DNA from: an uncultured Bacteroidales bacterium
Lineage (GTDB): Bacteria; Bacteroidota; Bacteroidia; Bacteroidales; Muribaculaceae
Length of the DNA: 42,621 nt
Direction of reading: 5' to 3'
NCBI GenBank assembly: GCA_902777835.1
Contig: CACYVC010000020.1
Coordinates: 1 to 42,621 of the forward strand
Below, in pieces: positions 1 to 42,621 of the stretch. Made by a program: the position numbers and the translations under genes. Every line of letters starts with the position of its first letter. Position 1 is the first letter of the stretch. Below the pieces are notes generated by a model, which did no database searches, had not been told where the DNA came from, and worked only from the letters and a program-made list of their open reading frames with translations.

Positions 1-52
1 TGCTCCGAGGTTAATTGAACATACATATGCAATACAAAATTAATTAATCTCT

Positions 53-77
53 GGGAGACTTCGGTCTCCCTTTTTTG
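53..77 (+). terminator. Rho-independent terminator with UUCG loop
   Basis: A perfect 7-bp stem (GGGAGAC at 53-59 and GTCTCCC at 64-70) closes a TTCG tetraloop and is followed by six T. It ends a plus-strand gene that lies left of the window; bases 1-52 are too short to identify that gene. Confidence 0.9.
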
Positions 78-497
78 TTTTTTTGTATTGCCAGTTGATC
101 TAGTAGATGCTATTGAAAGTCAGAATAACTTCTGCGCTTCGCTACGGAAGTTATTTCCGACTTCCAACAGCACAATATCATAATATGTTTTTTATTTCAA
201 CAAAGAATTATTTATTGCACTTCGTTTGTGAATATAGAAGTTAGGGGTTTGTAATTCGCAGTTCAGGAAGTGTGGTTTGTTATGTATTAAAATGCCAATA
301 TGGCATATTATTAGGGGTATAAATGTAATAATGTCTTATAGTGTGACATTGTGACAAGTTTTTCATTGGCTTTTTCAAGTGGCATTGGGTTTGCAAACTA
401 TAGTAGTGAGCTTGCGAGTGGGATGCGTGAGATGCTCCACGGTTAAGGCCCAGAAAATTTAAAAAATTAATAACTTAAAATTATAGGAGATACAATT
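78..497. other. AT-rich intergenic region upstream of hsp20, no gene seen
   Basis: No convincing reading frame is present. The stretch holds a 9-bp inverted repeat (124-132 with 147-155) whose loop contains the TGCGCTTCGC core seen in other intergenic repeats of this window, a short palindrome ATGCCA-ATA-TGGCAT at 292-306, and a tandem 8-mer TGTGACAT/TGTGACAA at 342-357. I could not place a standard TAnnTTTG promoter for hsp20, so its promoter may be non-housekeeping or activator dependent. Confidence 0.5.
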
Positions 498-929
498 ATG
501 TTACTAGCACGTAGAAATTCTAACTGGTTACCCGATGTTTTCAACGACTTCTTCGACACCGATTTCATGCCTAAGGCATGCACCACAGCACCAGCTATCA
601 ATGTGATTGAGAAGAAGGATGAATATGACGTGGAGCTCGCTGCTCCAGGCATGACAAAAGAGGACTTCAAGGTGTGCCTTGATGAGGATCAAAACCTGGT
701 AGTAGAGCTCGATAAGAAAGTTGAGAAATGCGAGGAGAACAAAGATTGTGGTCATTACCTGCGCCGCGAGTTCTCTTACACCAAGTTCCACCAAACACTG
801 CTCTTGCCCGACGACGTGAACCGCGATGCTATTAGCGCTACCGTAGAGAACGGAGTTCTGAAAGTGGCTCTACCCAAACTCCAGCCACAAGACATGAAGA
901 AAGAGCGCACACTCATCGAGATTCAGTAA
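498..929 (+). CDS. Hsp20/alpha-crystallin small heat-shock protein
   Basis: A 143-residue cytoplasmic ATP-independent holdase of the Hsp20 family, which keeps unfolding proteins soluble for refolding by other chaperones. The alpha-crystallin beta-sandwich spans roughly residues 32-140: it opens at 'PAINVIEKKDEYDVELAAPG', carries 'GMTKEDFKV', and has the family signature 'VENGVLKVALPK' near residues 116-127. Length is typical. The N-terminal arm 'NSNWLPDVFNDFF' matches Bacteroidota Hsp20 proteins. AGGAG (486-490, in TAGGAGATA) sits upstream of the ATG. It is a single gene, ending in a terminator at 1019-1064. Upstream repeats at 292-306 and 342-357 may be involved in stress control, which is inference. 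Confidence 0.95.
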   Translation: MLLARRNSNWLPDVFNDFFDTDFMPKACTTAPAINVIEKKDEYDVELAAPGMTKEDFKVCLDEDQNLVVELDKKVEKCEENKDCGHYLRREFSYTKFHQTLLLPDDVNRDAISATVENGVLKVALPKLQPQDMKKERTLIEIQ

Positions 930-981
930 AATCGGAGATAGTGTATCGGGAATTGATGACCGTATATTTTTTAAAACATTA

Positions 982-1013
982 AACTCTAATTTCTAAAACT
1001 GCGCGATGCGCAG
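982..1013. repeat. Heptad tract joined to GC-rich palindrome
   Basis: Heptads AACTCTA and ATTTCTA run into a palindrome CTGCGC-GAT-GCGCAG at 999-1013. The same composite order (AACTCTT-type heptads, then ACTGCGCGAAGCGCA) recurs at 26150-26186. Confidence 0.6.
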
Positions 1014-1018
1014 AATCA

Positions 1019-1064
1019 CCACCCAAAGGTAGTCGGAAGCGACAGCTTTTGGGTGGCTTTTTTT
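1019..1064 (+). terminator. Terminator after hsp20
   Basis: Arms CCACCCAAA (1019-1027) and TTTGGGTGG (1048-1056) form a 9-bp stem followed by a T-rich run. It lies about 90 bases after the hsp20 stop and just before the promoter of the next gene. Confidence 0.85.
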
Positions 1065-1072
1065 GCTCAAAC

Positions 1073-1103
1073 TTGCACAGTTGTCAAAAAATACCTATCT
1101 TTG
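1073..1103 (+). promoter_or_regulatory. Bacteroidota-type promoter for the gene at 1133
   Basis: TTG at 1073-1075 is followed after 20 bases by TATCTTTG at 1096-1103, matching the -33/-7 pattern of Bacteroidota housekeeping promoters. Confidence 0.7.
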
Positions 1104-1132
1104 TGAGTTTTTAATAAATATACAAAGAAACT

Positions 1133-1600
1133 ATGACACGAAGGACCAAAAACATAATCAAGATAACACTTGGTGTGATAACGCTAGTTGTTATTGCCGT
1201 GGCGCTTTTAATGGCTTGGACTAATCCTGATAGAGCCGAAGTCCACAAGAGAGTTGTGGCTCAGGTAGTGAATAAGTTTGACATGAACAAACTCAACCTC
1301 ACCGAGGCCGAGCGTGACCAGTATAACAACTACATGTGGAGTAATACCAATCCCGACATTTTAAGAAAAGAGATCGCCCCACGATTTTTGCTTGAAGATT
1401 ATGGCCTGTGGTCCTCAGGTTACATCTATATCAAGGACGAAAACGGAGCTTTCGTTTACAAGAAAAAAGTTACCCAGGGCATGTTCAACAAAGTCAGTGT
1501 CGTGGATGAGCAAGAGCTGATGCAATATGTCCTTGAGGCTCACCGCATCAATGAGCAGCGCACTGCCACAGCAGGAGGCAAGCGTCAGGCTGCACAATAA
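1133..1600 (+). CDS. Small membrane-anchored protein of unknown function
   Basis: 155 residues. Residues 7-28 form one hydrophobic helix after a basic start (TRRTKN), so the protein is probably anchored in the inner membrane with the rest in the periplasm. The soluble part is mixed alpha/beta: a helical stretch with 'NLTEAERDQYNNYMW', then 'YGLWSSGYIYIKDENGAF', which looks like a beta hairpin, and a Gln/Ala-rich C-terminus. I recognise no family. It has its own promoter (1073-1103) and is followed after 25 bases by the lipoprotein gene at 1626, so the two are probably cotranscribed and may act together in the envelope. Confidence 0.8.
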   Translation: MTRRTKNIIKITLGVITLVVIAVALLMAWTNPDRAEVHKRVVAQVVNKFDMNKLNLTEAERDQYNNYMWSNTNPDILRKEIAPRFLLEDYGLWSSGYIYIKDENGAFVYKKKVTQGMFNKVSVVDEQELMQYVLEAHRINEQRTATAGGKRQAAQ

Positions 1601-1625
1601 CACCGTCTTTCTTTAACTCTCAACA

Positions 1626-2252
1626 ATGAGTAGGGCATGGTGCCATAGAGCACTGCTGATGATTGTTGTCGCTATGATGGCGATGACAGCTTGCGTGCAC
1701 ACCATCGATGAAGATGGCAAACTGCGTGATGACCTGCCGCTCGACTCGTTGCGCGACGGCGACCTGGTGTTCCGCCAGGGCATAGGCCCCGAGAGCGAGG
1801 CGGTGCTGCGTCTTGATAGTGCTAAAGGCCAGTATTCTCACATCGGAATTGTGGTTAATGACAACGGCACTTGGAAAGTGGTCCATGCCGTGCCTGGTGA
1901 GAGCGACGACGGCATCGACATAGTGAAGATTGAGCCCATCGACACGTTCTTCATCTCTACACGTGCCGAGCATGGCGCCATTATGCGCTTTGATGGATGT
2001 GACGACATCACAGCACAAAAAGCTGCCAAGAAAGCCGTCCAACTTGTTGGCATCCCATTTGACTACAATTACAATTGGCAGGACAGCACACGCCTATACT
2101 GCACCCAACTTGTCGCTGTGGCTTATTCCAGCGTTGGGGTCAACATCTTGGGAGACATCTCTCGCATTAACGACCATAATACTAGGAATGCTATTGTTTT
2201 CCCCAGCGACATCGCTAGCAACGACTCACTGATCACCATTTTTAAGTTCTAA
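1626..2252 (+). CDS. YiiX/YebB-like permuted NlpC/P60 cysteine hydrolase lipoprotein
   Basis: 208 residues. Residues 9-23 form a lipoprotein signal ending in the lipobox MTAC (Cys23). The body fits the circularly permuted papain-like amidase group (YiiX/YebB type): 'GDLVFRQG' at 45-52, the candidate catalytic His72 in 'YSHIGIVV', and the candidate catalytic Cys159 in 'LYCTQLV'. His before Cys is the permuted order. Members cleave amide bonds in peptidoglycan peptides or lipids; the substrate cannot be read from sequence. The lipoprotein signal places it in the envelope. It follows the membrane protein at 1133 and converges with the operon on the minus strand. Confidence 0.85.
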   Translation: MSRAWCHRALLMIVVAMMAMTACVHTIDEDGKLRDDLPLDSLRDGDLVFRQGIGPESEAVLRLDSAKGQYSHIGIVVNDNGTWKVVHAVPGESDDGIDIVKIEPIDTFFISTRAEHGAIMRFDGCDDITAQKAAKKAVQLVGIPFDYNYNWQDSTRLYCTQLVAVAYSSVGVNILGDISRINDHNTRNAIVFPSDIASNDSLITIFKF

Positions 2253-2268
2253 ACAGTCAATAATAATT

Positions 2269-2301
2269 GAGAGCGTCAAGAACAACATTCTTGGCGCTCT
2301 C
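2269..2301. terminator. Long hairpin between convergent genes
   Basis: A 14-bp stem with one G-T pair (2269-2282 with 2288-2301) closes a 5-base loop between two converging genes. No clear T-run follows on either strand, so it may be a weak terminator or an RNA 3'-end stabiliser. Confidence 0.6.
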
Positions 2302-2340
2302 AGTACACCCACTATAATAGTAAAGGTTGGTGGAATGGTC

Positions 2341-3315
2341 TTATTTCATAATAAGTCGGAACGACATGTCTTCGCTAGCGCCACCATTCATTTCAACATC
2401 GTTGAAGTCGCGCTTTGTCACTGTGCAGCGTGCGGCACCTTGTGTGCAACTGCCACCGCGACGAGTGAGACCATAGGCACTAGCCGTGGGTGAACCTGTT
2501 GGGTCAACCTCGCCATCGGTAGCCCATGAATAGTTCATCGAGAAATTGTCGGTAGTGGCCTCAAAAGCATTTCCGCTCATGTCATAGAGACCGAGTTCAT
2601 TGGGACTCTTCTGCTTAACATTTTGAACTACATAGTTGCTGTTTTGTGAGTACCATGCTACATCGTTGATGTTGTTGCTGCCGGCATAAGTATATCCCTC
2701 ACTCTTCACGCCGCCACGTGCTGCCCATTCCCATTGAGCTTCGGTAGGAAGCATGAAGTTCTTGTTGGCTGCCAGGGCTCCACTCGTGTGCAGGTAATCG
2801 TTGAGTGCGTCAATAAATTGTAATATTTCGCTATACCATTGCCCGTTGCATGGTTTTTGGTCGCCAACTTCAGCAAAATAGGAATAGTCGGGGTAAATAG
2901 CCTTCCAAAGGGCCTGGGTGCACTCGGTCTCGGCCATATAGAAATCGGTGAGTGTCACACTATGGGCAGGACTCTCCGAAGCGATGTCGTTATTGCCCAT
3001 TGTGAAAGTTCCACCTTTCACATAAATCATGCGGAAGGTAACCCCATTGACTGTGAAATCGATGTACTCGGGATTCGGTTGGCTGTTGCCGAGCAAGATG
3101 TTGTAGATTGCTGTTATGTCGGCGCTAGTGACGCTGCCATCGCCAGTTACATCACTAGTGGATAGATAGGTATCGTCGTTGTTTAGCAGATAGTTGTAAA
3201 GCTGTGTGATGTCGGAACTGGTAACAACGCCATCATTATTGACATCGCCAACGACGTTAGCATGTGCCATAGTCGCTCCCAATGCTGCAATTATTGTTAG
3301 AATGAATGTCTTCAT
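2341..3315 (-). CDS. Secreted dockerin plus SUMF1/FGE-fold protein
   Basis: 324 residues. A signal peptide (1-19, ending AHA) is followed by a two-repeat dockerin-like calcium-binding domain at about 20-77 ('GDVNNDGVVTSSDIT' and 'GDGSVTSADITAIYNILL'). Residues about 85-324 have the formylglycine-generating-enzyme/SUMF1 fold ('GGTFTMGN', 'LPTEAQWEWAARGG', 'ELGLYDMSGNAFE', 'RRGGS', 'SFRLIMK'). Fold members include sulfatase activators and many non-catalytic binding proteins. The cysteines here (GGSC and C-x6-C) do not match the sulfatase-activator pair, so I do not claim that enzyme activity. It is the last gene of the receptor operon, 3 bases after the previous gene. The N-terminal dockerin is unusual; elsewhere in this window dockerins are C-terminal. 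Confidence 0.85.
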   Translation of the reverse strand: MKTFILTIIAALGATMAHANVVGDVNNDGVVTSSDITQLYNYLLNNDDTYLSTSDVTGDGSVTSADITAIYNILLGNSQPNPEYIDFTVNGVTFRMIYVKGGTFTMGNNDIASESPAHSVTLTDFYMAETECTQALWKAIYPDYSYFAEVGDQKPCNGQWYSEILQFIDALNDYLHTSGALAANKNFMLPTEAQWEWAARGGVKSEGYTYAGSNNINDVAWYSQNSNYVVQNVKQKSPNELGLYDMSGNAFEATTDNFSMNYSWATDGEVDPTGSPTASAYGLTRRGGSCTQGAARCTVTKRDFNDVEMNGGASEDMSFRLIMK

Positions 3316-3318
3316 AAA

Positions 3319-4575
3319 TTAGCGAACTATAAACTTGTGGCCATTCTTGATATAAATTCCAGCTGGCAGGGTGCCGTGCATCTGGCGTCCCATAATGTCA
3401 AAGACAGGAGCCTCGTTATCATTGTTGTCAACATTGATACCAGTCACAGCTGTAGCTGTTTCTACGCTTGTGAGATAAATCTGGTAGGCCAAGCCGTTCC
3501 ATGAGAAGATTCCAGTAATGTTGCATATTTCACCGTTCTCGGGAATCTCGAATCCAAGTGGGAGATACCCTAACATATCATTGACACGCACTTGCTCACC
3601 ATCGGCTTCGGCTACATAGAAACGACCATCCTTGCTGATGGCTACACTATTAAGAGCAACAAGTTTTGAGAAGTTGGCATCATTAAGCAGTTCGGTCATA
3701 GTGAAGAGTGTGGGTTGCAATTCATTACCGCTGGTCTTAGTGTAAGTGTCGGCACTTGTGAGGGCATCGTTAGTTGCCTGTGGACGCTCACGACCTGCCA
3801 CATCGTCGTCGGGATCTTCGTCATAGTAGAACTGTCCACGTTTCACATAGATGTAGCCATTCAGGATATCACCACGTTGCAGGTCGAGATTCAGTCCGTC
3901 AAACTCCACGGCAGCTGTGGCGTCCTCGACAAAGGCGGCGCTCCAATCTACTCCATTGACTTGGGCGTTGTTCAGAGCAAGTTTAGCGAGAGTGCCCACT
4001 TCAAGAGCATTAAACTCGGCTATAGACCCCACTTCAACATAGGTTGCTGCGTCGGGAGTGTAGGTGTTGTCATTTGCATCATCGGTTACAACAGTCATCT
4101 TGAGCAACAATGACTGTGTGTTCCATTCGTTGGCGGCGTTCTCGTTGTCAAATGTAATGGCAGTGGAATTCCCACTCCACACATAGTTGATGGCATCAAG
4201 TTCTCCATTTCCGGCTTGTGCCTCAAGGAAGAACTTATAGTTCTGTACTTCGAATGTGATGCCAGTGATGGCACGACCTTCATCGGCGGTTATGGTGATT
4301 TTGCCACCTACCTGCAGGTAGGTCACGCCAGCATTAGTGCGCCACATGCGGTTTGTTTTTGCGCCATCAACAGCAGTCAAGACCACATCGCCTTGACGCA
4401 GTTCTTGGCCACTTATTACGCCCTTTGTGGGGTCTTCCCAATCGGCTGGGGTTGCCACCTCAAGATTGAGGTTGTTGTTGGCGAAGTCATACACATTCTC
4501 TTGAGTAGCAGCGTTGGCACTAAGTTGCCATGCGCCCAGTAGCGCTAACGCGCAAATTTTAGTAATGATGTTCAT
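3319..4575 (-). CDS. Secreted protein with type IX-like C-terminal tail
   Basis: 418 residues. Signal peptide 1-22 (ending SANA). The mature part is acidic and beta-rich with no family I recognise; the middle (about 175-370) reads like repeated OB-type strands of the kind found in Bacteroidales surface proteins ('VEVGSIAEFNALEVGTLAKL'). The last 30 residues ('DIMGRQMHG', 'LPAGIYIKNGHKFIVR') match the classic type IX secretion sorting tail, so export to the cell surface is expected. It lies 35 bases after the DUF4876-like gene and 3 bases before the dockerin protein gene, so it is a surface or secreted partner of the receptor operon. Confidence 0.8.
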   Translation of the reverse strand: MNIITKICALALLGAWQLSANAATQENVYDFANNNLNLEVATPADWEDPTKGVISGQELRQGDVVLTAVDGAKTNRMWRTNAGVTYLQVGGKITITADEGRAITGITFEVQNYKFFLEAQAGNGELDAINYVWSGNSTAITFDNENAANEWNTQSLLLKMTVVTDDANDNTYTPDAATYVEVGSIAEFNALEVGTLAKLALNNAQVNGVDWSAAFVEDATAAVEFDGLNLDLQRGDILNGYIYVKRGQFYYDEDPDDDVAGRERPQATNDALTSADTYTKTSGNELQPTLFTMTELLNDANFSKLVALNSVAISKDGRFYVAEADGEQVRVNDMLGYLPLGFEIPENGEICNITGIFSWNGLAYQIYLTSVETATAVTGINVDNNDNEAPVFDIMGRQMHGTLPAGIYIKNGHKFIVR

Positions 4576-4610
4576 AGCGTTAAAAGTTTAATTTATAAGT
4601 TATTAATTAT

Positions 4611-5843
4611 CTATTGTGCTAAAGATGGCTTCTGTTTTGGAAGGAAATCTACAGTAGAGTTGTTGGTGTCGATTAGTTTGCCATTGCTGTCGCGCTTGCG
4701 AATCACGGAGGTCCCATATCTTGACTTGTCGCTTGAGGTCTCGGCGCAATAGGTCCAACCCGAATCAAGCGATGGCGATGCCACATTCCATGCCCACTCA
4801 TTCTTGATAGCGAGGTTAACCCAGTCAATGACCCACGAGTTGGGGATAAAGTATCCGTCGCCATTGCTCTCATAGGTTCCCCATGCGGCATTGACTAAAT
4901 ATGTGTACTTGTAGTAGTTGTTTTCGATAAAAGAATCATAATCGGAATGCATGCGCACGATTCCATAGGATTTTGAGCCTTTGTTGTTGAGCATAGTGTA
5001 GCTCCAGAGGTCGCTGTACCATTTGATGAGATTGGTCGCTGCGGGATTGTCCTCGTCGAAGAACTCGGTGTTGGGACTCACATCATAGAATTCAAACTGA
5101 GCCCCACTCAAGTCTATTGAGTTAGAATTGATGAGAGTGTGATCCTTGGCATTGAGTGCTATGAGCAGCGATTCTCCAGCCTCAACGGGTACGCTTGTGC
5201 CGTTACCAGGGATGAGATATAGCCAGCTTACAGTTATGGCATCTTTCATGAGATTAGGGGTGAGCTCCCATTGCATGTCACTTTGGAATTTCGACTCCAC
5301 GATAGCGAGGCTGTCGGCGTAGATTAGATGGTCGCTGTTGTTGGTGAGAATGAGGTACTGGTCGTCGGTGTAAGGCCGTTGTGTGCCGCTGAATGTGCTT
5401 GAGGTGAAGAAAATCTCCTCTATCACCATTCCAGCCTCAGCGTTGTAGTTGTTGAACAATAGTGTGACCATTGAGCTAGCAGAGCCGCTGTTTGTCACTT
5501 CCACTCCCATCGATTCGGCTTTCATCGTGGTGGTTGTGGCACTTGTGCCAATGAAGTAACTTATATTGCCAGTGGCGGTGATGTCGTATCTTCCCTCGGG
5601 AACAACAGCGGTGGCGACATAGTTGTTGCCGTCTTGCTCAAAATTTTCTATGCAATACCTTGCCATCGTCTCGATGTTGACGAGAGTCACTTCGGCGATT
5701 TCGAGATTTGCATTCTCGAGATTCATGGGCAGTTGCAGGTAAATGCGCAAAGGTGCATCGGCAATTTTCTCATCCTTGTTGCACGATGCAAGAATCGACA
5801 AAGCCGCGAATATAGCGATGATAAATATTTTATTGTTTTTCAT
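4611..5843 (-). CDS. DUF4876-like outer-membrane lipoprotein
   Basis: 410 residues. Lipoprotein signal with lipobox LASC (Cys near 21). An N-terminal beta-sandwich (about 30-135) resembles the small lipoprotein at 7374 ('GRYDITATGNISY'). From about 140 the pattern 'IEEIFFTSS...QYLILTNNSDHLIYADSLAI' resembles the DUF4876/lamin-tail-like fold common beside TonB-dependent receptors in Bacteroidales. The start overlaps the stop of the barrel gene (TAATG at 5841-5845), a sign of translational coupling. No SusD homologue is present, so this lipoprotein may be the surface binding partner of the receptor; that role is inference. Confidence 0.75.
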   Translation of the reverse strand: MKNNKIFIIAIFAALSILASCNKDEKIADAPLRIYLQLPMNLENANLEIAEVTLVNIETMARYCIENFEQDGNNYVATAVVPEGRYDITATGNISYFIGTSATTTTMKAESMGVEVTNSGSASSMVTLLFNNYNAEAGMVIEEIFFTSSTFSGTQRPYTDDQYLILTNNSDHLIYADSLAIVESKFQSDMQWELTPNLMKDAITVSWLYLIPGNGTSVPVEAGESLLIALNAKDHTLINSNSIDLSGAQFEFYDVSPNTEFFDEDNPAATNLIKWYSDLWSYTMLNNKGSKSYGIVRMHSDYDSFIENNYYKYTYLVNAAWGTYESNGDGYFIPNSWVIDWVNLAIKNEWAWNVASPSLDSGWTYCAETSSDKSRYGTSVIRKRDSNGKLIDTNNSTVDFLPKQKPSLAQ

Positions 5844-7369
5844 TATATGTGAACTCCTAAAGAAAAGATAATTTGGTTTTGGGTCTCATGATTGGAGCAG
5901 ATAGTGATGCCATACTGCATCTCTCCAAAGATTGAGTAACGAGATTTGCCAATGTGGTAATCGGCTCTCAGTCTTGCGCCTGCATGTGTGAAATTTGATC
6001 TCAACACGTTGAAATTGTGCTCTATCATGTTGATGAATTGTGGTTCCATGTTGGCAAGTGGAAGCAGCAAGTGGTCGTTGACGCTTGCATGATAAGAGCC
6101 ATCAAGTTGGGCGGTTAGTGTCCAGAATTTTGATGGACTTACAATCATTTGGCCTTCAACAAGACCAAAGACATGGCCATATTTCATAGTACGTCGTGGA
6201 AATACGAAATGTTGTCGATTGCCCGAGTAGCCACCAGTGGCTTTGACCCACCATGAAGTGACGCCCTTGCGACCCACTATGGCAGTGAGTGAGGTGTTGA
6301 TAATGTAGTTCTTGTACATCGTGAGGTGGGCTATGACAGGATAAATCTGTGATGATGAGGTGCCTGCAAGGTGCTGGTCGCTTGAGCGGCGGTTGAACTG
6401 GTAGTCGGCCCACAAAGCATAGTCAAGCCCACCATTGTGCTTCCAACCAGCCCTGACGCCCACCTCCTTGTTGTAGAGTGTGGTGAGTGGGAGCGAGTTG
6501 AGCAATCGTGCCACACGCTCATAGCTGTGTTGTGCCACCCATGTGTTGGCGATGATGCCGCTATAGCTATTTTGGGGAGCCAAGTCGAGTTGCATTTTGA
6601 TGCCGCCACCCTTGAAAATGAGGTCGTTGATGTCTCCTGAAAACCTTGCATAAACTTCGCCAAGCCCCATAAGCTGATATTCTGGAATACTGCCAAGAGG
6701 CTTGTAGAAATCTACGCTATTGGTTTGACGGTAGATGTTGCCATGGAAACTGAACCCCAGAGTGTGATGGGCGATGTCGTAGCCAGCACCAGCGCGTAGC
6801 GTGAGGTCGCTGACTATGCTGCGCATGCGAGCGTCAACTTTGCGGTACTCCTGCTCAGCTCGGAATAGCATCTCGCCACCTAAGTGCCACCTGTTGCGAT
6901 GAGTGCTATAGCCGCCCTCAAACACATATTTCTCGCTACGGGTATTGCCTCCTATTGTGTCGCCAAGAATATCTGGCTCGAGCAGGTCGTAGTCGGCTAT
7001 CGAGTTCCACTTGATATCGTGGTTCTTACCAGTGGTGTAGGATGCCTTGCCCCAGACTGCCGTGTTGTCGCCCAGACGTATGTAAGAATCGGCTTTCACT
7101 GCAGCAAAGAAATGTCCAGTACCTTTTTGCAAGATAAATGGCGCACTTTTTTTCTGCCAATCGGTGGTGAGATAGAAGTGCGTTAGCGAGTGGCTGTAGG
7201 CGCTTTCCATCATCGCTGGGTTGCACCAGGAGATTTGGTGCACGTCATTGAAAAGCGCCTGATGCTCGATTATGGCATCATGCCTATTGACAGTGCTGTC
7301 AATGTCTTGCGCACTGACTGCTGTGCAACCAGCGATGAGAAGAAGCAAAATTAATATACTATTTTTCAT
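5843..7369 (-). CDS. DUF6850-like outer-membrane beta-barrel protein
   Basis: 508 residues with signal peptide 1-20 (ending VSAQ). The rest is rich in alternating, aromatic-ended strands ('YVFEGGYSTHRNRWHLGGEM', 'LRADYHIGKSRYSIFGEMQY') and ends 'IIFSLGVHI', as expected of an outer-membrane barrel without a plug domain. Bacteroidales operons often place such a DUF6850-type barrel beside a DUF4876 lipoprotein and a TonB-dependent receptor, and I assign it by that context and general look. It lies 4 bases after the small lipoprotein gene. Substrate unknown. Confidence 0.7.
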   Translation of the reverse strand: MKNSILILLLLIAGCTAVSAQDIDSTVNRHDAIIEHQALFNDVHQISWCNPAMMESAYSHSLTHFYLTTDWQKKSAPFILQKGTGHFFAAVKADSYIRLGDNTAVWGKASYTTGKNHDIKWNSIADYDLLEPDILGDTIGGNTRSEKYVFEGGYSTHRNRWHLGGEMLFRAEQEYRKVDARMRSIVSDLTLRAGAGYDIAHHTLGFSFHGNIYRQTNSVDFYKPLGSIPEYQLMGLGEVYARFSGDINDLIFKGGGIKMQLDLAPQNSYSGIIANTWVAQHSYERVARLLNSLPLTTLYNKEVGVRAGWKHNGGLDYALWADYQFNRRSSDQHLAGTSSSQIYPVIAHLTMYKNYIINTSLTAIVGRKGVTSWWVKATGGYSGNRQHFVFPRRTMKYGHVFGLVEGQMIVSPSKFWTLTAQLDGSYHASVNDHLLLPLANMEPQFINMIEHNFNVLRSNFTHAGARLRADYHIGKSRYSIFGEMQYGITICSNHETQNQIIFSLGVHI

Positions 7370-7373
7370 AGGA

Positions 7374-7760
7374 TTAATCCATTAATATCATTTCAAGCGA
7401 AATGCTGTTGTCGTTAAGTTCTACCATCGACACATAATCGCTCTGTGCACGAAATTGACTTGTGTGGGTGGTCGCGTTATTATCAACATATCGCACCACG
7501 CCTTCCACATTGATGGAATAGGCGCCACGAAAGAGGTTTTCAATGATTATTGTTCCGCCAGTCTTTCCTGCCTGGGTGATAGTGTTGCGGCTGTTGAGGT
7601 TCATCATCTTAACAGAGTATTGAATGGTTTCTATCTCGCCATCGGTGGGAAGGGTGAGAAGAATGTGTCCTGTTGTAGTGTAATCCCGATAGTCGTCGTG
7701 ACAGGATGCTACGCAAATCAGCGTCAGGGCATACATTAAATATATAAAAGACTTTCTCAT
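7374..7760 (-). CDS. Small single-domain lipoprotein, relative of the DUF4876 N-terminal domain
   Basis: 128 residues. Lipobox VASC near residue 20. The body is one beta-sandwich-like domain: 'TGHILLTLPTDGEIETI', 'NLFRGAYSINVEGVVRY', 'TTHTSQFRAQSDYVSM'. The order and spacing of these strands match the first domain of the lipoprotein at 4611 ('LPMNLENANLEIAEV', 'GRYDITATGNI', 'TTTTMKAESMGVEV'), so it looks like a free-standing paralogue of that domain. The start ATG overlaps the receptor stop (ATGA around 7757-7760), so the two are translationally coupled. Confidence 0.8.
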   Translation of the reverse strand: MRKSFIYLMYALTLICVASCHDDYRDYTTTGHILLTLPTDGEIETIQYSVKMMNLNSRNTITQAGKTGGTIIIENLFRGAYSINVEGVVRYVDNNATTHTSQFRAQSDYVSMVELNDNSISLEMILMD

Positions 7761-10486
7761 AGCTTTATATTCATTTCTAAACCAAAGTAGGGGTTCACAT
7801 GGCGGCGAATGGTGACGCCATCTCGTTCATAACTGGGAGTATAGTCCCAAATCTTATTGCAGAACATTGCAATGTGGAGGTGATCGTTAAAGAACTTCTT
7901 GGTGACCTTGAAATTGATGTTCATTGAGAAGGGCACCTTGAAGAGGTCGTACATCGACTCGGTATTGTTGCGTACAAGATATCGCAAATAGGCATCATCG
8001 GCAAGTTCAGGGCTCCAGTTGTGGATATTGCCATCAAGATCCATATACTCGTCGGGAAAGTTGCTGATGGGCAGGCGCTGGTTGGAGGTGAACCACAGGC
8101 ATTGCGCCGAGATTGAAAATCCCAACTTGAGCCGTGGCACATCGGTGTCGAGAGTGAAATTAGTATTGACCATTTCGTCGGTGTAGCCTTCAATGTCTTT
8201 ATATATTCCCACAAAGGGAATCTGCTGCTCTCCAACTACCTGTGATGGGCGTTCCATGAGCGCCACCGAGTTGCGGTGCACTGTCTTGAACCAGGCGCCG
8301 TTGATGGTGAGGCGGGTGTGGATTTTCTCGACGCGCCTTGAGGCAAATGTGTATTCAACACCCTCTTTTTTGGTTTGGCTACCATTGGAGTAAAGAGAGT
8401 GAGCCACTAACTCGCGAGCTGTCTCAAACGGCACACCTTCTATCGATGGTGGTCCAGTGAGTGTGCTTCCGTCGATAACCGAGACATCATAACGTTTGTA
8501 GTTATATGGACTATAGATTGCTGTTGAGCGAAATCCTGATGTCATGTTTTCTCGGAAATAGGTCACCGACAGGCGATTGCCGGCAATGTTTATATCTGTG
8601 CTTACCTCCCACTTGAAGTTGCGTGCGGCACGCAGGTCATAGTTGGTAGGGTCAACGATATAGGTCATGATGTTAATGCGCTTGTAGGCTTCGTTGGGGT
8701 GGTAATAGTTGAATTGCACTAAGTCGATATATACGGGTTCGGGATAAAGGTGCTCGATGGTAGGCATTTTGGTGTGCTCTCCCAGTCCTCCTGAGAGTCG
8801 AACGAAACCCACATCATTGCCCACTTTGAATTGTGGGAATGTCCACCCTAAGTTTACTCGTGGATCCCAGTAGAACTTACTATTAAGAGCATAGCGGCTT
8901 GAAAGGTTCATCATGTGAGAGCCTCTGATTCCCGCCACCACCTCGAGGGTGTTGCCGCTTATGGTGGTTTTCAAGTTCTCTTCGGCATAGAGCGACAGCG
9001 TGTGACTTGCTGGAATGAGAGAAATGTCGCGTGGTCGCCCGCTCATGCCTGGGTATAGCGGTAGCGTGGGGTCGAAAATTTGTCCCTTGCCGTAGTTTTT
9101 GTCTATGTTCCAATCTACACCTAACATCAGCGAGTTTGAGACCTTTGTTGATGGCACCTGCAACTTGGTGTTCACTTTCATGAACAAGTTGAAAGGTTTT
9201 CCCTCAACCTGGTGCTTAGTGGTGTAGCTGTAAGGCAATATTACGGCATCGCTCTCTCCCTGCTCCATCGATGTCGCTGCAATGGTTGCCCTGCGCAATT
9301 GTATGAATTTCTCTCTTGTAATTTTGTCGTTGTCGAGCGATGTCGATAGGGTAGCGTTAAAGGCTTTAAACCAAGAGTTGTAATCGTTGGGCTTGAGGCT
9401 AAAAGCCGTCATCAACGCCCATCGGTTATAAGATGATTTGTAAGTGTCGATAGCACCCTCATTGAGGTCGGGGTCGGTCTTGTCATTGTCGAAGGATCCA
9501 GTGTAGTCAACATTAACGGCAAGTGTTGTGTTGAAGCGGTTACCATTCCATGCCTTGTGCAAACGTGTTGACAAAGTGAAGCGTTTGTAGTTTTCAAGCG
9601 TATTGCGTGGGTCAATGCGAGAGTCCAGATAGTCGGCGTTGATGTTGAGCGATAATTTGCGTGGTTGCCATTCAAATCCCTTTCCCACATAGAAAAGATA
9701 GCTACCCATGTCGGCTTTCAGGCGTGCTGTGATGTTGTTGCCTCCGCGTTTTCGCTCAATTTTTACCAGACCGCTTGTGAGATCTCCATATTCAACAGAG
9801 GGAATGCCTCTCACGATTTCTATGCGCTCAATGTCATCGGTAGAGATGCCGCGCATATCAACGCCATGATTGGTGAAATCGCGCTTGAGCGATTCACTGT
9901 CATTGCTCCCGCTCACATATTGCATGTTAGCATTCGTTGAGATTGGCGCCCCATCAATCATGAAGCTTGTGCCAAGCGATGAGGTGGCATAGTTGGCATC
10001 ACCGCCACCTGCTTCGCGCAGACTTATGGTGTTGGGGCTTGTCAGGTGAGGGTCTTGCGCCCTGCCACCAGGAATCAGCTCTATCATGTCGCCAAAACTC
10101 GATGGTTGCAAGTGGTCCATCGCTTGACGGCCAATCACCGACGAGGTACTGAGTTTTTGTGACTCTTGAGCAGTCACAACCACCTCGTTGAGGGCATTGG
10201 TCTGTGACTCAATAAGGAAGACTCCATCGTGCGCTTCTGCGACAAGGGGCTTATACCCTATGTAAGAGATAGTGAGTGTTTCTTTGCTAGGAACGATGAT
10301 TGAGAATCGCCCATCAACGTCGGTAACGCCAGCGACATCCTTAGAGCCAGCAATAGTAATAGTGGCCCCAATCATAGGTTCACGAGTGCTCTTATCTAAA
10401 ACAGTGCCATTAATTTTAATGTGAGCGTTGGCCTCAAAAACTACTATCAACAGTAGAATAACAAAACTTGTTCTTTTTATTATCAT
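7757..10486 (-). CDS. TonB-dependent outer-membrane receptor with N-terminal carboxypeptidase-like domain
   Basis: 909 residues. Signal peptide 1-21 (ANA), then a carboxypeptidase-regulatory-like domain at 24-98 ('INGTVLDKSTREPMIGATI', 'DGRFSIIVPS', 'YIGYKPL'), a TonB-box-like 'NEVVVTA', a plug at about 110-245 ('RGIPSVEYGDLTSGLVKIE') and a 22-strand-type barrel to the C-terminus ('PYFGLEMNIKL'). It takes up a ligand using energy from TonB/ExbBD. The gene heads an operon of at least six genes that lacks a SusD partner, so a glycan-type SusCD system is not supported; siderophore, metal, peptide or other ligands are possible. A divergent promoter is visible at 10507-10537. Confidence 0.9.
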   Translation of the reverse strand: MIIKRTSFVILLLIVVFEANAHIKINGTVLDKSTREPMIGATITIAGSKDVAGVTDVDGRFSIIVPSKETLTISYIGYKPLVAEAHDGVFLIESQTNALNEVVVTAQESQKLSTSSVIGRQAMDHLQPSSFGDMIELIPGGRAQDPHLTSPNTISLREAGGGDANYATSSLGTSFMIDGAPISTNANMQYVSGSNDSESLKRDFTNHGVDMRGISTDDIERIEIVRGIPSVEYGDLTSGLVKIERKRGGNNITARLKADMGSYLFYVGKGFEWQPRKLSLNINADYLDSRIDPRNTLENYKRFTLSTRLHKAWNGNRFNTTLAVNVDYTGSFDNDKTDPDLNEGAIDTYKSSYNRWALMTAFSLKPNDYNSWFKAFNATLSTSLDNDKITREKFIQLRRATIAATSMEQGESDAVILPYSYTTKHQVEGKPFNLFMKVNTKLQVPSTKVSNSLMLGVDWNIDKNYGKGQIFDPTLPLYPGMSGRPRDISLIPASHTLSLYAEENLKTTISGNTLEVVAGIRGSHMMNLSSRYALNSKFYWDPRVNLGWTFPQFKVGNDVGFVRLSGGLGEHTKMPTIEHLYPEPVYIDLVQFNYYHPNEAYKRINIMTYIVDPTNYDLRAARNFKWEVSTDINIAGNRLSVTYFRENMTSGFRSTAIYSPYNYKRYDVSVIDGSTLTGPPSIEGVPFETARELVAHSLYSNGSQTKKEGVEYTFASRRVEKIHTRLTINGAWFKTVHRNSVALMERPSQVVGEQQIPFVGIYKDIEGYTDEMVNTNFTLDTDVPRLKLGFSISAQCLWFTSNQRLPISNFPDEYMDLDGNIHNWSPELADDAYLRYLVRNNTESMYDLFKVPFSMNINFKVTKKFFNDHLHIAMFCNKIWDYTPSYERDGVTIRRHVNPYFGLEMNIKL

Positions 10487-10767
10487 TTAGCATAAAAAAT
10501 TGTTTGCAAAAGTAGTGCGATGATTACTCACAGGCAATCACAAATAGTAGTGAAGTTTGTGGGTGTTTCTACACATTAATAATTAGTTTGGGTGATGGCG
10601 GTGGGTAAAGATGAGGAATGGGCAAGCCTCGTCCTTATAGGTCCTTTAAATTTATTTAAAGAATAAATTTCCTTTTTTAGTTTGCGGTATGTGTTTTATT
10701 GTGTAATTTTGTCGGTTAAAATTAACGTTATAGGAAATATTAATCAACAAAAATAAATTTTATAGCT
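10487..10767. promoter_or_regulatory. Divergent promoter region between the receptor operon and mdh
   Basis: Minus strand: TTG (10537-10535) and TACTTTTG (10514-10507) with 20 bases between, for the receptor operon. Plus strand: TTTG (10681-10684) and TAATTTTG (10704-10711) with 19 bases between, for mdh, leaving an untranslated leader of roughly 50 bases. I see no clear operator in the 140 bases between the two promoters. Confidence 0.75.
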
Positions 10768-11760
10768 ATGGCTTTTTTGACTAACGACAAACTTACAATC
10801 GTCGGCGCTGCCGGAATGATTGGTTCTAACATGGTTCAAACCGCCCTAATGATGGGCTTGACTAATGACATCTGCCTCTATGACGTGTTCTCGCCCGAAG
10901 GCGTGGCCGAGGAGATGCGCCAAAGTGGATTTGGTGACGTGAAAATCACAGCAACTACCGATGCAAAGGAAGCTTTTACAAATGCTAAATATATAATTTC
11001 AAGCGGTGGCGCTCCACGCAAGGCTGGCATGACACGCGAAGACCTGCTCAAGGGCAACTGCGAGATAGCACGTGGCCTGGGCGAGGACATCAAGCGCTAT
11101 TGCCCCGACTGCAAGCACGTGGTTATTATCTTCAACCCTGCCGACCTTACAGGTCTCGTTACTCTGCTCTATAGTGGATTGAAACCCAATCAGGTGACTA
11201 CTCTCGCAGGTCTCGACTCGACCCGCTTGCAGAGTGCTCTTGCCAAGAAATTTAACGTGATGCAGAGCAAGGTTACTGGCTGCGCTACTTATGGAGGACA
11301 TGGTGAGCAGATGGCAGTGTTTGGTTCACACGTTAAGATCGATGGCAAGCCATTGACCGAAATTATCGGTACTCCTGAGTTCCCAGTTGAGGAGTGGGAG
11401 CAGATGAAGGTTGATGTTACTAAGGGTGGAGCCAAGATTATCGAGCTTCGCGGTCGCAGTTCATTCCAGAGCCCTGCCTACCTCTCGGTTGAGATGATTC
11501 GCTCGGCAATGGGCGGTGAGAAGTTCCCCTGGCCAGCAGGTACTTATGTTAAGAATGGCAAGTACAACAACATCATGATGGCTATGGCCACCACGCTCGA
11601 CGAGAACGGATGCTCATTCACTGTGCCTGAGGGCACTCCTGAAGAGAACGCAAAACTCGACGCCAGCTATGAGCACCTGTGCCACATGCGCGACGAGCTG
11701 GTAACCCTCAACATCGTTCCCCCCATCAGCGAGTGGACAAAAATCAACCCAAACTTGTAA
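10768..11760 (+). CDS. mdh: Malate dehydrogenase (NAD-dependent)
   Basis: 330 residues, cytoplasmic; it interconverts malate and oxaloacetate with NAD(H) in the TCA cycle or the reductive branch to fumarate and succinate typical of Bacteroidales. The Rossmann loop 'VGAAGMIGSNM' is at 12-22, an acidic residue ending the second strand ('CLYDVF') favours NAD, the mobile-loop region 'APRKAGMTREDL' supplies substrate arginines, and the catalytic His is in 'TYGGHGEQM'. Length is normal for the lactate/malate dehydrogenase family. It has its own promoter and terminator, so it is monocistronic. Confidence 0.93.
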   Translation: MAFLTNDKLTIVGAAGMIGSNMVQTALMMGLTNDICLYDVFSPEGVAEEMRQSGFGDVKITATTDAKEAFTNAKYIISSGGAPRKAGMTREDLLKGNCEIARGLGEDIKRYCPDCKHVVIIFNPADLTGLVTLLYSGLKPNQVTTLAGLDSTRLQSALAKKFNVMQSKVTGCATYGGHGEQMAVFGSHVKIDGKPLTEIIGTPEFPVEEWEQMKVDVTKGGAKIIELRGRSSFQSPAYLSVEMIRSAMGGEKFPWPAGTYVKNGKYNNIMMAMATTLDENGCSFTVPEGTPEENAKLDASYEHLCHMRDELVTLNIVPPISEWTKINPNL

Positions 11761-11777
11761 TTAACACATAAATCATA

Positions 11778-11823
11778 AAAAAGGCTGCAAATCACCTTCA
11801 GTAATGGCGCTTGCAGCCTTTTT
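11778..11823 (+). terminator. Terminator after mdh
   Basis: Arms AAGGCTGCAA (11781-11790) and TTGCAGCCTT (11811-11820) are perfect complements, with A before and T after. The next gene starts only 23 bases downstream. An in-frame ATG at 11804 lies inside this hairpin, which argues that it is not a real start. Confidence 0.9.
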
Positions 11824-11845
11824 ACCATTCTTAAACATAGCAAAA

Positions 11846-13246
11846 ATGAGAATACTGAAACTCACTCTGGTCGCCACATTATTAATAATGAGTGGCGTGA
11901 TGAAAGCACAACAACCAGTGCCTTACATCAGTCTTGATAAGATGCCTAATATCATCAACTGTTTGCCGGCACCTCCCGACACAGCCAGCGAGATGTTCCA
12001 GCATGATATCAACCGCTTCTTCTGGGGCAAGGAACAACGACTTAACCCCGAGCGTGCGGCCATGGCGCGACGCGATGCCGTGTGGGGGTATCAAAACACT
12101 CTCGACACCTTTGAGGATGCCTTCGGGATGCACATATCTCAAGAAGAGACCCCTGAGATTTGGGAACTTGTAACGAGAGGTGTTGTCACAGTGACACAGA
12201 TACGCAAAGCACCCAAGAAGTTCTATATGCGCCAAAGGCCTTTCATGTACTTCCATGAGCATCTGCTCACCGATGGGGTAGAGGAAAGTGACGCTGATCT
12301 TTCCAAAGATGGCTCTTATCCTTCGGGACACACTGCTACAGGGTGGGCAACAGCAATGATACTTGCCGAACTCAACCCTGCTCATGCCGACGCTCTCTTT
12401 GCTCGTGCCTATCAGTATGGAGAGAGCCGTCTCATTGTGGGCGCTCACTGGCAGAGCGACGTTGAGGCTGGGCGACTAGTGGCTGCTATCGGTTACTCAC
12501 AGCTGCACAATAGTCCAGAATTCTGTGAGCAGATGGCAAAAGCCAAGGCCGAGTTTAACCGCCTTAGTGGAGCTGCTGTGGCTACCGACGACAATAGCGA
12601 CTTTGTGCGCATTACCGATGTGGTGCCCGATGCAATTCTTGAGATTCGTTATTACAGCACCTATAACTTCGTTGGCCAGCGCATAGACGGTTATCAGGCC
12701 CCTATAGCAATGCTTACCCGTGAGGCCGCTATAGCATTAAAGGCGGTGAGCGATGACTTGAAGGCTCAAGGCTATCGCCTCAAGATTTTTGACGCTTATC
12801 GTCCGCAACGCGCCGTTGACCATTTCATGCGTTGGGCACAAGATTTGAACGCTACCGAGATGAAGCAGTATTTCTATCCCGAGCTGAACAAGGGTGTGCT
12901 TATCCCCGACTATATTGCGCGCAAGAGTGGTCACACGCGTGGATCGACTGTTGACCTCACACTCTTTGATATGCGTACCGAGAAAGAGGTGGATATGGGA
13001 GGCACTTTCGACTGGTTTGGCGTGGAAAGTCATCCCGACTTCTGCGGCAATCCCGATACTGGAAAATACACTGGTGGCAAATCGAAGGCAGGACGCTCTA
13101 TCACTGCCAAGCAGTTCCAAAATCGCATGATACTGCGCCAGGCAATGCTGCGCCACGGTTTTAAACCCCTCGACACTGAGTGGTGGCACTTTACCCTAAA
13201 GAACGAACCGTTCCCTGATACTTATTTCACCTTCCCGCTTAAATAG
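11846..13246 (+). CDS. PAP2 acid phosphatase fused to VanX-type D-Ala-D-Ala dipeptidase
   Basis: 466 residues from the ATG at 11846, which gives a proper signal peptide ending KAQQ; the upstream ATG at 11804 lies in the mdh terminator. The first half (about 40-245) is a PAP2/class A acid phosphatase: K-x6-RP ('KKFYMRQRP'), 'GSYPSGHTA' and 'SRLIVGAHWQSD' provide the full phosphatase signature. The second half (about 258-466) is a VanX/DdpX M15 dipeptidase: 'DAYRPQRAV', the zinc-site motif 'SGHTRGSTVDL', 'GGTFDWFG', and 'EWWHF' with the catalytic Glu and third zinc ligand His. Both sites look intact. A periplasmic protein combining phosphate release with D-Ala-D-Ala cleavage points to cell-wall precursor or murein-peptide salvage (inference). 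Confidence 0.9.
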   Translation: MRILKLTLVATLLIMSGVMKAQQPVPYISLDKMPNIINCLPAPPDTASEMFQHDINRFFWGKEQRLNPERAAMARRDAVWGYQNTLDTFEDAFGMHISQEETPEIWELVTRGVVTVTQIRKAPKKFYMRQRPFMYFHEHLLTDGVEESDADLSKDGSYPSGHTATGWATAMILAELNPAHADALFARAYQYGESRLIVGAHWQSDVEAGRLVAAIGYSQLHNSPEFCEQMAKAKAEFNRLSGAAVATDDNSDFVRITDVVPDAILEIRYYSTYNFVGQRIDGYQAPIAMLTREAAIALKAVSDDLKAQGYRLKIFDAYRPQRAVDHFMRWAQDLNATEMKQYFYPELNKGVLIPDYIARKSGHTRGSTVDLTLFDMRTEKEVDMGGTFDWFGVESHPDFCGNPDTGKYTGGKSKAGRSITAKQFQNRMILRQAMLRHGFKPLDTEWWHFTLKNEPFPDTYFTFPLK

Positions 13247-13282
13247 GGGAGTAGAGAGTGGGCTGACGCCGCTGATGCGGCG
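13246..13282. repeat. Purine heptads and GC-rich hairpin after the fusion gene
   Basis: Two heptads (GGGGAGT at 13246-13252, AGAGAGT at 13253-13259) start at the stop codon and are followed by a hairpin CGCCGC-TGAT-GCGGCG (13267-13282). The layout, heptads then GC palindrome, resembles 982-1013 and 26150-26186, though the bases differ. Confidence 0.45.
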
Positions 13283-13340
13283 CAATATATCAACATCGCC
13301 CAGGCTTGTTTTTCTTGTTTTTTTGTTCTCTATTTAAATT

Positions 13341-13853
13341 ATGAGATTAAAGATAGTATATATATTGCTGCTAGCGCTGATGGGCGTAGGTTTTGTGGGG
13401 TGCGACAAGATCGATAATGAGTCGATGAAAGGCTACCCAGTGCGTATTGACTTGGGCGAGTATGGCAAGTGGAACACCTATGGTGTACACGCTCTTGGAG
13501 ACTACCGCTTCTTTAATCGCATGAAGGGCATACCATCAAATTTCCCCTATAATGTGAACACCTACACTGGCTTTGGTGGCGTGTTATTGTTTATGGGTCA
13601 GGATATGGAGACTGGTGGTCCTTCTCCGTTGGCATTTGACATGGCATGCCCTGTAGAGCATAACGCCGAGGTGACCGTGACCATTGATGAGTCAAATCTT
13701 GAGGCGTACTGTCCAAAGTGCAAGTCGCGCTACAATGTGCTACTCGGTTCTGGTGGTCCCATCAGCGGCATGGCGATGGACCGCAAGGTGGGCTTAAACA
13801 TGTATAGAGTGCGAGGCACAGTAAATGGCGGTTACATCATCACTAATTATTAG
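13341..13853 (+). CDS. Lipoprotein with degenerate Rieske-like domain
   Basis: 170 residues. Lipobox VGC (Cys21). The C-terminal half has the outline of a Rieske [2Fe-2S] fold: 'ACPVEH' (Cys103, His107), 'YCPKCKSRYN' (Cys124, Cys127), then a Gly-rich 'GSGGPISG' and 'LNMYRVRG' like the cluster-covering loop and last strand. True Rieske proteins use C-x-H and C-x2-H; here the pattern is C-x3-H and C-x2-C, so the cluster ligands are changed. It may bind zinc, an unusual Fe-S cluster or no metal. It sits between the dipeptidase fusion and an exported C26 hydrolase, 94 and 13 bases away. Family assignment is from fold pattern only. Confidence 0.7.
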   Translation: MRLKIVYILLLALMGVGFVGCDKIDNESMKGYPVRIDLGEYGKWNTYGVHALGDYRFFNRMKGIPSNFPYNVNTYTGFGGVLLFMGQDMETGGPSPLAFDMACPVEHNAEVTVTIDESNLEAYCPKCKSRYNVLLGSGGPISGMAMDRKVGLNMYRVRGTVNGGYIITNY

Positions 13854-13866
13854 GCAAAATGCCAAA

Positions 13867-14826
13867 ATGCGAAACATCACTTATATAATAACATTGATAA
13901 CGCTGCTTATGTGCATGAGTTGCGTGGCAGTTGCCGAGGATGTGGTGCGAGTGGGCCTGGCTTGGCAACCTAACGAAAAAGCTTATGACCGAGTGGCGCG
14001 CTCGGTGGAACTGGCTGGTGGCGAGGCGGTGATTTTGCCACAGATGCGGCCTGTCGGCTTTGAATATGACGACTCGGTGCTTCAAGCAAAGTATCTTGAT
14101 GGCAATGGCGTGCTCCTGCAGCACTATGCCGATCAGGTGAAGAGCAACACCTATAATGGCACCGCCATCGACTCGCTGATGCAAGGCATTGATGCCGTGG
14201 TGTTTCTCGGTGGCAATGACATCAGCTCGACCTTATTTCGTGAACCACAGCCATGGCATGGCATTGCGGGAGACGACTGTAATGCCACCCGCGACGTGTC
14301 GGAATATCTCACAATGGCCTACTGCCTCGACCACGACATCCCCGTGCTATGCCTGTGCCGAGGCATGCAGATGCTTGCCGTGGTATCGGGAGCGCCGTTG
14401 ATTCAAGACCTTGGTACTTTTTATGCTGCCCAAGGTGTTGATTACAACAACCTGCACCGCTCGGTGCGTGACGCTGATGGCAAACGCCATTACACTCCTC
14501 ACGACGTGCAGGTCACCGATCACTCGTCGTTGCTCTATAGCATAGTGCTGAGCGATGAGATTAAAAATGTGCCGTCGTGGCATCATCAGGTGGTTGGCAG
14601 CGTTGATGGAACTGATTTGAAAATCACAGCCATCACGACTTCTCAGGGGTATGACGTGATTGAGGCCATTGAGCGCAAAGACAAGTCCTTTGCGCTGGGT
14701 GTGCAGTTCCACCCCGAAGAGGCAGTGCGCCAACACATCTATGAAATTCCCACTGCTAACCAGTTCATGCAACTCTATGAGGGAGTGAGCTACTTCAGGG
14801 CACTGATAAATCATTGCAAAAAGTAA
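13867..14826 (+). CDS. Exported gamma-glutamyl hydrolase, peptidase C26 family
   Basis: 319 residues from ATG 13867, which opens a signal peptide ('MRNITYIITLITLLMCMSC', Cys16 or Cys19 possibly lipidated); an ATG at 13825 would overlap the previous gene. Class I glutamine-amidotransferase fold of the PuuD/C26 type: 'FLGGND' near 113-118, nucleophile Cys164 in 'LCLCRGMQML', and His282/Glu284 in 'VQFHPEEA'. The family cleaves gamma-glutamyl bonds. Most PuuD-type enzymes are cytoplasmic, so export here suggests an envelope substrate such as murein peptides, fitting the upstream D-Ala-D-Ala dipeptidase (inference). Confidence 0.88.
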   Translation: MRNITYIITLITLLMCMSCVAVAEDVVRVGLAWQPNEKAYDRVARSVELAGGEAVILPQMRPVGFEYDDSVLQAKYLDGNGVLLQHYADQVKSNTYNGTAIDSLMQGIDAVVFLGGNDISSTLFREPQPWHGIAGDDCNATRDVSEYLTMAYCLDHDIPVLCLCRGMQMLAVVSGAPLIQDLGTFYAAQGVDYNNLHRSVRDADGKRHYTPHDVQVTDHSSLLYSIVLSDEIKNVPSWHHQVVGSVDGTDLKITAITTSQGYDVIEAIERKDKSFALGVQFHPEEAVRQHIYEIPTANQFMQLYEGVSYFRALINHCKK

Positions 14827-14890
14827 AAAGTGGAGAGGTGAGAGTGAAGAGTAATAACTATTAACTATGAACTATTAACTATAAACTATT
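14824..14890. repeat. Intergenic heptad array
   Basis: From 14824 the bases read as 7-mers: TAAAAAG, TGGAGAG, GTGAGAG, TGAAGAG, then after a 4-base break five exact AACTATN units at 14856-14890, ending just before the ATG at 14895. Purine-rich units come first and AACTATN units second. Confidence 0.85.
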
Positions 14891-14894
14891 AAAA

Positions 14895-15230
14895 ATGGAT
14901 TGGGCAGAAGGACTGCATTGTGCAGTAACGGTGTGCGACACCGAAGGTAAAGTGATTTATATGAATGAGAAATCACGCGAGACATTCAACAAAGGCGGCA
15001 AATCGATGGTGGGGCAGAATCTTTTTCCCTGCCACAATGAGCGCTCGCAGGCAATGATTAGGCACATGATGGAAAGCGACACAATCAACGCCTACACCAT
15101 TACCAAGAACGGTCAGCGCAAGATGATTTACCAATCGCCCTGGCGAGTTGACGGCAAAGTCGCTGGCATGGTGGAGATTTCTATGGTCATACCCAACGAG
15201 ATGCCGCACTACGACCGCGACAAAAAGTAA
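14895..15230 (+). CDS. Stand-alone PAS domain protein
   Basis: 111 residues, cytoplasmic. One PAS sensor domain fills the protein: 'AVTVCDTEGKVIYMNEKS' gives the first strands, 'MVGQNLFPCHNERSQAMI' the helical part and 'SPWRVDGKVAGMVEISMVIP' the final strands. The 'CHNERS' segment resembles the CHP-x-S stretch of PAS domains in DUF438-type proteins, which may take part in ligand or heme binding. No output domain follows, so it would have to act through a partner. It is the last gene before a terminator at 15271-15315. Confidence 0.85.
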   Translation: MDWAEGLHCAVTVCDTEGKVIYMNEKSRETFNKGGKSMVGQNLFPCHNERSQAMIRHMMESDTINAYTITKNGQRKMIYQSPWRVDGKVAGMVEISMVIPNEMPHYDRDKK

Positions 15231-15270
15231 GGATTAGGCGTGCCTTGTCCGAAAAGGCTACTTAGTTGTA

Positions 15271-15315
15271 AACAGCCGAAATAACAGTTCATTCTGATAT
15301 TTCGACTGTTTTTTT
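15271..15315 (+). terminator. Terminator after the PAS gene
   Basis: Arms AACAG-C-CGAAAT and ATTTCG-A-CTGTT pair with one mismatch and run directly into seven T. Confidence 0.8.
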
Positions 15316-15348
15316 GTTGTGTAAATGCGATTATTTAAAAAATTGTTG

Positions 15349-15356
15349 TACCTTTG
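15349..15356 (+). promoter_or_regulatory. -7 box of the gene at 15436
   Basis: TACCTTTG matches the Bacteroidota -7 consensus; a well-spaced -33 element is not clear. The leader before the ATG is about 70-75 bases. Confidence 0.6.
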
Positions 15357-15435
15357 CCGCCGCTAAACCAAACAATGAACCAAACTTTTTAGTGAACAAA
15401 TATTCTTTTATTATTAACCCAAAACTTTATTTAAA

Positions 15436-17259
15436 ATGAAAAAGTTTTTACTTTCTCTGGCAGTTATTGCTGCTGGCGCTTTATCTCTTGGCGCACAAGA
15501 GACTGCAACTCTCACTGTTGCTGACGGCACTACCAACAACAGCTATCCTTTTAACATGCTGTATTGGGACTCTGAAAGCACTACAACCCAAGTAATCTAC
15601 AATGCTGCAATGCTCGACGACATGATGGGTGGCACTATTAATTCTGTAAAATTCTACGTTAGTGGCACTTTTACAAAAGTTGACAATACCGTTACACAAA
15701 TTTCAATGGGCACTACCGAGCAAAACGCTTTTGAGAGTGCTACTCCAATTACTGGCCTTACAGTTGTTAAGAACGAATTCACCTCACCCGAATCAGGAGT
15801 TACCGAAGTAGAGATCGTATTTGACACTCCTTACGTTTACGAAGGTGGCAACCTGGTGTTTGAGTGCAAGGTTACTACAGCTGGTGGCTGGAAGAGCAAC
15901 AACTTCTATGGTGTAAACCAGGATGGAAAAGTTTCTATGAGCAGAACTTCTACCTCTAACTTCATGCCCAAGACCACTTTCACCTACGTGCCTGCTCCTC
16001 TCGAGGACTATGCTGCATGGGTAAATGTTGAAGCACTCAACTTTGGCAAGACTCAAATTGATACCGAGAAGGTGATGAATGTAACTCTGAAAAACAAGGG
16101 TGCCAACGCCTTTACTCCAGCCATCACTCTTGAGGCTCCTTTCAGCACCACATACGAGGCTGCTGAGCTCGCTTCTAAAGAGTCGGTTGAGATTCCAGTG
16201 AAATTTGCTCCCACCGAGTTTGGCGAGTACACTGGCACTATGACCATCAACTGTGGCGAGGCTGGCACATACACTATTGCTTTGAGCGGTAACTGCCCCA
16301 ACGAGTTTGAGCTTACCGTATGCGATGGTGAGAATCAAAGTCAATATGCTCCTATCTATGGCTACTACTGCGACACTCAGGGCACATTCGTACAGATGCT
16401 CTATCCTGCCGAAATGCTCGCCGAGGCTGCTGGTGGCAAGATTACTGGTCTTAGATTCTATCCAACAAGCACAGTAAGTGTTGGCACTCCAACCATCGAG
16501 CTTAGCTTGAAGGGCACCGAGGAGACAGCCTTTGAGGCAGAAAGCGCTATCGCTGTTCCCGACAACCTGATTACCGACCTCACTACCGTATCGACCATCA
16601 CCCTTGAGAATGGTCAAGAAGGTTTTCAATTTGATTTTGACCAGCCTTACACTTACGAAGGTGGCAACCTCGCAGTTCAGACTCTCGTAGCTGCTAAGGG
16701 CACATGGGCACGCACATATTTCTATGGCGTGAACCAAGAGATCAATACCTCCTATGCACAGTGGTCTGAGACTGGTGGTTACAACCAGATGTTCCAGTTC
16801 TTGCCTAAGATGACAGTTATCTACACTAAGGAGCAGACTCCAGTAGTTGAAACAATTACCGTAACTGGCACTGTTAAGGACGCTGAGGGCGGCGCACTCG
16901 AGGATGTTAACGTTGTTCTTACCGTTAACGAGGGCCGCACAAGCTACACCGCTACTACCGACGCTGAGGGTGTTTACACTATGGAAGTTACTCCAGTTGA
17001 GGGCGCAACCTACGACATGACCTTCACTAAGGATGGCTACAAAGCTCAAACACTTGAGAATGTTGACCTTGAGAATGTTCCTGACGTAGTTCTCGAAAAG
17101 GATCCAAACACTGCAATCAGCGTTATCAACGGCAATGCTGTTTCAGTTAAGTACATCGACGCTATGGGCCGCGTTAGCGATCGTCCATTCAAGGGCATCA
17201 ACATCGTTGTTACCACCAACGCCGACGGCACCACTTCAACAACCAAGGTTGTTAAGTAA
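15436..17259 (+). CDS. Large secreted beta-sandwich protein with internal duplication
   Basis: 607 residues, no catalytic motif. Signal peptide 1-20 (LGAQ). Two copies of a beta module (about 28-195 and 300-470) share 'GGTINSVKFY/GGKITGLRFY', 'YVYEGGNLVFE/YTYEGGNLAVQ', 'NFYGVNQ/YFYGVNQ' and 'FMPKTTFTY/FLPKMTVIY'. A choice-of-anchor-D-like Ig domain sits between them ('LNFGKTQIDTEKV', 'VKFAPTEFGEYTGTM'). A carboxypeptidase-like domain follows ('VTGTVKDAEGGALEDV'). The tail 'MGRVSDRPFKGINIVVT' plus a Thr/Lys-rich end resembles a type IX sorting domain and matches the tail of the gene at 27500. A surface adhesion or matrix role is likely. Confidence 0.85.
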   Translation: MKKFLLSLAVIAAGALSLGAQETATLTVADGTTNNSYPFNMLYWDSESTTTQVIYNAAMLDDMMGGTINSVKFYVSGTFTKVDNTVTQISMGTTEQNAFESATPITGLTVVKNEFTSPESGVTEVEIVFDTPYVYEGGNLVFECKVTTAGGWKSNNFYGVNQDGKVSMSRTSTSNFMPKTTFTYVPAPLEDYAAWVNVEALNFGKTQIDTEKVMNVTLKNKGANAFTPAITLEAPFSTTYEAAELASKESVEIPVKFAPTEFGEYTGTMTINCGEAGTYTIALSGNCPNEFELTVCDGENQSQYAPIYGYYCDTQGTFVQMLYPAEMLAEAAGGKITGLRFYPTSTVSVGTPTIELSLKGTEETAFEAESAIAVPDNLITDLTTVSTITLENGQEGFQFDFDQPYTYEGGNLAVQTLVAAKGTWARTYFYGVNQEINTSYAQWSETGGYNQMFQFLPKMTVIYTKEQTPVVETITVTGTVKDAEGGALEDVNVVLTVNEGRTSYTATTDAEGVYTMEVTPVEGATYDMTFTKDGYKAQTLENVDLENVPDVVLEKDPNTAISVINGNAVSVKYIDAMGRVSDRPFKGINIVVTTNADGTTSTTKVVK

Positions 17260-17280
17260 TTAGCTATCACATATTACATT

Positions 17281-17313
17281 AAGCGTGGCCTTTGTGACAA
17301 GGTCACGCTTTTT
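17281..17313 (+). terminator. Terminator after the secreted beta-sandwich gene
   Basis: AAGCGTG-G-CCTT pairs with AAGG-T-CACGCTT around a short loop and is followed by T-rich sequence. Confidence 0.85.
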
Positions 17314-17381
17314 ATCTTACAACTTTTGAATCTCGAGAACAAAATCTGACAACCGATAACAGATAACTGACAACTTTTTAC

Positions 17382-17389
17382 TACCTTTG
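17382..17389 (+). promoter_or_regulatory. -7 box of mltG
   Basis: TACCTTTG, about 45 bases before the ATG; no good -33 match at the usual spacing. Confidence 0.55.
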
Positions 17390-17434
17390 CAACGCTTTTA
17401 AATATCAATTGAAACTTTTATAAAAATTATAATA

Positions 17435-18523
17435 ATGGCAGAGGTAAAAAAGAAAGCGACATCGAGATCAAAAACATCGCGAAGGAGAATTAGCGAGAGA
17501 CCTACGTGGAAGAAATGGTTGATTGGTGGTGCGGTGGTGCTGATAGCGCTTGCGGCAGTAGGAGCAATATTCCTGGCTCCCTATCTAACCAGTAAAAGCG
17601 ATAAAGATGCAACTTTGCTTATTCGCAAAGGTACTAGTATTGAAGTTCTAAAAGACTCACTTGCCAAAAATACTAGCGACCAGTTTGCTGATAAGGTGGT
17701 GTCGTTGCTCAACTACACTCATGCCGACGTGAGTAAGCGACAGGGTGCATTCAAGATAAAGAAGGGCGAGAGCGCATTTAGCGTCGCCAGGCACCTCAGA
17801 AGTGGCGCCGCCAACGAGGTGAAGATAACAATCAATAACTTGCGAACTAAGGAAGACCTTGCAGCGCGTCTGGCAAAAACGCTTATGCGCCCTAAAGAGG
17901 AGTTCCTTGCGGCCTTCAACGACAAAGAGCTGTGCCAGAGTGTAGGGATGAATCCCGACAATGTCACAGGTCTTTTCTTGGCCGACACTTATCAGTTCCT
18001 ATGGGATGTGGAACCAGCCAAGCTGTTGCAGCACATGAAGAAATTCAGTGATCAGTTCTGGAACGATGAGCGCAAGGCAAAAGCCGAGAAATTAGGACTC
18101 ACACCAAATGAGGTGGTAACTCTTGCATCTATCGTAGAAGGTGAGACCAATAAAGCCGACGAGAAAGGCATGGTGGCTCGCCTGTATATGAACCGCCTGA
18201 AACAGAAAATGAAACTGCAAGCCGACCCCACGGTAAAGTTTGCTCTGAAGAATTTCGCTTTGCGCCGCATCACCTTCGAGGACTGCAGCGTGCAGTCGCC
18301 ATGGAATACTTACTATGTTTTGGGTCTTCCTCCTGGCCCAATCTGCCTTCCAGAAAAGTCATCGATAGATGCCGTGCTCAATGCTCCACAGCACAACTAC
18401 ATATACATGTGCGCCAAGGAAGACTTTTCGGGCTACCACAACTTCGCAGAGACATTCTCACAGCACGAAGCCTATGCTGCAAAATATCACCAAGCGTTGC
18501 GAGAAAGAGGAATAAGACGATAA
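17435..18523 (+). CDS. mltG: Endolytic murein transglycosylase MltG
   Basis: 362 residues. A basic N-terminus (about 27 residues, many Lys/Arg/Ser) precedes one transmembrane helix (about 28-50), then the periplasmic YceG/MltG domain. A LysM-like subdomain leads into the catalytic core with 'LASIVEGETNKADE', where Glu235 aligns with the catalytic Glu of the family, 'LQADPTVKFAL', 'SPWNTYYVLGLPPGPI' and 'YMCAKEDFSGYHNFAETF'. The enzyme cuts nascent glycan strands and is thought to set their length. Its stop codon lies at the first unit of a heptad array. Confidence 0.93.
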   Translation: MAEVKKKATSRSKTSRRRISERPTWKKWLIGGAVVLIALAAVGAIFLAPYLTSKSDKDATLLIRKGTSIEVLKDSLAKNTSDQFADKVVSLLNYTHADVSKRQGAFKIKKGESAFSVARHLRSGAANEVKITINNLRTKEDLAARLAKTLMRPKEEFLAAFNDKELCQSVGMNPDNVTGLFLADTYQFLWDVEPAKLLQHMKKFSDQFWNDERKAKAEKLGLTPNEVVTLASIVEGETNKADEKGMVARLYMNRLKQKMKLQADPTVKFALKNFALRRITFEDCSVQSPWNTYYVLGLPPGPICLPEKSSIDAVLNAPQHNYIYMCAKEDFSGYHNFAETFSQHEAYAAKYHQALRERGIRR

Positions 18524-18584
18524 GTAATAAGAAGTAAGTAGTAAGTAGTAAGTGGGCACTCTTAACTCTAAACTCTTAACTCTA
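18522..18584. repeat. Nine in-phase heptads between convergent genes
   Basis: Nine consecutive 7-mers in one phase: AAGTAGT-type units at 18522-18556, CACTCTT at 18557-18563, then AACTCT(A/T) units at 18564-18584. The array contains the mltG stop codon and encodes the last codons and stop of the glycosyltransferase on the other strand. Confidence 0.85.
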
Positions 18585-19710
18585 AATTGTCCTTCTTCAC
18601 CATCATCTCAAACAGCATCTGGAACCATACTATTGCATATAGATATACGTCGATAAAGAGGGTACCGTTGAGGAAGTTGTGGACAGTGGCGGGCACTAAC
18701 ACATCGGTGGGGACAATTCCAAAGAACACGAGCAATGCCCAAAACAGCACTTTGTCAAATATCGTATGGTGTTCCTTAAGCCAGTACCAGAGCATGTATC
18801 CAGCAAGGGCGATGAGATAAGTGTGAGTCTCTGAAGAGTCGCCCCATAGTATAATCCATCCCATCAGCACCCCAAGCGTCGTGGCACGGAAAGCGAATTC
18901 TTTCCAGCGATAGCGGTTGAGGAAGAACAGCATGATAACAACGCCTATAGTAAGCAGTTGCACAATCCTATAATGGTCAAGGACATATCTCAACGGCCAC
19001 GCATAGAGCAACGACACGTAGGTGGCACTGCTCTGATGCTGCGACAGCATATCCCACCAGTTGGCATAACACGGCACAAGGCCATCAAACCCCGTCTTCA
19101 AAGCTGGAAGCATGAGTAACACCGCTCCAATCACTGCCGCAAAGCCCAACCGCCTGAACACTTTGGGATAACAGAACAAGATGAGTAGTTCAACGATGCC
19201 ATATACCTTTGTAGTAGCCGAAATCATAATAAGCAGCACTGCCCAGTATCCTCGCCCACGCTCAAAAAGCGAAAAAGAAAACAGGAAAAGATAAGCCACC
19301 ACAATGTTAAACTGGAAAGGAAACACGCTCTCCTCAAGGATAAGGAGGAGAAACAAGAAAATCTTCACCTTGTAGGCATCATAGCGCTTAGGAAGGGTAA
19401 ACACCGAGAGGGCAAACAGTGTGTAGTTACCTAAATTCCACACAAAAGGTCCTAACCACTTGGGCAAGACAGCAATGGGAGCAAAAAGCACCGAAAAAAC
19501 CGGAGTGTAGAGGAAATATCGGCCATGAGCGTCCACAAATTCCTGGGTGTAGGGGTTCACCCCATTCCAAAAGTCAATGGTCGAGTCGCTATATACCAAA
19601 TAGTTAGCATATCTGAGTCTAAAAGTCTCGATTGCCGTGGCAGCGATAGCCACGAGGAGTCCGAGCAAATAGACCGACAGCTTAGGATTGTTGCGAATTG
19701 TCTTTTTCAT
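18568..19710 (-). CDS. GT87/DUF2029-type membrane glycosyltransferase
   Basis: 380 residues, polytopic with about nine or ten hydrophobic segments. The N-terminal loop after the first helix, 'YSDSTIDFWNGVNPYTQ', and the following 'FLYTPVFSVLFAPIAVLP' are typical of GT87 (DUF2029) enzymes, which transfer sugars from polyprenyl-phosphate donors on the outer face of the inner membrane. The neighbour at 19682 is a GtrB-like enzyme that would make such a donor. The start overlaps that gene by 29 bases. The last residues (NLELRV) are encoded inside the heptad array, suggesting that repeat growth has altered the C-terminus. Confidence 0.85.
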   Translation of the reverse strand: MKKTIRNNPKLSVYLLGLLVAIAATAIETFRLRYANYLVYSDSTIDFWNGVNPYTQEFVDAHGRYFLYTPVFSVLFAPIAVLPKWLGPFVWNLGNYTLFALSVFTLPKRYDAYKVKIFLFLLLILEESVFPFQFNIVVAYLFLFSFSLFERGRGYWAVLLIMISATTKVYGIVELLILFCYPKVFRRLGFAAVIGAVLLMLPALKTGFDGLVPCYANWWDMLSQHQSSATYVSLLYAWPLRYVLDHYRIVQLLTIGVVIMLFFLNRYRWKEFAFRATTLGVLMGWIILWGDSSETHTYLIALAGYMLWYWLKEHHTIFDKVLFWALLVFFGIVPTDVLVPATVHNFLNGTLFIDVYLYAIVWFQMLFEMMVKKDNLELRV

Positions 19711-20650
19711 GCCGTGTGTTATCTCGTTTGCCGTTATAGGAATTTACAAAATATCCGGGTCTGCCCTTCACCTCGTTAAACACCCTGCCAATGTATTCAC
19801 CAAGAATTCCCAAACTCAGCAGCTGCACGCCGCCGAGGAAAAGCATCGTGACCATAATCGTGGGATAGCCCTGCACTGGTTCGCCAAAGATATTGGTGAC
19901 TATAATGATGTAGATGAGATAGATAAATGCCACTACCGACACCAATATTCCCAAGATTGACGCTATGCGCAGCGGAGCGGTAGTGTAAGACGTTATACCG
20001 TTCATAGCAAGATGCATTAGCGACATAATGCTCCACTTCGACTTGCCTGCGCGCCGCTCTTCTTGTTCATAAGAGATACCTTTCTTCTTGAAACCTATCC
20101 ACGAATACATCCCCTTGGTGTTGCGCTCCACCTCGCGCATCTGTTTTAGGGCATCAATGCACGAGCGGTCGAGCAACCTGAAGTCGCCGGTATCGCTCTG
20201 GATAGGGATATTGGTGAGTGATTTAAGCAGTTTATAATACCACTGCGAGGTCTTGCGCTTGAGCCACGACTCTTTACTTGTCTTGCGCTGAGCATAAACA
20301 TCGTCGTAACCCTCCTCCCAATACTTTAGCATCTCAGGAATAGCACTCACTGGGTGCTGCATGTCGGCATCCATGATGATGAGCGCGTCGCCCGTGGCAT
20401 AGTCAAATCCCGCCATCATCGCCTGCTCCTTGCCGAAGTTGCGCGAGAGGTCGATAAAGCAGTATCGCTCATCACTGTTACGCAACTTTATCATCTGCTG
20501 CAAGGTATTGTCGGTGCTACCGTCATTCACCATGAGGAATTCCCAATCATAACCAGGGTTATCTTCAACCACTTGCTGCATGCGTTGCTTGATAAGGTCG
20601 AAAGACGCTTCTTCATTATAGGCGGGCAGTAATATAGTGACTTTTTTCAT
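19682..20650 (-). CDS. GT2 glycosyltransferase, GtrB/ArnC/DPM-like
   Basis: 322 residues. The GT2 domain covers about 1-230: 'LLPAYNEE', 'VNDGSTDNT', the metal-binding 'DADMQHP' and the acceptor-side 'GDFRLLDR'. Two C-terminal transmembrane helices (about 232-256 and 267-290) are followed by 'GEYIGRVFNEVKGRPGYFV', the hallmark end of GtrB/ArnC/DPM1-type enzymes, which load a sugar onto undecaprenyl phosphate at the inner membrane. The start overlaps the deacetylase stop (ATGA). Together with the deacetylase and GT87 gene this looks like a donor-making and transfer set for a surface glycan or lipid. Confidence 0.92.
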   Translation of the reverse strand: MKKVTILLPAYNEEASFDLIKQRMQQVVEDNPGYDWEFLMVNDGSTDNTLQQMIKLRNSDERYCFIDLSRNFGKEQAMMAGFDYATGDALIIMDADMQHPVSAIPEMLKYWEEGYDDVYAQRKTSKESWLKRKTSQWYYKLLKSLTNIPIQSDTGDFRLLDRSCIDALKQMREVERNTKGMYSWIGFKKKGISYEQEERRAGKSKWSIMSLMHLAMNGITSYTTAPLRIASILGILVSVVAFIYLIYIIIVTNIFGEPVQGYPTIMVTMLFLGGVQLLSLGILGEYIGRVFNEVKGRPGYFVNSYNGKRDNTRHEKDNSQQS

Positions 20651-21441
20651 TGCATTGAAGTGAATTTGTTATAAGTAATAAACAGCGCGTTCTCGGCCTT
20701 GAAAGTTTGGATGAGGCGTTGCAGGCGCTTTGCCATCTCCTCGCCGCTGTTGTGACTAATGGTGTAAGGTATTTTCCACTCACGATGTGCCTTGAGGTCA
20801 TAGAACTCCCAGGGGTGAAAATAAATCACAAACAGGCCATCATGACGCAAAGTGCGCCGACACAATCGCTTGTAAAGCCACTGAGGATAGTGGTGGCATG
20901 CCAGCCAAAACACCGGCAGCCGCAACCAAGGGGTCACCGAGGCAGGGATTTGAAGCAGCCTGCCTTCACGGAAGGGCGTGCGAGAGACATTTAGATGCAT
21001 ATAACGCCCAGGGATGAACGTAGGGTGCAGCGATGAGTTGTAGCGATAACCCGCCTGCTCCAGCTCACTGTTCTCCACCGGGAACATGCGAGGCTGGCGA
21101 TATCCTTGCACCATGCAGTGGCACAGGTCTTCAAGGATCTGTTTCGATACCGTCACATCACTCTCTTTGGGTTGCCAGTGATCCACCCCATGACTCGCTA
21201 CCTCATGGCCTTCTTCGATAATGCGTTTCATCACGTCGGGAGCATTCTGAGCAAAGGTGGTGGTGCAGAAGAAGGTTGCCGTCACCCCATTCTCCTTCAA
21301 AATATTGAGGATGTGGGTCGTGCCCTCTACCGATACTTCCATGCTTCGCTCAAGGGATATTTCCACACCCTGCTCGCGTGGAACGTCAAATTCCTCGGTA
21401 TCGAAGCTCAGTAATATGTATTTCTTGCTGGAGGGTTTCAT
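20647..21441 (-). CDS. Polysaccharide deacetylase (NodB homology, CE4)
   Basis: 264 residues, no signal peptide. NodB-type motifs: 'LLSFDTEEFDVP' (first Asp motif), 'VTATFFCTTTFAQ', and 'EGHEVASHGVDHW' carrying the two metal-ligand His. C-terminal 'FVIYFHPWEF' holds the late His motif. It removes N-acetyl or formyl groups from an amino sugar, probably on the lipid-linked intermediate handled by the neighbouring GT2, as in the ArnC/ArnD pair. Starts and stops overlap on both sides (ATGA), so expression is coupled. Confidence 0.9.
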   Translation of the reverse strand: MKPSSKKYILLSFDTEEFDVPREQGVEISLERSMEVSVEGTTHILNILKENGVTATFFCTTTFAQNAPDVMKRIIEEGHEVASHGVDHWQPKESDVTVSKQILEDLCHCMVQGYRQPRMFPVENSELEQAGYRYNSSLHPTFIPGRYMHLNVSRTPFREGRLLQIPASVTPWLRLPVFWLACHHYPQWLYKRLCRRTLRHDGLFVIYFHPWEFYDLKAHREWKIPYTISHNSGEEMAKRLQRLIQTFKAENALFITYNKFTSMQ

Positions 21442-21683
21442 TCTTCAACATCAGGAATCTCAAGAGGCTCAGAGTCCATTATCTGCTTAGCCCTTTGCAG
21501 GTCTTTGCGAAACACGACTACTCGCATGGCACCTTGAGAAAACCCTTGCATTAATGCATTGGCGGTGGAGTCACCCATCACGCCAGCTATTACTCCATTA
21601 CTTTCCAGCACACCTTTCACGATATTGGCATCAACAGGGTTGTCGTATTTGCCAAAAACAACTACATCATCGTCTTTTTCCAT
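21438..21683 (-). CDS. DUF2007-family small protein
   Basis: 81 residues from the ATG at 21683; a longer in-frame start at 21713 has a hydrophobic extension that does not fit the family. The DUF2007 pattern is clear: 'VVVFGKYDNPVDANIVKGVL', 'GVIAGVMGDS', 'MRVVVFRKDLQRAKQIM'. DUF2007 proteins are small ferredoxin-like-fold proteins, often labelled putative signal transducers, of unknown function. It overlaps the deacetylase start and lies 105 bases after xseB, with a bulged hairpin (21705-21739) in that gap. Confidence 0.85.
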   Translation of the reverse strand: MEKDDDVVVFGKYDNPVDANIVKGVLESNGVIAGVMGDSTANALMQGFSQGAMRVVVFRKDLQRAKQIMDSEPLEIPDVEE

Positions 21684-21704
21684 AATTATCAATATTTGCC
21701 AACA

Positions 21705-21739
21705 AGCTGACAAGGCAATAGTAGCCTTGTAAATCAGCT
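21705..21739 (-). terminator. Bulged hairpin between xseB and the DUF2007 gene
   Basis: Inner arms CAAGGC/GCCTTG and outer arms AGCTGA/TCAGCT pair, with a 4-base bulge and a 7-base loop. No T-run follows on the minus strand, so it could be a weak terminator or a leader structure of the downstream gene. Confidence 0.45.
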
Positions 21740-21760
21740 ATATAAATTTATGCTTTTGAA

Positions 21761-21795
21761 TTATGAATTTTACTTTATGAATTTTGCATTATGCA
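21761..21795. repeat. Heptad tract at the 3' end of xseB
   Basis: TTATGAATTTT occurs twice 14 bases apart (21761, 21775), followed by TTATGCA-type units, so the period is again 7. It overlaps the last codons of xseB on the minus strand. Confidence 0.6.
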
Positions 21796-22013
21796 TTATT
21801 TTTATCGTCGCTCATCTCGTCAAGCACTTTTTTGAGTTCCTCGTCGGTAGCGGTGAGTTTTGCTTTGCACACTTTGAGCAGTTGCAGCGAGCGGGCCGTG
21901 TATTGGCTCAAGTTGTCGATGCTGCAATCTGGACTTTGCATTTTCTTCACTATCTCCTCAAGCTCATTGACAGCTTGAGTGTAGGTCAATTTCTCGATTT
22001 CTTGATTTTCCAT
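21789..22013 (-). CDS. xseB: Exodeoxyribonuclease VII small subunit
   Basis: 74 residues; several XseB units bind one XseA to form exonuclease VII, which degrades single-stranded DNA from both ends. The family motif is visible: 'LTYTQAVNELEEIVKKMQSP' and 'SIDNLSQYTARSLQLLKVCKAKL', two helices with heptad hydrophobics. It follows xseA after 13 bases. The C-terminus (DDKNNA) is encoded at the edge of a repeat tract. Confidence 0.93.
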   Translation of the reverse strand: MENQEIEKLTYTQAVNELEEIVKKMQSPDCSIDNLSQYTARSLQLLKVCKAKLTATDEELKKVLDEMSDDKNNA

Positions 22014-22026
22014 ATATTATTTTGTT

Positions 22027-23319
22027 TTATTCTGCGATACTATTAATTGTGCCATCCTTCAATGTTGTAACTATGTGGTCGCCAGGTTTGATTGCGGTGG
22101 CGCTAGTAACCACATGGCCGTTGAGTGTTGTGAGCGAATATCCACGGTTGAGGGTGTTTTGAGGCGATAGCAACTGCACCTTGTCACTCAGTGTGTTAAG
22201 CACCATGCGCTGGCGCTCTATAGAGTTTGCGATGCTGGTCTTTATAACATCAACATAGCGCTGAAGCAACATGTGCTGATTATCGATGCGTCCTTTAACT
22301 ACTAAAGGTATTGATTGGGCATAACCATTGAGATGCAGCTTGCTATTCTCAATAAGTTTATGTGCCGCAAGGGGAATGAAACTGCCATAATAAGAAAGCT
22401 GTTCTCTTGCATGGGCTATCGCCTCACGCGAAGAACTAACCACCGCTGTAGCCATTTCGTTGAGGCGGTTGAGCTGAGCAAGACCGCATTGCACGAGAAA
22501 CTCGGCGGCAGCAGTAGGGGTTTTGACGTGCAGCTTTGACACCATGTCGGGAATCGTTACGTCTCGGTCGTGGCCTATGCCAGTGATGATGGGCAAGGGG
22601 AACTGGGCAATGTTGGCGCCCAGGTCATAGTTGTCGAAGGAGTTAAGGTCGCTTGTGGAGCCGCCACCGCGTATTATCACCACGCAGTCGAACAATTCCT
22701 CCACAGCCGCGATGCGGTCGAGGGCAGCAATTACCGAAGGCACGGTATTCATGCCCTGCATCACCGACTCAAAGAGGCAAGTATAGAATTTAAGACCGTA
22801 AGCATTGTTGTGCAGCTGATTGAGGAAGTCGCCATAGCCTGCCGCTCCGCTTGCTGAGATAATTGCGATGCGTTGTGGGGCAAGTGGCCAAGATAGCTGC
22901 TTGTTCATGTCGATAATGCCTTCTTTAGTAAGGCGTGCTATGATTTCCTGCCTGATGCGTTCTATGTCACCTAGTGTGAACTCTGGGTTTATGCCATTGA
23001 TGACCGCTTTCAGTCCATACTGCTCATGGAAGTTGGCGTTTACATTCACCATCACCTTCATGCCTGTGGTGAGATGCTTGCCGGTAACTTGGAAAAACTG
23101 CGCGTCAAGGCGAGTGAAGGTGTTAGCCCAAATCACGGCATTGAGCCTTGCCACCGTATAGCCCTGCTCATCCTTCTGCAACAACTCCATATAGCAATGC
23201 CCACGACTCACGCGCAAGTCACTGGTCTCGGCAGTCACCCAGCAGTTCTGCACGTCGGGGTCATACATCAAGTTCTTGATGCGTTGGTTATATTCTAGGA
23301 GAGTTAATGATTGTTGCAT
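22027..23319 (-). CDS. xseA: Exodeoxyribonuclease VII large subunit
   Basis: 430 residues, usual length. The N-terminal OB-fold ('VQNCWVTAETSDLRVSRGHCYMEL') is followed by the catalytic core with 'RIAIISASGAAGYGDFLNQL', 'VVIIRGGGSTSDLNSFDN', 'PIITGIGHDRDVTIPDMV' and 'HVKTPTAAAEFLV', the conserved XseA motifs including GGG-S and GHD-D. A helical region and the C-terminal 'LNRGYSLTTLNG' complete it. With XseB it trims single-stranded DNA in mismatch repair and other repair. It lies 6 bases after the DUF3256-like gene. Confidence 0.95.
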   Translation of the reverse strand: MQQSLTLLEYNQRIKNLMYDPDVQNCWVTAETSDLRVSRGHCYMELLQKDEQGYTVARLNAVIWANTFTRLDAQFFQVTGKHLTTGMKVMVNVNANFHEQYGLKAVINGINPEFTLGDIERIRQEIIARLTKEGIIDMNKQLSWPLAPQRIAIISASGAAGYGDFLNQLHNNAYGLKFYTCLFESVMQGMNTVPSVIAALDRIAAVEELFDCVVIIRGGGSTSDLNSFDNYDLGANIAQFPLPIITGIGHDRDVTIPDMVSKLHVKTPTAAAEFLVQCGLAQLNRLNEMATAVVSSSREAIAHAREQLSYYGSFIPLAAHKLIENSKLHLNGYAQSIPLVVKGRIDNQHMLLQRYVDVIKTSIANSIERQRMVLNTLSDKVQLLSPQNTLNRGYSLTTLNGHVVTSATAIKPGDHIVTTLKDGTINSIAE

Positions 23320-23325
23320 CTCGCG

Positions 23326-23958
23326 TTATTTCTTCTTGAACGTGCCGTTTTTGATTGTATATACCACTTTCTTTGCCAAATAAGGTTGGAAAGTTTTGAA
23401 GTCTTCTCCCATGAAGAAGTTGTTGGCATTACATTCGGCCACCAAGGTGTCGCCTTCAAAATGCAGTTCTATCATTGTCATCATCAGACTGCTTACCAAG
23501 TCATTTCGCATGTCTTTTGGCATCGATGGCAGAATGAAATCGTCGAAAGTTGGTGTTTTTATGAACTTTGCCGCATCAAGTTTTTGCCATTTAGTGTTGT
23601 AGAAAGTGATGCGGCTGTCCTTGTAGGGTGTGGCTACTGTCTCGATGACAGCAATCACTGTGTCGCGTTTTGACTTGTGGAGCAGTTTCATCTCTACTGT
23701 TTGTGCCGATGAGGTAGCAATCTTCATGTATTCATCATTGAGGGCAAGGATGCGAGTCTCATCGGTGCGCAGGTCGTTGAAAAGATCGGTCTTGTCGGCT
23801 CTGCCAAAGTTGTTGATAAGCTCATAGCGGGTAGGCACAGTGATGGAGTTGAAGATGTCGCCATTTTCCTCCACAAAGAATTTGCTCACACCATCGTAGG
23901 CTCCAGCGCTGAATGCAAGAGCCATAATTGCTGTAATTAAAACACTGATTTTCTTCAT
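23326..23958 (-). CDS. DUF3256-like exported protein
   Basis: 210 residues with signal peptide 1-20 (FSAGA). The layout resembles Bacteroidales DUF3256 proteins: an N-terminal segment naming a completion threshold ('NSITVPTRYELINNFGRADKTDLFNDL'), strands with 'TVEMKLLHKSKRDTVIAVIETV', and a C-terminal part ending 'YTIKNGTFKKK'. Function of the family is unknown; it is thought to be periplasmic. It shares an overlapping stop/start with the CapA-like gene upstream and is 6 bases from xseA, so an envelope protein and a DNA repair enzyme share this operon. Confidence 0.65.
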   Translation of the reverse strand: MKKISVLITAIMALAFSAGAYDGVSKFFVEENGDIFNSITVPTRYELINNFGRADKTDLFNDLRTDETRILALNDEYMKIATSSAQTVEMKLLHKSKRDTVIAVIETVATPYKDSRITFYNTKWQKLDAAKFIKTPTFDDFILPSMPKDMRNDLVSSLMMTMIELHFEGDTLVAECNANNFFMGEDFKTFQPYLAKKVVYTIKNGTFKKK

Positions 23959-25064
23959 TACTTTTTAGGCTTTATGGTGCCGTCATCGGCAATATCAAGT
24001 TTGTTGTCTTTGAAATCGTCTAGAGTTAGCGACCTGATGTCTTTAGGCACAAGGTTGCTGGCGTCACGGCGAGGGCCAATGCGATGGCCTTGTATGAAAG
24101 AGTGAATCTTGCCTTCAACGAATTTGCCGTTGCCGTCAATCTTGGCGACAAGCAGTGGAGCATAGCCAGTTTGAGCTGCTGTGCTCATTCCCAATGTGCA
24201 GAAGTTTCCTAGACTATAAGCGATAAGGTGGTCGTTATATAACTCCATGCCGCGTGGCACGTGAGGTCCGTGACCATACACGATGTCGGCACCGCAGTCA
24301 ATGGACATGTGAGCAAACTGGCGTACGTCTCCACGATCCATGCCATGGAAATATTCCTTGCCATGTGGCACGTGTCGGCAACCAGTGCCCTCAGCTCCGC
24401 CATGGAAGCACACAATAAGGATGTCACACTGAGGTCTCAAGCCTGTGATGATGCGCTTCACGGTGGCTGTGTCTTGAGTCTTGAGCGAATAATCCTCATG
24501 ACCGAAGGCGCAGAACCCATATTTCACGCCATTAATCTCCTTGATGCTCGTTTCGCAGTCTTTGGTGCCAGCCACGCCAATGCCAGCATCTCGCAGAGTC
24601 TTGATAGTCGATTGCGTGCCAGCGTCCCAGAAGTCGTAGATGTGGTTATTGGCAATGCCCATGAAGTCGTAGCCGGCATCAACGAGGTGGTTGACATATC
24701 GAGTGGGCATCATAAATGAGAACGACAACGGTCCAGGAGCCTTGCGGGTGCTGCCCTCATCGGCAAGTACGCCTTCAAGGTTGCCGCACGCCACATCGGC
24801 GCTGCGTGTTATCTCGCGGCTGTCGCGCAACAGGTCTTTGCCGTCGTTTTCGGGCAGGAGACGGTTAGGCTTCAGCGAGCCAAGCATCATGTCGCCGTTC
24901 ATGGCAATTGTCACGGTGCCAGAGATAGGTGATTTCTTGGTCTCAGTTTGGGCTGTTGTGTCGCTTGGTGACTGAGAAGATGACTGCTGCTTGTCAGCCG
25001 TGCCGTTGCTGCAACTCGCCAATGCGGCGAGAGCAACAAATGCCAATGTATTAATGAGTTTCAT
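23958..25064 (-). CDS. CapA-family (PGA_cap) lipoprotein, copy 1
   Basis: 368 residues. Lipobox LASC (Cys near 19) followed by a Ser/Thr/Gln linker. The calcineurin-like CapA fold spans about 48-320: 'IAMNGDMMLG', 'DVACGNLEGVLADEG', 'GYDFMGIANNHIYDFW', 'ILIVCFHGGAEG', 'DIVYGHGPHVPRG' and 'IAYSLGNFC'. CapA relatives include poly-gamma-glutamate synthesis proteins, though many are of unknown function and the metal-site motifs (D, N-H, H-G-G, H-x-H) suggest phosphoesterase or related chemistry. It is about 70% identical by eye to the next gene, from which it differs by being a lipoprotein. Confidence 0.88.
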   Translation of the reverse strand: MKLINTLAFVALAALASCSNGTADKQQSSSQSPSDTTAQTETKKSPISGTVTIAMNGDMMLGSLKPNRLLPENDGKDLLRDSREITRSADVACGNLEGVLADEGSTRKAPGPLSFSFMMPTRYVNHLVDAGYDFMGIANNHIYDFWDAGTQSTIKTLRDAGIGVAGTKDCETSIKEINGVKYGFCAFGHEDYSLKTQDTATVKRIITGLRPQCDILIVCFHGGAEGTGCRHVPHGKEYFHGMDRGDVRQFAHMSIDCGADIVYGHGPHVPRGMELYNDHLIAYSLGNFCTLGMSTAAQTGYAPLLVAKIDGNGKFVEGKIHSFIQGHRIGPRRDASNLVPKDIRSLTLDDFKDNKLDIADDGTIKPKK

Positions 25065-25066
25065 AT

Positions 25067-26110
25067 TTATTTCTTTATGGTTATTGTGCCGTCATCGGCG
25101 ATGTTAAGGTGATTGTCTTTGATGTCTTCTTCGGTAAGCGACCTTATATCCTTGGCGGCAGCATTAGTGTCATCGAGGCGTGGGCCCTTATCGCGATACT
25201 GGATGAAGGAGTGAATTTTTCCATCAACAAACTTTCCATCCTTGTCAAGGCGAGCTACCAGCAATGGTGCATATGCAGTCTGATAATGCAGTTTCATGCC
25301 ACGTGGTGTGGCGAAGTTTCCTAAACTATATGCGATAAGGTGGCCTTTGTAAAGTTCCATAGCGCGTGGCACGTGAGGACCATGGCCATACACTATATCG
25401 GCGCCGCAGTCGATGCACAAATGTGCAAACTGGCGCAGATTGCCACGGTCAGCTTTGTAGAAATACTCTGTTCCGTAGGGCAGATGTCTCTGGTCCAATC
25501 CCTCGGAGCCGCCATGAAAGCACACTATCACGATGTCGCATTCCTGACGCAGCTTCTTGACGATGCGTTTTACCGTAACGGTGTCTTGGGTGCGTAAGGT
25601 GTATTTCTCATGACCAAAAGCACAGAATCCATATTTCACGCCATTGATAACCTTAATGCTCGTTTCGCAGTCTTTAGTGCCTGCTACGCCTATTCCATTG
25701 TCGGTCAACGTCTTGATGGTTGATTGAATAGCCACAGGGTAGAAGTCGTTGATGTGGTTATTGGCGATGCCCATAAAGTCGTAGCCAGCATCCACGAGTA
25801 GTTTTACGCTCTTGGTGGGCATCATGAACGAGAACGAGAGGCGTCCAGGAGCCTTGCGAGTCTTGCCGTTGTCGGCAAGCACGCCCTCAAGGTTTCCGCA
25901 CGCTACATCAACGCTCCTGATGATAGAGTCACAGTCGATAAAGATGTCTTTTCCATCATTGGGCGGCATGTCATATTCGGGTTTAATCGACCCTGTCATG
26001 ATGTCGCCATTCATCGCAATTGTGATGTAACAAGTGTCATTGTCTTGAGCACTAGCCATTCCTAATGCAAGCGCCGCCATGGCAGCAAGCAATATCTTAT
26101 AGAACTTCAT
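25067..26110 (-). CDS. CapA-family (PGA_cap) periplasmic protein, copy 2
   Basis: 347 residues. A cleavable signal peptide (1-21, ending ASA) and no lipobox. The same motifs as copy 1 occur in the same order: 'IAMNGDIMTG', 'DVACGNLEGVLADNG', 'GIANNHINDFY', 'VIVCFHGGSEG', 'DIVYGHGPHVPRA', 'IAYSLGNFA'. It lies 2 bases upstream of copy 1 and is plainly a tandem duplicate; the copies now differ in localisation (soluble here, membrane-anchored in copy 1). A heptad array separates it from the alcohol dehydrogenase gene. Confidence 0.88.
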   Translation of the reverse strand: MKFYKILLAAMAALALGMASAQDNDTCYITIAMNGDIMTGSIKPEYDMPPNDGKDIFIDCDSIIRSVDVACGNLEGVLADNGKTRKAPGRLSFSFMMPTKSVKLLVDAGYDFMGIANNHINDFYPVAIQSTIKTLTDNGIGVAGTKDCETSIKVINGVKYGFCAFGHEKYTLRTQDTVTVKRIVKKLRQECDIVIVCFHGGSEGLDQRHLPYGTEYFYKADRGNLRQFAHLCIDCGADIVYGHGPHVPRAMELYKGHLIAYSLGNFATPRGMKLHYQTAYAPLLVARLDKDGKFVDGKIHSFIQYRDKGPRLDDTNAAAKDIRSLTEEDIKDNHLNIADDGTITIKK

Positions 26111-26149
26111 ATTTGTAATTTTAGAAGAAGTAGTATTAAAGTCGCGCTT

Positions 26150-26186
26150 AACTCTTCTCTCTTAACTATAAACTGCGCGAAGCGCA
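26150..26186. repeat. Composite repeat: heptads plus GC palindrome
   Basis: Four heptads (AACTCTT, CTCTCTT, AACTATA, AACTGCG; 26150-26177) run into the palindrome TGCGC-GAA-GCGCA (26074 offset form at 26174-26186 minus the flank, core 26174-26186). The element begins one base past the alcohol dehydrogenase stop on the minus strand. Same composite as 982-1013. Confidence 0.7.
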
Positions 26187-27335
26187 TTATTTATACGCTT
26201 TTATATAAATCTCACGGATTTCGTCGGCAGTGTATTCACGTGGGGCATTAGAGGGACTACCGCTCATTATGGCCTCATAACTCATGTCGTCAATAGCTGC
26301 CATATACTCGTCGCGGTCGATGCCATACTCACGCATGGTGGGCACTTCGAGTTTTTCAAGGAGTTTTCCTACTTCCTCCACAAATTTCTCGCTGGCATCA
26401 ATCTCATCTACCGACTGGATGCGCAGGTAGGTAGCAATGCGCGCCAGGTTGTGGCGGGCTGCCATCTCCATGTCGTTAAGACATACATTCAGGAACATGG
26501 CATTTGACATGCCGTGAGGAACTCCAAACTTCGCTGCCATGGGTCGGCTCATGCCATGCACAAGTGTCAAACCAGTGTTGTTGATGCAGATTCCTGCCTG
26601 CAAAGCTGCTATCGCCATCTCACGGCGGGCATTGAAATTGCTGCCGTCGCGGTAGGCCTGAGGTAGATAGCGCATAATACGCTTGATGGCGCTCAATGCC
26701 AATGCGTCGCTCAAAGGTTGCGCGTTGACCGAGATAAACGCCTCAATGGCATGAGTCAGAGCGTCGAGCCCAGTAGCTGCGGTAACCGTCTTAGGGCAGC
26801 CGTTGGAGAAGGTGTAGTCTAGCATCGCCAACTTGGGCAGCAGCGAGTCGCCAATAAGAAGCATTTTCGCTCCAGTGTTCTCATCGGTGATGATGGTGTA
26901 TTTTGTCACTTCCGAACCCGAACCAGCGGTAGTGGGGATGCATATTATTGGGGGCAGAGTCACATCGTCGATGCGCATTCCATTGTATTGGGCTATTGAC
27001 CCTTCGAGCACTGTCATGGCACCTATAGCCTTAGCCGCATCAAGAGGACTGCCACCGCCTAGACCGATAATGAAATCGCATTCATTCTCGCGATAGGCTT
27101 CAACGCCGTGCTGCACCATGCTCACTGTGGGCTCGCCCTCGATGTTGGTAATAACAGTATATTTCACGCGGTCGTTATCGAGTGTGCGCTCCAGGCTGGC
27201 AATCATTGTTGAGCGGGCCACATTTGGACCAGTCACAATCAATGCGTGCTTTCCATAGAGGTTAAAAACGTTCTCAACCGAGGCGATAATATTGTCGCCC
27301 ATCATAATCTTATCGGGAACTTTAAACTGATACAT
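26187..27335 (-). CDS. Iron-containing alcohol dehydrogenase
   Basis: 382 residues, cytoplasmic, NAD(P)-dependent, metal-dependent group III family. The nucleotide loop is 'GLGGGSPLDAAKAIG' and 'PTTAGSGSEVTKYTIITD'; the metal ligands are in 'GLDALTHAIEAF' (Asp, His), 'LVHGMSRPMA' (His) and 'GVPHGMSNAM' (His). The order matches 1,3-propanediol, lactaldehyde and butanol dehydrogenases; the exact substrate cannot be told. A minus-strand -7 box is at 27362-27369. It is upstream of the CapA genes by 76 bases that hold a repeat. Confidence 0.93.
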   Translation of the reverse strand: MYQFKVPDKIMMGDNIIASVENVFNLYGKHALIVTGPNVARSTMIASLERTLDNDRVKYTVITNIEGEPTVSMVQHGVEAYRENECDFIIGLGGGSPLDAAKAIGAMTVLEGSIAQYNGMRIDDVTLPPIICIPTTAGSGSEVTKYTIITDENTGAKMLLIGDSLLPKLAMLDYTFSNGCPKTVTAATGLDALTHAIEAFISVNAQPLSDALALSAIKRIMRYLPQAYRDGSNFNARREMAIAALQAGICINNTGLTLVHGMSRPMAAKFGVPHGMSNAMFLNVCLNDMEMAARHNLARIATYLRIQSVDEIDASEKFVEEVGKLLEKLEVPTMREYGIDRDEYMAAIDDMSYEAIMSGSPSNAPREYTADEIREIYIKAYK

Positions 27336-27361
27336 AATTTTCGTTATTTAAATTATAACTG

Positions 27362-27369
27362 CAAATTTA
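27362..27369 (-). promoter_or_regulatory. -7 box of the alcohol dehydrogenase gene
   Basis: On the minus strand the bases read TAAATTTG, matching TAnnTTTG, 27 bases before the ATG. No clear -33 match. Confidence 0.55.
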
Positions 27370-27438
27370 CGGAAAAACTTTCACATTACATACTATATCG
27401 CGAAAGTTTTATATATCATTGACATTTTAAACATTTCA

Positions 27439-27470
27439 TTTTGATTTTTCATGGGAAATGGATATATTTG
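27439..27470 (+). promoter_or_regulatory. Promoter of the PKD gene
   Basis: TTTTG at 27439-27443 and TATATTTG at 27463-27470 are 19 bases apart, a good Bacteroidota promoter, 29 bases before the ATG. Confidence 0.75.
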
Positions 27471-27499
27471 CACAAAAAAATATTTAAAATTTATCGCTT

Positions 27500-29329
27500 A
27501 TGAAGAAAATTACACTTTTACTCTTAGGAGCGGCACTAGTGTGTCTTAATGCTGCAGCACAGGGGCTGGAAGCGGCATTTGGTGCCAGCGAGGCTATGGT
27601 GCCCTATTATGAGATGGGGTGGGACAGTCAGGACGAGTTCAACACTTGGACTTACTCTTCTACAAGTTCATCTACATGGAGGTTAGGTAACCCCAGCAAG
27701 GCGTTTTCAACAATCGATAGCAATAGTCAGTCGTCAATGATTCTAGACTATGCTAGTGGTCAGAACGAAGTGGCAACGTCGCCCGCTATCGAGATACGCG
27801 ACAATAGCCAACTTGAGTTCTATTGCTATGCCAGTGGCATTTATCTAGTTTATGGCGCATGGAAACTTTATGCTATCGTCGATAATCAGTCCACATTGCT
27901 CATAGATCAGTTTTTGTGGGCTCAGAATAATGGCTATGATGGTCCTAGTTGGGAGAAATTCACTGTTGACCTTGCCAACTATGCCGGCAAGAGCGTGCAG
28001 TTCTCGTTTGTCTATGAAGGCGACTATGGCGAGGACGAGGCTATTGACGGTTTCAAAATTAAAGAGGCCAATATTGGTGCCGATGCCACTGTCAACATTA
28101 AGGAGGGCGAGAGTGTGCACTTCCTTGACATGACCACTGGCAACGTTACATCATGGAACTGGACTTTCGAAGGTGGCACTCCTGCCAGTAGCACAGAGCA
28201 GAACCCTGTGGTTACCTATAATAAGGCAGGCATATATTCTGTGACCCTCACAGTGGGTGACGGAAGCACTACTGCCACAACCACACGCGAGGCATTTGTC
28301 AATGTGGAAGGCGAGGCGCCTATTGCAAATATTGGTCTGCCCGCTGGCGCATATCAGTCTCCATGGGTATATCTGTTTGTGCCTGTAAATGTGCCTCTAA
28401 CCTTCACCGATGCCAGCACTGGCAATCCTTCGCAGTGGGCTTGGACTTTCCAGGGTACCGATATTGCCACAAGCGACGAGCAGAACCCAACCGTGACCTA
28501 CACTCAGGAAGGCAACTATGGTATACGCCTCGAAGTGTTTAACGACTTGGGCAGCAACGTGTTTGAGACCGTTGACGACGCTATTCAGGCTGGCGGTGAG
28601 CAGGAAATCTGGAACATCGCTCCCGAGGAGAACGGCGACCTCATGATGATGGAGATGGGTTGGTATGGCAACTATGCAGGCACCAACTGGCTCGGAATGG
28701 GAGAGTTTGCCGAGCATTTCGACGCTCCTCTTGCCGATGCCACCATCAGCAAGGTAAATATATACTTTGGCAAGACGACCGCTGCATCGACCGATGCCGA
28801 CATTGAGGTGAAGATTGTTGCAGCTGGCGAAGATGGCATGCCAGGCGAAGTTTTGGGCAGCACAAGTGTCAAGGCATGTGACCTTGCTTTTGACCCGACC
28901 ACCGTCAACGCAACTGAGTTTGTCTTCGACACCCCCGTTAGTGTAAAAGCTGGCACAGAGTTTTTTGCCGTAGTGGGTCCTTTCCCCAATCAAAATGGCG
29001 ATGATATTGCCATCTTGCTGTGCCGTCGTGATTATGGCGAGAAATGTACAGGCTATCATTTTGTCTATGACGAGGATAGTAACTATAACTACCTTGAGAC
29101 TGGCACTTGGTACCAGAATGTTGACGACCCTCTCTCATTGGCAGTGGCTCCAGTTCTCAAGTATGCTGAGCCAACCGCTATCAGTACTGTTGTCGGCGAT
29201 AGGAAGGTGGTTTCACACACCTATTACAATATTGCAGGCATGGCAAGCGACAAACCTTTTGACGGCATCAACATAGTGGTGACTCGCTATAGCGATGGTT
29301 CACAATCAGTAACAAAGATAATACAATAA
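27500..29329 (+). CDS. Secreted PKD-domain surface protein with type IX-like tail
   Basis: 609 residues. Signal peptide 1-20 (NAAAQ). A jelly-roll-like domain (about 35-195, 'VQFSFVYEGDYGEDEAIDGF') is followed by two PKD domains: 'VHFLDMTTGNVTSWNWTF...PVVTYNKAGIYSVTLTV' (about 205-270) and 'LTFTDASTGNPSQWAWTF...TVTYTQEGNYGIRLEV' (about 295-365). A C-terminal beta domain then ends in 'MASDKPFDGINIVVTRYSDG' plus a short basic end, the same unusual tail as the gene at 15436. Expected at the cell surface or released; binding or protease-associated roles are possible. It is followed after 18 bases by a dockerin gene. Confidence 0.88.
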   Translation: MKKITLLLLGAALVCLNAAAQGLEAAFGASEAMVPYYEMGWDSQDEFNTWTYSSTSSSTWRLGNPSKAFSTIDSNSQSSMILDYASGQNEVATSPAIEIRDNSQLEFYCYASGIYLVYGAWKLYAIVDNQSTLLIDQFLWAQNNGYDGPSWEKFTVDLANYAGKSVQFSFVYEGDYGEDEAIDGFKIKEANIGADATVNIKEGESVHFLDMTTGNVTSWNWTFEGGTPASSTEQNPVVTYNKAGIYSVTLTVGDGSTTATTTREAFVNVEGEAPIANIGLPAGAYQSPWVYLFVPVNVPLTFTDASTGNPSQWAWTFQGTDIATSDEQNPTVTYTQEGNYGIRLEVFNDLGSNVFETVDDAIQAGGEQEIWNIAPEENGDLMMMEMGWYGNYAGTNWLGMGEFAEHFDAPLADATISKVNIYFGKTTAASTDADIEVKIVAAGEDGMPGEVLGSTSVKACDLAFDPTTVNATEFVFDTPVSVKAGTEFFAVVGPFPNQNGDDIAILLCRRDYGEKCTGYHFVYDEDSNYNYLETGTWYQNVDDPLSLAVAPVLKYAEPTAISTVVGDRKVVSHTYYNIAGMASDKPFDGINIVVTRYSDGSQSVTKIIQ

Positions 29330-29347
29330 TATAAAATAAATTAAACA

Positions 29348-30034
29348 ATGAAACGTACAGCTTTGCTATTGCTTTTTGTCGTGTCGATATTTGTGGCTTG
29401 CGCAGCGAATGAATTATTGCATTTTGGTGCAAGTAATTATGACGGATGGATATATACTCAAAGTGTAGTAGAACTTAACAGCAGTAATATTAGTCAGGAT
29501 AATATCAATCTTTATTGGGATTATGCGCTAATTTCACCTGAAGTTACAACACATAATGTGAATAGTATTAAGGTGGATGTTACAGGCCACACTAATGGTT
29601 ATCAAAATGCAGAATACAGCAATACGTTGGGACGGGTATCTGTTCAGCTGATTGATGATAACAACGATGTGCTCAAGGAGAAGAAGTACACGTTTAGCGA
29701 TAAAAAGCGTGACCGAAATTTTGAAGTGTGTTTTGATATCACCGATATTGACAACACACCATTCAGGTTGCGCCTCGCATGCTGGAATGCCAACATTGAG
29801 TCTCGCTTTTCGGTTAAAAAAGTTATTATGTCGGTCTATGAATATAACTTAAGTGGCGTGGTTGGTGATGTGAACAACGACGGTGTTGTCACTGCCGCCG
29901 ACATTACTGCCCTCTATGACTTGCTGCTGAACAACAATAGCAGCAATGTGGTAACTGGTGATGTGAACAATGACGGCATTATAACTAGCGCTGATATTAC
30001 AGCAGTTTATAGTGTTCTGCTGGAAGAGAGCTGA
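29348..30034 (+). CDS. Exported protein with C-terminal dockerin-like domain
   Basis: 228 residues. Signal peptide or lipoprotein signal 1-19 ('LLFVVSIFVACAAN', with a possible lipobox VAC). The middle (about 22-165) is beta-rich without a family I recognise. Residues about 171-228 form a dockerin-like pair of calcium loops ('GDVNNDGVVTAADITALYDLLL' split by a linker from a second 'GDVNNDGIITSADIT'), near-identical to the dockerins at 31679 and 32712. It shares a transcript with the PKD gene and ends at a bidirectional terminator. Confidence 0.85.
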   Translation: MKRTALLLLFVVSIFVACAANELLHFGASNYDGWIYTQSVVELNSSNISQDNINLYWDYALISPEVTTHNVNSIKVDVTGHTNGYQNAEYSNTLGRVSVQLIDDNNDVLKEKKYTFSDKKRDRNFEVCFDITDIDNTPFRLRLACWNANIESRFSVKKVIMSVYEYNLSGVVGDVNNDGVVTAADITALYDLLLNNNSSNVVTGDVNNDGIITSADITAVYSVLLEES

Positions 30035-30067
30035 TTTCTGTTTTGAGGAAGAAATAACAATAACTCA

Positions 30068-30095
30068 AGCGCCTCACTTTTTAGAGTGGGGCGCT
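30068..30095. terminator. Bidirectional terminator overlapping the IMPase stop
   Basis: An 11-bp stem with one G-T pair (AGCGCCTCACT with AGTGGGGCGCT) closes a 6-base loop between converging genes, with T-rich sequence on the plus side. The minus-strand gene stops in the loop (30081-30083), so its last codons form one arm. Confidence 0.8.
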
Positions 30096-30890
30096 AATTT
30101 CTTTTGATTGTTGTTGTGGGTTGAGTTTTTGTAACAAGGCTGACGCTAGAGCAGGGTTTGATGCCAATATGCTCCAGTTGCGGTCGGGGCGGAAACGTTC
30201 GGCCCATGCTCCTGCCTCATGGGCTATGAGCATGGCAGCGCACACATCCCACTCGTTGAGGTTCATTTCCCAGTAAGCGTCGAGAAAGCCAGCCGCCACG
30301 TAGCAGATGTCGAGAGCCGCTGAGCCAAGTCTCCTGAGGCCTCTCACCACAGGCATAATACGCTTGAAGTTGTCGAGATTGTTGTCAGGGTTTACGGCTT
30401 TGTCGTAAGGGAATCCCGTGGCGACGACGGCCTTGGTGAGGGTAGGGGTCTCGCTAGGCGCTATGGGCTGCCCGTTGAGCATGGCCCCTCCACCTTTCAC
30501 GGCAGTGAACAGTTCTCCTAGGCGTGGTGCATACACCACACCTGCCACTGTTTCACCATGGTGCTTTATGCCTATCGACACATTGAACCATGGGAGTCCT
30601 GAACTATAGTTGGTTGTGCCGTCGAGAGGGTCAATTACCCATTCCCAATCATTATTGCCGTGCAAAGATAATCCCGACTCCTCGGTAAGAATCGAGTGGT
30701 CGGGATAGACGTTGTTAATAAAATCAACTATTGCTCGCTCGCTGGCTTTGTCGGCGGTTGTCACTACGTCAAAGTCGTTTTGCTTTGTGGCGATATTCAG
30801 CTCTTTTGACCTGAAAAGCCTAAGCTGAATTTCCCCTGCCAGCCTCGCCATTTCTATGGCGTGGCACAGGATTGCGTTATAGTTGTTCAT
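30081..30890 (-). CDS. Inositol monophosphatase-family phosphatase
   Basis: 269 residues, cytoplasmic, Mg-dependent. Motif A 'DPLDGTTNY' with the upstream 'EESG' Glu and motif B 'WDVCAAMLIAHEAGA' are intact, so an active phosphatase is expected. Family members dephosphorylate inositol phosphates, 3'-phosphoadenosine phosphate (CysQ) or fructose bisphosphate; the DGTTNY form favours the inositol monophosphatase (SuhB) branch. It follows the Lrp-type regulator by 13 bases. The C-terminus is encoded in the terminator hairpin. Confidence 0.92.
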   Translation of the reverse strand: MNNYNAILCHAIEMARLAGEIQLRLFRSKELNIATKQNDFDVVTTADKASERAIVDFINNVYPDHSILTEESGLSLHGNNDWEWVIDPLDGTTNYSSGLPWFNVSIGIKHHGETVAGVVYAPRLGELFTAVKGGGAMLNGQPIAPSETPTLTKAVVATGFPYDKAVNPDNNLDNFKRIMPVVRGLRRLGSAALDICYVAAGFLDAYWEMNLNEWDVCAAMLIAHEAGAWAERFRPDRNWSILASNPALASALLQKLNPQQQSKEISAPL

Positions 30891-30903
30891 TTGTGATGGT
30901 ATG

Positions 30904-31380
30904 TCACTTCTTAGGGGTTGGTTTTTTGATAGGAATTTGTCTCTTGAACACCTCTTTAAAGGTGATAAGCGTCTCGGTGCGACCTAATCCCAGTTGCAGG
31001 AACTTGTCGTGGATGAGTTTGAGCAGGTGGTCATTGTTGTGTGCATAAAGCTTCACAAACATGTCGTATTTGCCAGTGGTGAAGTAGCATTCTACCACCT
31101 CAGGCAGTTCTCTTAGGTGCTCAACCACGCTCTCAAATTTTGAAGAGTCGTTTAGGAAAATGCCCACATAGGCACATGTTTCATATCCCACTAACACAGG
31201 ATTGATTAATGAAATAGACCCGCTGATAACGCCCATCGAATTGAGTTTTTGAATTCTTTGGTGAATAGCGGCTCCCGAGACGTTGCACTCTCGGGCAATT
31301 TCAAGATAAGGTTTACGTGCGTCGCTCGATAGCATGTTCAGGATTCTGTAATCGAGGTCGTCTAGTTTTGGTGTTGCCAT
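30904..31380 (-). CDS. Lrp/AsnC-family transcription regulator
   Basis: 158 residues. The N-terminal AsnC-type winged helix-turn-helix ('LDDLDYRILNMLSSDARKPY', 'CNVSGAAIHQRIQKLNSMGV', residues about 5-60) is followed by the RAM ligand-binding domain ('ETCAYVGIFL', 'VVECYFTTGKYDMFVKLYA', 'LGRTETLITFKEV'). Such regulators form octamers and sense amino acids. It has its own promoter with a leader of about 100 bases containing a small hairpin (31446-31463), and is cotranscribed with the phosphatase gene. Confidence 0.93.
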   Translation of the reverse strand: MATPKLDDLDYRILNMLSSDARKPYLEIARECNVSGAAIHQRIQKLNSMGVISGSISLINPVLVGYETCAYVGIFLNDSSKFESVVEHLRELPEVVECYFTTGKYDMFVKLYAHNNDHLLKLIHDKFLQLGLGRTETLITFKEVFKRQIPIKKPTPKK

Positions 31381-31482
31381 AGTCTCTTTGATATTTAAAA
31401 ATGATGTATAAAAAGTTGTCTAATAGGTTTATAAAAAGTAGAATCACTATCCTAAAGGGTAGTTGGAACTAAATATCATTTG

Positions 31483-31512
31483 CAAATGTAAGAAAAAAAT
31501 CTTAAATAGCAA
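31483..31512 (-). promoter_or_regulatory. Promoter of the Lrp-type gene
   Basis: On the minus strand TTG (31512-31510) and TACATTTG (31490-31483) are 19 bases apart. The 298-base gap around it (31381-31678) also holds the terminator at 31620-31649; nothing else was seen. Confidence 0.75.
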
Positions 31513-31619
31513 CAATATGTAATGATTTTTTGCTCGCATAACATCATTTTTTTTGTTTTTTATATATTTTTACATCAAAATCCTCCTTTTTATGTGCCTC
31601 TTTATGATCTTGAAGAAAC

Positions 31620-31649
31620 AGAAAAGGGCGTGCTTGCTTGCACGCCCTT
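31620..31649 (-). terminator. Terminator after the starch-binding dockerin gene
   Basis: A perfect 10-bp stem (31624-31633 with 31640-31649) with a 6-base loop; on the minus strand it runs into TTTTC. Confidence 0.85.
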
Positions 31650-31678
31650 GATTAGGTGTTGAAATGTGAGAGGAAAAA

Positions 31679-32608
31679 TTAGTTGTCTTCTAGCAAGATG
31701 CTATAAACAGCAGTAATATCGGCGGCAGTGATGATGCCGTCACCAGTCTGGTCACCATTAACGATATTGGTGGAGTCAGTATTGAGCAACCAGTCGTAAA
31801 GTGCAGTAATGTCTGCAGCAGTAACTACGCCATCACCGTTAACATCGCCAGGAATTGGGGTGTCGCCACCACCGGCAGGAACAGTGTAGAGCAGTTTGCC
31901 AGCGAGGTTGTAAACGCCTCCAGCCACATACTCAAGGTCGGCAGTCTGGGTAGTGCCATTATTGAAGATGATGCCTGTTGGGCTGTCGCCTTCCACGATG
32001 TCAGGACCTATCCACTGGTAAACTGGGTTGCCATCGGTTGTGTTGCCAATCAGGGTGATAGGGTCACCAGGCCAAGCGCCGCTTGTGGTGAAGTTGGTGC
32101 CAGTAGTGCCGTTCCAAGCCCACACATTGCACTTAGTCCAACTTAAGGGAGCAATGAAGTAAGCGAACTCCTTGCCTTCAACATAAACCACTGTGTTAGG
32201 CAGAGTGTTTATGTCGAAGCCAGTGTCGGTGATATATGTGCTAGTAACATCCTCATAATCGCCCTCTTCGGGGTCGAAGGTGTAGAATGCAGTGCCAGTG
32301 ACACCACGTATGTCTTCGGTTTTAACAAAAGGTTCTTCGCCATCAATGCCACCATCGTTGAAGATGATGTTGATAGCATCCTCCTCAAAAGTTTGGGTTA
32401 ACCATACCAGACCATCAACGGTTACGTAGGTTTGAGCCTCATCCATCTGAGTGCCAGGCCATGCGCCATTAAGAGCAGTGCCAGCGCCATCCCATACATA
32501 GAGGTAGGGTGCGTCACCAGTACTAGTGCGCACATTAACAGTTACAGTAGCGTTAGCTGTAATAGCTACGCATGCGATTGCAATAAGTAAAGTAGAGATT
32601 TTCTTCAT
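31679..32608 (-). CDS. Secreted starch-binding protein, two CBM26-like modules and a dockerin
   Basis: 309 residues, no catalytic domain. Signal peptide 1-20 (TANA). Two CBM26-like starch-binding modules: 21-120 ('PYLYVWDGAGTALNGAWPG') and 138-245 ('CNVWAWNGTTGTNF', 'SGAWPGDPITLIG', 'SPTGIIFNNGTTQTADLEY'). The W-x-W and WPG residues match the modules of the amylase upstream. A dockerin-like domain closes the protein (254-309, 'GDVNGDGVVTAADITALYDW', 'GDGIITAADITAVYSILL'). It has its own promoter at 32662-32693 but also lies just downstream of the amylase gene. It likely binds starch at the surface or in a complex. Confidence 0.88.
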   Translation of the reverse strand: MKKISTLLIAIACVAITANATVTVNVRTSTGDAPYLYVWDGAGTALNGAWPGTQMDEAQTYVTVDGLVWLTQTFEEDAINIIFNDGGIDGEEPFVKTEDIRGVTGTAFYTFDPEEGDYEDVTSTYITDTGFDINTLPNTVVYVEGKEFAYFIAPLSWTKCNVWAWNGTTGTNFTTSGAWPGDPITLIGNTTDGNPVYQWIGPDIVEGDSPTGIIFNNGTTQTADLEYVAGGVYNLAGKLLYTVPAGGGDTPIPGDVNGDGVVTAADITALYDWLLNTDSTNIVNGDQTGDGIITAADITAVYSILLEDN

Positions 32609-32661
32609 TAAAGTAAATAGGAATTTAGAGTTAATAATCTAGTTAATTATGACGTGACTTG

Positions 32662-32693
32662 CAAAAATAGTAAAAAGGGTGTGAAAAGTCAAA
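32662..32693 (-). promoter_or_regulatory. Promoter of the starch-binding protein gene
   Basis: On the minus strand TTTG (32693-32690) and TATTTTTG (32669-32662) are 20 bases apart. This lets the gene be expressed apart from the amylase. Confidence 0.75.
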
Positions 32694-32711
32694 TTTTCAA
32701 CCACTTTTTTT

Positions 32712-35700
32712 CTAATCGCCTAATAATATGTTATAAATCGCAGTTATATCGGCAGCAGTGACCTCCCCATCGCCAGTGATATCGGCGTTAAAACTGTAGG
32801 TGTTGCTGGTGCCTAACAGCACGTTGTAGATCTCGGTGATATCAGCAGCTGTGACCACTCCGTCGAGGTTTACATCACCAACGGGGAAGGTCACGATGCC
32901 ATTCGCGTTGTAGAAGGCACCATTTTCAAAAGTGAGGTTGGCGGTTTGTGGGTTACCGTGATTGCTGAAGATGATGCCAGTGGGGATGTCGTCGCCCACA
33001 GTGCCTCCGTCCCACTCCCAGATATCGAGACCGTTGTATAGTTTGCTTCCCACAAGGTTGCAGGCTTGTCCTGGCCAAGTGCCGCCTGTGTAGTTCTGGT
33101 TGCCCAGCTGAGCATTCCATGCCCAGCAATAAATGGTGCTAGTCCAAGTGGCTGGCGCGAAGAAGAACGCGTGCAGTTTTTGTGCATGACTTGAGCGTAT
33201 CCTGTAGGTGCGTGTGATGGTATTCTTTACCTCACCATTGTGCAGCACACCAGCGCGCAGAGTAGTGGTGTGGTTGAAAGTGAGTGTCACGCAGCCAGTA
33301 GCTCTAGGGCTAGAGGCGGTGGGCGCTGTGCCATCGGTGGTATAGACGATGGTGGCGTTGGCGAACGAAGAAGTTACTGTCACCGTCACTTGGTCGATAT
33401 ACTCACCGCTTTCCTTATCCACGCTCAGTGTTGCTACACTGGGATCTACGGGCTCCTGTTCGGTGATGGTGCGGTTATACACACCATCGATATAGTAGCC
33501 GTGGTTGACAAAGGTCAAGTTAGAGGTCTGGTTGCTGCCGCTTTGGCTGAAGATGAGCCCTGTGGGCATATTATTGGCGGGGTATTCTCCGTCATAGGTC
33601 CACTTGAAGATGAGTCGTGTGCCGTCTTCGGTCTTGCCCATGAGTTTGGCGTTCTGGCCTGGCCAGCTGCCACCAGTGAAATTGGTGCTGTTGTTCCACA
33701 CCCACAGAGTAATGAGGGTGTTGGATGTCGATGTCTCATAAAATACGCTAAGCTCGTCATCTCTAATGGTGGGGGTATATACTTCCAGGTCGTCGATGTC
33801 AATACCGCCACCACTGCTGCTGCCCCCGCTCACGTACACGGTGTTAGGGTCGCCCTCTTCCTCGGTGCCGTCGTAATCGAGCAGGGTAGGGGTCACCTTA
33901 TTGGTTGTGTAAAGGAATGGTCCGTCCTCACCTATCTTTCCAGGACCGTTGAGCACATAAATGCGCATATTGCCTTTGCCGCTGAACGAAGGTGTGGTGA
34001 GGGTGCCGTTGGTCACGGTGATGGTGGTGCCGGTGATGACGTCGGTGTAGGTGCCGTTGAGGACGCCAGTGAAAGTTGCACTGGTATTGAGGGCAATGAG
34101 TGCATAGCTGTCGATGTCGCCATTGGTATAGCGGCGCCTGAAGGCATAGCCACCGCTCGACGAGCATCCACTCTTGGTGTATTGTCCTTTGCGCAAAGCG
34201 GGCACAGCTGCGCGTATCTTGTTAAGGCGCTGCATGTGCTTCACCAGTGGATGGCTCAGTGTCGCTGCTACGTTGCCGTTAGCATTGGTATATTCTCCAA
34301 AGTCGGTTGTGGTGACGTCTCCCTTGAGATATCCGCCATAGTAAGCACGCCCGCTGTTCTTAAGGGAAATGTTGGTGCCCTCATCTATGCGCATGCCCTT
34401 GCGAAACTCAATCTCTCCACCCTGGAAGAGGCAAGGTATACCGCGCATGGTGAACAACAACGATAGATTCTCAGCCCACTGGTCGGTACCGCCGTTGAAA
34501 CGGTTGAAGCTGTCAGGACCATAATCGTGGCTCTCCACATAATTGACGTTGAAAGTGGCATCGTTATAGAGGTTGTCTTTGTCAAGTACACCCCACACGC
34601 GTCCAGCGCTCTGGAAGTTCCAGTGCACGGTAAAGTCAATTACATTGAGCCCACTGGCATTGCTGTAGTCGGGAGTGTGGTAGTTGTTGCCATCGAGCAT
34701 GGCATTGTTGCTCCTGGGTTGTGCGCTCTCACTCAGGTTGGCGTTGTGCTCAGCGAGGCACAATTTTTGGTTGTCGAGGGTGGCGGGGTCGGTGCTCTCA
34801 AACACCGTGACGCTATTCCAGTAATTAGGGTCGTTGTTCCACTGGCCGAGCAGCGATGCGTCGCTTTGCCAGGTGTAGAAGTAAGGCGAGAGTGAAGGCT
34901 GGCCACGATAGGTGACATCATTGAAACGCGCGCACACTTCGGCAAACATGTAGAATGGGCATTCGTTTAAACGCTTGCTCTTGTACTGCTCGCCAAGTGC
35001 TTTGAACGCTGGCACAAAGGCGGCGTTGAACGCTAGTCGCGAGATGTGGCCGCCAGTGTCGATGCGGAAGCCGTCAACCCCCATCTTTATGAACTCGCCA
35101 TAGCAATCGATAAGGTAGTTGTAGGTTTGAGGGTTCTCGGTGTTGAGGTCCACGCAGTCGCCGGCAATCTGCGCCCACCAGCGGTTAGGCTCGTCCCAGT
35201 TAAAATTGCCGTAGTGGTGCCATAGATTGTGGTTGTCGTGGTTAACACCATCGGTGTTTTTCATTTTGGTGAGTCGGTCGTTGTACTGTGCGCTGCCGCC
35301 CATGTTGCTGTAGTTGTCTTGAAGAAGTCCGCCCTGTGAGATGGTGTAAGGAACCATACACTGGCTCATGTCGCTCTGTGGCACGCTATAGTCGCGGTTG
35401 AAGAGTTTGCACAAGTTCTCCTCTCCAAAGTTGCCAGTGTGGTTAATAACGATGTCGAGTATCACTTTCATGCCGCGAGCGTGAGCAGCGTCTATGAGGT
35501 CCTGGAACTTCACATCTTCGCTTTCGAGACGGCGGTCCACATTACTCATGTCTAAAGCGTGATAGCCATGATAGTCATATCCAGAGGCATTTTGCACTAC
35601 TGGAGTAATCCAAATGGCTGTGAAACCCAGTGCCTTGATATAGTCGAGCTTCTCAATGAGACCTTTAAAGTCGCCGCGCCACTCTGGATCTTGATTGGCG

Positions 35701-35906
35701 ACGTTTCCTGCGTGATTGCCGTCCCAACAATAGGTGTTGTTGCTGGCGTCACCGTCGTAGAAGCGCGTCGTCATTGCAAAGTATATTGTCTCGTCACGAA
35801 AGTCGGTGCGCCCACCCACAAAGGTCGTGGATGCCCAACTCGCAATAAAAACAATGGCAAACAATGCCAATGTCAACAATCTTATATTAAAGCTCTGTAT
35901 ATTCAT
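32712..35906 (-). CDS. Secreted GH13 alpha-amylase with CBM26-like modules and dockerin
   Basis: 1064 residues. Signal peptide about 1-26. The GH13 barrel covers about 34-660 with all four regions: 'DIVINH' (151-156), 'GFRIDTGGH' (nucleophile Asp283), 'MFAEVC' (acid/base Glu323) and 'VESHD' (His460, Asp461). Then come CBM26-like module 1 (about 712-805, 'LWVWNNSTNFTGGSWPG'), a chitobiase-C-type domain (about 822-903, 'TIVYTTDGTAPTASSP'), CBM26-like module 2 (about 907-1003, 'YCWAWNAQLGNQNYTGGTWPG') and a dockerin-like domain (1009-1064). It should hydrolyse starch outside the cell. A -7 box and a LacI-type operator candidate lie upstream. GH13-CBM26-dockerin is the layout known from the Ruminococcus bromii amylosome. 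Confidence 0.93.
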   Translation of the reverse strand: MNIQSFNIRLLTLALFAIVFIASWASTTFVGGRTDFRDETIYFAMTTRFYDGDASNNTYCWDGNHAGNVANQDPEWRGDFKGLIEKLDYIKALGFTAIWITPVVQNASGYDYHGYHALDMSNVDRRLESEDVKFQDLIDAAHARGMKVILDIVINHTGNFGEENLCKLFNRDYSVPQSDMSQCMVPYTISQGGLLQDNYSNMGGSAQYNDRLTKMKNTDGVNHDNHNLWHHYGNFNWDEPNRWWAQIAGDCVDLNTENPQTYNYLIDCYGEFIKMGVDGFRIDTGGHISRLAFNAAFVPAFKALGEQYKSKRLNECPFYMFAEVCARFNDVTYRGQPSLSPYFYTWQSDASLLGQWNNDPNYWNSVTVFESTDPATLDNQKLCLAEHNANLSESAQPRSNNAMLDGNNYHTPDYSNASGLNVIDFTVHWNFQSAGRVWGVLDKDNLYNDATFNVNYVESHDYGPDSFNRFNGGTDQWAENLSLLFTMRGIPCLFQGGEIEFRKGMRIDEGTNISLKNSGRAYYGGYLKGDVTTTDFGEYTNANGNVAATLSHPLVKHMQRLNKIRAAVPALRKGQYTKSGCSSSGGYAFRRRYTNGDIDSYALIALNTSATFTGVLNGTYTDVITGTTITVTNGTLTTPSFSGKGNMRIYVLNGPGKIGEDGPFLYTTNKVTPTLLDYDGTEEEGDPNTVYVSGGSSSGGGIDIDDLEVYTPTIRDDELSVFYETSTSNTLITLWVWNNSTNFTGGSWPGQNAKLMGKTEDGTRLIFKWTYDGEYPANNMPTGLIFSQSGSNQTSNLTFVNHGYYIDGVYNRTITEQEPVDPSVATLSVDKESGEYIDQVTVTVTSSFANATIVYTTDGTAPTASSPRATGCVTLTFNHTTTLRAGVLHNGEVKNTITRTYRIRSSHAQKLHAFFFAPATWTSTIYCWAWNAQLGNQNYTGGTWPGQACNLVGSKLYNGLDIWEWDGGTVGDDIPTGIIFSNHGNPQTANLTFENGAFYNANGIVTFPVGDVNLDGVVTAADITEIYNVLLGTSNTYSFNADITGDGEVTAADITAIYNILLGD

Positions 35907-36198
35907 GCTGTATGGTTTTTTTGTGCAAGCAAAGTTAAAAAAATATAGAAAGATAATTAAATGAATGAGACTGTGATGAAAAGAATAATCCGTGCAAACG
36001 TTTACAATTTAGTAGCATTTGACATCTTGTTTGATTATCATTATTCTTTAAAAAATGGCGTAAAAAAGTGGCTGGTTGTCTAAAAAAAGAATTATTATGC
36101 CATATTTTTTTGGTTAATAATGATTTTTATTCTATCTTTGCAAAAAAAGAAAGAAGAATAATTTTAAACTCAAAAAAACCCTTAAAACAGAACAAACG
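35907..36198. promoter_or_regulatory. Divergent control region between the amylase gene and argR
   Basis: Minus strand: TAACTTTG (35937-35930) just before the amylase start. Plus strand: TTTG (36109-36112) and TATCTTTG (36133-36140), 20 bases apart, for argR. Between them are the palindrome TGCAAACGTTTACA (35993-36006), which fits the TGnAAnCGnTnnCA form of LacI-family operators, and a 9-bp inverted repeat AAGAATAAT (35981-35989) with ATTATTCTT (36040-36048). Confidence 0.7.
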
Positions 36199-36693
36199 AT
36201 GAAGAATAAAAAAGAACGCTTACAGTTGATAGTTAATCTCATCAAGAAGAACTGTATTGGAAGCCAAAACGAATTAGCCGAAATGCTAGAGAAGAATGGG
36301 TGCAAGGTGACTCAGGCAACCTTGTCGCGCGACTTGAAGTCGATGAAAATCACCAAAGTGGCAACAAATGATGGCGGATACATGTATATCATCCCCGATA
36401 ACAACGACCTGCAAGACCATCTGCTGATGAGCGGTCGCAACAGCCTCACGGTGCAGCAGCAAGTGGGGTTTATTTCGATAGCCCTTTCAGGCCACATGGC
36501 TGTGATAAAGACTCGCAATGGCTATGCAGCGGGTCTTGCCTACGACATCGACATGAGTCGCTCAGATGAGGTTCTTGGCACTATAGCAGGCGCCGACACC
36601 GTGTTTGCCATCATGCGTGAAGACATCTCTCATGAAGATGCTCTGAGGTTCTTCTCAAGGTTTGTGCCTCTCGATAAGATGCAAATTAAATAA
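36199..36693 (+). CDS. argR: Arginine repressor ArgR
   Basis: 164 residues. The N-terminal winged helix (about 1-70) has 'RLQLIVNLIKKNCIGSQNEL' and the recognition segment 'ATLSRDLKSMKI'. The C-terminal arginine-binding, hexamer-forming domain has 'MAVIKTRNGYAAGLAYDID' and 'VLGTIAGADTVFAIMRE', the latter carrying the Gly-Ala-Asp-Thr of the ligand site. It represses arginine biosynthesis genes when arginine is bound. In Bacteroides it commonly precedes argG, argC and argD; here only an ArgC-like protein without catalytic residues follows. Confidence 0.95.
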   Translation: MKNKKERLQLIVNLIKKNCIGSQNELAEMLEKNGCKVTQATLSRDLKSMKITKVATNDGGYMYIIPDNNDLQDHLLMSGRNSLTVQQQVGFISIALSGHMAVIKTRNGYAAGLAYDIDMSRSDEVLGTIAGADTVFAIMREDISHEDALRFFSRFVPLDKMQIK

Positions 36694-36717
36694 CATAAAT
36701 ATCAATCATTAAATACT

Positions 36718-37620
36718 ATGATAGACATAGGAATTACAGGTGGTGAGACTAAAATTGCCGGTGAACTGGTCAGGTTGCTGATCAATCACCCTGATGCAAG
36801 TGTTAAATGGGTGAGTAGTCATTCTGAGCATGGCAAACTGGCGAGAGTACACAAAGGTCTGATAGGTGAGTGTGACTTGGATTTCAGCGAACCTGTTATC
36901 GACGATGTGGAGTTGATATTCAACTGCGACCCATTCGATAGCCCTCTTTGCGACGATGCTATAGCTAAGAACGACAAACTCAGGGTTATTGAGTTGTCGC
37001 GCGGCTATGGATTTGTCGAGGGAGGTAGCATGTATGGCCTGTGCGAGATAAACCGCAAGTTTATGGTGCACGACTGCTACGGTTATGTGCTTATACCCTC
37101 GGCCGAGGCAATGGCAGTGCTGCTGGCTATAGTGCCGCTGGCCAACAAACACATGCTCAAAGGTGATATCAATGTGACAGTTAATTTCAACAACTGCTTT
37201 AACAATGATATAAATGTAAATTCTATAAAACAGGAAATTTTGACTGTGGCAAAGGCATTAGACAGTGACTTTGCGGGAGCAGTAAACATAAAACAAGAAA
37301 GTGGTGCAACAACACGCGGACTTGTGGCTCATGTAGAAGTTTCGGCTCAAGCCGATATCGACAGTATAAAAGACCTATACAACGAATACTACGATGACCA
37401 TAATTTCACATTTGTTGTAAACCAGCAGGTGGAAGATGCCGATGTGACAAACACCAACAAATGCCTTCTCAACCTTGCCGTTGAAGACGATAAGCTGCAT
37501 ATAACATCGGTTATTGACGCTCTGCTAAAAGGCTCGGCTGGCAATGCTGTGCATGTAATGAATCTGCTGTTTGGGTTACACGAGAAAGCAGGACTCGCCC
37601 TCAAGGCACAAGTTTTTTAA
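36718..37620 (+). CDS. ArgC-derived protein lacking catalytic residues
   Basis: 300 residues, homologous end to end to Bacteroidales N-acetyl-gamma-glutamyl-phosphate reductase: 'GELVRLLINHPDASV', 'YGLCEINR', 'RGLVAHVEV', 'NTNKCLLNL' and 'VIDALLKGSAGNAVHVMNLL'. The nucleophile motif NPGC is replaced by IPSA (126-129, Cys to Ala). The segment with S-G-(S/T)-GAG and the catalytic His (H-x-H-x-PEI) is gone, leaving 'NFNNCFNNDINVNSIKQEI', so the protein is about 20-45 residues short. The dinucleotide loop GGAGYTAGEL-type is changed to GGETKIAGEL. The frame is intact and it sits 24 bases after argR, so it is probably kept for a non-catalytic, perhaps regulatory role (inference). Confidence 0.85.
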   Translation: MIDIGITGGETKIAGELVRLLINHPDASVKWVSSHSEHGKLARVHKGLIGECDLDFSEPVIDDVELIFNCDPFDSPLCDDAIAKNDKLRVIELSRGYGFVEGGSMYGLCEINRKFMVHDCYGYVLIPSAEAMAVLLAIVPLANKHMLKGDINVTVNFNNCFNNDINVNSIKQEILTVAKALDSDFAGAVNIKQESGATTRGLVAHVEVSAQADIDSIKDLYNEYYDDHNFTFVVNQQVEDADVTNTNKCLLNLAVEDDKLHITSVIDALLKGSAGNAVHVMNLLFGLHEKAGLALKAQVF

Positions 37621-37642
37621 ATTATAGGTAATAGGGGAGAAT

Positions 37643-37707
37643 TGAGAGGTGAGAGACGTTTACTCTCACATTCCCATCAACTATGAACAATTTAACTATC
37701 AACCATA
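37643..37707. repeat. Heptad array with hairpin before ssb
   Basis: TGAGAGG and TGAGAGA (37643-37656) are purine heptads; GTGAGAG (37649-37655) and CTCTCAC (37663-37669) pair as a hairpin; AACTATG, AACAATT, AACTATC and AACCATA follow (37679-37707, one base slip). The ssb ATG is at 37712. Confidence 0.75.
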
Positions 37708-37711
37708 AAAT

Positions 37712-38191
37712 ATGTCAGTAAACAAAGTTATTCTATTAGGAAATGTGGGACGCGATCCAGATGTTCGTTATCCGTCGCAAGGACAGACTGTTGCCTCGTT
37801 CCCCTTGGCCACTAGCGAGAGAGGTTATACCACGTCGTCGGGGAATCAAGTTCCTGAGCGCACCGAGTGGCATAACATCGTGATGTGGGGACGCAATGCC
37901 GAAGTTGCAGAGAAATACATTCGCAAAGGCACTAGATTGTTTATTGAAGGCCGCCTGCGCACCCGCAACTGGGAGGACAAGAACAAGATTAAGCGTTATG
38001 TGACCGAGATATACGTCGATTCGTTTGAGATGCTTGGTGGGGGGCAGAAAGGTGGAGAAACCACTCCTGTTAATAACCAGGCAGCGACTCAGCAACCCGT
38101 GCAACCTGTTCAAGCAGCGCAGCCTGTTCAACCCGTACAGCCCGTTGAGCAGAACAATACCACCGCCGAGGGCGACGTGCTTCCTTTTTAA
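37712..38191 (+). CDS. ssb: Single-stranded DNA-binding protein
   Basis: 159 residues. The OB-fold covers 1-108: 'NKVILLGNVGRDPDVRYP', 'VASFPLATSER', 'ERTEWHNIVMWGRNAEVAEKYI', 'FIEGRLRTRNWEDK'. A Gln/Pro/Val-rich linker built on 'QPVQPVQ' repeats (about 125-148) leads to the acidic tip ending VLPF, a variant of the usual DDIPF that docks replication and repair enzymes. It binds and protects single-stranded DNA as a tetramer. A heptad array lies directly upstream. Confidence 0.95.
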   Translation: MSVNKVILLGNVGRDPDVRYPSQGQTVASFPLATSERGYTTSSGNQVPERTEWHNIVMWGRNAEVAEKYIRKGTRLFIEGRLRTRNWEDKNKIKRYVTEIYVDSFEMLGGGQKGGETTPVNNQAATQQPVQPVQAAQPVQPVQPVEQNNTTAEGDVLPF

Positions 38192-38430
38192 TAGGGACTA
38201 AACTACTCTGCACACTTTGTTGTTCCCTAAAAATACATAAGAACGTTAGTTCTCATAAGAATAAAAATGGCTTTGTTCTTATGTCCACCAAAGTGATGTG
38301 GTTATGTATTTGTCAAAAAATAGGGCCTAATGTGTGATTTTTGGGCACTATTTTTGAAAAAAATGGCAATTTCGTGCAAAAATATTTGCCAGTTTAAAAA
38401 AAAGCAGTACCTTTGCATCGCTTTTACGGA
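38192..38430. other. Intergenic region with nested inverted repeats and the tRNA promoter
   Basis: ACATAAGAAC (38235-38244) pairs with GTTCTTATGT (38275-38284); inside, AGAAC-GTTA-GTTCT (38240-38253) and CATAAGAA/TTCTTATG (38254-38261 with 38276-38283) form alternatives that exclude the long pairing. The promoter for the tRNA follows at 38385-38415. No gene seen. Confidence 0.6.
38385..38415 (+). promoter_or_regulatory. Promoter of tRNA-Lys
   Basis: TTTG (38385-38388) and TACCTTTG (38408-38415) are 19 bases apart, 16 bases before the tRNA. Confidence 0.8.
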
Positions 38431-38503
38431 GATTCGCTAGCTCAGTTGGTAGAGCACAGCACTTTTAATGCTGGGGTCTTGGGTTCGAGCCCCAAGCGGA
38501 TCA
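38431..38503 (+). tRNA. tRNA-Lys, anticodon UUU
   Basis: 73 bases. Acceptor arms GATTCGC and GCGGATC pair with one G-T; the D-arm has GCTCAGTTGG; the anticodon stem CAGCA/TGCTG holds the loop CTTTTAA, giving anticodon UUU; the T-arm has GGTTCGAGC. The 3' CCA is not fully encoded (ACC follows). A mobile island begins directly after the tRNA, so its 3' end is a likely integration site. Confidence 0.96.
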
Positions 38504-38509
38504 CCTTCC

Positions 38510-38556
38510 AAATCAGTCAATCGGCTAATAATTAGCTTGTTGGCTGATTTTAGTTT
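38510..38556 (+). terminator. Terminator after tRNA-Lys
   Basis: AAATCAG (38510-38516) pairs with CTGATTT (38544-38550), with inner pairs CAA/TTG and GCTAA/TTAGC, followed by a T-rich run. Confidence 0.75.
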
Positions 38557-39258
38557 TGGGCAATCCCCATATAAATCCCCATATCGTGGTAGATTTAGGC
38601 GCTTCTCATACATCATGTCAGCACAAGGCCAAATATATTAACATTCTTTAATCATATTAAATAGTGCCATAATCTGTCTTGGATGGTTTCTCTACACATT
38701 ATATATATTATATATATATTGAGTTCCTTTTTCAATCATAATTCAATGATGGTGAATTAAAGATATATGCGAGACTTATGTCTACACGAGAAATAAGAAT
38801 GCATGAGTGGTGCATTATAAACTATAGTCATATTAGTTTTATGTTTTATTTATCAGCACATTACATCAAAACTGTGATGAAATATGTACTATTTTAATTA
38901 CGCAAACCTGTTAAATTATATTAAATACGCAACGACTTACCCATATCAAAAATCCGAAGTGTTCCAAAGTTTCCAAAATGTTCCAAAATGATAAAAAATG
39001 GTATTTTACAGATTGATAGAAAATGAAACTTTGATTACAATAATGATATCAGATTATTATTAGTTTTACTAACTCATTATAAAACAAGATATTATTCTGC
39101 ATCATTTTTGTCTTTTATTTTTCGGACCTAATTATATAACTTTGCAAAGTCCGAATGATGATGGACTGACAAGGACAATTGTCGAGAGCCTGATTCTGAA
39201 GGACACAAGTTAACGAGGGTTGTCCCCCTCTTTTAATCAACCTTAAATCTATTAAATT
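38557..39258. other. Non-coding left end of the island, tandem repeats and leader of the HTH gene
   Basis: No gene seen in about 700 bases. Contents: an 11-bp direct repeat AATCCCCATAT (38562-38572 and 38574-38584); AT-only tracts near 38700-38720; three TTCCAAA units spaced 9-10 bases (38962-38990); inverted arms TTCGGAC (39121-39127) and GTCCGAA (39149-39155) around a -7 box TAACTTTG (39137-39144); then a roughly 100-base leader with GAGGG/CCCTC (39215-39230) and an alternative GGACA/TGTCC pairing before the HTH start. Confidence 0.65.
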
Positions 39259-39567
39259 ATGTCTTATAATTTAAATCTTAGCGATTTCATTGGCAGTAAT
39301 GTTAGCATTCAAGTGAAAATTGAAGACCTTAAAGAATTCGCAAACATGCTTATGCTTGGTGCCAAGAGCATCGCTCGTGAGGAAGCCGAGGCAGCAGCCA
39401 GGGCTGACCAGCTATTAACTATCGATGAGGCAACAAAGTTGTTGTCAGTATCAAAGATGACCCTTCACCGCTGGGACCACAACGGTATCCTCAAGAAGGT
39501 GGAGATCGGTGGCAAGCGTCGTTATCGCAAGAGCGACATCGAGCGTCTAGCGGGGTGTAAACTATAA
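39259..39567 (+). CDS. Excisionase-like helix-turn-helix protein
   Basis: 102 residues. The N-terminal half is a helical extension with an acidic, Ala-rich stretch ('ARAEAAARAD'-like, residues about 40-54). The C-terminal half is an HTH_17/MerR-type excisionase fold: 'LLTIDEATKLLSVSKMTLHRWDHNGIL' with 'GGKRRYRKSDIERL' (about 55-98). In Bacteroidales mobile elements such proteins bind the attachment region to favour excision or regulate element genes. It is followed after 8 bases by the DUF3987 gene and preceded by an operator-like inverted repeat. Confidence 0.88.
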   Translation: MSYNLNLSDFIGSNVSIQVKIEDLKEFANMLMLGAKSIAREEAEAAARADQLLTIDEATKLLSVSKMTLHRWDHNGILKKVEIGGKRRYRKSDIERLAGCKL

Positions 39568-39575
39568 TCTATTCC

Positions 39576-40868
39576 ATGAAAAACACTCCATTTGACCCCA
39601 GCTCAGGCAGAGTCCGTCTGAATCAGGAGGCAAAATTGCCAACAGACGGACTGCCTGAACCGGTGCAACTGTACATCAAAGAGATTGTACGTGTGTACCA
39701 TTGCCCTATTGAGTTTGCTATTGTCGCTGTTTTCAGTGTCATATCTTCGGCTGTAGGAAAACGTGTCTTGATTACAGACGGCAAATACACCAACCCTCTC
39801 ATGCTTTGGTTTGTCAATGTCGCAATAAGTGGCTCAAACAAAACTCAGCCTGTGAAGGAGGTGCTTCGTCCTCTGCGAGAGATAAACAAAGAGAACTATC
39901 AGATTTATGAGAGGGAATATAACGAATGGAAATCCAACAAAGAAAGAGATGAGATAAATCAACCAAGATTCAATCAACTTCTAGTTGGTGACTGCACTGA
40001 GGAAGCCCGCTTAAAAATCCTGCAATTCAGTTCTCATGGCATTCTAGGATATTATCCAGAAGTGAAGGGATTCTTCGACGATTCTGAACGCTACAACAAG
40101 GGAGGATTTGTCGATAAACTGCTAAGGATGTTTGACGGTGATGATGTGTATCTCAACCGAAAGGGAGAAGAGCGCCCCGTTATCCTCAACAAGGTGTTCA
40201 TGAACATTCTCGGTGACATCCAACCTGGACTTCTAAAAGCCACTTTTGGAAGTCCGCAGTTCATGGAGAACGGATTAAACCAACGTTTTCTCTTCACAAT
40301 GCCCAAGATCTTCGAGTTTCCTGAGAGAGAGGTTCAATCAATGAAGCTCGAACTCGTTCAGGCTTGGATTGACGCAGTGAAATTTCTCTACAGATTGGAT
40401 TTCACTGACTGGGGAATCATATCGCTATCTCTTGGAGCAGACGCACTCTACACTGAATACTTCAACAATATTCAGCGTAAAAAGGCAGAAATTAAAGAGA
40501 CAACAGGTGATGGTTATATATTGTCGGTATACAGCAAACTGCAGATACAGGCTCAACGCCTTGCCGGAATAGTACACATGATGGGGTTGATAAATCACCC
40601 TGCATATTTCAACTACCGTTTTGTGGCTGAAGCAGAGATGGAATATACAATCCGATGCATGGACTACTTCGAGCAGACTGCAATTGAGGTATATTGTGAA
40701 ATATGTGGAGGGTGTCCTGCAGGTTCAAAGCAAAACCTAACACAAGCTCAGATAATCCGCGATTTCAACAAGACAATTCCGATTGTCAATCTGACTAAGT
40801 TTGCTGAAGGAATTGGCAAGAACAAAGGATATGTCTCAAAAATCCTCAAACCTGCCAAGAATGATTGA
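39576..40868 (+). CDS. DUF3987-family protein of mobile elements
   Basis: 430 residues. DUF3987 proteins are found on Bacteroidales mobile elements near primases and have a helicase/ATPase-like core. The core begins with 'DGLPEPVQLYIKEIVRVYHC' and 'AIVAVFSVISSAVGK', followed by 'NVAISGSNKTQPVKEV', a weak Walker A form (SGSNKT), and 'GILGYYPEVKGFFDD' near a Walker B-like position; 'QRFLFTMPK' is another family motif. The C-terminal 'VNLTKFAEGIGKNKGYVSKIL' looks like a winged or HTH end. The missing canonical lysine context leaves ATPase activity open. It probably helps element replication. Confidence 0.85.
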   Translation: MKNTPFDPSSGRVRLNQEAKLPTDGLPEPVQLYIKEIVRVYHCPIEFAIVAVFSVISSAVGKRVLITDGKYTNPLMLWFVNVAISGSNKTQPVKEVLRPLREINKENYQIYEREYNEWKSNKERDEINQPRFNQLLVGDCTEEARLKILQFSSHGILGYYPEVKGFFDDSERYNKGGFVDKLLRMFDGDDVYLNRKGEERPVILNKVFMNILGDIQPGLLKATFGSPQFMENGLNQRFLFTMPKIFEFPEREVQSMKLELVQAWIDAVKFLYRLDFTDWGIISLSLGADALYTEYFNNIQRKKAEIKETTGDGYILSVYSKLQIQAQRLAGIVHMMGLINHPAYFNYRFVAEAEMEYTIRCMDYFEQTAIEVYCEICGGCPAGSKQNLTQAQIIRDFNKTIPIVNLTKFAEGIGKNKGYVSKILKPAKND

Positions 40869-41153
40869 AACTCATAATCTGTTGAAACGTCAACACTGAA
40901 AAGCGCCTTAACACACTGTCAAGCAGCGGTTATCAACCTATTTCAGCGTTGACTTTCTCTTGAAATGGCATCTGATTATCAATCATTTAGAAAGACTGAG
41001 ATTATCAACAATGTTGACAATCATACAATACAATACAATGTAATCTAATTTATCAACACAGAATTGAAGCTAACACTCTGAAAAGCAACAACATGCTGTG
41101 TGGTTTCAAGTTTCCGTTGATATTGAAGTTTTTTTATCTTAATTATCTATCAC
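40869..41153. other. Repeat-rich gap, candidate replication origin
   Basis: Four TTATCAAC/T boxes (40930, 40976, 41002, 41050; two extend to TTATCAACA, close to the DnaA box TTATnCACA), a hairpin GTTGA-AACG-TCAAC (40881-40894), three tandem ACAAT units (41025-41039), and two copies of an AACACT-(CT)-GAAAAGC motif (about 40892 and 41072). No gene. It lies between the DUF3987 and primase genes. Confidence 0.55.
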
Positions 41154-42086
41154 ATGGGAAACATTCAAATTAATAATTTATCTTACAATATGGTTGAGCA
41201 AAACAATATACCTTATTTAGACCGTATGGTCAGTGTTTACAATAATGTGTACGGAAAGGAGAAACGTGAAATCAAACTGCGTGAGTTCCTTTTCTGCATG
41301 AGTGAGAAACACAAAGAGCAGATCATGCGTATGCGTTATTGCGGCGACAAGGATGTTCGAGCTCAATTGAAGAAGCAACTTCCTCAAGCCACAATCAGTG
41401 GTGTGTTCCTGGGACCTCGTAAGGCAGAGGAACAGACCTATCACAATGGTCTTCTCTGCATCGATATCGACAAAAAGGACAATTCTGACGTGACAAATTT
41501 CGAGAATTTGAAGGAGAATATACTCTCTCGATTTGAAGAAATCCTTTATGCAGCTCACTCAGTCAGTGGAGAAGGATACTTTGCAATCATCCCTCTAAAG
41601 TATCCAAAGCTTCATGTCCGCCAGTTCCGTCACTTGGAACAGGCCTTTGCCAAACTTGGTATCATCATCGACCACAACTGCAGTGACGTGAGTCGTCTAC
41701 GCTGTATCAGCTATGACTTTGCTCCGTATGTTAACGAGAACGCAATCCCATACGATGGTGTTTACGAAGAACCGAAACCATCCTTTCGCCCAGTGAATCG
41801 CAGAAACTTTGTGGATGACACTGACGAGAGAGTTTTCATGGCTTGTGAGGAAATAAAACGGAGACACACAGACATGACGGATAACTATGCCGACTGGGTA
41901 AGCATAGGCCTTGCTCTAGCATCGTTAGGCGAACAAGGGCGTGACTACTTCCATATCGTAAGTGAGCAGAATCCCAAGTACGATCAGCATGAGACAGACA
42001 AAAAGTTTGATGGTTTCTTGAGAAGTAGCAGTAGAATCACGATAGGCACCTTCTTCCATTACTGCAAGATGCATCGCGTGTTGTAA
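41154..42086 (+). CDS. BT4734/BF3469-type primase (VirE N-terminal fold) with PriCT-like domain
   Basis: 310 residues. The archaeo-eukaryotic primase-like core has 'NGLLCIDIDKKDN' (metal-binding D-x-D), 'AHSVSGEGYFAIIPL' (S-G-x-G) and 'DHNCSDVSRLRCISYD', the pattern of BT4734/BF3469 VirE-N proteins. The C-terminal part ('YADWVSIGLALASLG', 'KKFDGFLRSSSRITIGTFFHYC', about 235-308) is a PriCT_2-like domain. It likely primes replication of the element. Length is shorter than full primase-helicase proteins, so the DUF3987 protein upstream may supply the helicase part in trans. Confidence 0.88.
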   Translation: MGNIQINNLSYNMVEQNNIPYLDRMVSVYNNVYGKEKREIKLREFLFCMSEKHKEQIMRMRYCGDKDVRAQLKKQLPQATISGVFLGPRKAEEQTYHNGLLCIDIDKKDNSDVTNFENLKENILSRFEEILYAAHSVSGEGYFAIIPLKYPKLHVRQFRHLEQAFAKLGIIIDHNCSDVSRLRCISYDFAPYVNENAIPYDGVYEEPKPSFRPVNRRNFVDDTDERVFMACEEIKRRHTDMTDNYADWVSIGLALASLGEQGRDYFHIVSEQNPKYDQHETDKKFDGFLRSSSRITIGTFFHYCKMHRVL

Positions 42087-42621
42087 AATCATCAGTTGAT
42101 GTTACTAAATTTAACCCGCCATTTCCGTACTCATTCAGAGAAACGAAGAATGGTGGGTAAATAATTGTTATAATTTTGCCTGATATCGTTACATGAGATG
42201 CGTAATAGTATTGGACTCAATTCCGATTGGTAGAAAAATAGTGTTTTTTACATGTTTCCAACCTATGGTAAAACCAGTGTACATCGGGGTTCTTACGGAA
42301 AAAAACAAGGTAATTTTTACGTTTTTTTCTATTTTTCCGGCTTTGAAAAAGTTAGAAGGCTGATTATCAGTCTAAAAGGGGTTGAAAAGGGGAATTTCCC
42401 CCCTTCTTTGTCTGTCAAGACCCCCCGACCGCCCTATGGAGCGACTCCGTAAAACTGCCTTTTCCGTTTGCGGAATGTGCAAGGCGAGCAAGGCGATTGT
42501 GCGGTAAAATCGCTGACGTGCATGAGAGAACCGCGACGCAGGAGTCGGTTTCGCTCACGCGTGTCAGCACCGCTTTCAGCCAGAAATCGTGTCAAACTCG
42601 TTTGACTTGATTTCGGCATCA
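42087..42621. other. Palindrome-rich, GC-rich stretch, candidate oriT
   Basis: No gene I can support. A terminator-like hairpin (42114-42123 with 42149-42158) follows the primase. After an AT-rich part come an AAAAGGGG direct repeat (42374-42392), a GGGGA-ATT-TCCCC hairpin (42389-42401), GCGATT/AATCGC (42493-42498 with 42508-42513), and a strong palindrome at 42583-42614 (GAAATC, GTCAAAC, TC, GTTTGAC, GATTTC with a 2-base mismatch). In related elements mobilization genes and oriT follow the primase. Confidence 0.5.

Follow-up and report, generated by a model that had tools for sequence, protein, structure and literature searches.

Introduction

The closest described relative of the protein reported here, which we term ArgC2, is N-acetyl-gamma-glutamyl-phosphate reductase, ArgC (TIGR01850; 1vkn). 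ArgC2 differs from this enzyme in lacking the catalytic Cys, the active-site His and the NADP-loop glycine, in scoring below the family cut-off and in belonging to a genome in which neither argG nor argH was detected.

A regulatory pseudoenzyme of an amino-acid pathway is known in the form of HisZ, whose target is an enzyme that it activates in a functional pathway. Like ArgC2, HisZ is a catalytically dead but retained enzyme homologue; the pathway of ArgC2, in contrast, is mostly gone. A further possible precedent, in this case of a protein which contains ArgC and has an additional role, is yeast Arg5,6, the ArgB-ArgC precursor, for which a DNA-binding side role is reported. Unlike ArgC2, however, Arg5,6 keeps its enzymatic activities.

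In the open-access literature searched, passages of PMC9026213 included, we found no description of a cysteine-less ArgC in Muribaculaceae.

Results

The argR-ArgC2 locus

The window, i.e. the entire analysed stretch of 42,621 nucleotides (contig CACYVC010000020.1, assembly GCA_902777835.1), derives from an uncultured Bacteroidales bacterium of the Muribaculaceae, which probably lives in a rumen or gut; several named relatives come from ruminants. Genera and genomes of this family are denoted below by g and G numbers and loci by L numbers; the gene names gltX, kdtA, GNAT, OTC and ssb are our presumptive assignments, made from the sequences. The features which define the locus are:

36133..36140, plus strand: TATCTTTG, promoter-like, within a stretch conserved upstream of argR
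36199..36693, plus strand: argR, 164 aa, with both ArgR Pfam domains, 24 nt upstream of ArgC2
36718..37620, plus strand: ArgC2, ArgC-fold protein of 300 aa without the catalytic Cys, the His segment and the middle glycine of the NADP loop
37712..38191, plus strand: ssb-like gene, downstream of ArgC2

The two Pfam domains of ArgR reach 79.4 and 63.9 bits (cut-offs 27 and 25), while its score on TIGR01529, 121.6, lies below the cut-off of 130.45. TATCTTTG resembles the Bacteroidota -7 promoter element (TAnnTTTG); a clear ArgR box was not discernible by eye in the alignment upstream of argR. At positions 35993-36006 the window reads TGCAAACGTTTACA, where most of the 17 aligned upstream regions carry the LacI-type palindrome TGCAAACGTTTGCA. 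This palindrome sits between argR and a divergent amylase-like gene of 1064 aa (32712-35906), whose operator it probably represents. The amylase-like protein and further secreted-looking proteins (29348-30034 and 31679-32608 of the window; 2494-3153 of L235) end in GDVNGDGxVTAADITxxYxxLL repeats, which presumably are dockerin-like modules. Downstream of ssb, a tRNA-Lys precedes three ORFs (102, 430 and 310 aa; 38431-42086 in total), an arrangement which may represent a mobile element at the tRNA; ORFs of the same sizes follow ssb in L040, and ORFs of 305, 105 and 245-246 aa do so in L037, L039 and L041.

Loss of the active site

Inspection of the reading frame 36718-37620 revealed it to be clean. 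Both semialdehyde-dehydrogenase Pfam domains of ArgC2, the NAD-binding and the dimerisation domain, score above their cut-offs (39.0 versus 27 and 27.7 versus 26 bits) and a confident match to the ArgC fold is predicted, whereas the score on the ArgC equivalog TIGR01850 amounts to 101.5 bits compared to a cut-off of 233.6. Residues 126-129 read IPSA in place of NPGC, the NADP loop reads GGETKIAGE as opposed to GGAGYTAGE in true ArgC of the same family, and alignment to true ArgC reveals that most of the segment STGAGxKPG...HxSWR...YKxFxHQHxxEI is deleted. Both His residues of the HxH motif are absent, their positions being occupied by N and I. Among 59 aligned ArgC2 sequences of the genus the nucleophilic Cys is found in none, the first His of HxH in five, the second in none and the middle glycine of the NADP loop in four, while true ArgC possesses both His residues in 48 of 49 sequences (the remaining one having a gap) and the glycine in all 49. 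The initial annotation had described an ArgC homologue downstream of argR which lacks precisely these elements, and the alignments bear this out; the cysteine-less protein is found in 56 of 61 genomes of the genus. Its suggestion that the protein senses an arginine intermediate appears unlikely as far as the old ligands are concerned, since the positions of the NADP loop, the Cys, the His and the substrate loop have been lost jointly.

Arginine pathway genes

A search of the genome to which the window belongs (2.89 Mb, 90% complete) for a second, intact argC, as the initial annotation had recommended, and for other arginine genes yielded no ArgC above the TIGR01850 cut-off and no match for argG or argH, and the best argB-like match lies under the argB cut-off and has lost catalytic motifs. 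Neither argG nor argC nor argD follows ArgC2 at the window locus, in agreement with the earlier reading. As genuine ArgC, argG and argH matches are all missing, the bacterium is probably an arginine auxotroph. True ArgC above the cut-off occurs in only six of the 61 genomes of the genus, argG matches in seven (E <1e-63; none over the curated cut-off) and argH matches in six (E <=1e-30); incompleteness of a single genome cannot account for such a genus-wide pattern. The same counts for ArgC speak against the proposal that ArgC2 acts as partner of a genuine ArgC encoded elsewhere, and we rejected it for this genome and for most of the genus genomes sampled.

Occurrence and selection within the genus

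An ArgC homologue is present in 59 of the 61 genus genomes. Three of them (G004, G031, G040) have true ArgC only, leaving 56 with the cysteine-less form, none of which shows a Cys at the nucleophile column. Directly upstream of ArgC2 and on the same strand, argR is found at 55 of these 56 loci, the exception being G043, and ssb follows within 322 nt at 53 (G043 included). The spacing between argR and ArgC2 ranges from -8 to 52 nt and is negative in 24 of 55 cases, the overlaps of a few bases being approximate since the starts were set by homology; both genes are presumably co-transcribed. More than one ArgC homologue occurs in four genomes (G022, G040, G043, G046). In G022, G043 and G046 the cysteine-less copy is accompanied by a true ArgC at a different site, within a GNAT-argG-argC-argD-OTC-argB operon. 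Orthologues with a restored Cys beside argR, taken by the initial annotation as a sign of a local sequence error, are confined among the genus loci read to G040, where GNAT, argG and argC are intact too. (In this locus, L089 on contig C179, GNAT and argG form a single ORF of 601 aa, likely a fusion.) G009 gave no match for argR or ArgC2, and G016 gave argR with no ArgC2 homologue, ArgC2 having been searched in these two with a single sequence rather than a profile; in G031 and G004 argR lies beside ssb and ArgC2 is missing.

The dN/dS ratio of ArgC2 (Nei-Gojobori; window and eight close relatives) amounts to 0.033-0.129 in the 33 finite pairs out of 36, compared to 0.023-0.090 in the finite pairs of ArgR. 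With dS values of 0.85-2.1 being near saturation these ratios are rough, yet far below the value near 1 which the initial annotation had associated with decay. Hence, ArgC2 is held under purifying selection. Together with the uniform lack of the Cys and the predicted ArgC fold, this supports the earlier view of a selected rather than decaying pseudoenzyme, i.e. an enzyme fold which has lost its catalytic residues and, presumably, its activity.

Origin of ArgC2 in the family

Of the 119 family genomes analysed (30 genera), 116 gave an ArgC homologue of one kind or another with an ArgC2 profile, among them all 92 of high quality. True ArgC exceeds its cut-off in 86 of the 119, a number which may include a few high-scoring ArgC2 (such as those of g7 and G153). 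The following gene orders were observed:

gltX-kdtA-argR-GNAT-argG-argC: genomes of g6 and g24
argR-GNAT-argG-argC-argD-ssb: g14, g21, g28, g5 and Coprobacter
gltX-kdtA-argR-ArgC2: g13 and g24
gltX-kdtA-argR-ArgC2-ssb: two genomes of the window's genus (G012, G029)
argR-ArgC2-ssb: most others of the window's genus; g2, g25 and g30
argR-ArgC2: g9 and g29
gltX-kdtA-ArgC2, no argR: g4, g8 and g17
gltX-ArgC2: g7 and g20

The stretches from g3, g16 and g22 show none of the neighbours listed above beside ArgC2. These gene orders identify ArgC2 as the former argC, which many genera retain at its original position: it is the positional orthologue of argC in an ancestral gltX-kdtA-argR-GNAT-argG-argC-argD-ssb locus from which argG is gone. 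Among sequences with known context the Cys is kept in 28 of 28 argC beside argG, in 21 of 21 argC of a second, ArgR-less operon and in eight of 114 ArgC2, namely seven from genus g7 (7/7) and one from g3. Cysteine-less sequences come from at least 15 of the 30 genera, the other 15 having been read only in part; within g3, g13, g24 and g25 both states occur.

The second operon, GNAT-argG-argC-argD-OTC-argB, was seen in many genera (L180-L193, L090-L094, L171). In the tree its ArgC groups with sequences from G040, g26 and g10, so that a spread or transfer of this operon among members of the family is conceivable.

Our best tree, computed from 96 sequences (a selection from the genus and three from the second operon) and containing long branches, requires five changes of the Cys, three of them forced by starred branches, or seven losses if the Cys was never regained; a first tree of 125 sequences required two changes, one of them forced. 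The Cys may have been lost once or several times, and many independent losses could not be upheld, as an AU test fails to reject a single cysteine-less clade (p 0.129, lnL difference 37.8).

Discussion

With the dead form persisting in no fewer than 15 of the 30 genera sampled, ArgC2 is probably retained for a non-catalytic function. The explanation which we propose has, in our estimation, about an even chance of being correct: ArgC2 would be the old argC kept as a folded, non-catalytic and likely protein-binding protein, with ArgR as candidate partner in the window's genus and with a core role independent of ArgR. In lineages with a substitute, ArgR-less arginine operon or with a lost arginine pathway, GNAT, argG and argD would have left the ancestral locus with argC remaining, which would have lost its catalytic and NADP-binding residues while purifying selection retained the folded ArgC2. 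The latter would most likely bind another protein via the intact ArgC scaffold. The best candidate for this partner in the window's genus is the operon mate ArgR, which ArgC2 might tune or stabilise in an arginine-requiring cell. Those genera which have lost ArgR, however, need another role for ArgC2, so its core function would be independent of ArgR. Speaking against our explanation are the loci of G004 and G031 and the genome of G016, where argR was seen but no ArgC2, and the Cys which all seven ArgC2 of g7 retain.

That ArgC2 is a specific co-regulator of ArgR, binding ArgR or its operator in place of arginine or an intermediate as effector, we consider possible but unlikely. Besides the near-invariant adjacency within the genus, argR adjoins ArgC2 in genomes of g2, g9, g13, g24, g25, g29 and g30, and the evolutionary distances of both proteins covary in the genus, with a partial correlation given SSB and PrfB of 0.75 (permutation p 0.0005, 27 genomes), compared to 0.20 (p 0.02) for the pair ArgC2-SSB given PrfB. 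Given SSB alone, the value is 0.86 (54 genomes); it becomes 0.88 upon removal of the window's clade, 0.77 upon removal of a clade of 27 sequences and 0.80 upon removal of both, and the covariation vanishes inside the 27-sequence clade (partial r 0.003). As linked genes share history, this covariation is support rather than proof. The Asp pair of the GDDT motif of ArgR belongs to the arginine site. The window ArgR reads GTIAGADT where AhrC (1f9n) reads GTICGDDT, i.e. GAD for GDD, and nearly all family ArgR sequences read, most of them without the first Asp of the pair, have GAD, GSD, GTD or similar. Operons in which argG and argC are intact, however, encode an ArgR with GAD as well (L177-L179, L215-L225, L228); hence this exchange is not tied to ArgC2 and was discarded as the mark of a special pairing. 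Moreover, cysteine-less ArgC2 occurs in ArgR-less genomes of g4, g8, g9, g16, g17, g20 and g22, in total in 13 of the 20 ArgR-less family genomes listed (G063, G067, G075, G076, G079, G081, G091, G094, G095, G097, G098, G100, G111). Seven of the 13 (G075, G076, G079, G081, G091, G098, G111) have a single ArgC homologue, no ArgB match and no ArgR, i.e. ArgC2 alone. As ArgC2 persists in such genomes, modulation of ArgR, which the initial annotation had put forward and with which adjacency, the frequently negative spacing and the covariation agree, cannot be its only role, and the adjacency may be leftover operon order.

Returning to the proposed protein-binding role, one may ask whether ArgC2 has instead gained another, Cys-independent enzymatic activity. 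Cysteine-less sequences conserve 25 ArgC positions in at least 90% of cases and show seven newly conserved ones (D26, V117, F185, H228, F232, C249, H279), and a VH following R(K/R) is conserved in 56 of the 59 genus sequences. H228, C249 and H279, however, are found already in 31-38% of true ArgC sequences, the NADP loop is lost, and the former nucleophile position is occupied by A, P, N, S, D, G, E, T, K, Q or M. We consider such an activity distinctly improbable.

A second degraded enzyme deserves consideration in this context:

55957-56733 of contig C26 in the window's genome (1483-2259 of L235; also L237): homologue of ArgB beside prfB which has lost catalytic motifs and is conserved genus-wide

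Judged from its sequences, ArgB, the enzyme preceding ArgC in the pathway, is catalytically gutted in the window's genus, which is a new finding: in 33 of 34 genus sequences encoded beside prfB two or more of the KxGG, HGGG, R66-, N158-, D162- and K217-like features are lost. The sole intact one belongs to G040; no other genome of the genus was found to possess an intact argR-GNAT-argG-argC. To our knowledge, the retention of two consecutive pathway enzymes in dead form within one genus is unusual. One might envisage a relic kinase-reductase complex formed by ArgC2 and the ArgB homologue, both of them dead, and the ArgB dN/dS of 0.042-0.119 (21 pairs) along with an intact fold would fit this notion. 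Yet the partial distance correlation between ArgC2 and ArgB given SSB and PrfB is 0.03 (p 0.34), offering no support for co-evolution; ArgC2 occurs without the prfB-side ArgB in 11 of 61 genus genomes and the reverse in two; and outside the genus ArgC2 is present in genomes with no ArgB match. A relic complex is accordingly very improbable. The corresponding ArgB-ArgR correlation amounts to 0.11 (p 0.10). In L254 (contig C26 of G005) the ArgB homologue lies inside an open frame of 537 aa, possibly a fusion.

Slow decay of a functionless remnant would be consistent with the fast evolution of ArgC2 (mean distance 0.87 versus 0.45 for ArgR) and with stops in the matched stretch of three g4 genomes (G091, G130, G172) and, one each, of six genus genomes (G001, G008, G022, G028, G034, G046). 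In five of the latter six, which were checked, the frames span 288-310 aa and only end residues are missing. Given the low dN/dS, the presence in 56 of 61 genomes and the confidently predicted fold, decay is largely refuted and barely credible. A sequencing or assembly artefact, although most named relatives are metagenome assemblies, is refuted with near certainty since 56 of 61 genus genomes carry the same cysteine-less protein and since, over 59 sequences of the genus and 15 genera, the Cys has been replaced by a large variety of residues.

In practical terms, annotation by homology alone can label arginine-requiring members of the family "ArgC positive". On a broader and rather speculative level, to which we assign a low likelihood, ArgC might have an ancestral second, non-catalytic role which outlives the arginine pathway in Muribaculaceae. 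Once replaced by an ArgR-less operon, or once arginine is no longer made, the old argC would persist as a dead protein, as in 15 or more of the 30 genera sampled; in the window's genus ArgR, ArgC2 and the dead ArgB might then form a module reporting arginine supply in arginine-requiring bacteria. The family provides a natural series leading from a working operon to an ArgC which is dead yet conserved, and relatives with the intact enzyme can serve as controls. The question of which non-catalytic role an amino-acid enzyme may play thereby becomes directly testable.
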